Positions 1 through 64,000 of a stretch of 64,000 bases of DNA are shown here, piece by piece (positions within the stretch are counted from its first letter, which is position 1; each line of letters starts with the position of its first letter). The stretch spans positions 29,468 through 93,467 of the forward strand of contig JABLUY010000150.1 of assembly GCA_013306675.1 (NCBI GenBank). The letters are read 5' to 3'. The DNA comes from Thraustochytrium sp. TN22 (lineage: Eukaryota; Sar; Bigyra; Thraustochytrida; Thraustochytriidae). A program made the translations under genes and the position numbers. The notes below the pieces were generated by a model. It was not told where the DNA came from, searched no databases, and saw only the letters and a program-made list of their open reading frames with translations.

Positions 1-721
1 GTTGCTCGTAGGTGAAGGTGGCCCAGGCGACGCGCAGCATGCCGCGCGCTTCGCCGGGAAGGTCGAGCAGGTTCGTCCAAAAGGTCTCGTAGCGACCCAG
101 GCGGTCGTGCACGGTGCGCACGAGGTGGACGCAGGTGGGCTCGTCGCGCGGTAGCTCGCCCTCAAAGCCGAGCTCCAGCACGCGGAGGCCCTTGCAGGCA
201 TCGAGGGCGGTGCCCAGGTCGCCAGCGCCGAGCGGGTCGAGCTGGTGTAAGGAGAGCACCTGCAGCTCGCGCAGGCGTAAAGCGCGCTGGTCCGCCAGTA
301 GCAGCGGTGTCGCGGTCCTGGTCTCCACGCAGGCGCCTAACACCTTCCAGCGCACGCGCAGTGGCGGCGTCTCCTGCAGGCGTCGCACGGGGATCAGGCC
401 GTCCACGACGCGGTCCAGATGCAACGGGAAGCCATCCAGGCTCGCGAGCACCTGCTTGCTCACGAACGGCAGCGTCTCAAAGACCTCCAGCTCGTCCAGG
501 AACTCGCACACGCCGTGCCACTGCTCGCGGTGCGCCGCAAGCCGCTCGAGGCCCCTGAACGGCTGCGCGCCGTCGCTACCGCCGCTCGGGACGCGCTTGG
601 CTCGCAAACCGTGCAACTTCCTCGCGCCATGGCCGCGCGCACCTGCCGTCACGCCGCCCGCGTGCATGCCGCTGCTGCCGTCGTGGCCGTGGCCAGCGTG
701 CCCCGCCCACGCCGTCTCCAT
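1..721 (-). CDS. N-terminal part of a leucine-rich protein, cut by the left window edge
   Basis: Reading the minus strand from an ATG at 721 gives about 240 codons without a stop to the window edge, so the C-terminus lies outside. The N-terminus is Gly/His/Ala-rich (starts METAWAGHAGHGHDG). From about residue 60 it becomes a normal globular composition with regularly spaced leucines, for example LRLRELQVLSLHQLDPLG and LRVLELGFEGELPRD, which look like leucine-rich-repeat strands. Codon third positions are strongly G/C as in the other genes here. No F-box or other named domain could be assigned. The plus-strand frames over the same bases are Ser/Arg-rich and look like antisense shadows. Coding status is well supported; the function is unknown. 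Confidence 0.7.
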   Translation of the reverse strand, partial: METAWAGHAGHGHDGSSGMHAGGVTAGARGHGARKLHGLRAKRVPSGGSDGAQPFRGLERLAAHREQWHGVCEFLDELEVFETLPFVSKQVLASLDGFPLHLDRVVDGLIPVRRLQETPPLRVRWKVLGACVETRTATPLLLADQRALRLRELQVLSLHQLDPLGAGDLGTALDACKGLRVLELGFEGELPRDEPTCVHLVRTVHDRLGRYETFWTNLLDLPGEARGMLRVAWATFTYEQ

Positions 722-2984
722 GCCTCCGCACGCCGCCGCCGCCGCCGCCGCCGCCGCCGCGCGCGCAGGCCCGCGCGCCCCAGCGGTCGCCCGAGCCGAA
801 GCCGACGCTGGCCCGCCGACCCGCGTCACCGCCTCGCCCGGGATGCCGCCCCAGGCCGGACCGACGCGCCGCGCCGCGCCGCGCCGCCGTCGCGCCGCAC
901 CACGCCGCGCCGCGCCGCGCCGCGCCGCGCGCGACCGGCTGCCCGGTCCCGCGCGGCCCGGCCCGCGCGCGCGCGCCGCCGCCGCCGCCGCCGCGCGTCT
1001 GCGCCGCTTCTCTTCCTTGTCTCGCGAGCCGCGGGCAGCCGCGGTCGGCTCCCGCTGTTCCCGGCCGGCGGCCGGGGCGAGCGCCTGGTGTGCCTTCGCG
1101 GGAACGGGGACTCTCCTCGGGAACGCCTGCTATCGCTCGGTCTGCTCGGTCTCGTCTCGGTCTCGGTGCGTCTCGGTCTGCCTGGGTTTCTGCTCGGCTC
1201 GGTCTGGCTCGGCTCGGTCTGGCTGCTCGGGCCCGTCCACGGCGCCTCGGTCTCGCTCGGGTCTGGTCTGCTCCCAGGCAGGGCGCGCAGCCCGCGCTGC
1301 GCTGGGCTGCCGCCGGCGGCTCGGCCGCCAGGCGCTCTGCCCCTCCCAGCGTCGACCGCTTCGCGCCAGGGGTCAAACGATGGCGGGATGCGCCTGGGGC
1401 TTTGCCGTCTGCCTGCCAGCGCCCTGCCTGCGGTCTGGCAGCGCTGGCAGCGCGCCGCGCCGGCCGGCCACGGCGGCAGGTCCGTGGCGCGCCGCCTCGG
1501 AGCTTTGGCACCTCCGCCGCTCGGGCTGGCGCGCCGGGCGCGACGCGGTCCTGACCGCCAGTGCGGGCGGCGCAGCGCGTGTGGCACGAACCCAGGCTCC
1601 CGTCACGACAGTCAAGACCGAGACGGCGTACGCCGGGCTGGGCTGGGCTGGGCCGGGCCGGGCTGGGCTACGCGAGGTGGCGCGAAAGGGAGCCTGGACG
1701 GACTCGTCAAACATGCGCGCGGGGAGCGACGCCGCCAGCGGCCAGCTGAGCCCGGCCTCCTGACTCTGGCTGTCGACTCGCTTGCGCGCGAGCAAGGCGA
1801 AGAGTGCAGAGCGGAGCACGAAACCTGCGCGGGCTCTCCAGAACTGCAACGCACCGCGCCGCCGTGGCCACGCGTGGGCGGGCCGCTGCGGTGACGCTGG
1901 GACCGGCGGCCCTGCTGCCAGTGCAGCGGCGGCTGGGTTCTTCTGGCCGCAGGGAGGCTGCCACCGTGACGTACGGCTCCAAGTCAGCGAGGCTCGCGCC
2001 GCCCGCGAATGTGAATGTGCCGGACATTGCGGATCCCTGCAGATTGCCGTCACCGCTCGTTAAATCAATCGCGGGGGCTCCCAGCTAGCTAGCGAGCTAG
2101 CTTGCTAGCGACGCCTGCTCCAGCCAGCCAGCCACCAGCCAGCCAGGAGGGCCAGGAGCTGGATCCACTGGCATCGTAGTGGTGCGACGCGGCGCACGCG
2201 CGCTCTGGTTGATCTCGGACGGCGGTTGTTGCTTCAAGTTGGTGGTGGTTACTTGGTGGCTGACAGTGAGTGTCACGTCATGGACGGCAGCCCGCCTGAG
2301 CCCGGTGTATGCGCCGCGACCCAACCATCTGGCTGGCTGCCAGCGCACCCTGTGGTCGCGCCGACTTCAACTTGCCTAACAGGCTCCGAGCCGTTCACTG
2401 CCCGGATGTCCTGACTGACGGCCGTGCTGCCGTGGCCGCTGGCCTCCGCCGCGTGGCTGGCACTGTGGGGCTACGTTTCCGCAATGCGAGCCGAGATTGT
2501 GTGGCTGCCTCTGCAGTGCTCTGCAGGCTTGCCGGCCAGCCGGGACAGCGCCGCAGCCAGACCTGCCACAGGCTCAGCGGCGCTCAACTGCCGACCGAGC
2601 CGCCGCGGCCTCGCGTGGCGAGGCTTCCGATCCGGGCTGCACGGCGCGCGATCCGACCGCGCAGCTAACTGCCCCGGACGCCAGGTCGGGCAGCGCGGAC
2701 GCCTCGTTGCTGCCAGCCAGTGTGGGAAGTTAGGGACGCAAAAGGAGAAGCAAGCGAGGGCTTGAACAGAACCCGGACAGGAAGCGAGCGCTAACTCCTG
2801 CGGCCAGCTTGCTCCAACCTTGGCAGCCTGCTTCTTGCCTGGCCGCTCGACCGCGAGCTAGCTGAGCGACGGTGGCGGGCCTGCCACCACTGGAGTCGTG
2901 CGCAAAGATGGGTTGGGCTAGCCGCGCCAACTTGAACCTCTAGTGGAGGAGTCGTGCGCGATCTGCCACTAAGCAAACCGAGTA

Positions 2985-3061
2985 CGTGCGTGCGTGCTTG
3001 CGTGCGTGCTTGCGTGCGTTGACGTGCGTGCGTTCAGGCGTGCGTGCGTGCGTGCGTGCGT
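2985..3061. repeat. GTGC microsatellite
   Basis: Imperfect tandem GTGC/GTGCTT units fill this stretch within the gene-free region. It is a simple-sequence repeat with no visible function. Confidence 0.85.
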
Positions 3062-3949
3062 GACACCGCTCAGCGCCGCTCTTGTATGTCTTCTCTTGGC
3101 GTCGCGTCGCGTGGCATGGTATGCAACTGGGGTGAGCAAGCGCCGCGCGGCGCAGCTCGATCCGTCGAAGCGAGAGTTTGCTGACCTCTGCCCCATCGCT
3201 GGAGCGAGTCGCAGTCTCGAGCGCATAATGCCTGTCAACGAACGGCACCGGCTGCGCGGTCCGTCTCGGTTGGCTGCATACAGCACCTCGGGCGGTTCAA
3301 TGCCGTCCAAAGATCGCTTGCTTGAAGCCACTCGTGGTCGCCAAAATGCGGCGACTCGAACCGAGACGAGGCCTCCTGCTGCCCCTTGCACGGTGCGTCA
3401 CGAGCTGGCTGCTGAGTACGAGTCGCCCAGAAAGCCTTGAAGAAGGCCAAGCACTGGCCGACGCGGACTCGGCGCTCTCTTTTCTCCTCCAAGTAGCAGG
3501 CGAGCGTTCGCAAGCAAGCAAGCAAGCAAGCAAGCCTGCCATCCAGCCAGGCGCTGACTTACGTGACGCCAGCAAGGACGCTGACTGCCGGCCAGCTGCG
3601 AGCAGGGGAGCAGCAAGCCTTGCTTGAGCGCTGACTCAGAAGTGCCATACTCCTCTGCGAGTCCCTGCTCCAGCCTTGAAAGACCTGGCTGGCGGGTGAG
3701 CCAAGCCGGCCAACTTGAAGCAGCCAGCTGCAAGCAGCACCGCGGAGGCGGTCTGACTTCTTGCAGGTCCGGGTCCCGTTGAATAACCTTGCTTGATTCA
3801 GCCAGCCTGATGTTCTCGTTGTCATGGCCGCGGCGCGACACGACGCAACGTTGCGCACCAAAAGCCCATACTCGCTCGCGTCGCGTCGCCCGTGAGCTCG
3901 CTCGCGCCGCGTCCGAGTCGCATCGCGGCGCGTCGCCCGTGAGCTAGCT

Positions 3950-3971
3950 CTAGCTAGAGGCCTCTAGCTAG
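3950..3971. repeat. 22-bp perfect palindrome built from TAGC units
   Basis: The sequence reads the same on both strands around a central AGGCCT (3958-3963) flanked by CTAGCTAG arms. Similar TAGCTAGC/AGGCCT clusters recur in other gaps (near 2090, 5343, 23150, 26150, 33470 and 45255) and none lies inside a gene. The function is unknown. Confidence 0.7.
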
Positions 3972-4030
3972 CTAGCTGGAGCCCGCCGCCCTCGCCCCTG
4001 GTCGGGCAGCCCGACCGCTCCGCCGAGTCC

Positions 4031-4120
4031 GAGTCGCCCGAGTCGCCCGAGTCGTCGCCCGAGTCGCCCGAGTCGCCCGAGTCGCCCGAGTCGCCCGAGT
4101 CGCCCGAGTCGCCCGAGTCG
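4031..4120. repeat. 9-bp tandem repeat upstream of the L15e gene
   Basis: About ten copies of GAGTCGCCC run head to tail, one of them 12 bp (an extra TCG). The array ends some 420 bp before the L15e start codon. The same GAGTC word occurs scattered just upstream (3905-3930). Confidence 0.9.
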
Positions 4121-4362
4121 CGGCGGCGCTGCTAACCCCGGGCCGGCTCGCCCGGCATCCGCCATCATGACTCGGAAGGCCACAGGCACTGCACGCGCGT
4201 CCGAGCCGGACGAGTCCCGCCCCTCCCTCCCGCCCGCCCGCGGCGCCCTCTCAGCTCCGAGTCAGCTGGCCGTCCGCCCGTATCCCCGCGCACACCGTTC
4301 TGGCGCACACTTACACGCGTTCGCGGGGCGGGTCCCCGTTCGCGGGCGCCGCACACGCGGGC

Positions 4363-4372
4363 AGGGTTAGGG
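4363..4372 (+). promoter_or_regulatory. telo-box-like motif (AGGGTTAGGG) upstream of L15e
   Basis: A decamer matching interstitial telomere-repeat sequence lies 165 bp before the L15e ATG. In plants the equivalent telo-box (AAACCCTAA) is a known promoter element of ribosomal-protein and translation-factor genes. Its role here is inferred only from position and resemblance. Confidence 0.3.
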
Positions 4373-4537
4373 TAGCGTTGCGCGGTCTGCGTGGAGGAGT
4401 GGCGGCGGCGGCGCTGAGTGGTTATTAGGGAGGGGGAAGCGGGGTTTGCTGGTGGCGGCAAGCGGAGCGGGGCAGAGCAGGCAGAGCAGAGAGGCGCGGG
4501 CAGAGCAGGAGCTGCGAGCGCGGTCGAGGTCGGCAAG

Positions 4538-5155
4538 ATGGGCGCGTACAAGTACTGCGAGGAGCTGTGGCGCAAGAAGCAGAGCGATGTGATGCGCTTC
4601 CTGCTGCGCATCCGCGCCTGGCAGTACCGCCACGAGTCGCGCATCAAGCGGCTGAGCCGGCCCACGCGCCCGGAGAAGGCGCACCGCCTGGGCTACAAGG
4701 CCAAGCAGGGCATCTCGGTCTTCCGCGTTGCCGTCCGCCGCGGCGGCCGCAAGCGCCCGGCGTCCAAGGGTATCGTCTACGGTAAGCCCAAGAACCACGG
4801 TATCAACCAGCTCAAGCCCACCCGCAACCTGCGCGCCATCGCTGAGGAGCGCGTCGGCCGCCGCTGCGGCAACCTTCGCGTGCTCAACTCGTACTGGGTG
4901 AACCATGACTCCACCTTCAAGTACTTTGAGGTCATCATGGTCGACCCCTCGCACCCGCGCATCCGCACGGACGCCCGCCTTCAGTGGATCTGCAACCCGG
5001 TGCACAAGCACCGCGAGCTCCGCGGCCTCACCTCGGCCGGCCGCGCCCACCGTGGCCTGCGCAAGCGCGGCCACCGCGCCAGCAACCTTATTGGCTCCTC
5101 GCGCCGCGCCAACTGGAAGAGCCGCAACACGCTCAAGCTCCAGCGCTACCGCTAA
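4538..5155 (+). CDS. RPL15: 60S ribosomal protein L15e (eL15)
   Basis: This encodes a structural protein of the cytosolic large ribosomal subunit. The 205-residue frame starts [20 protein letters not shown] and ends LKLQRYR, which is the full extent of the eukaryotic eL15 family (about 204 residues). It contains the conserved segments [37 protein letters not shown] and NPVHKHRE. The ATG was chosen because homology begins exactly there; the open frame upstream (to about 4418) is Gly/Ala-rich and unlike the family. There is no intron, which is noteworthy because ribosomal-protein genes are often intron-containing. The telo-box-like decamer and a 9-bp repeat lie upstream. Identification is essentially certain. 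Confidence 0.97.
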
Positions 5156-5748
5156 ATACTGCACTGTGCATCCCTTTCTTCTTCGTCTCCTTCTTCGTCT
5201 CCTTCTTCCTCTCCAGAAAGACCCCTTCATCTTCTTGGAGAGGACGTTGATGTTGGTTGTCTTGTCTTTGCAAGTTTACCAAGCTCACGGCATGGTTTCA
5301 CGAGACGATTGAGCATGGCTCCATCGCACGTCAACATTGCTCGAGTAGCTAGCTAGCTAGCTAGCCAGCTTCTCAGAGCGCATATGCGCCTGCGCACCTC
5401 ATTGTATTCCCGCATCGTGTTGCTCACGTGCTTCCTCCTCTTCAGGTGATGGTGACATGGGACGAGCATGCAACCCGAAGCATTTCCATCCCATCATCAA
5501 ACTTGAACTCCTTTCTTGGGCCTGTCGTGGTACTACACGTCGGAACAGGTACCCAGGCGCTCGCTTGTAGCTAACGTAGCTGCCACGCGCGGCGTAGCGC
5601 TTGACCCGCCCGCCACCGCCCCGTTTCGGCGCTCGTCTTGTGTGCCGTGCTATCTTTGTGCGACTCCTTCTGGTTGCGTCCCGCGGCCGAGACCGGGCCC
5701 GGCCGCGTCGGCAGACACGAGGCCGCGGCGAAAGAACGACACGACACG
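5156..5748. other. Intergenic region between L15e and the kinase-like gene
   Basis: A pyrimidine-rich CTTCTTC/CTCC stretch follows the L15e stop (5175-5215), probably its 3' UTR. A TAGC tetranucleotide run occupies 5343-5366. Nothing coding was recognised; the last 150 bases should hold the promoter of the downstream gene. Confidence 0.5.
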
Positions 5749-7638
5749 ATGGAGGCGGGCACGGGGGCGTTCGTGGTGGCGGCGGCGGCGCTGCTGACGA
5801 GCGCGCGGCTGCGCTTCCGCAGCCCGCGCGTGCTGGTGAACCGGCACGTCTTCGGGTCGGAGCACTTCTCCGACAGGGAGATCCTGCTGCAGCTGGCGGA
5901 CGGCCACTTCCAGACCAAGCTGGCGGCGCACAACTGGGCGCGCCTGCACGAGCTGGGGCCGTGCTTCATGAGCCTGGCGCAGCGCATGCTGGGCGGAATC
6001 AGCCTGGAGGCGGCGGTGCGCGCCGACACGGACATGGGCAGCGAGATCCGCCAGCTGCTGCTGGCCCACATCCCGGCGCTCGCGGAGGCCATGCGCGAAA
6101 TCGCCGAGAGCTACCTGATGCGCTCGCTGAAAAAGGGCGAGTCGCGCGCCAAGACGGCCTCCAAGGCCGTGCCGCGCGTCAAGCTGCGCGGAGCCAAGAC
6201 CGGCAAGATGTACAGGCCCGTGCAGTTCATCGCGCGCGGGTCCGCGGGCACCGTGTATTCGGCCATCCGTATCAAGAGCGGCGACGCCAAGCTGTTCACG
6301 GTCCTGCGCGACGCCATTGCATCCCCGGACAACACGGGAGGCGTCGACGCGGACGACGGTGCTGAAACCAGCAACGACGACAAGACCGAGGAGGCGGCTG
6401 CTGCCGCCGTGGAGAAAAAGGGCAAGGGAAAGATCACTGATGCATCTCCCCTTCTTCCCCCGGACACGCCAAAGAGCACGGCCACTGCGACAGACGCCGA
6501 GGACGAGGACGCCGAGGACGAGGCGGACAGCGCGGCCGACGGCGGCAAGGGAGACGCGGGCGCGAGCAAGAGCGCGCTCCTGGCCAAGGTGTTCAAGTCG
6601 AAGCTGCAGACGGTCGTCACGACGCAGCTGCAGCGGCAGCTGGCGCTCAAGCAGGTGGAGCCAACGCAGCGCTCGAGCGCCATCAACGAGTACCGCATCG
6701 CGAGCATCCTGGCGGCCAACGACACGCACAACTCATGCGTGACATACCTGGACCGGCTCGATGAGTCACCGGAGCGCCTCTGGCTGCTTGTGCGGCGCGT
6801 GGCCGGCTCGCCCTTTGGCATCGACCTGGCCGAGTACATTGAGCACCAGTTCTTTGACGGCCAGACCGCGCACCAGGACCTGGCGCAGCTCATGGTGCTG
6901 CAGCTCCTGCACGGCATTGACTATATCTCGAGCCAGGGCATTGTCATGCGCGACGTCAAGCCGGACAATGTCCTCATTGACTACGACATGGACCTGCATG
7001 AGAAGGTGCACATGTCCGCCCGGTGGAGCGACTTTGGACTTTCCATTGACATCGGCCGCATGGCGGACGGCGCCGGCCTGCGCAGCCCGCTCACCGTTCG
7101 CGACCTCGAGGCGCATGAGCCGGGCGTGATTGCCGCCGCCGAGGACAAGCCAGCCCACCGCGCGCTCATGGACCCGGCCGTGGTGCGCGACTCCCTGGTC
7201 GCTTTTTGGTATGACACGCAAAAGCTCGTGCCCAAGCCCAAGTGGAAGGGCCGTCGCCCCCCGGAGAACTGCTACCAGGACCCGACCCGGGTGCACCTCT
7301 CCAGCTACGACACCTATATGATGGGCATCATCGTGGTGTCCATGGCGCTCGGCGTCGATGTGCCCCACATCGATAAAGCGGCGGTGCTGCAGGAGTTCAA
7401 CGACAAGCTTGGCATCTCGCTCTCCACGAGCGACCTGTCCAACTTTGAGCTCGGCACCTCGCTGCGCGAGAGCGAGGACAAGTATCTGCCGCACTTCCAG
7501 GACGCCTTTGGTGAAGAGTTTGGCAAGGCCCTTCTCCGCGAGACCGGCTTCATGCTGGCGCTCAATCCCCGTGAGCGGCCGCGGCCCTCGGAGAGCCGCT
7601 CGCGCCTATTGAATGTGACACGCATCCCGATCCAGTGA
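5749..7638 (+). CDS. divergent protein kinase-like protein with a long acidic insert
   Basis: The product is 629 residues. The N-terminus (MEAGTGAFVVAAAALLTSA) is short and hydrophobic, possibly a targeting or anchor segment. A glycine-rich loop (IARGSAGTVY) lies near residue 160. About 130 residues of mostly charged, low-complexity Asp/Glu/Lys/Ala sequence then intervene before the probable VAIK lysine (LALKQVEP, K301). The catalytic loop is MRDVKPDNVLID near residue 400, with Met where His is normal, and the metal-binding motif is SDFGLS near 427. The Asp, Lys and Asn of the catalytic loop are kept, so activity is plausible. The C-lobe is irregular and no APE motif is obvious. The start was chosen at the ATG at 5749; the open frame upstream has no other ATG. 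Substrate and pathway are unknown. Confidence 0.75.
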   Translation: MEAGTGAFVVAAAALLTSARLRFRSPRVLVNRHVFGSEHFSDREILLQLADGHFQTKLAAHNWARLHELGPCFMSLAQRMLGGISLEAAVRADTDMGSEIRQLLLAHIPALAEAMREIAESYLMRSLKKGESRAKTASKAVPRVKLRGAKTGKMYRPVQFIARGSAGTVYSAIRIKSGDAKLFTVLRDAIASPDNTGGVDADDGAETSNDDKTEEAAAAAVEKKGKGKITDASPLLPPDTPKSTATATDAEDEDAEDEADSAADGGKGDAGASKSALLAKVFKSKLQTVVTTQLQRQLALKQVEPTQRSSAINEYRIASILAANDTHNSCVTYLDRLDESPERLWLLVRRVAGSPFGIDLAEYIEHQFFDGQTAHQDLAQLMVLQLLHGIDYISSQGIVMRDVKPDNVLIDYDMDLHEKVHMSARWSDFGLSIDIGRMADGAGLRSPLTVRDLEAHEPGVIAAAEDKPAHRALMDPAVVRDSLVAFWYDTQKLVPKPKWKGRRPPENCYQDPTRVHLSSYDTYMMGIIVVSMALGVDVPHIDKAAVLQEFNDKLGISLSTSDLSNFELGTSLRESEDKYLPHFQDAFGEEFGKALLRETGFMLALNPRERPRPSESRSRLLNVTRIPIQ

Positions 7639-7920
7639 CGCGCCTTCTTGAGACGGAGCCACTGCGCGTGCTGTTGTATGGATGATTCTTTTTCCCTTTC
7701 TTTTGAAACCGTGTGCGTGCATTCGTGTCGTGTGGTCAGCCTTGGTCAGCCTTGGCGCTCTGGACCTGGGCGGCTCGCGTCGCGAATCGCCAGTCAAGAT
7801 CGCACCTCTTCGTTGGAGCGACAGCCAGCTTGGATGTAAGGAAGTGAACTTTGCTTCGATATCTCGCTTGAGTGATGCGTTGTTACTTGTACAGAGCAAG
7901 TCAGACAGGGCCTCCGGCTC

Positions 7921-10287
7921 TCACACGTAGCCCTTGCTACGAAAGTAGAAGAAGAGCAGGGACCAGGAGGTGATGGTGAGGCACCAGAACATGAGGTAGC
8001 CGTAGCGCCAGTGCAGCTCCTCCATGGAGTCAAAGTTCATGCCGAAGACGCTGGCTAGAAACTGGCCCGGCAGACTCGCCGTGGCAACGATGGTGAGCGC
8101 ATTCATGGTGCCACTCATGCGGACCTCAATCTGATGGTCGTGCTCGTCCTTGAGCGAGTGCAGGCCGGCCAGGATGGAGTTGATGTCGTCGGTAATCTGC
8201 TCAAGGTGGTCGTGCACATCGCGTAGGTAGATCTTGCAGTCCGACTCGATGATTTTGTCCTCTTCGGCGATGAGGTTGGACACGACGCGCTGCGCAGGTA
8301 CCATCCAGCGCTTCAGGTTCTGCAGTTCGCGGATCATGTCGTGGTACGCCTCGGAGAAGCGCTGCTCGCCCTCGCCGGACACGACGTTGTGCCGCTCGTC
8401 GCGCACCAGGTTGGACAGCTGCTGGAGAATGCCCTCCAGCTCGTTGACCAGCGGCACGAAGGAGTCCGCCAGACAGTCGATGAGCGAGTACAGCAGGTAC
8501 ATGCCGTCGTGCGTGCGCAGGCGCGAGTAGCTGACCTCGAGCTCGCGGCGCACGCGGCGGAAGACGTCGATGCGCGCGCACTCCTCGTTAACCACCGTGA
8601 TGGTGGTGGTCAGGTCTGGCCGCGAGAGGAAGATGTAGGCGTTGTGCTTGACCACGCGCGGCACCTCGACATGCCGAAGTGCCTGCTCGGCCTCCTCGCT
8701 TTGCTCGCCGCGCCGGCCGGCCGCAGTCGCGGCGCCGCGCGCCCCCCCCTTGTCCGAGTCCGCCACGCCCACGGTCGCGTAGGAGCGTCCGTCGCGCCGG
8801 CGCCGCCGGATGAGCGGCTCGGCGGAGCTCCCGCGCGCCGTGCCCCAGGACCAGAGCCGGCTGCCGGCGGAGGAGGTGCGCTGCGCCGCCGCCTCGCCCG
8901 CCGACGAGGAGCGCTGCAGCGTGAACGACCCCGAGGTGGACCGCTGCGCCGACCCGGGCTCGACGCCCCCCTCCATTGAGTCCTCGTACACGAGCGTCAT
9001 GATGGGGAAGCTCACCAGCACGTGCGTGTCGTAGCGATCGAGCTTGGCACGGCTGCGCGCCTCGTCCTTGAGACAGTCCTCGAGCGCCAGCGGGTGCAGG
9101 CGGTGCTTGATGGCCAGGCACTTGAGGTGAAAGGTGCACGGTGTGACGAGCTCGATCCATCGGTGCGACGCCCAGGCCGGCCGCGGATGATACATGAAGG
9201 TCTTCAGCACCTTGGAGTCCACGCGCTCCTCCTCGGCGCGCTTCGCGTTGTAGTTGATGCAGCGAAACGGCCGCTGCCACTGCAGCCGGCTGCTGCGCAG
9301 CACGTGCGCCAGCTTCAGGCTCTGCACGACCGTCTCGAACTCGGCAAAGGTGATGCCGCCGTCCAGATCGAGGTCCACCTTTTGCACGAGCTGCTTGAAG
9401 GACTTCTCGTCGCGGATGTCCAGGCCGGCGTCGCGCAGACTCTTGCGAAAGTTCGAGTAGTCCACCACGCCGGCCTCCTTGCCCTTGCTCAGCTCGTCAA
9501 ACGCGCGGAAGATGTGCAGCAGCCGCGCGTGCGTCAGGTCGAAGAAGCTCTCGAAAATGCTCGGCTCGTCGTGCGCCGTGTCGGGCTCCTCCGGGAGATC
9601 CGTCTGATCGTTCAGGTTCGCCACCACGCCCACGATCAGCTCCGCCATGTGGATGTGGTTCAGGTCGCGCCCGCGGTCCAGCCGCACATCGTCAAAGTCC
9701 TGGTTCAGCGAGAACGAGGTCGACCGCGCCGCCGCGCGCTGCAGCCACGTGCCGTCCTCCCAGTCCTCGCTCATCGTCGTGGACGACGGGTCGTCGATCG
9801 ACTCGCGCGCCATGCGTGCGTGGAACGGACCCTCGTCAAAGCTGTGCGGCTTCATCGGGCTCTCCAGGACCTGCGGCCGCAGCGGGACGCCGCCCACTTC
9901 AAAGAGAGACGCCTCCGTCGATTGCGACCTTCCTTGCATCGCATTCTGCCCCTGCTGCGCCGCCACGGCGGCCGCCGCCACGGCGCTGGCGCCTCCTTGG
10001 GCCTCGCGTGCCCCTGTGACGGCGCCAGCCTCGCTGGCCGGCCTCGGGGGCGGCGTGGGCGTGGGCGTCGGCCCGCCCAGCTCCAGTAGCGGCACGTCCT
10101 CGTCGAAGACCTGGAACCCCGTGCTCTGCATGCGCTGCAGCGGCGTCGGCCCCCTGCCCTGCTGCGCGCCCTGCGCCGCGCCCTGCTGCGCTGCGCCGCT
10201 GCCGCCGCTCGGACTCGCGCCGCCGCCGCTCGGACTCGCGCCGCCGCCGCTGCGGGCCGCGCCCGCGCCGTCGCTCGCGCCCGCCAT
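7921..10287 (-). CDS. CorA-like Mg2+ transporter with N-terminal EF-hand region
   Basis: The product is 788 residues. The C-terminus carries the CorA/ALR1/MRS2 signature: a membrane segment ending FGMNFDSM (GMN near residue 748) and a second membrane segment (LMFWCLTITSWSLLFFYF), preceded by the long helical cytosolic domain. The GMN triplet forms the selectivity filter in this family. The first 200 residues are low-complexity Gly/Ala/Ser. Residues about 230-340 hold a calmodulin-like region with one canonical EF loop (DLDLDGGITFAEFE, near residue 305) and a weaker partner before it. This suggests Ca2+ or Mg2+ sensing attached to the channel, which is inference. The compartment (plasma membrane, vacuole or mitochondrion) is not evident. 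The ATG at 10287 begins the low-complexity tail; later in-frame starts are possible. Confidence 0.88.
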   Translation of the reverse strand: MAGASDGAGAARSGGGASPSGGGASPSGGSGAAQQGAAQGAQQGRGPTPLQRMQSTGFQVFDEDVPLLELGGPTPTPTPPPRPASEAGAVTGAREAQGGASAVAAAAVAAQQGQNAMQGRSQSTEASLFEVGGVPLRPQVLESPMKPHSFDEGPFHARMARESIDDPSSTTMSEDWEDGTWLQRAAARSTSFSLNQDFDDVRLDRGRDLNHIHMAELIVGVVANLNDQTDLPEEPDTAHDEPSIFESFFDLTHARLLHIFRAFDELSKGKEAGVVDYSNFRKSLRDAGLDIRDEKSFKQLVQKVDLDLDGGITFAEFETVVQSLKLAHVLRSSRLQWQRPFRCINYNAKRAEEERVDSKVLKTFMYHPRPAWASHRWIELVTPCTFHLKCLAIKHRLHPLALEDCLKDEARSRAKLDRYDTHVLVSFPIMTLVYEDSMEGGVEPGSAQRSTSGSFTLQRSSSAGEAAAQRTSSAGSRLWSWGTARGSSAEPLIRRRRRDGRSYATVGVADSDKGGARGAATAAGRRGEQSEEAEQALRHVEVPRVVKHNAYIFLSRPDLTTTITVVNEECARIDVFRRVRRELEVSYSRLRTHDGMYLLYSLIDCLADSFVPLVNELEGILQQLSNLVRDERHNVVSGEGEQRFSEAYHDMIRELQNLKRWMVPAQRVVSNLIAEEDKIIESDCKIYLRDVHDHLEQITDDINSILAGLHSLKDEHDHQIEVRMSGTMNALTIVATASLPGQFLASVFGMNFDSMEELHWRYGYLMFWCLTITSWSLLFFYFRSKGYV

Positions 10288-10834
10288 CGCGAGCGCAGGC
10301 TTGCTTCTGGTTTGGTTTGGTTTTGGTTTGGCTGCGCCTCGCCGACGTTGCTGCCGGACGGCGACCCGGGAGTCGACGACGCGGGAGTTGACGACGCGTC
10401 CGTGGACTCGTTCTGCGACGAGTCGACGAGCGAGAAACGAATCAAGAGCCAGGACAGCGGGTGTGGCACGGCCACGGACGGGTGCCTGCCGCCGTCGTGG
10501 CCAGCGAAGAGTCGCGAAGAGGCCAAGATTGGGAACAAAAGATATCTTGCCTTGACTCCGTCGCCTCTGGGCTCACTTCAGGTGCCATCATCCTCACTCT
10601 CTGTCACTCTCAAGATCATGACGGGCACGCAAGCTGAAAACATCGAATCATGCTCACTCTCTCTCTCTCTCACTCTCTCTCTCTTTCTCTCTCTCTCTCG
10701 CTCTCTCGGTCGCTTGGTCTCTCCATCATCAGAGGTCAAAAGATGTATGCCACATGAAGATGCTGGTACGCTGCACGCAGCGAAACGCAAGGCAAGGCGT
10801 CACGGTGCTCTCATGGAACGGTCACCAACCTCCG
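10288..10834. other. Intergenic region with a CT-rich tract
   Basis: This separates the upstream ends of the CorA-like gene and the 3' end of the TTL-like gene. It contains TTTGG repeats right after 10300 and a long CTCTCT tract at about 10653-10709. No gene was recognised. Confidence 0.5.
10653..10709. repeat. CT dinucleotide-rich microsatellite
   Basis: A nearly pure polypyrimidine CTCTCT tract interrupted by a few A, T and G bases. Confidence 0.85.
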
Positions 10835-12112
10835 CTACTCGGAGAAATGGCGGTTCGCAGCGGCCTTGAGCGCGCGACGCTGGTACACCTTCCAGGAGAG
10901 CGCGTTGAAGCCAAGCAAGTCGGGACTCTGCGCGGGCGCAAAACCCGGGCGCGGGTCGCAAATGGGCAGCCAACGCGCCGCCGCCTTGGACGGCACCTCG
11001 CAGCCGGTGAGTGGCGGTAGCACAAAGACGTCGCGCATGGAGGTGAAGAGCGTGTGGATGAACTCGAGCTGCTCCGGGGCCATCTCGCTGTTGTAGTTGC
11101 CGATGCAAGGCGGCACGTTGCATTCAAGCAGGCGCGGCGCGCCGGACGCCTCGAACATAATATCCGCGCCGATGTGACAAAAGTCAGAGGCGCTCTGCTG
11201 ATGCTCCATAAAGGGTCGCGCGGCCTCGAAGACGTCGCGGAAGACGCGCCGCAGTGCGTCGAGGCGGCCCTCGTCTAGAAAGTCTTCAAGCGTCAGCACC
11301 GGGCAGCCATGGAAGAGCTGCAAGTCGTGCAGGTTCTTGGAGACATTGGAGAGGTGCACCTGAACGTCGCCGAGCTGGTCAGTGGCGAGCGTGTACGACT
11401 TGTTGGCGACGTGCGCGAGCGCGCGCGAGTGCAAAAATGCCGCGCCGTCGGCGCGCAGCACCAGGTACATGCGCACATGGTACTTGAAGCGGCCCTCCCA
11501 GAGCTCGGGGTCCTCGACGTAGCGCTGCAGCACATAGGCTGGGCCGGCGGCGCCGCTCGTGCCGCCGCCAATACGCGTGCAGGCCGGAGCTGACGCCTCG
11601 TCGTCGCGGCCCTCCGGCTGCAGGCGGGCCAAGACGTCGCGCCAATTGTCAGCCGTCACGACGAAGAGGCCGTCGCCGCAGTTGGCGCGCGCGTCCTTGA
11701 CCATCCAGACGCGGGGCATGTCGGGGTCCGGCGCGGGCGCCTCGCGGAACACCGCCTCGCACACCGCGCCTAGCTGCGCGACATTCTCGCAAGCGAAGCT
11801 GCGCAGGCTGTCGTGGCAGCGCTGGGTCAGGAGAGCGAGCTTGAACTTGTCCTCCAACACCTCCGCGCCGGACACGCCGTTCCCGCCGCGCAGCCTGGCG
11901 CCCTCGAAGACCTTGCGGTCGCGCTCGTTGCGCGTATGCACCCACGCGAAGTCCGCACGCGCACCAGCGTTCGCGCCGGGGCTCGCGCTCGCGCTGGCGT
12001 TGGCGTTGGCGCTGGCGCTCGCGAACTTGCCGTTGGCCTCCGCCAGCACGCGCGGCAGCCAGCTCGTCTCGTGCGCCGACACGAAGTACGTCAGCGCGTC
12101 CTCGCCCTGCAT
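10835..12112 (-). CDS. tubulin-tyrosine-ligase-like (TTL/TTLL) family protein
   Basis: The product is 425 residues. TTL-family enzymes are ATP-grasp ligases that add Tyr, Glu or Gly to tubulin or other proteins. Visible family landmarks in order are WMVKDARANCGDG (residues about 132-146, nucleotide-binding lysine and glycine loop), YVLQRYVEDPELWEGRFKYH followed by VRMYLVL (about 192-218, equivalent to the IExPLLIxGRKFDxRxYV block), and LLECNVPPCIGN (about 325-336, equivalent to LLEVNxxPSL with metal-binding Glu and Asn). An Ala/Asn/Ser repeat (about 30-50) is an insertion. It lacks accessory domains, so it resembles the short TTL or TTLL12-like type; which residue it transfers cannot be told. 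The ATG at 12112 is the first in frame. Confidence 0.8.
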   Translation of the reverse strand: MQGEDALTYFVSAHETSWLPRVLAEANGKFASASANANASASASPGANAGARADFAWVHTRNERDRKVFEGARLRGGNGVSGAEVLEDKFKLALLTQRCHDSLRSFACENVAQLGAVCEAVFREAPAPDPDMPRVWMVKDARANCGDGLFVVTADNWRDVLARLQPEGRDDEASAPACTRIGGGTSGAAGPAYVLQRYVEDPELWEGRFKYHVRMYLVLRADGAAFLHSRALAHVANKSYTLATDQLGDVQVHLSNVSKNLHDLQLFHGCPVLTLEDFLDEGRLDALRRVFRDVFEAARPFMEHQQSASDFCHIGADIMFEASGAPRLLECNVPPCIGNYNSEMAPEQLEFIHTLFTSMRDVFVLPPLTGCEVPSKAAARWLPICDPRPGFAPAQSPDLLGFNALSWKVYQRRALKAAANRHFSE

Positions 12113-12626
12113 CCTCGCCCCTCTGCACCCGCACTCGCCGCCGCCGCCGCCGCTGCCGCCGCCCGGCGCGTCGCCGCCGCCGCCGCGGGCCGCCGCCGCG
12201 GGCTTCTACGACTAGGTTGCGGGTCTGGCCGGGGGCGGTAACTAACACACGTTATGGCACAGCTCGAAGGCACGACGACGACGAACGACGGAGAGCGACC
12301 AGCCAGGCCGGCAGGCAGGAGGCCTCCCCGCCGGTGGGCTTGGCCGCGGGGTGGCAGCCAGTGTCGTGCGTGCCGTTGTGGTCTTCGCGGTCCTTGTCAA
12401 GCTGGTGGTAAAGGCACAAACTGTGAGGAGGGAAGTGGACCTCGAGGTCGGTCGCGAGGAGACCGGCTGGCGGCGCCAGGGCGTCTTCGTCAACATCGCT
12501 ATGGAGTTTCTACTACGATTGCGCGCGGGTCAGCTCAGGGCAGGATCAGGAGAATAGGAAGGCAAAAAGGCAAACAGGCAAACAGGCAGGCAAACAGGCA
12601 TCTCGCGTCGCCGCCGCCCCCTCGTC
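12113..12626. other. Intergenic region between TTL-like and mitochondrial-protein genes
   Basis: It is rich in CGC/GCC runs next to 12130-12200. An AGGCAAACAGGCA tandem repeat (12556-12600) sits just past the 3' end of the gene at 12627. No coding signal was seen. Confidence 0.5.
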
Positions 12627-13685
12627 TCAGGCCTCGACCTCGGCGATCGGCAGCTTCTCGCCCTCATAGGCGACGAGAGCGTCGTTGATGTTGCGCACGC
12701 GCCACTGGAACTCCTGCTCGTCCGGATCGGAGCTCTCGGTCTTCCAGTCGGTCTCCATGACCCAAAAGTGCTGCGCATTCATGCGCGTGCCCTGAATCGG
12801 CTCGTCGGCGTCGGGGATGTACAACGAGCAGGACTCGTCGCTCTTGATATGGAAGGCGGCACAGATACGGCGCGGCGGCTTGCCAATGAGGCTCTTGCCG
12901 GCGGTAAGGCGCAGCTCGGGGCCGATGAAGCCGCTCAGCACGTGGTACTTGATCTCATCAAAATCATAGTTGCCGATGAATTTGCCCGGACGGTCCGCGG
13001 TGCCCTCCTCGATCCAGACGCCAATCAGGTCGACGTTCACCTTGTCGCGGTCAACATTCACCACGAGCCGGTAACCGTCTATCGCATAGCGCCACAAGTT
13101 GGTCTGGATGAACTCGGCGAGGCTGGGCGTGGCCACGTCAAGGCCGGCAAAGTCGCCGCACTGCTCGTTCCACTTCTTGGCCAAAAACAGGTAGGCCTCC
13201 TTGGCGCCGGCGCAGAGCTGCTCCTTGCCGCCCGTGAGCTCGAGCAGGTAGTCCGACGTGGACGACTCCGGGTAGAACTGCGTCTTGGCCTTGGTGCACG
13301 AGTGCGCCAGGTGCTCGGGCGCCACCTCCAAGAACACCTTGTCCTGCTTCAGAAAGCCCCACGGCATGTACAGCGTAGTGGCCTCGAGCCAGGTTTTGGA
13401 TGCGTCGTGGAAGGCCGGATCCAGCCAGTCGAGCGGGCCCTTGGTCGTGTGCATGTTGCCGAGCGCGTCCATGGGCGAGAACTTCCACAGCGAGCCGACC
13501 GAGTTCCCAGGCACACGCAGCGTCGGCAGGTAGTTCACATACCACTTGTCGTCCGCCTGCTGGTCGCCGCCGTCGCCGGCCTTGGACGCCAGACCTCGCC
13601 GCGCCGCGGCCGCCGGGGCCAGCCGCCGCGCGCCACCGCCGCGCACGCCGCCCGCGGCCGCGCGTCGCAGCAGCCCGCCCAGCAT
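12627..13685 (-). CDS. predicted mitochondrial protein of unknown function
   Basis: The product is 352 residues. The start MLGGLLRRAAAGGVRGGG and the following ARRLAPAAAARRGLASK look like a textbook mitochondrial presequence: Arg/Ala/Leu-rich, no acidic residues, ending in an RRG/LASK-type cleavage site near residue 36. This is why the ATG at 13685 was preferred over the open frame that extends further upstream. The mature part is a normal globular sequence with aromatic-rich segments (WYVNYLPTLRVPGN, WRYAIDGYRLVVNVD, IGNYDFDEIKYHVLSGFIGPEL) and no transmembrane helix. The alternating strand-like pattern vaguely recalls Tim44/MRPL45-type domains, but I cannot support that. It runs in the same direction as the TTL-like and CorA-like genes. 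Confidence 0.75.
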   Translation of the reverse strand: MLGGLLRRAAAGGVRGGGARRLAPAAAARRGLASKAGDGGDQQADDKWYVNYLPTLRVPGNSVGSLWKFSPMDALGNMHTTKGPLDWLDPAFHDASKTWLEATTLYMPWGFLKQDKVFLEVAPEHLAHSCTKAKTQFYPESSTSDYLLELTGGKEQLCAGAKEAYLFLAKKWNEQCGDFAGLDVATPSLAEFIQTNLWRYAIDGYRLVVNVDRDKVNVDLIGVWIEEGTADRPGKFIGNYDFDEIKYHVLSGFIGPELRLTAGKSLIGKPPRRICAAFHIKSDESCSLYIPDADEPIQGTRMNAQHFWVMETDWKTESSDPDEQEFQWRVRNINDALVAYEGEKLPIAEVEA

Positions 13686-13687
13686 CT

Positions 13688-13718
<31 letters not shown>

Positions 13719-14589
13719 CTCCGCCGCTGCGCGCCGCGACTCGCGCGCCGCCGAGTCGGACTCCGCGTCTGCCGTGCCGCCGTCGATGAAGATGACCGCC
13801 GCCGCCGCCACAGCGCGCGCACACGTCCAGCAGTCGTGATCGCAGAGCGCCGACGCGTCGCCACGAGCAACGAGCGCCAACGAGCGCCAACGAGCGCCGC
13901 GCCGCTGGCACAGCGAGGCTTCGCGGCGGCCGTCGCGTCTTGGTGCGTCGCAACTTGTAAGTTATTGCAGTTTGGATTGCTCTGCGGACTGCGCTGCACT
14001 GGCATGGGCTGCTCTGTCGTTGAACCAGGATTTCCAGACGTGCCAATCTGAACAGCGCGCGAGGCGCCCGCCAGGCAGACTGGAATCGTCCCATCGCCCG
14101 GTGGCGCACGCGCGCCCGTGTCGTGCTACGCGTGCGATGTGATGTGATGCTGTGATGAGATGTGATGTGATGTGATGTAATGTGATGTGATGCGCAGCGG
14201 CACGAGCTCACAGACATACTCCACGTATGCGGCTCGAGCGTGCGGACTCAGCCGGTCCTCAAGCCCAAGCGTCTCTCTCTCTCTCCTCACGACGATCACG
14301 AACCTCTTCGTTGTCACGGGCCTCGCCGAGAGGCCGCTCTTTTCTTTGGGACACTCGTCGAAAAGCCTAGCCTAACCCCGTGCGATTGATCATGATTGCT
14401 CGCAGTGTCAGTGTGTGTATGGATGTGCGTGTGTGGTGATGGCTGCAGCCTGCGTACAGTGGCTCGCCTTCAAGTTGGTTGTCTCGCCGTCTCTCGTCCC
14501 TTGTCTGTCACGTCTCGTCGCGCCGCGCCACCCGCGCTGCGCTTCGTAGCGGCAGAGCAGGATCGCGCGGCGCGGCTTCACGCAGAGCG

Positions 14590-14621
<32 letters not shown>

Positions 14622-14680
14622 GGCGGCGCCTGCGTCTGCGGCTGCGCAGCGGCGCCCCCCCGCGGCTCGGCTTGTGCAGC
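13686..14680. other. 1-kb divergent promoter region
   Basis: This separates the divergent mitochondrial-protein gene (-) and the SulP transporter gene (+), so it should hold both promoters. It contains an ATGTG pentanucleotide repeat (14136-14192), a CTCTCT tract near 14272, and a GCG trinucleotide run (14589-14622) directly before the transporter. Open frames here are low complexity. Confidence 0.5.
14136..14192. repeat. ATGTG pentanucleotide microsatellite
   Basis: About ten imperfect GATGT/ATGTG units lie in the divergent promoter region. Confidence 0.85.
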
Positions 14681-17600
14681 ATGACGGGCAGCGGCGGCGG
14701 CGACGAGCAAGCTGGGGCAGGCGGCGCGCCCAACAGCGCGGGCAGCGCGGGCGGGCGCCGCGCGCACCGACGCGAGCGGTCGGTGAGCGGGTCCGAGCTG
14801 GAGGTGCTCGTGTCGCGCGCCCAGGGCGCGGAACAGGCGCTGGGCGCCGGCAATGGCGGCGGCGCGGGCGCCACGGACGCGAGCATGCAACCGGTTCTGG
14901 AGGAGGGCGCAGCGGACTTCGAGCAGCGGCGCGCGAGGTCCATGTCAGCGACGCTGGACCCGCGCCGCAGCGGCGGCATGGGAGGCGGCGGCAGCGGGTC
15001 GCGGCTAGCCAGGTTCGCGTCGTCGTCGGGGGACGTCAACGCCTTGGCCATGCTGCTGCGGCTGCGGCGGCCAGATCTGCGGCTGCGCTCGCCGAGCATG
15101 CGCGCCGGCATGACGACTGGCACAGCGCCGGGCGCGGCGCTCTCGCCGCTGAGTCCGGGCGCCAGCCCGGGCGCCAGCCCAACGCCAGAGCAGCTGCACG
15201 GGCCCATGTCCTCGTACGGGTCCACGGGCGCAGCCATGGACGAGGTGGACTCGGTGGCGCTGGGTAACTCGGCGTCTGTGGACACCTTTCCGGGAGCGCA
15301 CACGCCGCTGCTGCACCAGCAGCACCAGCAGCACCAACAATTTGCACGGCAGGGCGTGAGCGTTCAAAAGGTGATTGAGAGCCTCATTTACGGCGTGGTG
15401 AACTCGATCCTCACCATCCCGTGCATGTACGGCTATGCGGCCATCATTTTCCGTGACACGGCCTTCCAGGGCGACATCGCGGCGCTGTCCAAGCTGGTTC
15501 TGCTTTCGTCCATGGTGCATCAGGTCGTCTTCACGGTCTTCAGTTCGCTGTCGTTCTCGATTGGCCAGGTCCAGGACGCCGGCCTGCTCTTCCTCTCCAC
15601 GATCGCCACGGCCATCGCGCGGTCCGCGCGCACGGCAGACGCCGTCATCCCGACCACGCTGGTAGCGCTCTCGCTGGCCATGGCGCTGCTGGGCGTGGTG
15701 GTCTTTGCCATGGGCAAGCTGCGTCTCGCTAAGCTCGTCTCGTACCTGCCCATGCCCGTGGTGGGCGGCTACCTGGGTTTCATTGGCCTGTTCTGTCTCC
15801 TGGCCGGTATTGGGCTCAGCATTGGCGCTGACGTGTCTAGCGTGGGCGATGTGTCCAAGGCCTTCAACCTGGAGGCGGCCAAGTTGCTGACCCCGGCGCT
15901 TCTGGGCGGCGCGCTGCTGGCCGTGGCGGCGCGCAAGGCCAAGGCCTGGTACACGCTGCCGCTCTGTATCGTGGCCATGCCGCTGGCCTTTTATGCCACC
16001 CTGTTTGCGACCGGCATGTCGCTGGCCGACGCGCAGGAGGCCGGCTGGCTGTCCAAGCCGGACCCGGCGGCCTCCGTGGGGCCCTTTTGGACCGTCTGGG
16101 AGCTCTTCGATTTTGGCAAGGTCGAGTGGGCGCGCGTGCCGGAACAGGCTGTGGCTTGGATCAGCATGGTCTTCGTCGTCAGCTTCTCCTCCTGTCTCGA
16201 CGTGGTCGCCATCGAGTATGATCTTGGCGCGCCGCTCGACATTGACCACGAGCTATGCACCGTGGGCATCAGCAACATGGTCAGCGGCGTCGCGGGCGGC
16301 TACACGGGCTCGTACATCTTCAGCCAGACCATCTTCACCTTTCGCACCGGGACCAACTCGCGCCTGGTCGGCGCGGTCGTCATCGTCGCCGAGGCCGCAC
16401 TCTTCATGGCGCCCATCAACGTCATGGAGATCGTGCCGCTCTTCTTCTTTGCCTCCACGCTCATCTTCATCGCCTTCGACCTCATGATGGAGTGGCTCAT
16501 TGAGGTCTGGCCCAAGATCGCCTTCCTCGAGTACGCTGTGCTCATGTCCACCTTTCTGGTCATCTCCTTCACGGACGACCTCATCCTTGGCATCGCCGTC
16601 GGCATCGGGCTTTCCATCGTCAACTTCATCGTCGCCTACGCCTCCGTCACGCACATCCAGCGCACCTACCGCACGCACTCCAACGTCGTGCGCGACTTTG
16701 AGAGCCGTCGCAAGCTCAAGCGCCTGGCGCCCTGCGTCGCACGCCTCGATCTGCACGGTTACCTCTTCTTCGGCAGTTCCATGCAGGTCGTCAAGAAGCT
16801 GCAGATCCTCCTCAACGAGCCGATGGACGAGGCCAGCGCCGCCGCCGCCGGCGAGCAGCGCAATCAGCTCGAGTTCGACTCGGATGAGGACGCACACGCC
16901 ACGGGCGGGGGCGGCTCGCTCTGGGACCGCCTTGGCTGGATGGCAAGCCGTCTTAACCCGCTTGGCGGCGTCACCTCAGACGCCGATGCCGACGCCCACG
17001 CGCAGCGCACGCCTGAGTGGCTCGCGGTGGCGGGCGCTAGCAGCGCCACCGATGAGCCCGTCTCGCTTGAAGCCATGCGCACGCCGCACTTTGGTCTCAC
17101 GCGTCAACTCTCGCGTCAGACGTCGATGTCCGGCGACCACGACGAGATCGTCACCAACTCGTACCTGCGTTTCCTCGTGCTGGACTTTACGCGCGTCACC
17201 GGCATCGACGCTACGGCCGTGTCCACCGGACTCATGCGCGTCAAGCAGATGGCCGCCACGCACGGCCTGCGAATCGTATTCACCAGCATGCGCCCAGAGT
17301 TTGAGCGCCTTCTCGTGGCGAACCACATCGTCGTGCCGGGCGACCCGAACGATACATGCCTCGTCTACCACGAGGTCAGCGACGGCCTGGCGCGCATCGA
17401 AAGCGAGCTACTCGAGCTCGCCGGTGCCTCGCGCTCCGCTAGCGGCTCGGCCGTCTCGCTGTCCTCCATGCTGCCGCCGCCAACGCCGCGCTCGCCTATT
17501 TCAGGCCGGCGCACAATGCCCAGCATGCCCAACATTCCGTACGCCTTCAACCTTGACGGCACCCGCAACAAGGTCGTCACCTCGCTGCAGTCGCTCCCGG

Positions 17601-18163
17601 ACGCGTCCAGCACCATGTGGCTGCGACGCATCCTCGTCGATTTCTTCGGCTTCGACACCAACTTTGAGCTGGGCCTCAACGACGCTGACCTCGGCGAGTA
17701 CACGGAGCTCACGCACTTCTTCGGCCTCATGCGCCTGCGCGCTGGTGAGTTCGTTTTCCGCAGCGGCGACCTGGCGGACGCCATCTATATCGTGCTCGTC
17801 GGCGAGGTTTGCACCTTCGTGCCGCGCACCCAGGTCATGGAGCGCCTCGTCAACAAGCATGACCAGTACTGGCGCAGCCAGTTCAAGCCGGAGCCGCGCA
17901 TGGCCTTTATTCAGGGCGGAAAGCTCCTGCAGCGCGCGCAGTACGGCTCGATTTTCGGCGATATTCACTTTACGCTGGACGAGCGCCGCCAGTTCTCCGC
18001 AGTTGCCACCGAGGAGGCTGCCATCTTTGTCCTGCGTCGCCAGCGCCTGGTTGAGCTCGAGACGCGCAACCCAAAGCTCGCTGTCGGCCTCTACCGCTGC
18101 CTCAACAAATTCCTCGCTCTCACCGTCTCCGACCTACAGTCCTACAAGCAGTACACTCGCTGA
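14681..18163 (+). CDS. SulP-family anion transporter with STAS and cyclic-nucleotide-binding-like domains
   Basis: The product is 1160 residues. Residues 1-225 are disordered Gly/Ser/Ala-rich. A SulP transmembrane block follows (about 228-655), beginning IYGVVNSILTIPCMYGYAAI and containing many hydrophobic helices. A STAS region follows (about 690-910), split by a long charged insertion; its second half starts YLRFLVLDFTRVTGIDATAV. A cNMP-binding-like fold ends the protein (about 1005-1125; RAGEFVFRSGDLADAIYIVL). This order is known from fungal and protist vacuolar-type SulP proteins related to yeast YGR125W/Vsb1. The phosphate-binding cassette reads FGDIHFTLDERRQ instead of FGExAL..PR.A, so nucleotide binding is doubtful. 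The start is the first ATG after a GCG run. Substrate unknown (sulfate, another anion or basic amino acid). Confidence 0.9.
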   Translation: MTGSGGGDEQAGAGGAPNSAGSAGGRRAHRRERSVSGSELEVLVSRAQGAEQALGAGNGGGAGATDASMQPVLEEGAADFEQRRARSMSATLDPRRSGGMGGGGSGSRLARFASSSGDVNALAMLLRLRRPDLRLRSPSMRAGMTTGTAPGAALSPLSPGASPGASPTPEQLHGPMSSYGSTGAAMDEVDSVALGNSASVDTFPGAHTPLLHQQHQQHQQFARQGVSVQKVIESLIYGVVNSILTIPCMYGYAAIIFRDTAFQGDIAALSKLVLLSSMVHQVVFTVFSSLSFSIGQVQDAGLLFLSTIATAIARSARTADAVIPTTLVALSLAMALLGVVVFAMGKLRLAKLVSYLPMPVVGGYLGFIGLFCLLAGIGLSIGADVSSVGDVSKAFNLEAAKLLTPALLGGALLAVAARKAKAWYTLPLCIVAMPLAFYATLFATGMSLADAQEAGWLSKPDPAASVGPFWTVWELFDFGKVEWARVPEQAVAWISMVFVVSFSSCLDVVAIEYDLGAPLDIDHELCTVGISNMVSGVAGGYTGSYIFSQTIFTFRTGTNSRLVGAVVIVAEAALFMAPINVMEIVPLFFFASTLIFIAFDLMMEWLIEVWPKIAFLEYAVLMSTFLVISFTDDLILGIAVGIGLSIVNFIVAYASVTHIQRTYRTHSNVVRDFESRRKLKRLAPCVARLDLHGYLFFGSSMQVVKKLQILLNEPMDEASAAAAGEQRNQLEFDSDEDAHATGGGGSLWDRLGWMASRLNPLGGVTSDADADAHAQRTPEWLAVAGASSATDEPVSLEAMRTPHFGLTRQLSRQTSMSGDHDEIVTNSYLRFLVLDFTRVTGIDATAVSTGLMRVKQMAATHGLRIVFTSMRPEFERLLVANHIVVPGDPNDTCLVYHEVSDGLARIESELLELAGASRSASGSAVSLSSMLPPPTPRSPISGRRTMPSMPNIPYAFNLDGTRNKVVTSLQSLPDASSTMWLRRILVDFFGFDTNFELGLNDADLGEYTELTHFFGLMRLRAGEFVFRSGDLADAIYIVLVGEVCTFVPRTQVMERLVNKHDQYWRSQFKPEPRMAFIQGGKLLQRAQYGSIFGDIHFTLDERRQFSAVATEEAAIFVLRRQRLVELETRNPKLAVGLYRCLNKFLALTVSDLQSYKQYTR

Positions 18164-18281
18164 TCGATGTTCCCGCGGCCTCGGTTCTTGTCTATAGACC
18201 GCACAGGCTGGGCCCGCCTCTGCATAGCACAAAGAAGGCTCGCTGTTGACAAGGGACATGGGAGTGAAGTAGTTTATTCAT

Positions 18282-18735
18282 GTGCCCAGCGACGCCAGGG
18301 GCACGTTTTCCTTCGAGAGTAGGTTGGATGATCTCTGCTGATAATCAAACGTGTTCAGGCCCCAGCCGGCGGTTTTGGCATGCATTTTGTTGCCTCGGCG
18401 GTTCGTCGTCGTGGTCTACATCCTGTACGTCGAAGCCCGTCTGGAGCGCCATGTCTATCGCGACGCAGTAGCTGAGGACAACAAAGTCGTCCTTGGCCAG
18501 TTTTTTTGCGCTTGTCCCATTTGCATTGCACAGCAACGATCCGTGTCATGTTTCAGCGCTGAAGTGCCTCGCTTTCTTTCCCTCCTGGCTACTAATGATC
18601 CACGGCCAAGCCGTCTTGCTTGGGACGCCATCAGCGACGACGCGGGGCATCGCCATGCCAAGTCTCTGCGCTGCGTCGGGTTCTGGGTCACCACAAGCCT
18701 CTCGAGCAGCCGGCTCGCAACCTAAGTCACAACCA
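18282..18735 (-). pseudogene. decayed copy of the neighbouring trypsin-like gene
   Basis: The minus strand shows clear homology to the intact gene at 19157-20671. AMPRVVADGVPSKTAWPWII matches its ATPRVSNGSPSEVAYPWMV; TGFDVQDVDHDDE matches MGFDVQDEDLIVLNDDE; and, in another frame, HAKTAGWGLNT..SKENVPLA matches YAKLAGWGYTK..MEQDVPLA. Three lesions are visible: an in-frame TGA at 18546-18548, loss of about 38 codons that should include the TAAHC catalytic-His block, and a frameshift between the DVQD and AGWG segments (about 18400). Nothing of the C-terminal half remains. A functional gene is ruled out unless the assembly is wrong. Confidence 0.85.
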
Positions 18736-19156
18736 CGCCGGCAAGGAGCATGACGATGGGTGGTGCTAAATTTGTACTCATCGCTCTTGACATACCCTTC
18801 GTCACAGCTTAGCCAATGCCTGCTTGCAAACTGCGTTGATCGCGAGCCGCAAGCCTGGGAGGACCATTCTTCTTCTGAGAGCGTCTCGGCTTGTATTTTG
18901 CTCCCGTTTTGTGCAGGCAAAACTCAGGTGGGTTTGCACTCAAAAAGTTCCAAGCTTATGCTGCGAACTCGGCACGAGTGAGGTGCTTCTCCCTTCGCCT
19001 ATACGATGAGAGCTGCCTCAACCCGGCTCAAACTTGCTCTCCCCAGCGCCTGATGCATGATTATCAGGTGCCAACAGACAAAGATGTGCTCCTGTTGCAC
19101 CCACCTACCTCCACAAACCGCTCATCATGGGAAAAGACACTTGCATGCTCTTATTA
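18736..19156. other. Spacer between trypsin-like gene and its relic
   Basis: It has lower G+C than the neighbourhood and would contain the 3' UTR of the gene at 19157. I see no homology to the C-terminal half of the intact gene here, so the relic is truncated rather than simply interrupted. Confidence 0.4.
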
Positions 19157-20671
19157 TCATGATTGAAGGATTGCGCAATAGTGGTTGAGAATGACACCGG
19201 TCCAGTTCTTCTTCTTGGTCGTCTTTGGCACCTTTGCGTTGTTGGGGAACTTGTGCAAACGGCACTCGCCGGGCTTATCTTCCTTGTCAGACGGCTTAAA
19301 GGAGAAGCCTACACAGGTAAACTCGACGAATAGGTACGAGAAACGGCACGCAATGTAGCACTCGGCCGCCGTGTAGACATTATCCATTCGCTCGTACTTG
19401 CTCTTGGTCAATCTCGCGTCCTCGGACCAGCACTTATCCGCAGCCGTGCTCTCGGCTGTCGGCGCACAATAGCTGGTGGCCACGGAAGACGCCTCGTTGG
19501 AGATGACCCAGGTGCAGCTGGAGGCGTACGGCTCGGTGCCACACTCGGTCTGGTTCAGCAGGACGCAAATGTCTGGGAAGACCAGGCCCGTGAGCGGCTT
19601 GGGGCCGCAGGTGCCCTCTTCCCATTCGCAGACGTGCTCCATGTCCTTTTTCTTGCACTGGGACCTGCTCAAAGTGGCACAGAGCGTCTCGCGCTGGGCG
19701 AGCGCAGATGCCTCGTCCGCCGCCTCCGTGTCGCTGCTGAATTTGGCCTGGGGCACGACATCCAAGATGAAGTCCTTGTAGGACCGCACGCGCGTGTAGA
19801 TGCCGTACGCGGGGTAGTCGCAGAAGAAGTAGCCGAAGGAGACGAGGCCGATCTGGACCGCGGTGCCGTTATCCTGCTCGAAGAAAAGCGGGCCTCCGTT
19901 GTCCCCGGCGCACAGGCTGGGCCCGCCGGTACAAATCATCGTGTCCAAAAGCATGAAGTGGAACAAGTACGAGACGTACTTGGAGCAAATGTCCTGTGGC
20001 GCCAGGGGCACGTCCTGCTCCATGAGTTTGTTCGGGGTCTTGCCGTCTCCGACCTTGGTGTAGCCCCAGCCGGCGAGCTTCGCGTACAGGCTGGCCTCCT
20101 CGGCGGTCTCGTCATCGTTCAGGACGATGAGGTCCTCGTCCTGCACGTCGAAGCCCATCTGCAGCTCCACGATTGCAATGTCATTTCCATTGGTGATGTC
20201 ATAGGTGATGTAGTCGGGGTGAGCGTAGACAACGTAGTCTCCCTCGCCAACTTCGATGCGCTGGCCGTCGTTCTTCTTGGACTTGTCGAGCGCTCCGAGT
20301 TGCAACGCCTTGAGCTCTGGGATCTCGCCGTCATTCACGACGCAGTGCGCCGCCGTGAGGATGAAGCGAGCATGAATGAGCGTGCCCGCGCAAAAGTGCT
20401 TGTTCTTTTTCGTCTGTAGGCTCACCATCCACGGATACGCGACCTCGCTCGGCGACCCATTCGAGACGCGCGGCGTTGCTAGCTCCGGTAGCGCCTCCTC
20501 CGTCTGCCTCGCCGCAACCACGTGGCGCGACAGGAGCTGCTCCGCGGCCAAGTCTCTGCGGCGCGCGGACAGGTCCCCCGTCTGCAGCCTTTCCAGCAGG
20601 CTGGCCTCCGCGCTCAAGGCTGCCAGGACGAGGAGCACGACTCGGACGGCAAGCACCATCTTGTCGGTCAT
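19157..20671 (-). CDS. secreted trypsin-fold (S1) protein with Ser-to-Asn active site and C-terminal PAN/Apple-like domain
   Basis: The product is 504 residues. A signal peptide (MTDKMVLAVRVVLLVLAALS) and propeptide precede the S1 domain, which begins PRVSNGSPSEVAYPWMVSLQ. Catalytic His (TAAHC, near 110) and Asp (NDIAIVEL, near 165) are present. The nucleophile position reads CAGDNGGPLFF instead of GDSGGP, so Ser195 is Asn; the codon is AAC and unambiguous. The protein is therefore expected to be proteolytically dead. Cys-rich linkers (about 330-420) lead to a PAN/Apple-like C-terminus (NVYTAAECYIACRFS..CVGFSF). Oomycete glucanase-inhibitor proteins are a precedent for secreted inactive trypsin homologues; a binding or inhibitor role is inference. 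A second ATG at 20659 is an alternative start. A broken paralogue lies just downstream. Confidence 0.88.
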   Translation of the reverse strand: MTDKMVLAVRVVLLVLAALSAEASLLERLQTGDLSARRRDLAAEQLLSRHVVAARQTEEALPELATPRVSNGSPSEVAYPWMVSLQTKKNKHFCAGTLIHARFILTAAHCVVNDGEIPELKALQLGALDKSKKNDGQRIEVGEGDYVVYAHPDYITYDITNGNDIAIVELQMGFDVQDEDLIVLNDDETAEEASLYAKLAGWGYTKVGDGKTPNKLMEQDVPLAPQDICSKYVSYLFHFMLLDTMICTGGPSLCAGDNGGPLFFEQDNGTAVQIGLVSFGYFFCDYPAYGIYTRVRSYKDFILDVVPQAKFSSDTEAADEASALAQRETLCATLSRSQCKKKDMEHVCEWEEGTCGPKPLTGLVFPDICVLLNQTECGTEPYASSCTWVISNEASSVATSYCAPTAESTAADKCWSEDARLTKSKYERMDNVYTAAECYIACRFSYLFVEFTCVGFSFKPSDKEDKPGECRLHKFPNNAKVPKTTKKKNWTGVILNHYCAILQS

Positions 20672-21418
20672 CTTTGATTTCGTGTTTGCTGTTTTCGAAG
20701 TTCGTCTTCAAGCGCGCGGGTGCGCGGCGGGCAGCGAGGTGGTGAATCAGCCTGCGTCTTTAGTGGGAGCTGAGGAGGCGGAGACTTCCTACCGCTCCTG
20801 GGTCCGGCTCCCCCACCCGCTCCCCCCAGCTCCGTGCATTTACATGCCATGGTGATGTGCGACGGCCAAAGTCACAACGGCAAGGGTGCGCAGCGACGGC
20901 CGCCGGGCGCGGTGGGTTGCTGGGGCGGGACGACCCTTAGCCAAGCGAGGCGGAGAAAGGCAAGGCGGAGCGAAAAAGCGAGACAAGGCGGACCATGTAG
21001 AGGCCGGGGCTGCCAGGGGAGCGCGGCTTAGAAGTCGCCTCCGGGCTGGATTGCACGGGTTCCATAGGGTTGGCACTGTCTCCAAGCGTCGGACGTCGCC
21101 CCGCCCTGCGGCTCGGCTTTCTTGGCCCAGGGACTTTCTGATCAAGCTTGCAGTGGTGTGCGACGTCTCGGCTCGGCTCGGCTCGGCTCTCTTCTTTCGG
21201 GGCACCACAAGGCCCAGACAGCTGGCTAGCTGGGCTGGCTCGCTGGCTCCGGAGCGGCGGCGGCGTTCTTCAGTCTCGTAGAACGAGCTGCTTCTCAAGC
21301 TCAATAGCCTACATAATTTATGTATGTGCAAACGCAGAGGCTTGCCTGTCTGGGTGTGTGTGTTAGGTCTCGTGTGTCGCCGCTGACTTGTCTATCTTAT
21401 TTCTCTCTCCCGCCACTT
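20672..21418. other. Intergenic region, no gene seen
   Basis: The upstream region of the trypsin-like gene comes first, then the 3' flank of the membrane protein that ends at 21419. A GGCTC pentamer repeat lies near 21168-21190. Coding frames are low complexity. Confidence 0.45.
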
Positions 21419-22435
21419 TTACGTCTTGGCAAGGAGACCGTCGGCAGGCTCCCCAGAGCTACCGCGCTTCTGGCGAGCGGCCGTGTTGTCGTCGTCGTTG
21501 TCGTCATCATCGCGGAAGTTCTGCGCCTCGTAGTCATCGGCCTCGTCACTAGAGCGGCGCAGACGCTGGCTAGTGGACGCGCGGTGCAACTTCTCCGTGA
21601 GGACCTCGCCGTAGCGCGAGAGGCACTTGCGCTTGAGCTCGGAGCAGCCGTAGGTGATGGCGAAGGCGATAAAGTGCGCGACGGCCAGGCCCACCGCGTA
21701 CGCCATGAAGAGAGGGTTGTCGGTGCGCAGGAACGGGTAGGCCATAAAGCCGTAGGCGACGTTGCCGCCGAGGTGCCAGATGACGTAGGCCGCCGGCCAC
21801 AGCAGCATGAGCGCAAAGTGCGTGAAGTTGATGAGGTAGCCCGCGAGGAAGAAGTCGACGGCCATGACAAAGATGTTGCAGGCGTGCTCCGAGATGGACG
21901 TGAACCCAAGGTACGGCGACCACGCGGGCTCGGCGTTGGGCGCAATGAAGGCCCAGACGACGACGGCCACGAGGATGGCGGTGCCAAACTCGATCTCTCC
22001 CAGCACCTGATGCGTGGCCAAGAGCGCGCGCGTGGCCGGGTGCCCGCCCCGCGAGGCGCGCCCGCGCGCCACGGGCGGCGGCACGGTGTGCGGCGCGAAG
22101 ACGTGCACGAGCGAGACGGCCAGTGCCACCAGCGAATACAACGTCAAGATGAAGAGGTTCCAGGTCGTGTAGTACTGCAGCTCCCAGACGTCGCGGCTGT
22201 CGAACTCGAGCGCCACCGTCACCACGTAGAAAACCGCGATGGCCACGCGCCAGACCAACACGGCGTACTTGAAATTGCTCGTGCTCGCCGGCGCGAACGC
22301 AAAAAAGTCGTTGCCCCTCTGGCCCATGATGAAGAGCCAGGCGATTGACGCCACCAACAGCACGGGCGCCAGAACTACGCCAAAGATGAAGCCCGCGGAA
22401 CCCGGATTCTGCTCGTTATCGCCCGCCGCGCCCAT
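21419..22435 (-). CDS. multipass membrane protein, rolling-stone / FAR-17a-AIG1-like
   Basis: The product is 338 residues with about seven hydrophobic helices and a charged cytosolic-looking tail that ends in an Asp/Asn run (DDDDNDDDN) and KRG. The ATG at 22435 (MGAAGDNEQNPGSAGFIFG) sits directly before the first helix. The segment YYTTWNLFILTLYSLVALA, followed by histidine/aromatic-bearing helices (HACNIFVMAVDFFLAG, HFALMLLWPAAYVIWHLGG), resembles the rolling-stone family and the broader AIG1/FAR-17a group, whose mammalian members hydrolyse FAHFA lipids. The resemblance is by motif recollection only, so an enzymatic role is a weak inference. Confidence 0.65.
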   Translation of the reverse strand: MGAAGDNEQNPGSAGFIFGVVLAPVLLVASIAWLFIMGQRGNDFFAFAPASTSNFKYAVLVWRVAIAVFYVVTVALEFDSRDVWELQYYTTWNLFILTLYSLVALAVSLVHVFAPHTVPPPVARGRASRGGHPATRALLATHQVLGEIEFGTAILVAVVVWAFIAPNAEPAWSPYLGFTSISEHACNIFVMAVDFFLAGYLINFTHFALMLLWPAAYVIWHLGGNVAYGFMAYPFLRTDNPLFMAYAVGLAVAHFIAFAITYGCSELKRKCLSRYGEVLTEKLHRASTSQRLRRSSDEADDYEAQNFRDDDDNDDDNTAARQKRGSSGEPADGLLAKT

Positions 22436-23107
22436 CTTGACCGACCAATGCGAAGACTTCGACGGCAAGGCAGCCTGAGAGTGAAAAGGATTTGCTTGCC
22501 CTCTGGCCCGAGGCCCAGCCAGAGGCGAGATCGTGCCAAGCAAGAGCTTCTCGGTTCGGCCAGCTGTGGTCCGCTATGCTGGGCCAGCTTCGCGCCGCGA
22601 CCTGCAGTGCCTCGCCCGCGAGGCTCACGCACCCCCCACAAGCCTCAGGCTCATGGGCCTGCCTCGTACCTCGCCGAACATGCCATGAGGAAGCAAGAGG
22701 CAGCAAAGAGGGGCCGGCCCGCCGGGCGGGCGCGCGCTGCGCTGCGAGGTCGGGTGACGCTGCTGACCGTCGCCGCGCTCTCCGGCTGCTGGGAGAGCAA
22801 GGCCAGGAAATCTAGGCCGCGCCTCGAGGCTGAGTCTCTGAGAGTCAGAGAGAACCCCGGCCCGCATCTCATCCATGGCGACTTCTGGCGCGTGAACCAA
22901 GCCGTGTTCGCCAAGCCGACGCCCGCGGGCTGCAGGGCCCGGCCACTGGCAGCGGCGCATTGCGTGGCTGTTCGTGCCGGCCGGCTGCCTCGTGACCGTG
23001 GCCATCGACTGCACCCGCACACTTCCCCTTGGCGCCCTACCTTCGCGCGCCCTTCTCCAGCCACTGGCAGGCGAGGCGGCCGGCGGCCAGGCTCCACCAC
23101 CACTGCA

Positions 23108-23144
<37 letters not shown>

Positions 23145-23729
23145 ATACCTAGCTAGGCCTAGGCCTAGGTAACAGCTGGCCAGGTACTAACTTCTAATCA
23201 TGATCAGGAGCCGAAGCTCGCCTGCGGCCGACTTCCTTTCCAGGCTCTCCACCGCGCCACCAGCGTGGCAGGGTCGTGCGCCGCGAGCGGAGGCAGGGTC
23301 GTGCGCCGCGAGCGGAGTGCAACAATCGTCACCCTCCCGGGCTGTGCGCTCGAGCTCAGTCAGAAAGCAACGCAAGGCAAGCCGGCCTCCTAAGTTAGTT
23401 GCGTGTAGTGAATAAAGCCGCGCGTGGCGTCGGCGGCGGCGGCGGCGGCGTTCACGTGCAGCGCTGACGAGCGGCCCCAGTTCACTTTGCACGCGTTTTT
23501 TGCCCGGCTTGGCGCGAGGTTTGTTGCCGCAGTGCAGCCACAGCTGAGCGAGCTGTGGCTGAGGTGCGCGGAGGCGACAGTCCGGTGTCTCCTAACCTAA
23601 GTGGTTGGGCGCGCGGCGCGTGGGTGGCTGGGGCGCGGCGCGCGCGCGGGCAGGCTGGCGGCCGCGGCAGGCAGGCGCGGCGCGGAGTGGGCGGCGGCCA
23701 GCTGCGTGCGCGCGGCGCGAGTCGGGCTG
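22436..23729. other. 1.3-kb divergent intergenic region
   Basis: This separates the membrane-protein gene (-) from pyrroline-5-carboxylate reductase (+). It holds a pure (CTG)12 run at 23109-23144, a palindromic CTAGGCCTAGG cluster at 23151-23171, a 28-bp direct repeat near 23275-23315 (CAGGGTCGTGCGCCGCGAGCGGA twice), and GGC runs near 23430. No gene was recognised. Confidence 0.5.
23109..23144. repeat. (CTG)12 trinucleotide run
   Basis: Twelve uninterrupted CTG units lie outside any recognised gene, immediately followed by a TAGC/AGGCCT palindromic cluster. Confidence 0.95.
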
Positions 23730-24661
23730 ATGGGCGGGATGGCGCCGCCCTCGCTCGCCACGGCGCGCGTCGGGTTCATCGGCTGCGGCAGCATGGCCAC
23801 GGCGCTCATCGCGGGCTTCGAGGCGCGCGGCGTCGTGGACCACGGCCGCATGTGCGGCAGCTGCAAGTCGCAGGCCACCGTTGACCGCATGGGCGAGCTC
23901 AACGTGCGCGCCTTCCAGCAGAACGCCGCCGTCGTGCAGCAGAGCGACGTCATCTTCCTGGCCGTCAAGCCCTACGTTATGGAAGAGGCGCTCGCCGACA
24001 TCCGCGAGGTCGTCACCGAGGACAAGCTGCTCGTCTCCATCGCGGCCGGCGTCACGCTCAAGTCCATGGAGGACGCGCTGCCCGACGGCTCGCGTGTCAT
24101 CCGCGTCATGCCAAACACGCCCTGCAGCGTTGGCGCGGCCGCCTCGGCCTACGTCAAGGGCACCTGGGCCACCGACAAGGACATGGAGCTCGTCGGTGAT
24201 CTGCTCTCCGCCGTCGGCCTCGCCGTTCCCTGCCTCGAGAAGGACCTCAACGCCGTCACCGGCCTCTCCGGCTCCGGTCCGGCCTACGTCTTCCTCATGA
24301 TCGAGGCGCTCGCCGACGGCGCCGTGCGCGCCGGCCTGGCGCGCCAGACTGCGCTCAAACTCGCTGCACAGATGGTCAAGGGCGCCGCGCAGATGGTCGT
24401 CGAGACCGGCGTCCACCCGGCCGTCCTCAAGGACCAGGTCTGTAGCCCCGGAGGTAGGTCCGATCCGCTCTTGCGCCACGCTCTTGCTTGCTGTCGCCTC
24501 TTCCAGTTGACCCATTCACTGACTTACCCGACCTCTTCTCGCGCACAGGTACCACTATCGCGGGCGTCGAGGCGCTCGAGCGCGGCAACTTCCGCGCCAC
24601 GGTCATGAACGCCGTCACAAGCGCCAAGGGCCGCGCCGACGAGCTCTCCAAGTCCTCCTGA
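23730..24661 (+). CDS. P5CR: pyrroline-5-carboxylate reductase (two exons)
   Basis: The enzyme reduces 1-pyrroline-5-carboxylate to proline with NAD(P)H, the last step of proline synthesis. Exons are 23730-24453 and 24549-24661, giving 278 residues (family about 270-280). Landmarks are the Rossmann start VGFIGCGSMATALIAGF, FLAVKPYVMEEAL, VIRVMPNTPCSVG, GLSGSGPAYVFLMIEALADG, and the signature KDQVCSPGGTTIAGVEALE, which is restored only by removing the intron. The ATG at 23730 is followed by MGGMAPPSLATARVGF; the second Met three codons on is equally possible. No clear targeting peptide is present, suggesting a cytosolic enzyme, though upstream Arg-rich open sequence without an ATG exists. Confidence 0.96.
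24454..24548 (+). other. intron of pyrroline-5-carboxylate reductase (95 nt)
   Basis: It begins GTAGGT and ends CGCACAG. Removal joins GGAG to GTACC and restores the CSPGGTTIAG signature. Phase 1 (it splits a Gly codon). Confidence 0.93.
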
Positions 24662-25263
24662 TGGGAGCGGCGAGGAGGCCATCCTCGGTCGCGCCCCGAT
24701 AGCGCCGTACGAGCTTTCTCATGACGCCATGCGCTGCGCGAGAGAGCGCGCGCGATGGCTGCTGCGGCGACCGCTTTCGTTCGAGCATCGACCTGGTCTG
24801 ACTGTGCCTGTTTGACCGACCGATCAGCTCGCTGCTCCTCTCGGGGCCGCAGCCTGCACGCACCCTTTTATGCTCTCATGTAGCCAGAGACTTCATGCAT
24901 CATCTTTGATCTGATCTGATCTGATCTGATGAGAAAGCGTAGTCCTCGTTCGACCCTCTCTGGCGGCCGTGCGAGTCCGGGCCCAAACTTGAGCAGTCGA
25001 TGCCTCACTGTCAACTCTGTGACCTCGAGATCCTCCCTTTCTCGTCCTGCCGGTGCTCCTCTGACAGTCCTCTCCCCTGAAGACTCAGGCTCTCCTTGTT
25101 GACGACGGCGCCGCTCGGCAGCCGCTCGGCAGAACGACGTGCCACTGGGCGCGGCCAAAGCTCCGTCGCCCTTGCCGCGAGTCGCGCGTGCGAGTCGCGA
25201 GCAGCCGCGTGCAGCGCTGTGCGGGCCGGTCGGGTGGTGCGGAGCGCGCCGCGCCCAGAGCCC
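24662..25263. other. Intergenic region between P5C reductase and the DUF423 gene
   Basis: It holds a GATCT pentamer repeat (24908-24930). Nothing coding was seen. Confidence 0.45.
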
Positions 25264-25623
25264 ATGGCGTTGAAGAGCGCAAACCTCGCGGTGGCCGGCG
25301 TGTCCGGCGCCATCGCCATCGGGCTGGGCGCCTTCGGGGCGCATGCGCTGCGCGGGCGCGTCGACGACCGCATGGAGAAGGTCTGGGAAACCGCAGCGCA
25401 CTACCACCTCGTGCACAGCGTTGCACTGCTCGTGGCGAGCCAAATGCCGCACAAGCCCTGGGTTGGCGGCCTCAGCAGGCCGGTGGCGCTTTTCGCCGGC
25501 GGCACCCTTCTCTTCTCCGGCTCGCTCTACGTCATGGTGGCCACCGACGAGCGTCGCCTCGGCATGATCACGCCCATCGGCGGCTTCACGCTTATCGCCG
25601 CTTGGCTCTCCCTCATCCTTTGA
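25264..25623 (+). CDS. DUF423 / TMEM256-like small membrane protein
   Basis: The product is 119 residues, the usual size of the family. It contains the hallmark GLGAFGAHALRGRVDDRM near the N-terminus, then WETAAHYHLVHSVALL, GGTLLFSGSLYVMVATDE and the C-terminal ITPIGGFTLIAAWLSLIL, giving about four hydrophobic helices. The ATG at 25264 begins directly before the first helix (MALKSANLAVAGVSGAIAIG). The family (bacterial YgdD, animal TMEM256) is widespread but biochemically uncharacterised; in eukaryotes it is usually assigned to mitochondria or the endomembrane system. No intron. Family identity is certain, role unknown. Confidence 0.93.
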   Translation: MALKSANLAVAGVSGAIAIGLGAFGAHALRGRVDDRMEKVWETAAHYHLVHSVALLVASQMPHKPWVGGLSRPVALFAGGTLLFSGSLYVMVATDERRLGMITPIGGFTLIAAWLSLIL

Positions 25624-26389
25624 TGCTAAACTACTTGTAGCAGAAAGTATGAGCTTTGCAAGCACTTTCCTGCCCCACTACTCGACGAAGTCGTGCATGT
25701 ATGCGAGTCGCGTCACTTGCATTTCCCTCCTGCACGCACGAGTGCTGCAGTCAGGTCATTTGGCTCCCAACGTATGCACGCAGGAGCGACTTGCTTCACT
25801 CAACCCACCATGCATGAAGGAGCGAATCGTTTCACTCGTGCAAGACACACAGCCTAAGTATTGCGCAAATCCACGCTCAACCCGTCCATAGAATCTCGGC
25901 ATCTTGACTCTGCCTCGCACCAGCGGCCTCCTGGGCTAGCAAACTAGCTTATTAGCCAGCGCCACGGCGTGGATCGCAGCTGTCCTCTTGACACGAGGCT
26001 CGCTCGCTCATCGCTCATCGCTTTCACGCACGCACGTGAAATGTTCGCGACTCGCCGAAGGCCTGCGTCGTGCAACCCGTCGCCGCCGCCGCCGCTCGGC
26101 AGTGAACCTGGTCGTCGCGCGCGGCTCCGAGCCGCTGCCTGACTAGTACAGCTAGCTAGCCTACGGCGACTTGAGCATGAGCACAAGCCACGTGAGCCAC
26201 ATGAGGATGAGAGGCGAAAGACGCGGCGGCTCGCGCCTCGAGTCACAGACTCGGATCGGGGGCGCACGGGGCGCGGCGCAGCGCGGCGCGGCGGCGGCGG
26301 CGGGCGGGCGGCGGCGGCGGCGGCGGCGGCGGCCAGGCCGCGCCTGCTCGCGGAGAAGTCGCGGTGCGCCGAGGCCGGGGCGAGGCAGG
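25624..26389. other. Intergenic region upstream of the TTC39-like gene
   Basis: TAGC clusters occur at 25937-25953 and 26149-26160, and a GGC run (26287-26330) lies directly before the chosen start of the next gene. No separate gene was recognised. Confidence 0.45.
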
Positions 26390-28840
26390 ATGGCGTCGGG
26401 CGCGCAGGCGACGCAGGCGGCGCAGGCGAGCGGCGAGCGGCGCGAGGAGGACGTGGCGCTGCGCATCTGGCGCGAGGACATGAGCAAGATGCAGACCGGG
26501 ACGACGATGCTGTTCACGAACGACTTTGGCGGCGCAGAATCGGTCTTCGCAAGCGGGATGCGCAACAAGCGCGACACGGAGACGCTGCGCGAGGACGGCG
26601 CGCGCGACCTGCGCGGCGCCTTCGCGCTGCAGTACGCGCTGGTGTCGGTGATCAAGGGCGTCGCGTCGCTGGCCAACGACCAGCTGGACGAGTGCCTGCA
26701 GCGGCTGTGGTTCGCGGAGCAGCTCGCGGCGGAGGACTCGGAGTGGCTCGGGAAGAGCGTTGTTCGCGGCATTTGCACACTCGTAGGCGGTGTCGTGCAG
26801 TGCCTGCAGCACTCGTTTGTCTCCGGCGTCTTCAACGTAATGAAGTCGTGGATGTGGATCAAGGTGCTGCGCACGCAGGCGGTGGACTACGTGGGCAAGG
26901 AGCGCGAGGTGGTGCGCTCGTGCGCGCTGCTCACGCTTGGCATCTTCAACATTCTGCTGAGCCTGCTGCCCACCTCCATGCTCAAGGCGGCCTCGCTCCT
27001 CAGCGGCTTTGCGGGCGACCGCGACGTCGGCCTCGGCATGCTCAAGGACTGCTGGGAGGAGGAGGGTATGTTTGCGCCCTGGGCCGCGCTCGTCTGGGCG
27101 GCCTATAACGTCGACACCAAGAGCTTTCTGGACGAGTCGCTCTCCGAGTCCGACAGCGAGACCTGCGACGCGATCTTCGCTTGGGCGCGCCAGCGCTATC
27201 CGAACTCGGTCTTCTTCAGCGGCATCGAGGCGGACTTCGAGGCGCTGCGCAAAAACGTCGACCTGGCCACGCACATCATCGATCGCGCGGCGCCCTACGC
27301 CGGCGAGCTCAAGGCGCTCGAGTGGGCGCTCAACTACAAGCGGGGCGTCTACGAGCTGGCGCGCCTCAACTTCCCGCGCGCGGCTACACACTTTGAGCAG
27401 AGCCTGCAGGTCTACGTGCGCGTTGGCCGCCGCAGCATGGTGCCTTTCATGGCCATTTACAGCGCACTCTGCTACCACGTGGTGGCACACATCAAGGACC
27501 GCGAGGAGCTCGCGGAGGACGAGCTCGAGCTCGCAGCCGCAGGCGCCTCGGCCCTTCATAGCGACGACGAGGACGACCTTCAGGCGGCTGAGACCATGCC
27601 TCCGCCCGGCATGCCGCTCGACCGCGCGGACGACGAGGAGGACCTCCAGGCTTCCGCCCAGGCCGATCACGGCTTCCGTGACGAAGACGTCGACCATGAC
27701 CATGACAATCAGAACGGCCACGATCCCGACAGGGCGGCCGAGGAACTCGACGAGGCGCCCCTCCTCGTGGCGGCCGCCGGCCGTGCCGCGGCTGAGATTG
27801 ACCCGCTCAGCGAGATGGACGCCGCCACGGCCGCGGCGCACGCCGAAGAGATGCTCTGCCTTGTGCAAAACTACCGCAGCATGAAGAAGGACAACTGGGG
27901 CCACCAGGACAAGTGGGCCTTTGCCGTCTACAACGAATACGACGGCAGCCACGCGGACGAGGCCTCGGCCTACGCCGGCACCATGCGCCAGCCCTGGCCG
28001 CTGCTCGACCTGGTCGAGAGCATGATCTGGCGCATGCGCTGCACGCGCTGGATGATGGACGAGATCACAGCCGAGATGCTTGCGCTGCTGCAGGCCGACG
28101 AGGCAGAGCGGCCACCCATCGCCGACGATCAGATCCGCGTGTGCGCCTGCTTCGCGCAGGTGCTTCTGGAGCGCGGCCAGGCCGAGCCGGCGCTTGAGTG
28201 GTGCAATCGCGGCTTTCTGCTGGAACCCTCGCTCACCGAGCAGGGCCGTGAGGCCGGTTATGTCTTCATGCTGCACTACCTGCGCGCGCTCAACATGTTC
28301 CAGCGCGGCCAGCTCCTGGCCGCAAAGCACTCGCTCAGCCTTATTGAGGCTGCCGAGAAGACCAAAACCTGGATCTACCACTACGTCATGTTCAAGAGCA
28401 ACATCCTCAAGAAGCAGGTGCTTGCCGCTTCCGACAAGGTCGAGTACGCAACCATCACCGTGCCGGCCGGCGGCGTGCATGTGGACACCGTGCAAATCAC
28501 CGAGCCCGGTCAGCTCGTCGCCTGGGAGTGGACCTGCCTCAAGTTCGACATCCAGTTCGCCGCCATCTTCCGCCCGGCCGACGCCGCCGACGTGGACGCC
28601 GACGACACCGGCTCCAAAATCGTCGTCATCTCCTCCATCGAGCGCCATCACCCGGAGGACGGCCCCAGCGTCGGCTACTACGTTGCGCCGGGCCCCGGCG
28701 AGGTCCTCTTTGAGTGGGACAACCGCTACAGCTTCATGCGCTCTAAGTCCATCGAGTACCGCCTCAGCAAGCTTGGTCCGGAAGACCACGACGTCCCGGC
28801 CGGCACTCCTGCCACTGACGCGGTCGCCATGCGCGAGTAG
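26390..28840 (+). CDS. TTC39/IML2-family TPR protein with C-terminal GOLD-like domain
   Basis: The product is 816 residues. Residues 30-400 match the TTC39/Iml2 pattern: DFGGAESVFASGM, ALQYALVSVIKGVASLANDQ, FNILLSLLPTSMLKAASLLS then GFAGDRDVGLGML, and repeated TPR-like helices. A roughly 110-residue acidic, His/Asp-rich insertion (about 385-485) interrupts them. More TPR-like helices follow (FAQVLLERGQAEPALEWCNRG). The last 140 residues (about 680-790) read as a GOLD beta-sandwich: VDTVQITEPGQLVAWEWTC, then VLFEWDNRYSFMRSKSIEYR. The role is unknown: yeast Iml2 acts at lipid droplets and mitochondria in inclusion clearance, and GOLD domains occur in Golgi traffic proteins. The start could be at an upstream ATG (26177), but that segment is Arg/Gly low-complexity. 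Confidence 0.85.
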   Translation: MASGAQATQAAQASGERREEDVALRIWREDMSKMQTGTTMLFTNDFGGAESVFASGMRNKRDTETLREDGARDLRGAFALQYALVSVIKGVASLANDQLDECLQRLWFAEQLAAEDSEWLGKSVVRGICTLVGGVVQCLQHSFVSGVFNVMKSWMWIKVLRTQAVDYVGKEREVVRSCALLTLGIFNILLSLLPTSMLKAASLLSGFAGDRDVGLGMLKDCWEEEGMFAPWAALVWAAYNVDTKSFLDESLSESDSETCDAIFAWARQRYPNSVFFSGIEADFEALRKNVDLATHIIDRAAPYAGELKALEWALNYKRGVYELARLNFPRAATHFEQSLQVYVRVGRRSMVPFMAIYSALCYHVVAHIKDREELAEDELELAAAGASALHSDDEDDLQAAETMPPPGMPLDRADDEEDLQASAQADHGFRDEDVDHDHDNQNGHDPDRAAEELDEAPLLVAAAGRAAAEIDPLSEMDAATAAAHAEEMLCLVQNYRSMKKDNWGHQDKWAFAVYNEYDGSHADEASAYAGTMRQPWPLLDLVESMIWRMRCTRWMMDEITAEMLALLQADEAERPPIADDQIRVCACFAQVLLERGQAEPALEWCNRGFLLEPSLTEQGREAGYVFMLHYLRALNMFQRGQLLAAKHSLSLIEAAEKTKTWIYHYVMFKSNILKKQVLAASDKVEYATITVPAGGVHVDTVQITEPGQLVAWEWTCLKFDIQFAAIFRPADAADVDADDTGSKIVVISSIERHHPEDGPSVGYYVAPGPGEVLFEWDNRYSFMRSKSIEYRLSKLGPEDHDVPAGTPATDAVAMRE

Positions 28841-29391
28841 CCAACCCATCGCTCGGCCTCTACCAAACCAAACCAATCGCGCCCAAGCGAGCAAGCAACC
28901 TCTTGTGTGTACACAAATTTTGATGTTGTCAATTTCAGTCAGCAGATCATAGACAATATAATTGGCACGCGTACGCCCTGCTCTGACGCAAGGGAGGTAG
29001 GCAGGCAGCGAGCAAGAGAGGAAAAGAACGAGACGAGTTTCAGCTGTGCAGGAGAGCTCAAGCTCAAGCTCGAGCCCAGCTTCAGCTGCACGAGAGAGCG
29101 AGAGAACGACTCCAGCTTCAGTTGCGCGAAAAGGCCGCAAACGGTGTTCTTCCAGGCCGGCTGTGCGCTTCCGCTTTGGCCCGTGCGCGAAAGGGTCGAG
29201 CTCCAGCTCAAGCTCGAGCCCAATTTTAGCTGCACGAGAGAACGAGAGAACGACTCCAGCTTCAGCTGCGTGAGAAGGCCGCAGATGGGTTCTTCCATGC
29301 CAGCTGTGCGGTTCCGCTTTAGCCCGTGCGCGAGGCGTCGAGCTCGAGCTCGAGCTCAAGCTCAAGCTCGAGTCCAGCTGCAGCTGCAGCT
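28841..29391. other. Region between convergent TTC39-like and AP-3 sigma genes, mostly repeat
   Basis: The first 190 bases are ordinary AT-richer 3' flank. From about 29040 the sequence is the repeat array described separately. No independent gene. Confidence 0.5.
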
Positions 29392-29475
29392 TCAGCTGCG
29401 CGAAAAGGCCGCGAATGGATTCTTCCGGGCCGGCTGTGAGGTTCCGCTTTGGCCCGTGCGCGAGGCGTCCTCCGC
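29040..29475 (-). repeat. tandem array derived from the 3' end of the AP-3 sigma gene
   Basis: Three clear copies of a block exist: 29393-29475 (inside the AP-3 sigma gene), 29267-29345 and 29119-29205, with a weaker fourth fragment near 29040-29100. Each copy contains GAAAAGGCCGC, TTCTTCC, CCGGCTGTG, TTCCGCTTTGGCCCGTGCGCGA in order, with substitutions between copies. Spacing is about 126 and 148 bp. Linkers are rich in AGCTCAAGCTCGAGC. On the minus strand the unit encodes SRTGQSGTSQPARKN-like peptide, the tail of AP-3 sigma. Confidence 0.85.
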
Positions 29476-29931
29476 CAGGCGCTCGAGCTTATTTGTCTCG
29501 TTGATGGCCACCAGAATGTCATGCATGTTGGTCTCCAGCACAAGGCCGCCCATGACGATCTCGTCCAAAATGTAGTGCACCTTGTCAGCGTGAAAGATGA
29601 GGTCCAGCTCGCACACGGACTCAAAGCACTTGTCCAGCGTCTCCACGAAGACCTGGATCAGGTCCAGAATGCCAAGCTCGCTCTCGGTATCCTCACAGGC
29701 GAACACGAAGAAGAGCGTCGCGTAGTGCCTGTAGATGAGCTTCGTGCCCTTGCCCCACGACCCGGACAGACTGTCTCCCGTCATGAAGTTGCAAACAGTC
29801 TCTGCGCGCTTCGAAATTAGCAAGAAGATCTCCCGGATCAGCGTCTGCTGCATCGCCTCGTCCACCGGCTCGTAGAACTTGGCGCACCGGGGCTGCCCGT
29901 AGTTGTTGATGACGAAGATACCCCGAATCAT
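29392..29931 (-). CDS. AP3S: AP-3 adaptor complex sigma subunit
   Basis: This is the small subunit of the AP-3 complex, which sorts cargo from endosome/Golgi to lysosome-like compartments. The product is 179 residues (human AP3S1 193). It starts MIRGIFVINNYGQPR and carries the family core KLIYRHYATLFFVFACEDTE, ESELGILDLIQVFVETLDK, CFESVCELDLIFHADKVHYI and LDEIVMGGLVLETNM. The cassette ESELGILDLIQVFVE distinguishes AP-3 sigma from the AP-1 and AP-2 forms. The final 22 residues (SRTGQSGTSQPARKNPFAAF..) are not conserved and are the part repeated downstream. No intron. Confidence 0.97.
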   Translation of the reverse strand: MIRGIFVINNYGQPRCAKFYEPVDEAMQQTLIREIFLLISKRAETVCNFMTGDSLSGSWGKGTKLIYRHYATLFFVFACEDTESELGILDLIQVFVETLDKCFESVCELDLIFHADKVHYILDEIVMGGLVLETNMHDILVAINETNKLERLAEDASRTGQSGTSQPARKNPFAAFSRS

Positions 29932-32267
29932 CCTCTCCGTCCTGGCTGGCGCCCGACGCGCGTGCCCGCCCAACGGGGCCGCCGCCGCTCCGCGCCGCGC
30001 GGGGAGGCTGCGCCGCCCGGGCCGCCAGGGCTGCCGCTCGCCGCGCGCCCGGCCGCGAGCGAGGCCGGTGATTGCCTGGCCTCGTGCGCGCGCTGCCGCG
30101 CCCGCCGCGTCCACTGGTCGCGGCCTAATTCCACCCTTGGGCCTCTTCGCAGCCAACCGTCGTCGCCTCGGACGGCGTGCGGCTTGCCTGCGACTGCGAG
30201 CTGACAGTGAGTCCCAGGTCCACACCAGCTTCAGTTCCGGATGGCTTGGCAAGCTTGGCAAGTCGGGTTGCCAGCTGGGCCGAGTCTGGCTTAACTTGCC
30301 TGCTTGCCTGCTGGCCAGCTGGCCTGCTGGCCTCCAAAGATGATGCCAGTGAGCCGCCAAAGCGGCCACCCGTCCCAAAGCCTCCTCTCTTGGCTCAGCT
30401 CGCAGCTCGGCTCTGCGTCAAACACCGACTGGAGCTACTTCTACTCTCAGCCAAAGGTCAAAGTCGAGCGTACTTTGACCGACCACTACGAACAAGCTGC
30501 AGAGCCCGGCGCTGCGCGCGAGGCTAGGCCCGGCCTCAGGCGGCCAGACCCGAAGAGAAAAGGTTGGCCCAGCCGTGTCAAGCTGCCGGGCTAGAGGCAA
30601 ACGTGCTAGGACGGCCGAAACGCTCGACACGACCGTGCTCGTGCTGCGCGGAGTGTCCACTGGCGATTGTGCGGGGCACCATGGTACCAGCAAGCAAGCT
30701 GTTCATGCCGGTGCCCAGAGGACGACAAGTGCCAGACACGTCGCGCGTCCCGGCGAAACATCTCAGCGCGGGCCTTGCTGTAAGTTTGGCCCTGGGCCGG
30801 GCCCGGGGCTGGGCTAGTGGAAACGGACACCTAGCTCGACGCGGCCCTCGCCGCCTGTTGAACGTTGCTATGGCGTACAAAGACCTCTCGTCGATGCGTT
30901 TCATTCAAGGTGCTGCGGGCTCGGTTCGATCAACTCACTTGTCGTGCCTCCTTGGCATAGGTTTCCTTGCTTGCCATTGCTTGGTTGCTTCACTGTCAAG
31001 CAACCGAGTTGACTTGTTCACTTGTTGACTTGTTCACTGCAAGTTGCCTCGGCCACGGCCTGGCGGCCAGCGTCGCAGGCATGACGACCACGGCACAAAC
31101 AACCCACTGGCCGAAAAGACAGTGCATACAGCGTCAGCGCGCAGTGAGTGGCAAACTCCGCTCAACGGCTTGGCGTGGGTCCGTGCCCTTGCCGGCTGTC
31201 AAGCGAGGCGAGCTCTCACTCAACCTTGATTGCCGGCGACGAGGCCCGCTTGGGCCCTCCGGAAGCCAACGGCACGGAGGGCTGTGGGAATCGCGAGCAG
31301 GCGCTGTAGGAGTCGGCCACTAGGGTTCCTAAGGGGCCGCCAACGGCAGAGGATCTCCAGGGGCGAGTCCTGTCTCGTGACCCCCTGGATGTCCCAGAGT
31401 CATAGCGACAGAGGGGTAGAGGCAAAGAGAGGAGGCTACCCTGGGTGGCTGCGGGCCGAGGGCGGCAGAGGGCGCCAGGCGGAGGCCGCGTGCGAGGACG
31501 TTGAGCCGCGCGGGGGCAAGCGCGTTCAGAGACGGCTGTCTCCTATGCCTCTGGGGATCCGGCATGCGGCTTCGAGGGGCACCTCTGGGGGTTGGAGGGG
31601 CAGAGGGCTGCCCTCTAGACGGGGGGGGCAGCGCGACGCGGCTCGGGGCGAAGCGACGCGGGAGTTGCGGGGAAGAAACGTTGAGGCCGTTGAGGTCGCC
31701 CTGCCTTCGTAGACGAGCTCTCAGGAGTTTCCGCTACGAGGGACCTTCTGCTCTCGCGCAGGCTATGGAAAAACGGTCATCTGTAGCGCCAATACCAGCA
31801 CGAACAGCAGCAGCAGACAAGCAACCGCACGCTAGTTCGCGCAGGACTCCGTGCGTGCGAGGCCTGAGAGCGCGCGCGCGAGCGTCGCGGCGGCTGTGTC
31901 GGAGGTGAGTGAGCGAATACACCGCGCGAGGCGCGCGGAGCTTCGAGCGTCGCGCTGCTCGAAGCGGCCGCAAGACTCGAGTTTGCCGGTCTGCCACGTC
32001 CTTTCCTGGCCCGTCTTGACCGGGTGTGGACTCCGTGTCCACGTTCGCCGAGGCTGGCCCGGAGAAGAGGGCTTGCGACGCGAGCAGTGAGGACGGCGTG
32101 GAGGCCGACCACGAGAGCATCGTCGTCAGCTTTCTTGGCCTGGCACGCGTCGCAGCGCCAGGTGACCACTGGAGAGAAGGACCTTGGCAAGCACAATGTA
32201 CAAAGCAAGCCCTTTACTGACGTCGCCTTTCAACAACAGGAGCTCCCAGCACACGTCTACAAACACG
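29932..32267. other. 2.3-kb gene-poor region
   Basis: No gene could be supported. The interval includes the 5' flanks of AP-3 sigma (-) and of the mastigoneme-like gene (+). It contains a GCCTGCTTGCCTGCTGGCC repeat (30286-30335), a 16-bp direct repeat GTTGACTTGTTCACT (31008-31038), and a G-rich stretch (31330-31720) open in one plus frame for about 160 codons. That frame does not show the strong G/C third-position bias of real genes here and matches no family I know, so it is left uncalled. Confidence 0.45.
31008..31038. repeat. two 15-bp direct repeats
   Basis: GTTGACTTGTTCACT occurs at 31008-31022 and again at 31024-31038, one base apart. Confidence 0.9.
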
Positions 32268-33308
32268 ATGATCTCCAAGCTGTCCATGTGCGCCCTGGTG
32301 GCGGTGGCAGCTAGCCTCGTGGCCACGTCGGAGGCGGCGTGCGCATCAAACTGCAATGGCCACGGCACTTGCGGCGCCTGGGATCGCTGCACGTGCTATG
32401 CGTCGTACGCCGACCCGAACGCGGAGGACTGCTCGCAGCGCGTGTGCCCCTTTGGCAAGTCGAGCGGCAAGCTCGCCTACGATAGCCTGAACGCCCCGGC
32501 GGTGCACAGCTATGCCGAGTGCAGCGACAACGGTATCTGCGACCGCCGCACTGGTATGTGCGAGTGCAACGATGGCTTCACGGGCAAGGCTTGCCACCGC
32601 AACCAGTGCCCGAGCGACTGCAATGGCCACGGCCAGTGCCAGCCGCTGATCACCTTCGAGTCGAACTACAACTCGGCCTGGGATCACGACCAGACCCAGG
32701 TGTGCAAGTGCGACCCGGGCTACGAGGGCCCGGCGTGCGAGCGCCGCATGTGCCCCAAGGGCGACGACCCGCTCACCCTGCGCGTTGGCGCCGGCGCTCA
32801 GGTGGACGAGGAACAGACTGTCGTGATCAGCCCGAACGGCGGCTCCGGCATGACCGGCGAGTTTACGCTCCTCTTCACCGACTGGACCGGCCAGGTGCAC
32901 GAGACTTGGCCGCTTGATGTGACTTCCGTCACCGCGCTCCAGCTCGAGGAGGCCCTCCAGGCGTTCCCGAACAACATCATCCCGGACGTCTCGGCCTCGA
33001 TCACCTCCACAACCGACGGCACCACGGACACGGAATTCGTGATCACTTTCGACTCGACCGACAACGCCGGCACGCAGAACCTGCTCGCCGTGGACACCAG
33101 CACCCAGACTGTGGCTGGCATGCAGCCGCAGAAGGCCGGTGTGACCCTCACCGGCACGCTGGCGACCTCGGTGACTCGCAGCGTCACCGGTACTGAGGAG
33201 TCGAAGGTCTGCTCGGGCCGCGGAATCTGCGACACGGACCTCGGCACGTGCACGTGCTTTACCGGCTTCTACGGCCACGCTTGCGCCTTCCAAACGGCGC
33301 TCCAGTAA
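32268..33308 (+). CDS. secreted EGF-repeat protein of the SIG1/Ocm1 mastigoneme type
   Basis: The product is 346 residues. A signal peptide (MISKLSMCALVAVAASLVAT, cleavage near residue 22) precedes three EGF-like blocks: CNGHGTCGAWDRCTCYASY, CSDNGICDRRTGMCECNDGF with GKAC, and CPSDCNGHGQCQP..CKCDPGYEGPAC. Between them are the spacer motifs VCPFGKSS and MCPKGDDPLTL. A beta-rich Thr/Ser/Asp region follows (170-310), then a final block CSGRGICDTDLGTCTCFTGF. The CP(F/Y)GK and RxCPxGDDPL spacers are what I recall from diatom SIG1 and Ochromonas Ocm1, proteins of the tripartite flagellar hairs. The ATG at 32268 was chosen because it heads the signal peptide. Role inferred: flagellar mastigoneme or cell-surface glycoprotein. 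Confidence 0.85.
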   Translation: MISKLSMCALVAVAASLVATSEAACASNCNGHGTCGAWDRCTCYASYADPNAEDCSQRVCPFGKSSGKLAYDSLNAPAVHSYAECSDNGICDRRTGMCECNDGFTGKACHRNQCPSDCNGHGQCQPLITFESNYNSAWDHDQTQVCKCDPGYEGPACERRMCPKGDDPLTLRVGAGAQVDEEQTVVISPNGGSGMTGEFTLLFTDWTGQVHETWPLDVTSVTALQLEEALQAFPNNIIPDVSASITSTTDGTTDTEFVITFDSTDNAGTQNLLAVDTSTQTVAGMQPQKAGVTLTGTLATSVTRSVTGTEESKVCSGRGICDTDLGTCTCFTGFYGHACAFQTALQ

Positions 33309-33530
33309 CCTCTCGAAGACATCGACATCATCTTCGTGCAAATCGTTAGCTAAAAGCTACCTGGCTGCTTGCTCACTTGCTCCTACCGCACCTCCCATGT
33401 CCTGCTCTCCATCTCTCTTCTTCGCAGCGTTCTCAGAGAGCGTTCTGTCAGAGAGGTTCGGGCTGGCTAGTCTAGTAGCTAGCTGTTTTAAAATGCTGAG
33501 AAAGGAAGTTGATCTCACTGTCAGTGCGAG

Positions 33531-35554
33531 TCATGGCACGGCACTGGCGTTCTGGAACTCGCTAAAGCAGGTGGCGAGCATGACGGTCCGCTCAACGTCA
33601 TGAATGGCATGGTACATGGACATGACGGCGGCCTTGGCCCGGCGCGCGCGCGCGTGCAGCGCGCCGCTCGCGTTTGTATCATCTTCCTGCATGTTGAGCA
33701 GGTCCGTGTTGGCGCTGTAAATGGCGCGGTGGCGCACGCGCAGATTGAGCAACGTCTGCAAGGCGGCTCGCGCCGGGACGTCGGCCAGCGACTGGTCCTT
33801 GATGCGGAAAAGATAGGTGGTGTAGTTCGGGTTCATGTCGGCACGCTTGGCGGCTTCCTCCATGAACAGGTAGCCCGCGCTGGTCAGCTCGTGCACGGCG
33901 GCGCGCGCGTCGCGCGGGTCGAGGAGCGCCGTCTCCGCGATATCCTTCTCCTCCAACGCGCCCTTTTGCAGCAGCATGCAGATGATCCGCCGCGCGTGAG
34001 GCCCGTGCGCGTCCTGGATGAGCCGCAGCGCGGCCGCGCGCTGAATTGCCTCAATGCAGCCTGCATAGTGGATTTGCACCGCGCGCTTCTCCAGTATGGT
34101 GATCTTGAAAATGAAATCCAGCGGGTCCAGGGCGCTATCCACCTCGAATCCGATCCGGGAGACTGCGTCGAGTCGCTGCAGCAGCCAGTCGAGCGCCTTG
34201 GTGCGCGTCCCCAGCCCGCGCTCCATCGCCTCCTCGTCCAGCGCCACGGAGATGGGGTCGCTGTCTTCCAGCTTGTCAAAGTCCACGCGCATGCTATGCG
34301 AGTCGTCGCGCAGGATGAACGGGTCGCCGTAGCCCGTGGCGCACAGGCCGTAGTTCCGGCAGTCGTTATCCACGACGCGGCGTAGAATCTCCTCGAGCGC
34401 ACGCGAACCGACGCGGTCGCCCCAGTACTGCGCAACGAGCTGGCCGCGGAACTCGTACAGAAAGTAGTTCCAGTTCAGCTTGTACCAGGTCGCGTGCTTG
34501 CGCTCCTTGGTGATGGGCTCCACCGGTGCCGGCTCGCTCGTGCCCAGCGGCGGCCGCGAGACGTGGGAGAACGGGAGGCCCACCACGGCCCGCGGTGGCG
34601 CGTCCATGGCCGCGGCCTTGCGCTTCTTGCCACCGACGCCGTCTGCACCGTGCTCCTGCTCAGGCGGCAGCATGGCTCGAACCGAGGCCAGCGTGAACTT
34701 GCGGTGCCGGACCAGGACGCCCTGGTACACGAGGCGGTCGAAGACGGGCGCCACGCGGTCTTTGATGGCCTGCGCCACGGGCATCTCCAAAACCGCTGCC
34801 TCGTCCGCCTCCTTGGTGGCGTCCGCCTCGGAGAACTGCCACTTGTGCGCCGCAAGAACGTCCTCGTAGAGCGCCTTGGCGCGGTCCTGGTCGCGCCACA
34901 GGATACGCAGCGCGAAGTGGTCCAGCACGCCTTCCTTGGAGTCCGCGCCTAGCAGCGCCACCTCCTCAAGCAGGAATTGCGCCTCGTCGCCAAAGGTGCG
35001 CAGCACGTTGCCCTGGAAGAGCGCGATGCGCGGCAGCATCACCACGCGCCGCGGGTCAATCGTGTACAGGCCCGTCGGCGGCGTCTTCTTGGCGGCCTCC
35101 AGCGGGTCATCTGCGCTATCCTTGGGCGGCGCGGCGCGGGCGTGCACCTGCACCATGTCGTGGCGGATCAGCGTCAGCAGTGCGGACCGCACAAGGCTCT
35201 CGTTGAGCTGCCCGAACACCTCGTCCACGTTGTCCTCCGCCACCAGTCCGCTTTGGGACCGCGGGCCAGACGGCTCAAATCGCTTCGCGTGCATGAGGAT
35301 GCCCTTGAACGGTAGCGGCCCGAGGCGCATCAGCACCTGGCCCACCGCGGAGACCACCTGCGTCCTTGCCGTCACCGCGCGTGCGCAAGTCAGCCCCAGC
35401 TCGTTCCAAGCCCAGCCCAGGAGGCGTGCATCATCACCTCGCCACTTACCGGTCCAAAGTAGTCTGTCAGCACATCGGTTGCCAGCGGGTGCAGCATCTG
35501 CGGGCTCAGCCGCTGCTTCACCGGCTTGGACGCGTCGTTCACCTTCTTCGCCAT
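33531..35554 (-). CDS. RPC3: RNA polymerase III subunit RPC3/RPC82 (two exons)
   Basis: This is a subunit of the Pol III RPC3/6/7 subcomplex, needed for initiation on tRNA and 5S genes. Exons are 35450-35554 and 33531-35357, giving 643 residues. The N-terminal winged helix spans the splice: QMLHPLATDVLTDYFGP joined to VVSAVGQVLMRLGPLPFKGI. Further family-like winged-helix segments are LNESLVRSALLTLIRHDMVQV and the C-terminal IICMLLQKGALEEKDIAETAL, followed by LTSAGYLFMEEAAKR. The NYFLYEFRGQLVAQYWGDRVG block, central in this family, is present. The ATG at 35554 (MAKKVNDASKPVK) is preferred; an in-frame open Arg/Ala-rich extension upstream looks untranslated. The gene runs head-away from the FHA gene's 3' end. 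Confidence 0.92.
35358..35449 (-). other. intron of RPC3 (92 nt)
   Basis: On the minus strand it starts GTAAGT and ends GACGCAG. Phase 0. Splicing joins DYFGP to VVSAVG and removes a TGA-containing segment. Confidence 0.9.
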
Positions 35555-35923
35555 GGTGCCGGCACAGCTCGTCGCCCTCGCCTCGCCGCCAGCCGCCACA
35601 AGCAGTCGCCGCGACGAGCCTGCTTTCGCGCGCGGCTCGACGCGCCGCGCGCCGCGACCCCGCGCCCTCGCGCGCGCTCCTGCGCCCCTCCGCGCCCGCG
35701 CCCGTTCTTTTTCTGCCCTAGCCGGCCTGCGGCGCCGCCAGCGCCGGGCCGCCACGAGTGGCGGGCCGCCGGGACCAGAGCGCCGCGGGCGCGTCGCCGC
35801 CGCCGAGGCCATCATCGACTCCGAAATCGAGTTGTCAAACTTCGTTCTTCTTTCACTTTGGTTCAAGAGATAGGGCCTAGCCTGAGCCTGAGGGGAGGGA
35901 GGTGGAGAGAGAGAGAGAGGCCG
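35555..35923. other. Intergenic region with GA repeat
   Basis: This is the 5' flank of RPC3, Arg/Ala-coding in all phases, then a GAGAGAGA tract (35903-35918) just before the 3' end of the FHA gene. Confidence 0.45.
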
Positions 35924-37880
35924 TCACTGCGAGAGCAGCGGGGACCGCGTGAGCGAGCGCATCAGGCTAAAGAGCCCACCGCGGGTTTGCGACGGCGACG
36001 GCGACAGGGACGGCGATGCTGGTGCCAGCGCCAGCTCCGTCTCGTCCTCGTCGTCCTTGTGCTCGTCCTCTTCGCCCTGCATCGAGGTTTGCGACGGCGG
36101 TGGGGTGGGCGCCAGAGCCGTGGAGGTGTCGAGCGCAGCCTTCTTGGTCGGCGACTCGCCCGTTGCGTGCGACATCGCGTTCTCGCCCTCGTTCGTGATG
36201 TCGCGCAGAGCCCGTTTGACACGCGGCGGCGCCTGGTCCGTGAACTGGAAGAGAGCCTTCGACTCCGTCGACGCCGTTGTTTTGGACGTCACGGTAATGG
36301 CCTCAGACGTGGGCTTGGTGGCCGCTACCGCTACCGCCAAAGCCGGAGACGCCGGGACCTCCTCGTCCTCCTTCGTGGGCATGACAGCAGTCGTGCTGGA
36401 GCTCTCGGAGGCCATGACCTTCTTACCGGTGGCGCTCGCAGGTCCGACGACGCGCCGGGTCGCAGAACCAGCTTCGCTTGCGACATTCACGTCCTCCTTT
36501 GGCTCGGCCTTCTCCTCCTGTTCGCCACGGCTATCATCGCCGACACCGTTGCTCTTGCGGTCGCCGCCATTGTCACTGGCATCTTCATTGTCGCCGTCGT
36601 CATTGTCGTCGTCGTCGTCATCGTCGTCGTCATCATCATCTTCACGATCGTCACCATTGTCATCATCGTTGTCGTCGTCATCGTCGTTGCAGTCGTCGTC
36701 GTCGTCATCGTCGTCGTCATCTTCGTCATCGTCGTCGTTCCCCGCATGACTGTCATCCTTCTCCTCAGCAAAACCCCCCATCACGGCGGCGGATGCGTCC
36801 TTGGCAACGGTGTCTGCGTCGGGCCCGCTCTGGAGGTCGCCATCGATGTCGTTAACGTCGCTTTCGTCATCAGCGCTGTCATCCTCGGCTCCGGCGTCCT
36901 CAGCGCCAGCGTCCTGGTTGTTGCGCGCATTGAAATCATGCGCGACGTCCTCCGGACTTGGAGGAACGTGGGCAGGGTGCTCGCCTTGCGTCACGCCGCC
37001 ATGCGCCACGTTGCCATCCTCAAAAGCACCTTGGTCAACGCTCTCCACGGCATGCTCCAGCCGCTTGTTGTCCTTGTTGTCCTCCTCGCAACCGCTGATC
37101 ACGCCCTCCTCGTCCTCCTCGTCCTCCTCGTCCTCCTCGTCCTCCTCGTCCTCCTCGTCCTCCTCGTCCTCCTTTCCATCTTCCTCTGCGGCGCCTTCCT
37201 CCTCGTCTTCGCTCTCCTTGTGGTTCACCTCAAACATCTCATCGTCCTCGTCGAGGTCAGCTCTTCCGTGCCTGGCAGCCTGGGCCGCGTCGTGAGCGAC
37301 GCGCGTCAAGAGTGTCTCCAGGCGCCGGACCGAGGTTTGAATGTCCTGGAGCTGCGCATCCTTGGCGCCACGGGCCAAGGTACGCTGTGCGCCAGCCACC
37401 GTGACCGCATTGATGAAGATGAAAGTCGCCGAGGCGCCGTTCTTGCGCGAAGGGTCGCCAAGATCGATGCGGTCACCATGCGAGAGCGGCACCGAGCCTG
37501 CCTTGGGAAGCATCTCGTAGTTCAAAAACTGCGCGCGGTTTCAACAGAGTCAGTGGGCCTGGTCCAAGCGCAAAATCTCGAAAGGCGGCACAGCAACTTA
37601 CGACGCCGTTCGTGGACGCGAGGTCGCTGAGCTGCCAGCACCGCTCCGCCTCGACGTATCTGAGCTCGGCGTGCTGGCGCGACACGCTGTCCTTCTTGAA
37701 GCTGTCGATCCGCCTGAACATGCACGCGCTCACGCGCGCCTTGAAGGGCCCGCGCCCGATGCGCACGCAGGTTTCGCCCGTCTCCCCCAGCACGATGCGC
37801 GCCGGCTGTGCGCGCGCCGCCCTGTGGAACACTGCCACCAGTTCCGCCCTCTCCGGCGCCGTCGCCGTCGCCGTCGCCAT
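35924..37880 (-). CDS. FHA-domain protein with very long Asp/Glu-rich region (two exons)
   Basis: Exons are 37602-37880 and 35924-37528, giving 627 residues. The FHA phosphothreonine-binding fold is at the N-terminus: IGRGPFKARV (G42-R43), DSVSRQHAELRY (S67, H70), DLASTNG (S89-G92) at the exon end, continued after splicing by FLNYEML and LSHGDRIDLGD. All the core FHA residues (GR, SxxH, N-G-x-x-x-N, GD) are there. Residues about 150-420 are dominated by Asp and Glu, including runs of ten or more Asp, and the C-terminus is Ser/Thr/Pro-rich with basic clusters (KRALRDIT, SPTKKAA). This recalls Ki-67/MDC1-type FHA nuclear proteins in layout only. Likely nuclear phosphoprotein binding; partner unknown. 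Confidence 0.88.
37529..37601 (-). other. intron of the FHA gene (73 nt)
   Basis: On the minus strand it starts GTAAGT and ends GCGCGCAG. Phase 0. Splicing joins ASTNGV to FLNYEM, which rebuilds the FHA core. Confidence 0.92.
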
Positions 37881-37928
37881 GGCGCTCGCTCAAGTTTGCT
37901 CCCGACGATGCGGCCGCTCTCGCCTTCA

Positions 37929-37982
37929 GTTTTGGTTTTGGTTTTGCTTTTGCTTTTGCTTTTGCTTTTGCTTTTGCTTTTG
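37929..37982. repeat. TTTTGC hexanucleotide array
   Basis: About nine TTTTGS units lie 50 bp upstream of the FHA gene's start codon (on the minus strand, GCAAAA repeats). Confidence 0.9.
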
Positions 37983-39150
37983 AATTTGGGTTTGGGGCTT
38001 GACGCCTTTCCAAGGATTTGAAATCACGCTTGATCCCCGCGCGCGCGCCGGGCCTGCGCGGCGGCGGCGACGACGGCGACGGCGCGGGGCTGCAGCGACG
38101 CCTGCAGCGCGCCTGCGACGTCTCGCCGCGCCGCGTCGCGCGTAGCCGCGCGCGTCGCAGCCCCGCCGCGCGGCCGTCGAGGAGCGCGGCGTATTCAAAC
38201 TCAAACTGTCGCGGTTCTCTGGCCACTGGAAACTTTTTCCGCTGCGCCACCCCCTGCATCACTGGCGCCATCCCCTCCCTGAAAGTTTGAAATAAGGCCA
38301 GTGGCATCGTGCGGGGCCGTCACTGGGTGCACATTGAGGGGAGAAGTGCGAGCCTCGCAAGCGTAGCTCGCCACGACAAAGTGGCGCTCCACTGAAGCGT
38401 CGCAGAGGAGGAACGCGCCAGTGGCAAGAAGACACGCCAGCCAGGTTCTGCTAACCTGCGATCAAGCTCGAGCAGGTCTCTCTCTCCGCCGCCGCCGCAC
38501 TCCGCGCCCCTCCTCTCTCTCCTCGCGGCGCCGCCCGCGCCGCCCCTCCTCCCTCCTCCACGCTCGCCGCCAGGTCTCCGCGTCGCAGCGCCGCCGCGCG
38601 CTGGCGCTCGCCCGTCATTACCGCGCTCTTGGCTGGTTGACGATGGCAGGCACCTCGGCCATGCGCCGTCCGGGCCGCCGCGCCGCCTCGCCCCGCCCCG
38701 CCTCGCCCCGCTTCGCCTCGCCCCGCCTCGCCTCGCCTCGCTTTCCCTTCCCGGCGGCCGCGCTCGGGCGCGCGCGCGCGCCCGCCGCCCGCCCGGCGCG
38801 CGCGGTGGCGGGCTCCTTCAAGTTGAAGGTGGCGGGCACAGCGTGCACACCCTGGCTATAGCGTAGCTCAGCCACCACTCCGGAGTCAAACTCCACGAGA
38901 GTTGCAGATGCAGCGGCAAACTCCACGAGAGTTGCACTTGCGCTGCGCTGGCACTGGCAGCGAGCACGCGGACTCGACACGTGCTCGCCCGCCGCTCTCG
39001 GCGCCCGACAGGCAGCGGCAATACGGTACTCCGGCGTCGCTCGCGCGGGGCAGCGGGTCGTCGGCGGCGGCGGTGGGCGCTGGCGGCGGCGGCGGGGGCG
39101 GCTGCGCAGGGCCGGCTGGGCCGGGTCGGCGGCGGACGCGCGCGCGCGGC

Positions 39151-39182
<32 letters not shown>

Positions 39183-39183
39183 C
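39151..39183. repeat. (CAGG)8 tetranucleotide run
   Basis: Eight perfect CAGG units lie 110 bp upstream of the REEP/HVA22-like start codon. Confidence 0.92.
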
Positions 39184-39292
39184 GTCGCTCGGCTTCGGCT
39201 TCGGCTTCGCTCGGTCCCTCTCTCGCGCCGGCGGCGGCCCCACGCTCGAGGCGCGCGCTGGCGACGCGGGCGGCGCGGTCGTCGCGCGCAGG

Positions 39293-40003
39293 ATGAGTCT
39301 GGACGAGTACGAGGAGGACTTTGACGAGGAGCCGGATGAGTACGACCCGGCGTCGGTGAGCAAGCGGCACCATGCCAAGAAGGCGGCGGCGGCGGTGCGT
39401 GAGCCGTTCGAGATGCCGCAGCTGCCGACGAGCGAGGAGGTAATGGAGATGTGGCTGGACTTCACGGACGCGTTCCTGCAGTCGATGCCGTCCAACAAGG
39501 AGATGCGCAAGCAGCGCAAGAAGGCGCGCAAGGCATACGGGCTCTTCCTCCAGGGGCTGGACGAGCAAGAGTGGATCGACCCGATCGAGGACATCACCTT
39601 TGTGCCGCGGCGCATGCTGCTGGGCGTCGCGGTGGGTATCATGACGATGCTTCTCGTGGCCAGCTTCTTCGTGCGCTTCATGGGCATCTTTGTGACGCGG
39701 CTCGTGGGCCTCGTGTACCCGGTCTACGCGTCCATCAAGGCGCTCATCTCCGAGGACAAGAACGACGACACGCAGTGGCTCATGTACTGGGTCGTCTACG
39801 CGTCCTTTGCGCTCTTCGAGCAGGCTGCACTGGAGAAGAGCGAGGCGCCCCTGCCCATTTACTTCCTCATCAAGGTCGGTGTGCTGCTGCTCTGCCAGTT
39901 CGCCAACTTCAGCGAGTTCCTCTACAAGCTCACCGTTGCGCCCTTCTTCAAGGCGTACCGGAGGATCTTTCCCGCGGCTGAGCCTGTCGAGGTGGCAAAA
40001 TGA
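39293..40003 (+). CDS. REEP/HVA22 (TB2/DP1) family ER-shaping protein
   Basis: The product is 236 residues. An acidic, low-complexity N-terminus (MSLDEYEEDFDEEPDEYD) is followed by a helical region. The family core is FVTRLVGLVYPVYASIKALI then DDTQWLMYWVVYASFALFEQA, with two hydrophobic hairpins (about residues 105-125 and 140-225). The Y-P-x-Y-x-S-x-K and W-x-x-Y-W-x-x-Y-x-x-F motifs are diagnostic for the REEP5/6, Yop1 and HVA22 group, which curve ER membrane and traffic cargo. The ATG at 39293 was chosen after the GGCA-repeat leader. An atypically long charged N-terminal extension (about 100 residues) precedes the core. No intron. Confidence 0.92.
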   Translation: MSLDEYEEDFDEEPDEYDPASVSKRHHAKKAAAAVREPFEMPQLPTSEEVMEMWLDFTDAFLQSMPSNKEMRKQRKKARKAYGLFLQGLDEQEWIDPIEDITFVPRRMLLGVAVGIMTMLLVASFFVRFMGIFVTRLVGLVYPVYASIKALISEDKNDDTQWLMYWVVYASFALFEQAALEKSEAPLPIYFLIKVGVLLLCQFANFSEFLYKLTVAPFFKAYRRIFPAAEPVEVAK

Positions 40004-40267
40004 ATGAACGAACGAACGAACAAACGAAGGGGGTTTGAAGGCGCCAAGAACGAGGGCGAGAGCGCATCGCGAGGGAACGCGTAGGCCCCTGGACAAGGAG
40101 AAGTAGCGAAACCGAGCGCTCTCACCTCGCCTCCACGTCCGGCGCCCGCGCGCCCCCACGCCTCTGTTGAGAACTACTGCCCCGCCATCTGTCCTTGTCG
40201 TCACCCATCGAATACTCACACACGTACACACAAACACATTATTTCGCTGCTGTTGTTCCTCACCTGC

Positions 40268-43200
40268 TCACTCGAGCGTGCCGCCCTGCCAGTGCGCCGC
40301 CGCCTCGTCTTGGGCGTCGGCCGTGTGAAAGCGGTCCCAGGCCTGCGCCGCCATCGCCTGCGCCGACATGAGCTGGCCTTCCAGGACAAACTGGGCGAGC
40401 CACTGCATGAGCTCGACGTGCGCCGCGTCGCTCTGCAGTTGGTCTTCCGTCTGCGCCTCCAAGGCGGCGAGTTGTTGCACGGTCCCCAGCAGCTGCGGGT
40501 CCATCCCCACGTTGGCGCCCAGCACATCCAAGACGCGTTGTGCCGTGGTGTAGGAGAAGGGGTCGGCGTTGCGCTTGGCGATCTCTGCCTCCTCATCCAG
40601 GTCCTCGGGCCGGATATCGGTGAGCAGGCCAGCATCCTTGTACTCTTGCGCCACCTCTTCCCATGAGTATGCCGTCTCGCCCGTCTCGGCATTCCACAGG
40701 TACGTCTCGCCTGTGTTCACGTCCATGAGCTCCTGCCACGGGGACCATGCAGAGACTTCGCTCAGCGCTATGGACTCGGTCACATCGCGCTGCGCGGCCT
40801 CCTCGTCCTCCTGCGCCGCAACGGAGGCCTTCGCCTCGGTCTCTGTGAGCGCCACGGCCGACGCCGGATGGTAGTAGTTGACCGCGCCGGCCTCATCGTA
40901 GTATGCGACCCAGCCACCGTCGTTGCTGTACGGCGCAGCCTGCTCAGCCTGGTTGCCCTCGGTGTAGACCTGCTCGGCCTGGTTGTCCTCGGCGTAGTCA
41001 AGCCCCGCTTGGGCATCTTTAGGCGGCCCCTGCTCGGCAAGGTCCTGCTGGGCCTGGAGCTCCTCGCCTGCAAGCTCGACGGCCAGTTCCTTGGGCGGAA
41101 GCGACCAGGCGGTCTCCTGGGTACGCAGATTGAAGTAGTATGTGTAGCCTGTCTCGGGATCGAGGAGCTCCTGCCATTCCGTGCCGAGATCCTTGTTGGA
41201 GCGGATGGAGCGCGAAGTGAGCTCCTCGTGAGTCTCCTGGAGCCACTGGGCGTCGAAGCCGGGCGGCTTGTCCCAGCGGGTCTCGCCCGTCTGCTCGTGC
41301 CAATAGTAGAGGTTGCCGTGCTCGTCGCGCAGCTCGGTCCACGCAAGTGCCGCGGCCGTGCGCACCTTGGAAGAGCGCGCCGTAAGCGCTTGGGCGTCCT
41401 GGTGGCGCAGCCAGGCTTCGTCGAAGCCCTGGGGCTTCTCCCACTGCGCCTCCTGCGTCGTGGCGTTGTAATAGTACACGCGGCCCTCGTCGTCCTGGTA
41501 CTCGGACCAGACGGCCTCGCGCCCGGTCTCGCGCAGGCACTTGGAGCGGGCCGTGTCGACGGTCTGCAGCGCGCTTGGGTCGAGCGCGCGCTGACGCTCG
41601 GCGGCCACAAAGTCGGGCGGCGGCTCCCAGCGGTACTCGTTGGTCTGTGCATGGTACCAGAACGGGTAGCCGGTGGCCTCGTCGTAGAACTGCTGCCACG
41701 TGACGGCGGACTTGGCCTGCTGGATAACCTCGTGCAGCTTGCGCAGCATGTCGCGCTCGTGGCGCGCAGCATCGTCTCGCAGCACGCGAAAGGCCCACGG
41801 CGCTTGCGCGGAGGACTCCTGCGTGTACACATTAAAGTAGTACGGAGCGCCCGTGGTCTCGTCGAAGGCCTCCTGCCAGTGCGCGCCGCCTAGCACGTGG
41901 GCCACGCGCGCGCGGTAGGCGCGGTAGGCGGCCTGGATGCACTCTGCAGACTCGTCGCGCAGCTTGAGCTTGGCGCGGATGCGCGCAGGCCGCGTGCGGC
42001 GCACCTCAAATTCGAGGCCAGCCTCGCGCGGCTGCAGCTCCCGGACTGCATCCCGGTGCTGCTTCTCCATGCTGCGCACCTCGATGCGCATCGGATCGAT
42101 CTCCTTGAACTGCGTCGCCTGGATGCGCGCGCGGAGCACCTCGATCTGGCCACGCAGCGCCTGTGCCAGGTACGAGGTGCGGTAGCGCTGCAGTGTGCCA
42201 GTAACGTTGGCGGAGTCGTACCACTTTGCGCGGTGCTTGGACACTTCGTCGAGCTCGAGCTCGAGATCTTCGACCTGGGTCTTCATCTTGGTCTGACGGT
42301 TCACCACGGCGTCCAGGCGGTCGCGCGCGGCCTCGAAGGCCTCGCGGAAGTGCCGTTCGCGGTTGCGCAGCGGCGCCAAGATCTCCTCGTGCTTGCGCAA
42401 TTCCTCTAGCACCTCGCGCTCCTCGCGGCCCTTGTGGCCGCGAAAGACGCGCTGGATGAGGACGGCCGCCTGCTCGCGGCGCGCCTGCTCAGCCTGGACG
42501 ATCTTGAGGAACTCAAAGAGCTGCACAGCCTGGAAGCGGCGCCAAAACGTCTGCACAGTGCGTGCCGCCGTGCGTTCACGCTCAAGGAGCGTGGACAGGC
42601 TCTTCATGAGCGCCGCGATGTGGCGGCCGCGGTAGCCGCGCCAAGCACGCTGCACGACGACCACGGCCTGCTGCCGCTCCTTCCACGCGCGCGTCTTGAG
42701 CGCAGCCTCGTACACGCGGCGTCCCAGCATGCCGCGGAAGACGCGCTGCATGGCCAGCGCGGACCGCTGCTCCAGCTCGCGCCGCAGCTTGGCGGCGCGC
42801 AGCACGAGCAGTTCCTGGTACGCGACGCGACGCCTCCAGGCGGCCTGGAGCCGCATGGCAGCCATCTTCTCCTTGAAGGCGCGCTCCGCCGCGGCGCGCT
42901 TCGCCTCGAGCAGCACGAGGTACGCAAGGTAGCCCTTGCGGCCTCGGAAGGTGCGTTGGATGCGAACCGCCATTTGCTCCTCGCGGTTGCGGGCCTCCAC
43001 GGCGCGCATCGCCTGGAGCGCCAGGTCACGGCGGATGCGCGCCACGCGGCGGCGACCTTTCCACCCGCGGAAGACGGCCTGGATGCGCAGCGCCGCCACG
43101 CTCTGGTTGGCCCGCAGCGCAAGAATGCGGCGGCGGGCCGCGGCGCGTCGGCGGCCTTGCACGCCGCGGTAATGCCGCTGCAGGAGTCGCGCGGACCGCT

Positions 43201-44956
43201 CCTGGTCGCGGCGCTCCTTCTCGAGCCGCAGCCTCTTGCGAGCCTGGTAGCCGCGCACGATGGCCTGCGTCTTGGCCACCACGAAGCGCCGCATCGCCCA
43301 GTACCGGATGCGTCGCACGCCGCCGCGCGCGCGCACGCCCCTCACCAATTTTTGGATCACCACGGCGGCGGCGTGGTGCACGCGCATGAGCTCGGTCTGC
43401 CGGATCATCTCCATGGCATTTGGTCGCGGCACGAGCGCCAGCCGGTCCGGCGCCGGCTGCACAAAGGGCAGCTCCGCACACAGCTCGCGCAGCATGCGCC
43501 TCGTGATCTGCACGCAGCCGGCCAGCTCCACATTCACGAGCCGGAGGCACCCGTGGCAGAGGTCGCGCACGCCGCGCCGGGAGACGTTCGGGAGACCGGA
43601 GAGGTCGAGCCGCTGCAGCTTCACCATGGTGTTGCCCATGAGCGTGAGGCATTCGTCGTCCACCTGGCTGCAGCCCGCCAGGTTCAGCACCTCGAGGCGG
43701 TCGCCCATCTCGCAAAGCCCGCGAACACCCTCGGTGCGCAGCTTGACGACGCCGCGCAGGCTGAGGCTCGTGAGCCGCATGAAGCCCTCCGCGATGATCC
43801 ACACGTCGCTGTTGCCCAGCATGCCGCACTCGCCCAGCCCGAGCGACTCGAGCACCGGGCAGCCGCGCGCCAGAGCGCGCAGCGCGGCGCCCGTCAGCTG
43901 CGCGCATCCAGACGCACGTAGCACCTTCAATTCAGGGCACCCATGCGCCAGTGCGCGCACGCCCGCGTCGCGCACGTGCTCGCACCCGGACAAGTCGATC
44001 TCGCGCAGTTTGCTGGCGCTCTGGCCCAGCTCCACGAGTGCCTTGTCCCCAAACTCGCAGAGCCGCGCGCAACCCTTGAGCTTGAGCGTGCGCAGCGATC
44101 GGCAGCATCGTGCGAGTTCGCTCAGGCTCCCGTCGGTCACCTGCGTGCAGCCCTCCAGCGAGACGTGGCGCAGCGCCGCGCACCCGGCCGCCACCACGCG
44201 CAGACTCAGGTCGTTTACGTGGTGGCACTGGTTCAGTACGATGCGCCGCAGCTCGCGACAACGAAGCGCCAGCGACCGCAGACCGACGTGCGTGATCCGA
44301 TGACAGCGCTCCAAATTAATTTCCCGCAGACCAACGCAGGTCCGCGCCAGCGCCCACAAGCCTACGTCCGTGATCTCGTTGCAATCCGCCGCGTAGATGC
44401 CCTCCACGTGCGGATGCAAGTCCGCTACCTCCTGAAGCGTGGCGTCCGTCACCGGCAGCCCGCTCTCCTGCGCGTGCCGGCTCAGGTCCAGGTGCTTCCG
44501 GAAGTTGCCTGCGTCGTCCTTGAGGAAATTCGCCATGAAACTTTGCAGCGCGCGGGGGTTCTCCTCGCCCACGATCATTGCCTGCTTCTCGAACGGCGTC
44601 AGCGCGCTTGACTGCTGCTGGTGCTGGTGCTGCCGCCCCGGCAGCGGCTCCAGCAGCTGGTGCCGCGGCGACGCCATCATGGACTTGCGGCCCCGCTTGC
44701 GCGAGGCCGTTTCGTCCTTCGCCTTTGCGCTCACCCACCGCCCGTGCACGCTCTTGATCTGTATCATCGCGCTCTGCCCGTGGCCCCGCTCCTTGCGCTC
44801 CTCCGTCTGCTCGTCCTCGCCGCGCTCTTTGCGCTCCTCCGCGTGCTCGTCCTCCTCCAGCGCGCCGACATGGTGCGCTTCCGGCGGCGCCAGGCCCGGC
44901 CGGACGCCGCTCAGGCCGCGCGCGGCCGCGTCCTCCGCGGGCCCGCCGCCCTCCAT
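40268..44956 (-). CDS. giant LRR - IQ - coiled-coil - WW repeat protein
   Basis: The product is 1562 residues in one exon. Order: disordered charged N-terminus (1-150); about twelve cysteine-type leucine-rich repeats (about 185-500; LREINLERCHRITHVGLRSL and similar, as in FBXL/AMN1); nine or so IQ motifs (about 525-840; VVIQKLVRGVRARGG, LRIQAVFRGWKGRRR, VLIQRVFRGHKGREE); a coiled coil (about 865-910); then seven WW-like domains (about 1025-1420), such as WSEYQDDEGRVYYYNATTQE and WTELRDEHGNLYYWHEQTGE. IQ motifs bind calmodulin-type proteins and WW domains bind Pro-rich ligands, so this is a scaffold. No F-box was seen. The ATG at 44956 (MEGGGPAEDAAARG) is the first in frame. No catalytic domain. 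Confidence 0.9.
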   Translation of the reverse strand: MEGGGPAEDAAARGLSGVRPGLAPPEAHHVGALEEDEHAEERKERGEDEQTEERKERGHGQSAMIQIKSVHGRWVSAKAKDETASRKRGRKSMMASPRHQLLEPLPGRQHQHQQQSSALTPFEKQAMIVGEENPRALQSFMANFLKDDAGNFRKHLDLSRHAQESGLPVTDATLQEVADLHPHVEGIYAADCNEITDVGLWALARTCVGLREINLERCHRITHVGLRSLALRCRELRRIVLNQCHHVNDLSLRVVAAGCAALRHVSLEGCTQVTDGSLSELARCCRSLRTLKLKGCARLCEFGDKALVELGQSASKLREIDLSGCEHVRDAGVRALAHGCPELKVLRASGCAQLTGAALRALARGCPVLESLGLGECGMLGNSDVWIIAEGFMRLTSLSLRGVVKLRTEGVRGLCEMGDRLEVLNLAGCSQVDDECLTLMGNTMVKLQRLDLSGLPNVSRRGVRDLCHGCLRLVNVELAGCVQITRRMLRELCAELPFVQPAPDRLALVPRPNAMEMIRQTELMRVHHAAAVVIQKLVRGVRARGGVRRIRYWAMRRFVVAKTQAIVRGYQARKRLRLEKERRDQERSARLLQRHYRGVQGRRRAAARRRILALRANQSVAALRIQAVFRGWKGRRRVARIRRDLALQAMRAVEARNREEQMAVRIQRTFRGRKGYLAYLVLLEAKRAAAERAFKEKMAAMRLQAAWRRRVAYQELLVLRAAKLRRELEQRSALAMQRVFRGMLGRRVYEAALKTRAWKERQQAVVVVQRAWRGYRGRHIAALMKSLSTLLERERTAARTVQTFWRRFQAVQLFEFLKIVQAEQARREQAAVLIQRVFRGHKGREEREVLEELRKHEEILAPLRNRERHFREAFEAARDRLDAVVNRQTKMKTQVEDLELELDEVSKHRAKWYDSANVTGTLQRYRTSYLAQALRGQIEVLRARIQATQFKEIDPMRIEVRSMEKQHRDAVRELQPREAGLEFEVRRTRPARIRAKLKLRDESAECIQAAYRAYRARVAHVLGGAHWQEAFDETTGAPYYFNVYTQESSAQAPWAFRVLRDDAARHERDMLRKLHEVIQQAKSAVTWQQFYDEATGYPFWYHAQTNEYRWEPPPDFVAAERQRALDPSALQTVDTARSKCLRETGREAVWSEYQDDEGRVYYYNATTQEAQWEKPQGFDEAWLRHQDAQALTARSSKVRTAAALAWTELRDEHGNLYYWHEQTGETRWDKPPGFDAQWLQETHEELTSRSIRSNKDLGTEWQELLDPETGYTYYFNLRTQETAWSLPPKELAVELAGEELQAQQDLAEQGPPKDAQAGLDYAEDNQAEQVYTEGNQAEQAAPYSNDGGWVAYYDEAGAVNYYHPASAVALTETEAKASVAAQEDEEAAQRDVTESIALSEVSAWSPWQELMDVNTGETYLWNAETGETAYSWEEVAQEYKDAGLLTDIRPEDLDEEAEIAKRNADPFSYTTAQRVLDVLGANVGMDPQLLGTVQQLAALEAQTEDQLQSDAAHVELMQWLAQFVLEGQLMSAQAMAAQAWDRFHTADAQDEAAAHWQGGTLE

Positions 44957-45357
44957 CGCCGAGCCCGTCTGCACGCGCGCGCGCCACCGCGCGCGAGCGC
45001 GAGCACGAGCGTGTACGCGCCGCGCCGGTCAGGCCTCGTATCCGGTGAGCGACGTTCAAGTTCAAGCGCCGCCGACTCGCCGAGCAGGAGAAAAAAAGAA
45101 GAGAAAAGAAGAGAAAATGCAGCATCGCTCACTGTCGCTGCAGCGAACAAGAGAGAGGAAACTGCAGCAAACGCGAGACGCACACAGTCCGTCAGGCTCT
45201 CTGCCAGGCTCGCGGTCGGGCTCCCTTGGCACAGCACGGCGTGAGAGCGCAAGTACTAGCTAGCTAGGCCTAGAGCCTGAGTCTGACAGTGAGGCGTCGG
45301 CCGTCCTGTGAACATGTGAGATGAACATGGTGAGAGGGGAGACTACGCAGCGTCCGG
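44957..45357. other. Intergenic region with TAGC/AGGCCT cluster
   Basis: This is the 5' flank of the LRR-IQ-WW gene, then a TAGCTAGCTAGGCCTAG cluster at 45253-45273. No gene seen. Confidence 0.45.
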
Positions 45358-46542
45358 CTACGCAGCGTTCGACGCAGTCGGGCTGCCGCTGGGAGCGACC
45401 TTGATCGAGAGCTGTGCGTCGTCTCGACTGGCGTGGCCGGCTGTAGCGCTCGCACTGGAGAGAACGCGCGCAGGCGGCGGCCTGCTGTATTTGCTCCGTC
45501 GCTCTGCCTTGAGAGTGTTGAGCGCAGCCTCGGCGCTCATCATTGGTGGTTCGCCAGCACACAAGGCCTGCATCGATCGCACGCCAAAGTAGAGCTGCGC
45601 GCTGCACAAGAGGTACAGCGCGTGCAGATACACAATATAGACGACGAAGATCCAGCAGGCGACGTGGTACTCGAGCGGGGTGCACAGAGGGGTACTTGGG
45701 TCGACGCCAAAGCGGCCAACGCCGCCGTCTACTGCGATCGCCGCGCCGAAGCAGACCAGTGACACCAGCCCAAAGGCTATCGGCGGGGATGTACTTGTCA
45801 ACATCGAGCACTGCCACTGCAACTGCGTCAAACCTCGCCACGCGAGAAGACGAGCTGCAATCTCGCAGATGACGCATGCAATAATTGGCGAGATGAGCTG
45901 CAGAATGGAGCGAAAGATGAAGACGGTACCAATCGGCAAAAGAGCCACGAGCTTGAGAATGCAGGCCACGGGGAAGGTGGGATATTGCCAATGCGACCGT
46001 GTGAGCCCGTACACGGCGTCCTGGAGCAGATCTGCGGATGCGCGTGAGGGCCACGCACATATTTCGAAGGCATCAACAACGAAACTTGCGAGCAAAAAGA
46101 AGCCGGAGATGGCCAGGATCGCGCGGTCGGCGCCTTCCGGCGTTCCCTCGCACCCCTTCTCGCTAGAGTCCGCTCGCTCGGATACCTGACCGTAGGCACG
46201 GATGAATGGGTAGAGGTCACTGCAAAAGACCGCCGCCACAACCGCAGGGCCGAGAGCAAGTTCAGGGATCGAGCAGGGCACGCCCAGATCGTACTCGCAC
46301 TCGCAATTGGCGGCGAGGGCCGGCACCACGAGGAGCTGCAGGAGAAGCGCGGCGGACGCGAGCGGAAGCATGTACGACAGCTCTGGCGCATCCTCCTGGT
46401 AGAGGTAGACCGCCGCGCTGACATCGTACAGACTGTTCGCCAAGAGGAGAACCCCGGCGGCAATGGTGAGCTTGTGCGCCCACCTCCTCGACCAGTCCTC
46501 GTACTCGCTGAGGCCATACAGGCCCTCGAAAATCTTCAACAT
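45358..46542 (-). CDS. multipass membrane protein of unknown function
   Basis: The product is 394 residues with about seven hydrophobic segments: LTIAAGVLLLANSLYDVSA, LPLASAALLLQLLVVPAL, AILAISGFFLLASFVVDAF, VACILKLVALLPIGTVFIF, SPIIACVICEIAARLLAW, IAFGLVSLVCFGAAIAVD and VACWIFVVYIVYLHALYLL. A Ser/Ala/Pro-rich C-terminal tail is probably cytosolic. The start MLKIFEGLYGLSEYEDWSRR has no signal peptide. A short loop contains CECEYDLGVPC and another EKGCEGTPEGADR, possibly disulfide-linked. I do not recognise the family. The ATG at 46542 is the first in frame. Confidence 0.75.
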   Translation of the reverse strand: MLKIFEGLYGLSEYEDWSRRWAHKLTIAAGVLLLANSLYDVSAAVYLYQEDAPELSYMLPLASAALLLQLLVVPALAANCECEYDLGVPCSIPELALGPAVVAAVFCSDLYPFIRAYGQVSERADSSEKGCEGTPEGADRAILAISGFFLLASFVVDAFEICAWPSRASADLLQDAVYGLTRSHWQYPTFPVACILKLVALLPIGTVFIFRSILQLISPIIACVICEIAARLLAWRGLTQLQWQCSMLTSTSPPIAFGLVSLVCFGAAIAVDGGVGRFGVDPSTPLCTPLEYHVACWIFVVYIVYLHALYLLCSAQLYFGVRSMQALCAGEPPMMSAEAALNTLKAERRSKYSRPPPARVLSSASATAGHASRDDAQLSIKVAPSGSPTASNAA

Positions 46543-47047
46543 GGCGCCGCCGCTGCAGGCGCGAGACGCCTACGACCGATGCCGGGCCAGGCCGCCCCGC
46601 CAGGCGGGGCAGTGGCCTCCCCCCCGCCCCCCGCCCTTGCCGCTCAGCTCGCCCGCGTCTCCGCGCGCACGAAGATGCTTTGCTGTGCTGTGCGCTCTGC
46701 GCAGGCATTCGAGCCGCAAAAGTGGCCCCCGGGGGTTCCACGTTCGGTTCCATGTTGGTTCCCCGAGAGCGAGGTCGAGGATCGCTTCCGTTCATTTGCG
46801 TTCAAGGTGGCCCCAGGGGTCACAGTCACAGCAGCCAAGACTGGAAGGAGCCCGCTCCGAGCTTGAGCCAACCAGCATTTTGGAAAGAGGACATGGGCGG
46901 CCGTGCCTGCTGTTAGAGTGATTGACTTATCCCATCCTCGAGCTCGCTTTGATCAAACAGAACTGGGCTGTCGAAACAGACGCGCTGAACGGCATAAGGA
47001 CGTCGCGCTGATGACAAATACAGAGAGCTAAGTTAGATCATCTTTTC
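46543..47047. other. Intergenic region, no gene seen
   Basis: It lies between the membrane-protein start and the 3' end of the large LRR membrane gene. The last 150 bases are AT-richer, as expected of a 3' UTR. Confidence 0.45.
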
Positions 47048-50000
47048 CTATCTTTCGTGGTTGGTGACTGCCAGGTGTTCTTCTTCTTGGTCGAGGACGA
47101 CCTCGTCGATGGGTGCGATTGCATAAAAGCAGTAGAGTTCTTTGTCGTCCTTGCCTGTGCGCTTGAACAGGAAGCCGCCGTGCCTGTTGATCGCCTGTGT
47201 CGTCTCGAGAGCCCTCCTGTCTTCCAGGGAAGTCTGGGCAACCTCACTGGTGTGTACAACGCGGTCAAGCTTGTAGGGATAATTCAAGCGCTTCGGGAGC
47301 ACCGGATCCTGCCTAAAAACGAAGGCGCACTCGAGCTTGTTCAGGCCCTCAACCAGCTCAGGAAAGAGATCCATGGGTTTCATGAATGGCGCGTGCCACA
47401 CGACCTTGTTGACCTCGTGAGGATCGAGATGAAATGGCCCGTTGAAGCTGATCGCCACACCGGGCACGAGCGCAGAGGCCGCGACGAAGTGGAAGTCTGC
47501 GTCGAAGTATAGCCAGCCTCCGAAGCTGATCAAACGGTGGACGGCTTGGTTGTAGTTGCCCTCTTTGTTCGTCATGTCGTCGAATGACCCCGGGTCCTTC
47601 AACGCGGGATACGCCCAGCAAAACCAGCGAGCAGACTGCGGGATGTACATGTGGCGCATGACCTTGATGTTGGTTTTGAGCCCGGCGTAGGAGTAGAGCG
47701 TGACCGGGCTGATCGGCCCAATCTTCCCCGTGAATGGCCCTGATGTGCCATTTTGCCCGGCAGCTTTGGGACCAAGAATGTGGTACTCGTGATGTGATGG
47801 GTCGATGGAGATGTGGACTTGGCGCGTGGAGAGGATGCCGACGGACCTGATATTCTTGGGCCATGTCGAAACTTGGTCGTCTGCCAAGGAATTTTGGTCG
47901 TCTGGCAGGGACAATTGGCTTCCAGCGAACTTCCAGAGACGTTTCTGACGTTCGGAGAGGGTGAGCGCATACGACGCGCGCCTGACAATGCTGATGTCGT
48001 TGACCAGGTTTTTGAATGTCTCGCTGCTGCTCTCGTCTTCTGCCGGGCGCTCGGGACCTCTTCCGGCGGTCTCCGGGCTGGGATGCTCCTGGATGGAAAA
48101 ATCGCTGCTTTGGAAGCGCTCTCGCAAACTCTGGAGGAACTCATCCTTCTTGTTGCGGAGGTTCTCGATGTGGGCGAGATCGTCGGATGACGACCAGCAT
48201 TGGAAGGGGTGGTCCAACCTGCACTGTAGCCCATATGGAAAACAGCAGCACGAAGAGCGACAGCACGGGTTGGAGAAGGACACGACAGGCCAGGGCACCA
48301 CCTGCTCGAGGGCGCGTTGCAGTTGCTCTAGGTGGAGCAAGAGCTGTTTTTGGAGAAAGCTTTTGGTGACCTCGGTGTACACGATTTCGATGCTGGGACG
48401 GTCTTCGATGATACCGCAACCGTTTTCGGCGCTGCGAGAGACCCCGGGCACCAGCGCGATGCAGCGACGATTCTTGATCAGAGCGCGGGGTTCCTTCGAA
48501 GCGGGCCACAGCGCGCCGGACGCCATGAAATCGATGTCGTTCCCGGTCATGGCAACCGCGCGGAGGGACTCGAAGGCGCAGAGCTCCGCGACGTAGGCCT
48601 CTGAATCTTCCGCGAGTCTCAGGCGATGATTCCGAAATCGCAGGATCCGCAGGCAGGGCGCCGCCTTCCAGAGCATTTTGAGGCGCTCTTTGTTGAGTGC
48701 GCACTCCTTCGCGGAAGGTTTATCCGCGCGAAGGTCGAGAGAGAGATCACGAAGGTAGTAGCCGAGACTTTTGAGGAAACCTTCAAAGGTGTTCTGCGGC
48801 CATCTGATGTCAAGATTGGCGAGGCGCAGGGTCCGCAGCCGTTCGTCTCCGCTCTCGACAAGCTGAAGGAGCGCCGGGCCCGTGATGGTGCCATGCTTGC
48901 GCGCCCCCGCATCGGAGTCGAAGTCCAAAATGAGGTCACGAAGCACGCGGCAATTCTTCCGGATGATCCTGATGATCCTGTCGTCGAGACTGGGCAGGTT
49001 GCGCAAGGTGAGGGAAGTGAGGCTGAAGCCGCATGCCGGGAGGACCCTTCTGAAGCCCTTGACGGTGATATTGTCGTTACTGTCGAGGACGAACTTCTGC
49101 AAGCCCTTACACTCCTCCAGGTGCGCGAGCCCGTCGTCTGTAATTCGACTGCAAAGGGTGAGATTGAGCGTGTTGAGATTTGTGCAGCGGGTAGCGATGC
49201 GACGGAGGTCGCCATCTTTGATTGTGAAGCATCCAGTGAGGTCGAGGGTCCGAACACATCCGAGGAAACTTCCATAATCCATTCGGCCAAGCAAAAGGGA
49301 ACCGAGCGCGTCTCCCATGCTGACCAGCTTGGACGGCTTGTCCAACCTGTGGCCGCTCTCAGTCTTGGCGGCGTGACCCAGAGTGCCTGATTGGAATCGA
49401 CGGCTCTCCTTGACGTATGTCAGATTGCCGTTCATCTCCTTTCGAAAGCGCAGGTACAGGTTGCGGTCGCCGGAACGGAATGGTCTGAAGAGCGAGATCC
49501 CAAAGAGAGAGTAGCCGAAGGTGATCGGTGCCGCCACAACTCGAAGAAGCACCTCCAGGGACGCTGTGAGGCGGAAGCTTAGATTCTTCCTCTCTTCCTC
49601 CTGGGTCGGTTTGAAGAAGTGGCCATCGCAGAGGAAGAGAAGAATCTGCACGGGCAGCGCGAGGGTCCAGAACGCTGTCGTGCAAAGGCGCCTGCACGTT
49701 GCTACGAGCCAGCATTGTGCATGCGCGTGCCTGCTGCCACGCGCCGAGTTCTCCAGGTCTTCTTCGAGGGCGAAAAGGGCTCGGACCGTAGCAGCAGCAC
49801 TATCGCCCTCGCCGGCGCGGCTCGCGTTATCGTTGTCTTCCAGGTCCTTGGGTCTGGGCTTGACGATGACGTGGCGCATGTCCACGAGGTTACGCAGCTG
49901 CGGGATGGCGTGCATGGACCAGTAGGCCTCGTGGAGCTGGCGCGCCGCGGCCAGCAGTGAGGAAGCCAGAGCAAGGAAGAAGTAGATGCTGAATTCCTGT

Positions 50001-51358
50001 TGCGCCCACGTGATGAAGAGTATCTCCACAAAGAGCTGCGGAATATCCTGCAGCAGCAAGACAAACGTTGTGTAGATGCCCATCTTGCAGGTCTGTAGGT
50101 CGGCACGCGCCTGCGCCGCGATAAGGTCTCGCGCATGTTTGGCAGATGCCTCCCCCGATACCGCGACCAGGCCGATGGCCTCCTTGGTTTTGAAGGAGCG
50201 CTGCATGAGTTCGTTGAGACCAGAGACCGGCTCAAAAATGCAGACGACGACGCCGAGCAGGTACATCTGCACCCGGCGTGGATCGTCCCAGTCCACCTTG
50301 CTGCGGCTCGCGATTCCGAGAATCAGGCGACAGAGAAGCGTCGCGCCGATTGCGCAGACAGAAACCCAGAAGAGGACACTCCAGTCTCCCTGGTGACTTT
50401 GGTACTTTTCGTCCGTTGTGCTGAGCAGCGGGTGGAGCTCGAGCACAACGAAGGCCACGTCAGAGCCCATGTTGATCAGCTCGAGCAAACTCTCGTAGAT
50501 CGCGCTGTACACGTGCTTCCTGTCTTGCGACTCGAGGGTGAATGGCACCTGGTAGGGCGTCAGAGCTGCGCCTGCCTTCTCAAACTGATCCGACCGCCTT
50601 GCAAAGAGCTGCCGGCCCACGAGATTGCATTGCTCGCCGAGAACTCGCCAGAGTCGACGACGCCAGCCCGTTGGCGGCGGCTTCCGCTTCTCCTGCTCCT
50701 TTTGTCGGGCTCGCACGATTCGCGCCATCGTGATATCATGGAACTCGCGTAGGAAGTCCATCTTGACCATTGACTTGGCCAGAAGATGGAGGAAGTCCTC
50801 GATGTCTCCGAGCATGATTTTCGCCATGTGCTTTTTGATGCGCCGCGCACGACCTCGCGCGGTGCCATTCTTGTCTCGCTCGATAGGTCGCGTGTAGAAG
50901 TCCACGTTGGCAAGCCGCGCAGCCACATCTGCCAGGGCCTGCATCAGCGCTGGGTCGTACAGGAAGTGACCCTCCTCGATCGCCTCTACGAAGATCTCCT
51001 GGATGTCTTCGTGCTCATCACCCGGCATGTCCTTGTCCGAGTCATCGTCGGTCGCGTCGCCGATACCGTCGTCCGATCCGAAGCTGCTGGGCGCGCTCGC
51101 AGACTCCAGATCGCAGTGATCATCGCCTAAACCCTCGTCACTGCGGATCCACGCGACCGTCGCGACGGCTCTGGCCCAGAGGGCGCTGCCCATTTCCATG
51201 GCCTGCGTGACGCGGCTCCCGATCCCGCGAGGCGGCGGCGCGTCCCACCCGGAGGGGTCCCGCTCGTCAATGCTGCATCTCCTGCTGCTGCTCTTGTCCA
51301 CGGCCCTCTCCTCGTCGTCCTGCGCCGCTCCGGTGCAGGCTGCGAGGCCGCTTGCCAT
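47048..51358 (-). CDS. large multipass membrane protein with LRR region and novel C-terminal domain
   Basis: The product is 1436 residues in one exon. Residues 1-230 are charged. Hydrophobic segments fall at about 326-350, 364-380, 423-470 (GIYTTFVLLLQDIPQLFVEI, a stretch resembling XK-related proteins), 556-580 and 606-623. Leucine-rich repeats of the Cys-containing type follow (about 695-820; LNTLNLTLCSRITDDGLAHL). Near residue 1030-1055 there is a cysteine cluster (CCRSSCCCFPYGLQC), a plausible palmitoylation or metal-binding site. The last 300 residues (from about 1130) form an unrecognised domain rich in aromatic residues (GGWLYFDADFHFVAASA, VVWHAPFMKPMDLFPELVEG). Codon usage is less GC-extreme than its neighbours. 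The ATG at 51358 (MASGLAACTGAAQ) was chosen. Function unknown; receptor-like or scramblase-like are guesses. Confidence 0.85.
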   Translation of the reverse strand: MASGLAACTGAAQDDEERAVDKSSSRRCSIDERDPSGWDAPPPRGIGSRVTQAMEMGSALWARAVATVAWIRSDEGLGDDHCDLESASAPSSFGSDDGIGDATDDDSDKDMPGDEHEDIQEIFVEAIEEGHFLYDPALMQALADVAARLANVDFYTRPIERDKNGTARGRARRIKKHMAKIMLGDIEDFLHLLAKSMVKMDFLREFHDITMARIVRARQKEQEKRKPPPTGWRRRLWRVLGEQCNLVGRQLFARRSDQFEKAGAALTPYQVPFTLESQDRKHVYSAIYESLLELINMGSDVAFVVLELHPLLSTTDEKYQSHQGDWSVLFWVSVCAIGATLLCRLILGIASRSKVDWDDPRRVQMYLLGVVVCIFEPVSGLNELMQRSFKTKEAIGLVAVSGEASAKHARDLIAAQARADLQTCKMGIYTTFVLLLQDIPQLFVEILFITWAQQEFSIYFFLALASSLLAAARQLHEAYWSMHAIPQLRNLVDMRHVIVKPRPKDLEDNDNASRAGEGDSAAATVRALFALEEDLENSARGSRHAHAQCWLVATCRRLCTTAFWTLALPVQILLFLCDGHFFKPTQEEERKNLSFRLTASLEVLLRVVAAPITFGYSLFGISLFRPFRSGDRNLYLRFRKEMNGNLTYVKESRRFQSGTLGHAAKTESGHRLDKPSKLVSMGDALGSLLLGRMDYGSFLGCVRTLDLTGCFTIKDGDLRRIATRCTNLNTLNLTLCSRITDDGLAHLEECKGLQKFVLDSNDNITVKGFRRVLPACGFSLTSLTLRNLPSLDDRIIRIIRKNCRVLRDLILDFDSDAGARKHGTITGPALLQLVESGDERLRTLRLANLDIRWPQNTFEGFLKSLGYYLRDLSLDLRADKPSAKECALNKERLKMLWKAAPCLRILRFRNHRLRLAEDSEAYVAELCAFESLRAVAMTGNDIDFMASGALWPASKEPRALIKNRRCIALVPGVSRSAENGCGIIEDRPSIEIVYTEVTKSFLQKQLLLHLEQLQRALEQVVPWPVVSFSNPCCRSSCCCFPYGLQCRLDHPFQCWSSSDDLAHIENLRNKKDEFLQSLRERFQSSDFSIQEHPSPETAGRGPERPAEDESSSETFKNLVNDISIVRRASYALTLSERQKRLWKFAGSQLSLPDDQNSLADDQVSTWPKNIRSVGILSTRQVHISIDPSHHEYHILGPKAAGQNGTSGPFTGKIGPISPVTLYSYAGLKTNIKVMRHMYIPQSARWFCWAYPALKDPGSFDDMTNKEGNYNQAVHRLISFGGWLYFDADFHFVAASALVPGVAISFNGPFHLDPHEVNKVVWHAPFMKPMDLFPELVEGLNKLECAFVFRQDPVLPKRLNYPYKLDRVVHTSEVAQTSLEDRRALETTQAINRHGGFLFKRTGKDDKELYCFYAIAPIDEVVLDQEEEHLAVTNHER

Positions 51359-52568
51359 CGAAGGTGGCGGCACTGCAGGCCGCAGACTCGGTCTGGCGTT
51401 GCTGTTCACGTTCTGCCAGGCACGGCACGCTGCCACACGGCGACTCGCCTGGCCGCCGGCGGCCGCGCGCTGCCAGTGCACGCCGCCGCCGCGTAGAGAC
51501 CGTGCGACAGGGGCGACTCCCTATTCCTCCTACACACACAAACGTCATGAAGAATCCACCGTCTTGAATCCATTCGTCTCTGAGGCGGGACACGGCGGAC
51601 GGCCGAGAGCGAGCTCGTACCCACCTGACCTGGCCGACAATTTGGTTTCTTGGTGGACACTCGGAGGTCGCCGGCCGCGGCCCGGCCGAGCCAGCCAGCC
51701 TGAGCTGCCAACAAGCAAACCCTTGTGCAAGCTAAGCCCTGGCGCACCGTGACACGCCGTTTGGTGGGTAGGTGCACGTGCCTGCCAGTGAAGCGGCTGA
51801 AGCGCCCTGCCAGTGCAGCGCAGTGCAGCGCTGCGCTTGCTGTTCTCGCGAGCAGCGACTCCACGCCAAGCTGGGCGACCGAAACCAGGACGCTACGGGG
51901 AAGCTCGCCAAGAGCGAGACCACTGCAGTCTTCGCGGAGAGTCGTCGCGCGGGGTCTCGCGCGCGGAGCCCAGCGCCGGACGGCCGAGAGCGAGCTCGTA
52001 CCCACCTGACCTCCGACACTTTTGTTCCTTGGACAACTTCAACACTCGGAGGTAGCCGGCCGACTCGGCCGAGCCACGCTGCCACTGCCACCAAGCACAT
52101 TTTTGAGCAAGCAAGGTAAGCCCTGGCGCACCGTGACACGCCGCCCGTTGATTTGTGGCGATTGGTGGGTTAGGTGCATGTGCAGCCTGGCTGGCCCCTG
52201 GCCGCCCCGCACTTGCCTGACAGTGAAGCCGCTAGCGACTCCAAGCTGGGCGACCGGAATCAGGACCACTGCAGTCTTTGCGGAGTCCTTGCGGAGAGTC
52301 GTCGCGCGCCGCGGGGTCTCGCGCCGCGGCGAGTCGCGCGGACTCGCCGCGAAGCCCAGCGCGGAGACAGCAGAGACACTCCAGGGACACAGCAGGGTCA
52401 CAGCAGGACAATTTGCCAATTCTGTACACGTGAAAAGGAAGAGAGTCCCGGCTACTATACCGGCCCGCAAATACAGCCCGCTCGCGGCGCTCGTGCCGTC
52501 GGGGCCGGCGAAGACGCGCGAGGGCGCACGCTAGCAGGCGTCAAAGACGCAGCCCTGCGGCTGTCAGC
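51359..52568. other. 1.2-kb divergent intergenic region containing a 381-bp direct repeat
   Basis: This separates the giant LRR membrane gene (-) and the CCDC47-like gene (+). Most of it is the direct repeat described separately. No coding frame was supported. Confidence 0.5.
51597..52370. repeat. 381-bp tandem direct repeat, two diverged copies
   Basis: The segment starting GGACGGCCGAGAGCGAGCTC at 51597 recurs at 51978. Shared blocks in the same order include GTACCCACCTGACCT, ACACTCGGAGGT, TAAGCCCTGGCGCACCGTGA, CAAGCTGGGCGACCG and GACCACTGCAGTCTT, ending near CCCAGCGC. Copies differ by several small insertions and deletions. Confidence 0.88.
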
Positions 52569-53726
52569 ATGAGGAGGCGGGCACGGCCCGCAAGCAGTGG
52601 CCTGATCAAGGCGCTTGCGGCTTGCGCTTTGCTGGCGCTGCTCACGAGCAGCGCAGCGGTGCGAGATGAGCCTGCCAGCGCGGCCTCGGCTGCAGCCGCC
52701 GCGAGCTGTCCGGGCGGGCTCGACTCGCCGGCGTCCTCGCGCGCGTCTGGGCCCGTGTTCGCGTACGCGCAGTCGCGCTCGCAGTCGCACCCAGGCCCCG
52801 ACGAGCAGTGGCTTACGACGCCAGCGGCGGCGCCAGCGGCAAAGCTCTTCAGCGTCGTCGTGGGGAGGCCCGTCGTGGGCGTCCTGCTCGCGTACTTGGT
52901 GGTCTTCATGGCGGGGAGGCGGTGGAATCGCGCGCTGGCAGCGCGCTGGGTGCAGGATGTCTGGCCGGTGCTGCGGCACGAGTTTCACTGCGTGGGCATC
53001 CCCCTGCGCACGACGGAGGACACGGACGCCGCGCGAGTGGCGCAGCCCTTCGAGGCGGCGCTGCTGCAGTCACAGAGCTGCCGCAGCTTCAGGCTGTACG
53101 CGAGCGGGCGCCGCAACTGCATGTGCTGCCTAGTAGAGCTAGATCTTCGGCCGCGGCAGGACTGCCTGGCGCTGCTGAGCACGCCGCTCATCGCGTGGCG
53201 CGACCGCATTACTGTCGACGTACCGCTGGTGCCGGGCGCCATGGAGCCCTTCGTGTTCAGTATCCTGCGTCGCGAGGACGTGGCGACAGTGCGGGAGCGC
53301 ATGCTGGACGTGGCGGTGCTGACGCGGCCCGTCCCTCTGGAGTTGCTGCCAAGTGGTCTCTTGTGCCTCACGGACTGCAGCGAGCTCGTGGCGCACTTCC
53401 TCTCGCCCAAGATCGTGCGCGCCTTGCAGGCGCTGCACGAGTACCTCGACCTCATCCACGTCAGCGACCAAAATACGCTCTCTGGCTTCGGCCCGAACCA
53501 GATCCACCGCGAGTCTGTGCGGTTCCGCCTCCGCCTACCTCGTGACGCCGGTATTCGGCGCGACTTGCTCTCCCTCGTATTCCGCTTCGTCGACCTCGCC
53601 GCTACGGCCACTCTTTCGCCCGACGCTCGCACAGCCGCCCTGCGCCAGCGCTCACTCAGCAAGCCTGGTACCAAGCTCCACCGCTCGCGCAAGCAGCCTC
53701 AGCAGCCTCAGCAGCACCAGCACTAG
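52569..53726 (+). CDS. CCDC47: CCDC47-like ER membrane protein (DUF1682)
   Basis: The product is 385 residues. A signal peptide (GLIKALAACALLALLTSSA), a short lumenal segment and one membrane helix (VVVGRPVVGVLLAYLVVFMA, near 100) are followed by the cytosolic domain. It shares with CCDC47 the motifs YASGRRNCMCCLVELDLRPR plus QDCLALL, DRITVDVPL..MEPFVF, LTDCSELVAHFL and LDLIHVSDQNTLSGFGPNQI. CCDC47 is a subunit of the PAT/multipass-translocon complex and binds ribosomes. The long Lys/Arg/Glu coiled coil that ends animal CCDC47 is missing. Instead the protein stops in a Gln/His run (QPQQHQH) at a TAG, after which the same frame continues with twelve CAG codons and 25 more residues to a TGA at 53838. 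The ATG at 52569 is clear. Confidence 0.88.
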   Translation: MRRRARPASSGLIKALAACALLALLTSSAAVRDEPASAASAAAAASCPGGLDSPASSRASGPVFAYAQSRSQSHPGPDEQWLTTPAAAPAAKLFSVVVGRPVVGVLLAYLVVFMAGRRWNRALAARWVQDVWPVLRHEFHCVGIPLRTTEDTDAARVAQPFEAALLQSQSCRSFRLYASGRRNCMCCLVELDLRPRQDCLALLSTPLIAWRDRITVDVPLVPGAMEPFVFSILRREDVATVRERMLDVAVLTRPVPLELLPSGLLCLTDCSELVAHFLSPKIVRALQALHEYLDLIHVSDQNTLSGFGPNQIHRESVRFRLRLPRDAGIRRDLLSLVFRFVDLAATATLSPDARTAALRQRSLSKPGTKLHRSRKQPQQPQQHQH

Positions 53727-53728
53727 CC

Positions 53729-53729
<1 letters not shown>

Positions 53730-53765
<36 letters not shown>
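53730..53765 (+). repeat. (CAG)12 run in frame behind the CCDC47-like stop codon
   Basis: Twelve perfect CAG units lie one codon downstream of the TAG and in the same reading frame. Confidence 0.95.
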
Positions 53766-53766
<1 letters not shown>

Positions 53767-54450
53767 CGCCGCCAGAAAACCCGCAGAACCAGCGGCGTTC
53801 AAGTTCTTCTCAGGCCGCAAGCGCTTTTGATGAATCATGAATGTACCACTACGCCTGTTCGAAGCCCGACCTGCCAGCGCCTACCAGAACCTGGCCCAGT
53901 GGGTGATCACCACACAATAATTTTTCATGACGCCGCTTGAAGCTTGCAGCCTCGCAGTGGAACGAGTGTGCGCTTGCCCTCTCGCCGCGCGCCGCCCTTC
54001 GCAAGCAAACAATCTCGCCCGCATCCTCCTGACCGCCTGATTGACAGTGCGGCCCATGCCCATGCTCCGCATGCGGCGATGCGTCGCGATGCGCACGGCC
54101 CACTGCGCTGCGGCTGGACCCGACGGGCGGCTCGTCCCCGGCAAGCTCCTCCGTCCGAGTCTCGGCAGCAGCTACCACCTAGCTCGCTGCAGCTCGCTCC
54201 AGCAGGCTCGCAGAGGCCTTTCCGAGGCCGCGCCTGACTGTCCGAGCCGCCAGAGGAATCTGAGAGGATCACTGCACTGCAGCCAGCCCCGGCTGCCCCG
54301 CCGAAACGACACGCGGCGCGGCGCAGGCCCTCGGGTCTCCGTGTCTGTCCTGTCCTTCCTGTCCTGGTGGTGGCCCGCGTGTCCCTCGCTCCAACTCAAG
54401 ATGAGAGAAATCTAGCTCCTGGCCCCCCTGGCCGGCCATGACCACGCCCT

Positions 54451-54480
54451 CGTCTCGTCTCGTCTCGTCTCGTCTCGTCT
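54451..54480. repeat. (CGTCT)6 pentanucleotide run
   Basis: Six perfect CGTCT units, with further diverged units to about 54510. Confidence 0.92.
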
Positions 54481-55652
54481 CATCGGCGTCTCGTCTCGTC
54501 GGCGTCTCGCGCGGCGTCTCGCCGCCAGCGCCCGCCAGCGCAGAATCTCTCCCTCGGCCGACTCGCTCGCTCGCTCGCGCGCGCGCCAGCGTCGGCCGGG
54601 CGCGTGCAGCACGCGCCGGCGCGCAGGAAGCCTGAAAGCGGCGCCTCCTTCCTCCGTTCACGCCGCCCGCTCACGGCGCGGCGCTCAAGTCGGCAACAAG
54701 TCGGGCAAGTCCCGGCGCAAGTGGGCTATGCCTTTCGCCGCACTTGCGCGCGCCGCCAGCCTGCGCCAGGCCGCTCGCCGCCGCCTGTGGCTGCTCGCGC
54801 GGGCCTGGTGCAAGTCCGGGTCGGGCCGCAGCTCCACTTACAGCAGCCGGGCAAACAGGGCTTGGAAAGACAGACACACAGGCTGTACACAGCGCGCTCT
54901 GCACAGCAGCTGCCGGCCGCCTGCCGCCGGGGGCGGCAGACCTCGAGCGGCGCGGCGCGGCGGCGCGGCGGCGGCGGCGGCGGCTCGCGCCCGCCTGCCC
55001 TGCGCGCCTGCCCTGCGCGCAGCGCGCTCGAGGACGGCCCGGCAGCGGCTGGGCGGCGTCGGCCGGCGGCGCTGGGCTTGCGACGACGGCGCGAACGGGG
55101 TTTACCACTACCCGGCCTCCGTCGTCTTTGCCAACAACTTGCTGCCACAAACGGCCTCGACCACTGCGTGGCATGGATGATGGCACTGCAACCAACAGGA
55201 AAGGGACAGCGTGGCGTGCCCGACCGCGCGACTCGGCGCGAGGCTCGCTGGTGCGGTGCCTGTGAAGCAGACGCCTGGCGCGCCGCTTCCGCTGAGCGTC
55301 CGCGCGGACGCCGGAGGGATGGCCTGTGGTTCGGGTCCGAGCCGCCGCCACTGGCGTCCGAGAGTCCGTCGTGGACCACGCCGCGATCGACGAAGAAGAA
55401 GCCAAGCACTGGTCATGGCAGAAGAGACTGGCTGGCCGCAGGTGAGGCTTGTGGCTGTGCAGCTAGCTATCATCTCTACGAGCCCGCTCACTGCACGCTG
55501 CCTCGGATGAGAACCACGCTACGACGCACTGGCCGCACGTGCTGTGCTGCCGGCGACGTGCGGCCACCTTGGTCAGCGGCAGCCATCATGCGTGGCTACG
55601 TGCGGTTCACAGCGGCCCAGCTCCGAGCAGGTGCCAGTGGCGGCGAAGACGG

Positions 55653-55686
55653 CGCTCGCGCTCGCGCTCGCGCTCGCGCTCGCGCT
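55653..55686. repeat. GCTCGC hexanucleotide array
   Basis: Nearly six tandem GCTCGC units about 170 bp upstream of the elongin B start codon. Confidence 0.9.
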
Positions 55687-55858
55687 CCTGCTCAGCGCGT
55701 CCGTGTTATTGATATTGAGGTGGGCCTCGGTGGACGGCGAATGGGCCTATCGGAGGATAGGCCGCGGCGCGGCGGCGGGCGTTGACTCCCTGACCGTGAC
55801 GGCGGCAGAACGGAGCGGGCGAGTCTGCGCGCGGCGGGGCGCGGCGGCGCGCGCGAGG

Positions 55859-56116
55859 ATGAGCATGTACGTGCGCGTGAAGCGGCAGGAGCAGACGGTC
55901 TTTCTGCGCGCGGAGCCGAGCGACACGTTCCGCGCGGTCAAGACGGCGCTGGGCGGCATCATGGGGCTCGAGGCCGACCAGATCAAGCTCTACGGCAAGG
56001 ACAAGGAGACCGTGCTGGAGGACGACAGCACGGTGGGCGGCATGGAGGTGGCCAACGATGATGTGATTTACTGGGGGCAGCGCATCGATGGCGCTTCCTT
56101 TGAGCAGCCGAGTTAG
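55859..56116 (+). CDS. ELOB: elongin B-like ubiquitin-fold protein
   Basis: The product is 85 residues, MSMYVRVKRQEQTVFLRAEP.. It fits elongin B in length and pattern: a beta strand with RRxKxTxF-like start (VRVKRQEQTVFL), SDTFRAVKTALGGIMGLEAD, then QIKLYGKDKETVLEDDSTVG, with no C-terminal GlyGly. Elongin B pairs with elongin C in Cullin-2/5 ubiquitin ligases and the elongin transcription factor. The usual Pro/Ala tail of the animal protein is lacking. The ATG at 55859 is followed two codons later by another Met. The upstream open frame contains a hydrophobic segment (LALALALALALLLSASVLLI) made by the GCTCGC repeat and is judged untranslated. Another ubiquitin-like protein is the main alternative. 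Confidence 0.8.
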   Translation: MSMYVRVKRQEQTVFLRAEPSDTFRAVKTALGGIMGLEADQIKLYGKDKETVLEDDSTVGGMEVANDDVIYWGQRIDGASFEQPS

Positions 56117-56419
56117 CTCCAGCCAGAGTTGCTCAAGCAGCGGTAGGCTTCTTTCTGCTCGCAAGAGCTACCTTGGAGCACAACGCCCTAGGGCAGCGTG
56201 CGCAAGCCACGCCGCTCGTCTGGGTGACGGCGCTGTATTGGCTGCTGCGCCTGCCTGTGCGTGCGCGAGAAAACACCTGCACCCACCAAGACAAAAAAAA
56301 ATCGGGCACCTTTGCCGTGTCGCTGCGAGGTCCACCGCTGCAAGCATCGATCTCTTATACATGTTTTGCTTTCCTTTTCCCCTTTAAATTTTTTCTCATC
56401 GTCCTCCACCGCGTCGAGG
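56117..56419. other. Intergenic region between convergent elongin B and FAF2-like genes
   Basis: About 300 bases with an A run (56287-56296) and T-rich segment (56375-56398) that would be the 3' UTRs. No gene seen. Confidence 0.45.
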
Positions 56420-58022
56420 CTACGCATCCAGGTTCTGCACGTAGAGGACGGCCTGCGGACAGAGGCCTGCCTGCTCGAGCGACTGGCCAAGGTCGTCGTC
56501 CGGGCCAAAGACCTTCTTGGGATAGTTGAGCGCGACCGCATAGTTGACAATGTCGGACTCAAGGTCGTGGAGCTGGCAGTCCACATAGTGGCGCAGCGTC
56601 ACGAGCTTGTCGTCCTTGTGGAAGCGGCGGCTGAAGCGCGCGCCGCTGGGCAGCTGGAAGCGAATGGTCGTGGTCTGGCCACGCTCGGCGGCCGGCTCCG
56701 GGGGGACGGCGGCGCGCTTGGCGGCAACAGACTTCTCCTTGGCGGCCTGTGCCTCCGCGGCCTGCGCCTGCGCCTGGCGCTCGGCCTCGAGGGCGGCCCT
56801 CTCGGCGTCGCGCGCCGCCTGCTCCTCGCGGCGGCGGTCCTCCTCGCGGCGGCGGTCGGCCTCGAGCGACTGCCGCAGCGCCTCGTCCTGCTCCTCGCGC
56901 AGGCGCTGGCGCTCCTCGGCCTCGAAGCGCTGCGCGCGCCGGCCGCTCACAACGGTGGAGAACTTCTCCACGGTGTTGGCCAGCTTCTCGTACAGGAGCG
57001 GCAGCTCCGCGGCGCCCTCGACACGCTCCACAAGCTTGGCGTTGGTGCTGCTCGGACTCGCCGGCGGCTCCAGCACGGCCACGTACGGGTACGTGGCGGT
57101 GTTGAGCAGCGTGCTCAGGCGGTACGCCTCGGCGAACTCCACGCAGCCGCCCCAGGCCACCATGTGCTCGTTCACCAGGCGCGCCACGCGAGGGTCCGCC
57201 ACGGCGCGCGAGCAAAACTCGTCCGTGTCCGGGTGCTGCCGCGAGTGCAGGTACACGAAGAGCAGCTTCTCACTGCGTGCCGCCTCGGCAAGCGCCTCGC
57301 GGTACGGCAGGTCCACGAAGTTGGGCCGCTCACGCTCGCGCTCGCCCTCGCCCTCGCCCTCGCGCAACGAAGCCTGCTGCGCCGCCGCCGACGCGCCCTG
57401 TTCCTGCTGGCCGTCCGCAGAAAGCACCGCAGGGCCCTTGCTGAAGCGCACATCAAAGTCGGCCAGAAAGTAGTCCACGGCTGCCTGCACGTCGATGTCG
57501 CCGTTGAAGCCCGTGAGCGCGCGCAGCGGCGCCAGCACGAGCTTGGCCAGCAGGCCCAGCAGGCTCCAGCCCTGCTGCGGCGGCCGGCGGCGCCTCGCCG
57601 CCGCGCGCTCCGCAGCGCCCATGCCTGAGCCCTGCGCCGCGCTGCGCGCGCTCGGCCGGTCCTCGCTGCGCCGCCGGTGGCGTATTGCCGGACCCAGCGG
57701 CTGCTCCTGGCCCGTCACGCTCTCTAGAACCGCAGCCTGCGTCCGAAGCACGTTTCGTTGAGGTCAGTCCTCTGTGCTCCGCTCCGCCGTGCTCTGCTCT
57801 GCTCTGCTCTGCTCTGCTCGGCGCGGCGCCGCCTCGCGCGCGCTCGCGAGGCCCGCCCGCCCGCCCGCCCGCCCGCGGGCCTCCGCCCTCCCGCGTGGCA
57901 GCGGAACTCACCTCGACATTCCACCCGTGGCGCTCCAGCACGCGCGTGGCCGCGGCCTCGTCCAGCGTCTGCGTCACCTCCTGGTACCGCGCCAGCGCGG
58001 CGCGCCGCTCCGCGTCCGCCAT
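56420..58022 (-). CDS. FAF2: FAF2/UBXD8-like UBA-UAS-UBX protein (two exons)
   Basis: Exons are 57912-58022 and 56420-57736, giving 475 residues. Domains in order: UBA (residues 7-45; ATRVLERHGWNVE spliced to AAVLESVTGQEQ), a hydrophobic hairpin (94-113; WSLLGLLAKLVLAPLRALTG), a UAS thioredoxin-like domain (about 180-300; RSEKLLFVYLHSRQHPD), an Arg/Glu coiled coil (about 310-385) and a C-terminal UBX domain (about 390-475; TTTIRFQLPSGARFSRRFHK). This is the layout of UBXD8/FAF2 and yeast Ubx2, which recruit p97/Cdc48 to ER and lipid droplets for ERAD. The hairpin supports ER or droplet insertion. It is divergent from the TKL kinase gene 304 bp away. Confidence 0.94.
57737..57911 (-). other. 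intron of the FAF2-like gene (175 nt)
   Basis: On the minus strand it starts GTGAGT and ends GGACGCAG. Phase 0. It carries a CTCTG pentamer repeat and a CCCG run. Splicing yields HGWNVEAAVLES, the expected UBA sequence. Confidence 0.93.
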
Positions 58023-58326
58023 GGGCCCGGCCGGAGCCCGAGAGCGACTTTGATCGCGCCTCGGCGTCAACACCGCGATCCGGCCTATCATATGCGAGGC
58101 GACCGGTTAGGGCCCTTACTTAGGGAGGTGCGCGCCGGGTTCCCTCGTTCGCGCACCCCGTCCTGGCTGCATTTTCTCGCGCCACGTGCCAAACGCAGCA
58201 GTGCCGAGATAGAGAGAGAGAGGCGTTGACTGCGAGCGCGCGTCGCGCCGCCGGAGGCCGCGCAGGGCGGCTCCGGCAAGATCGTTGCGCGCGGCTCGGC
58301 TGCCGGCCGGGCGGCCAGCCGGCAGC
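58023..58326. promoter_or_regulatory. 304-bp divergent promoter of FAF2-like and TKL kinase genes
   Basis: The two start codons face away from each other across this gap, so it must carry both promoters. It contains GGTTAGGGCCCTTACTTAGG (58106-58125), a near-palindrome including a GGTTAGGG telomere-like word similar to the one before L15e, and a GAGAGA tract at 58210. The regulatory role is inferred from position. Confidence 0.4.
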
Positions 58327-59406
58327 ATGGGGGTCTTCTGCGTGCACGGGCACGAGTTCAGGCTGCTGGTGGCGGGGTCGACGGTGCAGACGCTCGTCAT
58401 CCTCGCGCTCGTGGTGTGGGCGTACGTGCTGCCGCAGCTCAAGAGGCAGAGCGAGGAGCGCAGGTACCAGACGCTGCGCGTGGCGCCGAACCAGCAGCAA
58501 GAGAAGCAGATCATACGCAACAAGAAGCACGGAAAGGAGCCGTGGGAGATCGATGCGAGCTCGATCAAGTTCAAGAAGAAGCTGGCCAAGGGCAACTTCG
58601 GCGAGGTTTGGCTGGGCAGCTGGCTTGGCAGCCCCGTGGCTATCAAGACGGTGCTGCGCACCATGGCCAAGGACCATGAGTTCATCCAGAGGTTCATCCT
58701 GGAGATCAAGCTCATGAGCAACCTGCACCACCCGAACATTGTCATGTTCCTGGGCGCCTGCATCACGCCCGTGAGCAAGATGTGTCTACTGCTCGAGTAC
58801 TGCGTCTACGGCAGCCTGCACGACTTTCTCTACTCGCGCAAGCAGGGCGGCGACCCGGAGGGCCTCGTCACGCTGCACCGTGCCATGCGCTTTGCCATTG
58901 ACATCGCGCGCGGCGTCAACTACATCCACCAAAAGTGCAACATCATCCAGCGCGACCTCAAGGCGCGTAACGTGCTGGTGGACCTGCACCTCAACGCCAA
59001 GGTGGCCGACTTTGGCCTCTCGCGCCTCAAGGACGAGGACGCCGACGCCGGCATGACGGCCTGCGGCACGCCCGCCTGGACCGCGCCCGAGATCGTCAAG
59101 CTCGAGCAGTACGACGAGAAGGTCGACGTCTATTCCTTCGGTATTGTCATGTGGGAGCTCATCGCGCGGGAGGAGCCCTACAAGGGCCAGGGCGGCGTCC
59201 AGGTCGCCTACATGGCCGTGGAGCAGGGTCTGCGCCCTGAGGTCCCGCGCTACTGCCCGCGCGACTTCGCGAAGCTCATGATCGAGTGCTGGGACGAGGA
59301 CCCGCACTTGCGTCCGGACTTTGGCCAGATCCTCGAACGCCTCTTCAACATGATGAAGTCCGTCGACGATACCTTGCTCCGAGATCTCGAGCGTTCAACA
59401 CGATGA
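58327..59406 (+). CDS. membrane-anchored TKL (Raf/MLK-like) protein kinase
   Basis: The product is 359 residues. An N-terminal membrane segment (VQTLVILALVVWAYVLPQL, about 20-38) precedes a complete kinase domain. Glycine loop LAKGNFGEVWLG (86-97); lysine in VAIKTV (about 108); EIKLMSNLHHPNIVMFLGAC, a TKL hallmark; catalytic loop IIQRDLKARNVLVD (about 206-219); DFGLSR (about 228); activation-segment end GTPAWTAPEI (about 247). The HRD histidine is Gln, but Asp, Lys and Asn are intact, so activity is expected. The C-lobe (VYSFGIVMWELIAREEPYKG) is typical. The ATG at 58327 was chosen because it directly precedes the membrane segment. Single exon. Pathway unknown. Confidence 0.93.
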   Translation: MGVFCVHGHEFRLLVAGSTVQTLVILALVVWAYVLPQLKRQSEERRYQTLRVAPNQQQEKQIIRNKKHGKEPWEIDASSIKFKKKLAKGNFGEVWLGSWLGSPVAIKTVLRTMAKDHEFIQRFILEIKLMSNLHHPNIVMFLGACITPVSKMCLLLEYCVYGSLHDFLYSRKQGGDPEGLVTLHRAMRFAIDIARGVNYIHQKCNIIQRDLKARNVLVDLHLNAKVADFGLSRLKDEDADAGMTACGTPAWTAPEIVKLEQYDEKVDVYSFGIVMWELIAREEPYKGQGGVQVAYMAVEQGLRPEVPRYCPRDFAKLMIECWDEDPHLRPDFGQILERLFNMMKSVDDTLLRDLERSTR

Positions 59407-59512
59407 GGCCGCACCTGCACGCGAGCATATGCGCGCGTGCGTGCGATTTGTGCGACTGGTGTTTGATTCTCTGTAAAATGCTATGTACCAGTAAGTAATC
59501 GACAACATGTGC

Positions 59513-60949
59513 TCACTGCGCCGAGCTGGGGCGTGCGAGAAAATCCTCGTACGACGACCCCAGCAGCCGGCCCACGTCGCGGAAGACCTCCTCTCGCGTG
59601 AACACCCAGCCGGTGCGTGCCAGGTCGGCGAATTTGTCCGCGAAAACGCGGGCCAGCGTCCGACGATTGTGGGCCCACTTGTACAGGAGCTGGTCCAGGA
59701 CGCGTGCGTCCGAGTGCTGTGCCGTGAAGGCGGTGCCGAGGATCTCGACACGCATGCGCGTGATGTCATCGATCAGACTAGGGTTGTTGCAGTACCACCA
59801 GCAGCCGTACACGTGGATCTGGCGGCCGAACTTGTTGGCCAGCACCGTAAGCTCGTGCTGGTTGTCGCGGCTCAGCACGGTCACCAGAATGCGCAGCGAG
59901 CTGTACTTGCGGCAGAGCGCCTCGAGGAAGTCGAGCGACGCAACCTCGACGCCGTCGCCGCCGCCGCACGGGTTCAGGTCCGGGTTGAGCCCGCGCCGCG
60001 CGCCCACCTTGATGGCGAGGGGCAGGTGAAGTTCGAGCGCCACCGGCACGAGCACGAGGTCAATGAGCTCTGACGCGACAGCGTGCTCGTCGCCCTGCGC
60101 CTCCCGGTCCAGGTTGTCCGTCGCCGCCGTGGTGGCCGTGTATGCGAAACGGTCTGGCGTGGACGCCATAAAGTACACCGCGTTGGTTTTTCGCACCCAG
60201 TCTCGAAGGAAGTCGCGCGCCCCACGAAGCGTGGGCGGGTAGCCCTGCTTCTGCAGCGTCGCCTGCACGGTGAGCCAGTCGCCCTTGAGGAAGGGGTCCA
60301 CGCGCACCGCTGCCTTGAAGCGCTGCGACCACGTGGCGTGGCGCTCCGGCTCGTCCCACTCGCGCGCTTCCTGGTCGTCAAAGGGCACGTTGGTCATGAC
60401 GCAGTACTTGACACCGGCGCGCTCGAAGATGAGCTCCGTGTACACGGATGGGTCCTGCTTGTCGAACCACGCGCGCGCCGCCTCCAGGTTGCGCGTGCGC
60501 ACCTCCTCCTCCAGCCCGAGCAGCCGCAGCGTCGTGAGCACGCCCTGGCACGCCTCGGACAGCGGGCTGCGCTTGCAGAAGAGCTCGTCCCAGATCAGGT
60601 TGGCCTGCTCGCGCTGCGAGAGCTGGAAGAAGGCCTCTTCCGTCACGCCGCGCGAGCTCGCCACGAAGAACTCCGCAACCAGGTAGTGATACGTGAGAAG
60701 CGCGTCCACGCCCCACTTCATCAGCTTGCCATGCGTCGGCGGAAAGAGGTGCGTGTGGACGTCCACAACCTCAGTCGTCTCCACGGCCTCGCGCGCCCAT
60801 TGGGCTGCTTGCTCGGCGTGGCTCATCATGCGCTCCTTCGTCTCGTCCACCAAGGTCTTCTCCGCTGCGCCAGCCTCGCCATCGCCGTCCCCGCCGCGGA
60901 GGCGCTGGCGGCGCTCCTCGTCCGCGGTCTCCAGCTGCCGCTTGGCCAT
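59513..60949 (-). CDS. uronate (glucuronate) isomerase-like amidohydrolase
   Basis: The product is 478 residues (bacterial UxaC about 470). The family interconverts D-glucuronate/galacturonate with fructuronate/tagaturonate. Visible signatures are VVDVHTHLFPPTHG (HxH metal ligands, about 65-80), GVDALLTYHYLVAEFF, NLIWDELFCKRSPLSEACQG, and the C-terminal block HVYGCWWYCNNPSLIDDITR..LGTAFTAQHSDARVLDQLLYKW, matching the GCWWF.NNP and T-DSR-F-S-Y region of UxaC. It differs at several positions, so a related aldose or other substrate is possible. The ATG at 60949 (MAKRQLETADEER) was chosen; the frame stays open slightly further. Such genes are mainly bacterial, so transfer is possible. No intron; codon usage matches its neighbours. 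Confidence 0.85.
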   Translation of the reverse strand: MAKRQLETADEERRQRLRGGDGDGEAGAAEKTLVDETKERMMSHAEQAAQWAREAVETTEVVDVHTHLFPPTHGKLMKWGVDALLTYHYLVAEFFVASSRGVTEEAFFQLSQREQANLIWDELFCKRSPLSEACQGVLTTLRLLGLEEEVRTRNLEAARAWFDKQDPSVYTELIFERAGVKYCVMTNVPFDDQEAREWDEPERHATWSQRFKAAVRVDPFLKGDWLTVQATLQKQGYPPTLRGARDFLRDWVRKTNAVYFMASTPDRFAYTATTAATDNLDREAQGDEHAVASELIDLVLVPVALELHLPLAIKVGARRGLNPDLNPCGGGDGVEVASLDFLEALCRKYSSLRILVTVLSRDNQHELTVLANKFGRQIHVYGCWWYCNNPSLIDDITRMRVEILGTAFTAQHSDARVLDQLLYKWAHNRRTLARVFADKFADLARTGWVFTREEVFRDVGRLLGSSYEDFLARPSSAQ

Positions 60950-61261
60950 TCTTGCCTTGGCAAGGAACCGAGCGCCCTGATGAAGCGCTTTGACTGACAC
61001 AGAGGTGAGCGTCTGCCGACTCGGAGTGATGAGAGGCTTCTGCTGGGTTCGGATCTTACGAGATGAGGCAAGAGGAAGCCTCGCGTCGGCAGGGCGAGAA
61101 AAGAACTTGGCTGATTCAACGATGTGACTTGGCAGGCATCATTCCTCATCACGACGACGCAAGCTGATGAGTGGTGATGTGACCTCAAGGCGAGGCGACC
61201 TACGGCAGGCTGAGTTTCGGACAAGAGTAAATGTGCCTGTATTGTCATGGCAAATTGACCC
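60950..61261. other. Intergenic region, no gene seen
   Basis: This is the 5' flank of the uronate-isomerase-like gene; AT-richer than average. No signal beyond this. Confidence 0.4.
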
Positions 61262-62280
61262 GGCTGATGCAAGTGGGAAGCTGACATCGGTGAGCCCTTC
61301 CAGGGCCGCTTCGTCAGCCAGACGCGCCGCTGCAGCTTCGCGGACCTCGTCGGCGCGCTCCGGGCCAAGTTCAGCGACGTGCTCGAGCACGAGCAGTTGT
61401 CTGGCTCGACCTCTTCTGCACCAACCAGCCGCTCCTCACCAAGCCCGACCAAGATCTTCCCGCGAAGGTTGTCGACGCGCGCAATCGATTCCTGACGCAC
61501 GGCCTCCACTTCGCCATCGCGCAGTTCACCCGCGGCACCCTCGTATTCTTCGACCGCTAAAGCCCGCGCCCCTCAAGTGCGCCTGGTGCGTCTGGGAGTT
61601 CTACGGCGCGATACGTGCCCGCGTGCCACTTGAGGTCATCTACGCGCCCGGCCAGGACAAAGCCTTCTTCGACCAGTTGCTCGAGGACTTCTTTCAGACC
61701 TCGGTCCTCATGGCCGACAAGATGGACGCGCGCAAGGCCCAGTGCTGGAAGCTCGAGGACAAGGCCATGATCGACAAGGCGGTGACCGACAAATCGACGG
61801 CGGCTGCACCGAAGTCAAAATGATCATCCAGGGCCGCCAGCGTTCCTGGCTCCTCGAGATTGGGACGGCCATCATCAATGAGATGAGGCGCGACGACGAC
61901 GGCACGGAGCCGGCCGATCTTGCAAGAGCGCCCTGCCTGATCGCCATCTTGCACGCTGACCACAGGCGCTGCGCCGAGGCGCTGCCGCACTACGAGGAGG
62001 CGCTCGAGATCAGGAAGCAAGCCCTCGGGGACCGGTACGCCGACGTGGTCTCCACGCTCCACACGATCGCCAACTTGCTGAATAGGCAGGGCCGCTCGCC
62101 GAGGCGCTCCCGCTCTACGAGGAGGCGCTCGAGATCGAAAAGGAAGCCCTCGGGGACCGGCACGTGGCAGTGGCCGCCACGCTCCACAATATCGCCAGAT
62201 TGCACGCTGCCCAAGCACTGTCACGATGCCTCCGGCGGCAGGCTGGGCACGACAGGGGGCGAGCCATCATGAGATCGCCG
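61262..62280 (+). pseudogene. frameshifted relic of a kinesin-light-chain-like TPR protein
   Basis: Four coding-quality pieces in different frames read in order: FQGRFVSQTRRCSFADLVGA (61285 on); VWLDLFCTNQPLLTKPDQDL..GTLVFFDR ending in an in-frame TAA (about 61401-61560); RPLKCAWCVWEFYGAIRARV..MADKMDARKAQCW to a TGA (about 61565-61823); then TPR units RRCAEALPHYEEALEIRKQALG and, after another shift, LAEALPLYEEALEIEKEALG (61960-62210). The paired ALPxYEEALEIxKxALG repeats are the kinesin-light-chain TPR consensus. The upstream WLDLFC and AWCVWE pieces resemble the N-terminal domain seen before such TPRs in large algal and stramenopile families (from memory). At least three frameshifts and one stop make it non-functional. 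Confidence 0.85.
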
Positions 62281-62293
62281 CCGTCCGGACGCG

Positions 62294-63546
62294 CTAGGAG
62301 CGGCACACATGGCGCCCCTGCTTGTCGATGGTGACGGGCTCTTTTCCTTCCGCAGGCTCTTCTTCGTTCGCGGCGGTCTCGGAGAACGGCGCTCGGCTCG
62401 CTCGCACCCGCGCATCCTTCTCCCGCAGCAGCTCGTCACACTCCTCGCGGGCACGGTCACGCTCGCGCTTCAGCTTGCGCGCCTTGGCCTCGAGTGCGCG
62501 CACGCGGCGAACCAACTCCGCTCCGCCCTCGGTGACTCGATCCATGAAATCCATCTGAGCCCGAGACACCGTGTCGCGGCCGTGCCTGGTGGTATCCAGA
62601 CACACCAGGTTGATGAAGTGATGGTTGAGGCCATGCTCGAGCGGCCAGGTCTCCGACGGACTCTTCTCGTCCCAGCGGCGCACCACGAAAGCGTTTCGAA
62701 GCCGCCCATGTCCATCTCGCACCACATGCCCAAGAGCGCAGCTGCTGGCGCCTTTGCCGTGTTGATCCGCTTTTGCAGAGCGAGCCTGTCGTCACTTTTC
62801 GCCCGCGCGGCGGCAGCGATCGCGACCACCGCCTCCTTGGGCGTGTAGAGGAACTCGAACACGTTCTCGACCATGTGACGCTCATTGCGTTTGCAACGAG
62901 GGCTATCGTAGCTCGGAGCCAAGGCGGGGCTGTACGCGGAACAAACCGGGTCGGTCACCGACACAATCTTGCGCGCCACGTGTTGAAGCGCCAGTTATGG
63001 CCGCTGCGCAGGAGCGCCTCGAGCTCATCGGCAAGGACGGGGCTGTCGCAGACATGGCTGCAATACGAGCGGTGCCACAGCTCCCCGATGGAATGATCAC
63101 TCGACCATCTGTCTCGCATGTGCCGGTTCAGGCTCACCGTGGTGCGTTGGTGAAGTTGGCGCAGCAGCGACACAGTGTCCGGGGTGCACTCGCCCAGCTT
63201 GAGGAGCACTGTGCAGGCCACCGCGCAAAGACCGCCGAGCAAGCCGTCCGCGGCACGCTCGTTGGCCGCAGTCGCAGTCGCAGTCGCAGTCGCTTGAAGC
63301 TCCTGCACAATCCATTGCACGGCCTCGCGGGTCTGCTCGTCGACCGCCTGCACTTTGTCCGGGTGCACCAGGAAGAGAGAGCACCTGCCGCGCGAGGCTC
63401 GCCGGAGTGCGTGTGCGGTCATTCAGGATCCTGAGCGCACCCGCTTTCGCAGCCTCCGGCGCGAGCCCCGCGAGTAAGTCCGCAAGGTCCTGCAGCACGG
63501 ACGACTTGCCGGAGAGGACTTTGTCGAGGAAGGACAGCTCGAACAT
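62294..63546 (-). pseudogene. frameshifted relic of an unidentified protein
   Basis: Pieces in order from the ATG at 63546: MFELSFLDKVLSGKSSVLQD..RILNDRTRTPASLARQ; then, after a shift near 63395, FLVHPDKVQAVDEQTREAVQ..LADELEALLRSGHNWRFNT; after a shift near 62980, ARKIVSVTDPVCSAYSPALA..LLGMWCEMDMGGFETL; after a shift near 62690, RNAFVVRRWDEKSPSETWPL..HFINLVCLDTTRHGRDTVSR, ending in an Arg/Glu/Lys coiled coil and a TAG at 62294. Each piece has normal composition and G/C third positions, while the other frames do not. Introns do not explain the switches, since adjoining pieces are contiguous. I do not know the family. Three independent base-calling errors are the alternative. Confidence 0.7.
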
Positions 63547-64000
63547 GCTGCGCCGCCCGCTTGGTGCCGCTCGGCGCCGCTTGACTTGGCTTGGCAACAC
63601 GATGATACTGCACTGCTGCCCGCCGCCGTTGCCGCCGCCGCCGTGGGCGTGCAACCGCCGCGTCTGGGCGAGCGAGTAAACGCACCTCAGGCGGCGTATG
63701 CATACCTGCGGCGGGCTAGGGGGCGCGTGCAGTGCTCTCCAACTCACAAAGTACGTGTCGTCCCAGAATGTTGGCAGACCTCAAGACGGATACTGGGGGG
63801 AACCCGTTTGCCTAAGCAGGGACTGGAAGAACCCATGTTCCGCCGGGGCCGAGCCTGTCTGTCCGGCGCGTGCCAGGTCAACTTGGCCAGCGTGGGCGGT
63901 GCGGTGCAGTGCGGAACAGTGCAGTGCGGTGCGCTGCGATGCGGTGCGCTGCGACAGGCTTGACTGCGCACACGCAGCTTCATGTGCTGGCGCCGGCCTC
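63547..64000. other. Right-edge region, no gene seen
   Basis: It contains the 5' flank of the frameshifted relic and a tandem GTGCGGTGCxx array (63898-63954, GTGCAGTGCGGTGCGCTGCGATGC). No coding frame was supported. Confidence 0.4.
63898..63954. repeat. imperfect GTGCG/GTGCA pentamer array
   Basis: Roughly ten degenerate GYGCR-type units lie near the right end of the window. Confidence 0.8.

Follow-up and report, generated by a model that had tools for sequence, protein, structure and literature searches.

A probably maintained and probably secreted trypsin homologue with asparagine at the nucleophile position in Thraustochytrium sp. TN22

A gene on the minus strand of a 64,000-nucleotide stretch of the Thraustochytrium sp. 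TN22 genome (hereafter the window) encodes a trypsin-family (S1) protein, P0001, that has lost the classical nucleophile within an intact, coding-like gene, asparagine standing at position 195 in its translation. On balance, we favor the reading that P0001 is a secreted S1 pseudoprotease which has been maintained and which binds through its cleft. Genome searches covered the 37.9-Mb assembly (453 contigs) that contains the window. Near a divergent frame of 2083 aa, this assembly carries a 3044-aa frame that matches the omega-3 polyunsaturated fatty acid synthase PfaA (2539.7 bits together with its neighbors in the frame), an arrangement associated with thraustochytrids and in keeping with such a source.

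The S1 domain, its active site and the tail

The P0001 coding frame (19157..20671, minus strand) is a single open frame of 504 aa followed by a stop. An earlier note on this DNA gave the same coordinates and left the strand unstated; the plus-strand reading was rejected, with five stops in that frame. GC at codon positions 1/2/3 is 0.56/0.42/0.83, resembling the two neighboring frames (0.65/0.49/0.85 and 0.60/0.46/0.86), as expected for a true coding frame, whereas the total GC of the downstream spacer is 0.55. Residues 1-23, which are hydrophobic (VLAVRVVLLVLAALSAEA; 20603..20671, minus), read in the translation as a probable signal peptide and are followed by a pro-region (residues 24-68; 20468..20602, minus) ending in Arg68. 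R68|VSNG aligns with R15|IVNG of bovine chymotrypsinogen, with Arg68 at the zymogen cleavage-site position.

The S1 (trypsin-fold) domain follows at residues 69-310 (19742..20467, minus). Pfam Trypsin (PF00089) matches residues 77-302 with an E value of 2.1e-36 and 126.2 bits, against a curated cut-off of 20.6, placing P0001 in the S1 family, and 542 distinct PDB sequences match it at E<=0.001; an NCBIfam search with P0001 returned nothing near its cut-offs. The best PDB match is bovine chymotrypsin (E 2.5e-27), whose Ser195 lies opposite N258. All three motifs read earlier, TAAHC, NDIAIV and AGDNGGPL, are present in the translation, and alignment to the genome's own S1 set identifies His109 (20345..20347, minus) as the catalytic His57 and Asp164 (20180..20182, minus) as Asp102, while Asn258 (AAC; 19898..19900, minus) occupies the position of nucleophile Ser195 in the alignments to both bovine chymotrypsin and that set. 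The numbers 57, 102 and 195 follow chymotrypsin. With S195 replaced by N258, at least one triad residue is substituted, one of the features that mark an S1 pseudoprotease or serine protease homologue (SPH). P0001 retains Gly193, Asp194, Ser214, Gly216, Gly226 and the activation Arg. Position 189 is Ser, as in chymotrypsin, making the pocket chymotrypsin-type (Ser189, Gly216, Gly226), and the cysteines for three S1 disulfides are kept, the last shifted by one position. The loss of the classical nucleophile from an otherwise well-kept S1 domain, as the earlier note described it, is thus borne out, with Asn at 195 and the rest of the active site retained.

Codon 195 is AAC in P0001 and AGC in its two nearest paralogues (on contigs C445 and C83), so that one transition separates them. 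The earlier note's "single Ser-to-Asn change" holds within the triad; it does not extend to the domain as a whole, in which 10 of 40 conserved columns differ (11 of 40 in the Ser-bearing sister). Asn258-Gly259 (19895-19900, minus) forms an Asn-Gly pair, a classical deamidation site; deamidation would yield Asp195, a state present in paralogues on contig C14.

Two modules make up the C-terminal tail. The first, a cysteine-rich module at residues 331-402 (19466..19681, minus), contains two C..L....C...C.W..C units and matches no Pfam family at its cut-off. The second, at residues 411-504 (19160..19441, minus), has six cysteines in PAN order (C414, C438, C442, C453, C470 and C499). The PAN/Apple-like tail described earlier accordingly finds its footing in this cysteine order and not in a Pfam match: at E<=10, no Pfam PAN/Apple model matched the entire protein, its 174-aa tail or the final 94 aa, and the tail as a profile query drew nothing from the PDB; profile support is weak. 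Against a profile of 12 PAN domains from the same genome, the last module reaches 12.3 bits, five of its six cysteines being in register, a score equalled by 1 of 1000 shuffles, and hhalign of the module against the PAN profile gives P 2.7e-4 and a probability of 41.6%. For this reference set, 12 loci were fetched and 10 used (L128 and L133 were omitted untested), with one domain each added from L017 and L011. On the same profile, the tail of the nearest paralogue, L009, reaches 5.0 bits, a value exceeded by 3 of 1000 shuffles. L009 lacks the third and fourth PAN-like cysteines together. These two are paired in Apple domains, and their joint loss would be expected if they pair in the same way here. 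The last module is therefore likely, although not proven, to be PAN-like. PAN_1 itself occurs elsewhere in the genome, an S1 paralogue on contig C330 being one carrier; 106 matches are listed, many of them within frames of 1000-4900 aa.

Plasma kallikrein and coagulation factor XI are among the 60 best of the 542 PDB matches to the S1 domain. Both are active enzymes in which Apple modules are joined to the S1 domain and placed before it. The order thus differs: factor XI has its S1 domain at residues 366-602, after the Apple modules, whereas the PAN/Apple-like module of P0001 comes after S1.

We propose that P0001 would have arisen within the organism's own S1 family, beside its Ser-bearing sister gene, and would be exported. 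Cleavage after Arg68 would allow Val69 to pair with Asp194 and the substrate cleft to form, and a protein ligand (a substrate-like loop, an inhibitor or a partner protease) would be bound in this cleft, uncut. The protein would thereby act as a receptor head or decoy, and its tail, cysteine-rich and PAN/Apple-like, would probably anchor it to a surface or a partner. The retention of the cleft-forming parts together with the loss of the acylating residue suits the holding of a substrate-like or inhibitor-like loop. Searches of the genome for candidate inhibitors by Kazal_2 (with no positive control) or serpin found none, a result that lends no support to a role as inhibitor decoy.

The Ser-bearing sister and the S1 family of the genome

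At least 45 genome matches are found with P0001 as query and at least 55 with Pfam Trypsin. The nearest paralogue, L009 on contig C445, is 46% identical over residues 28-500 and has GDSGG; its gene lies at 3080-5176 of that locus, on the minus strand. It shares the architecture of P0001 with both tail modules, and no other match is clearly related over the whole tail (the next matches have E values of 0.13 and 0.5). The two differ, apart from GDSGG, in that L009 is without C182 and Gly226, both present in P0001, and without two of the six PAN-like cysteines; having lost these, the sister may itself be of unusual specificity. An S1 tree that takes in those 32 of 57 rows having 195 or more residues, and from which columns 57 and 195 were omitted, joins P0001 to L009 (100/100) and then to L010 (99/98).

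This shared architecture, both tail modules included, underlies the main rival to our reading, that P0001, without catalysis of its own, serves the Ser-bearing paralogue on C445, or another S1 protease in the same cell, as cofactor or regulator, and that its cleft is not a decoy. There is an animal parallel, SPHs being called indispensable for prophenoloxidase activation in passages on Manduca sexta (PMC4676143). The genes for P0001 and for the C445 paralogue lie, however, on different contigs, and we regard a regulator role as unlikely.

Replacement of the nucleophile recurs among the 44 S1 stretches of the genome in which position 195 was read, some of which are fragments or exons: 31 have Ser and 13, P0001 included, do not (four Thr, four Glu, two Asp and one each of Ala, Asn and Ile). 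P0001 is the only one with Asn. The 44 leave out those of the 55 Trypsin matches that lie on contigs C437, C25 and C113, for which the profile search yielded no residue at 195. The S1 tree requires at least five changes, in either direction, between Ser and non-Ser at 195, and its Ile195 row, of unsure place, sits on a very long branch.

Contig C14 (L019-L024, at about 1-47 kb and 98-106 kb) holds an array of many S1 genes, both Ser-bearing and non-Ser (Thr195, Glu195, Asp195 and Ala195), with some copies nearly identical and some containing internal stops; His57 is lost in the one Thr195 copy where it is visible. Contig C58 (L025 and L026) has S1 domains within frames of 905-1129 aa in which additional sequence separates two matched stretches, one for the His/Asp half and one for the Ser half. 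One of these copies (L026, 8143-9999, truncated at the end of the locus) reads Arg at His57 and retains GDSGG.

Outside this genome, a bacterial and archaeal scan whose pattern permitted Asn at 195 gave at least 486 candidates encoding a relative; among the best 80, 78 have Ser195, none has Asn and two were left unclassified by the pattern used to read position 195. Four stretches of viral contigs matched a pattern, none of which encodes a relative, and one phage record holds a distant serine protease of 28.3% identity.

Maintenance, decay and a relic next door

The earlier note had preferred maintenance of P0001 to decay, and several signs uphold that preference: the Asn copy shows no acceleration relative to its Ser sister, its frame is open, and its GC3 is high beside a decayed copy. 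Of the 40 S1 columns with 80% or higher conservation across 21 Ser-bearing paralogues, P0001 retains 30 and L009 29, a similar retention which implies that the divergence belongs to the pair and not to the Asn copy. The end branches of the S1 tree are 0.48 for P0001 and 0.65 for L009. Tajima counts of unique changes, P0001 versus L009, are 20 versus 16, 15 versus 20 and 12 versus 21 with three outgroups, the corresponding chi-square values of 0.4, 0.7 and 2.5 being not significant. Over 495 codons, the NG86 comparison of the two gives dN 0.51 and dS 1.08, a pairwise value that is near saturation and averages both branches. When neutral substitutions were simulated at 0.02, 0.05, 0.10 and 0.14 per site, indels ignored, a 504-codon frame stayed open in 643, 111, 11 and 1 of 2000 trials, respectively. 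The earlier note had also held that Ser-bearing orthologues combined with relaxed selection in this copy alone would count against its reading. The nearest paralogue does have Ser; relaxation in P0001 is not seen. Together, these comparisons of sequence make it likely that P0001 is maintained by selection.

Beside the gene lies a decayed partial copy related to it (18177..18675, minus), which runs from the pro-region to GDNGG and was found as collinear blocks by local alignment. Its local score of 136 compares with no more than 67 in any of 122 control segments, and its blocks are collinear with the P0001 gene at a spacing of 1704-1890 bases. The first alignments gave 230 identities in 321 ungapped columns, a figure that includes a misplaced part (His57/Asp102), with mismatches distributed evenly among the codon positions (33, 27 and 31 of 107 each). 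That part was misplaced because the stretch around Asp102 is deleted in the relic; placement counts were therefore taken from a three-way block and the reading of codon 195 from the codon-195 end block. The relic ends just past the GDNGG motif, beside the stop codon of a sulfate-permease-like gene. That gene, at 14396-18163 of the window on the plus strand, has a Sulfate permease domain and a C-terminal cyclic-nucleotide-binding domain in one frame.

AAC lies opposite codon 195 in every optimal alignment of the relic under five scoring schemes (63, 60, 60, 3 and 6 alignments). L009 also aligns to the relic above background (score 100, against at most 77 in 122 controls), and the identities (gene-relic 167/260, L009-relic 154/262, gene-L009 171/274) are near a three-way split. 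Within the three-way block, sites at which the relic sides with the gene number 39, against 26 at which it sides with L009, placing the relic probably, but not certainly, closer to the P0001 gene. This agreement, with the AAC of the relic, makes it probable that the Asn is older than the split of gene and relic; Asn195 may thus predate their separation. Over 260 sites, third positions account for 13 of 26 gene-side and 13 of 36 relic-side changes (p=0.058 for the gene side; Fisher p=0.20), a trend that would fit constraint on the gene and is not significant.

The relic bears on the second rival, that P0001 is a recently killed gene heading for decay, its Asn without function. The single AGC-to-AAC transition would suffice for this. 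A related copy next door has indeed decayed, and 4 of the 55 Trypsin matches, all on C14, contain internal stops. Rates among the other non-Ser copies are mixed, and come from identity-filtered codons with no significance test: for copies with Glu, Asp or Thr at 195, NG86 dN/dS falls below 1 in 12 of 13 pairs, which counts towards maintenance, at 0.32 in the one Asp pair, 0.30-0.87 in six Thr195 pairs (over 42-69 codons) and 0.33-1.04 in six Glu pairs, five of which, at 0.59-1.04, would accord with decay. P0001 itself, however, has a full open frame, a GC3 of 0.83, no rate increase over its Ser sister, and its cysteines and pocket retained, and AAC is present in the heavily decayed copy too. 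Pure decay is thus not favored by conserved columns, codon-position GC, branch lengths or Tajima counts, and we consider it quite improbable.

Remaining alternatives, known systems and significance

The earlier note had pointed to oomycete glucanase-inhibitor proteins (GIPs) as a precedent. GIPs are described, in passages of the literature, as catalytically inactive trypsin homologues of stramenopiles with intact paralogues in the same genome (PMC3091767), much as P0001 is a putatively inactive homologue beside intact paralogues. In favor of a GIP-like inhibitor of a host or prey glycosidase, P0001 is an S1 homologue that is probably secreted, its triad is broken and the organism is probably a stramenopile, and GIPs are described as proteins of this sort (PMC3091767, PMC8364246). 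P0001, however, has an extra cysteine-rich tail, Ser195 is the only triad residue changed, and a plant host is not evident. According to a passage on Pseudoperonospora humuli, 27 glucanase inhibitors of that species are degenerate at the triad H57, D102 and S195 (PMC7432248), whereas P0001 has lost S195 alone, a comparison with GIPs as described. The link to oomycete GIPs is one of analogy only, and a GIP-like function strikes us as very unlikely.

Residual or altered catalysis, through deamidation at Asn195-Gly196 or by His57 and water alone, we rate lower still. GDNGG does contain the Asn-Gly pair of a classical deamidation site, and Asp195 and Glu195 are present in paralogues, but we know of no S1 enzyme with Asn, Asp or Glu as nucleophile. 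Least credible is a sequencing or assembly error in an active protease whose true codon is AGC, for although a single-base change in one assembly is concerned, the decayed neighbor independently shows AAC opposite codon 195.

The reading that we prefer, of a maintained pseudoprotease binding in its cleft, has parallels in animals. Among 125 SPH sequences of Tenebrio molitor, Ser195 is replaced by Asn in 11, and 102 have no regulatory region in the propeptide; of the remaining 23, clip domains or arrays are present in 21 (passages of PMC11172050). As those passages describe them, insect SPHs and P0001 are alike in having an S1 domain with a triad residue lost, Asn195 being among the recorded replacements, and differ in that P0001 is a protist protein with C-terminal cysteine-rich and PAN/Apple-like modules. 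A search of the open PMC literature, covering titles and abstract starts of part of the matching papers, found no S1 pseudoprotease of a thraustochytrid, and word look-ups in thraustochytrid or labyrinthulomycete papers (PMC3986615, PMC12221091 and PMC10101102) found no passage on S1 proteins of the organism concerned.

Work on S1 pseudoproteases is extensive in animals, and oomycetes are known to have them too. P0001 adds a protist example to an established class, that of secreted S1 homologues whose triad is broken. The Ser and Asn copies, with the same tail, offer a clean pair for experiments. If the interpretation is correct, a maintained pseudoprotease in a probably free-living thraustochytrid, beside Ser-bearing and decayed copies, would mean that the route from protease to binder is used outside immunity and infection. 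More tentatively, secreted S1 proteases may repeatedly have been converted into binding proteins in this lineage, and the Asn195 protein, PAN/Apple-like tail included, would then be one element of a recognition or adhesion repertoire. We offer this as a speculative possibility, which draws on the five or more separate Ser/non-Ser changes at 195 (Asn, Ala, Thr, Asp/Glu and Ile), on the arrangement of some of these copies in an array on one contig and on some dN/dS values near 0.3. If true, a free-living marine osmotroph would possess a protease-derived recognition or adhesion repertoire outside any host-pathogen setting.
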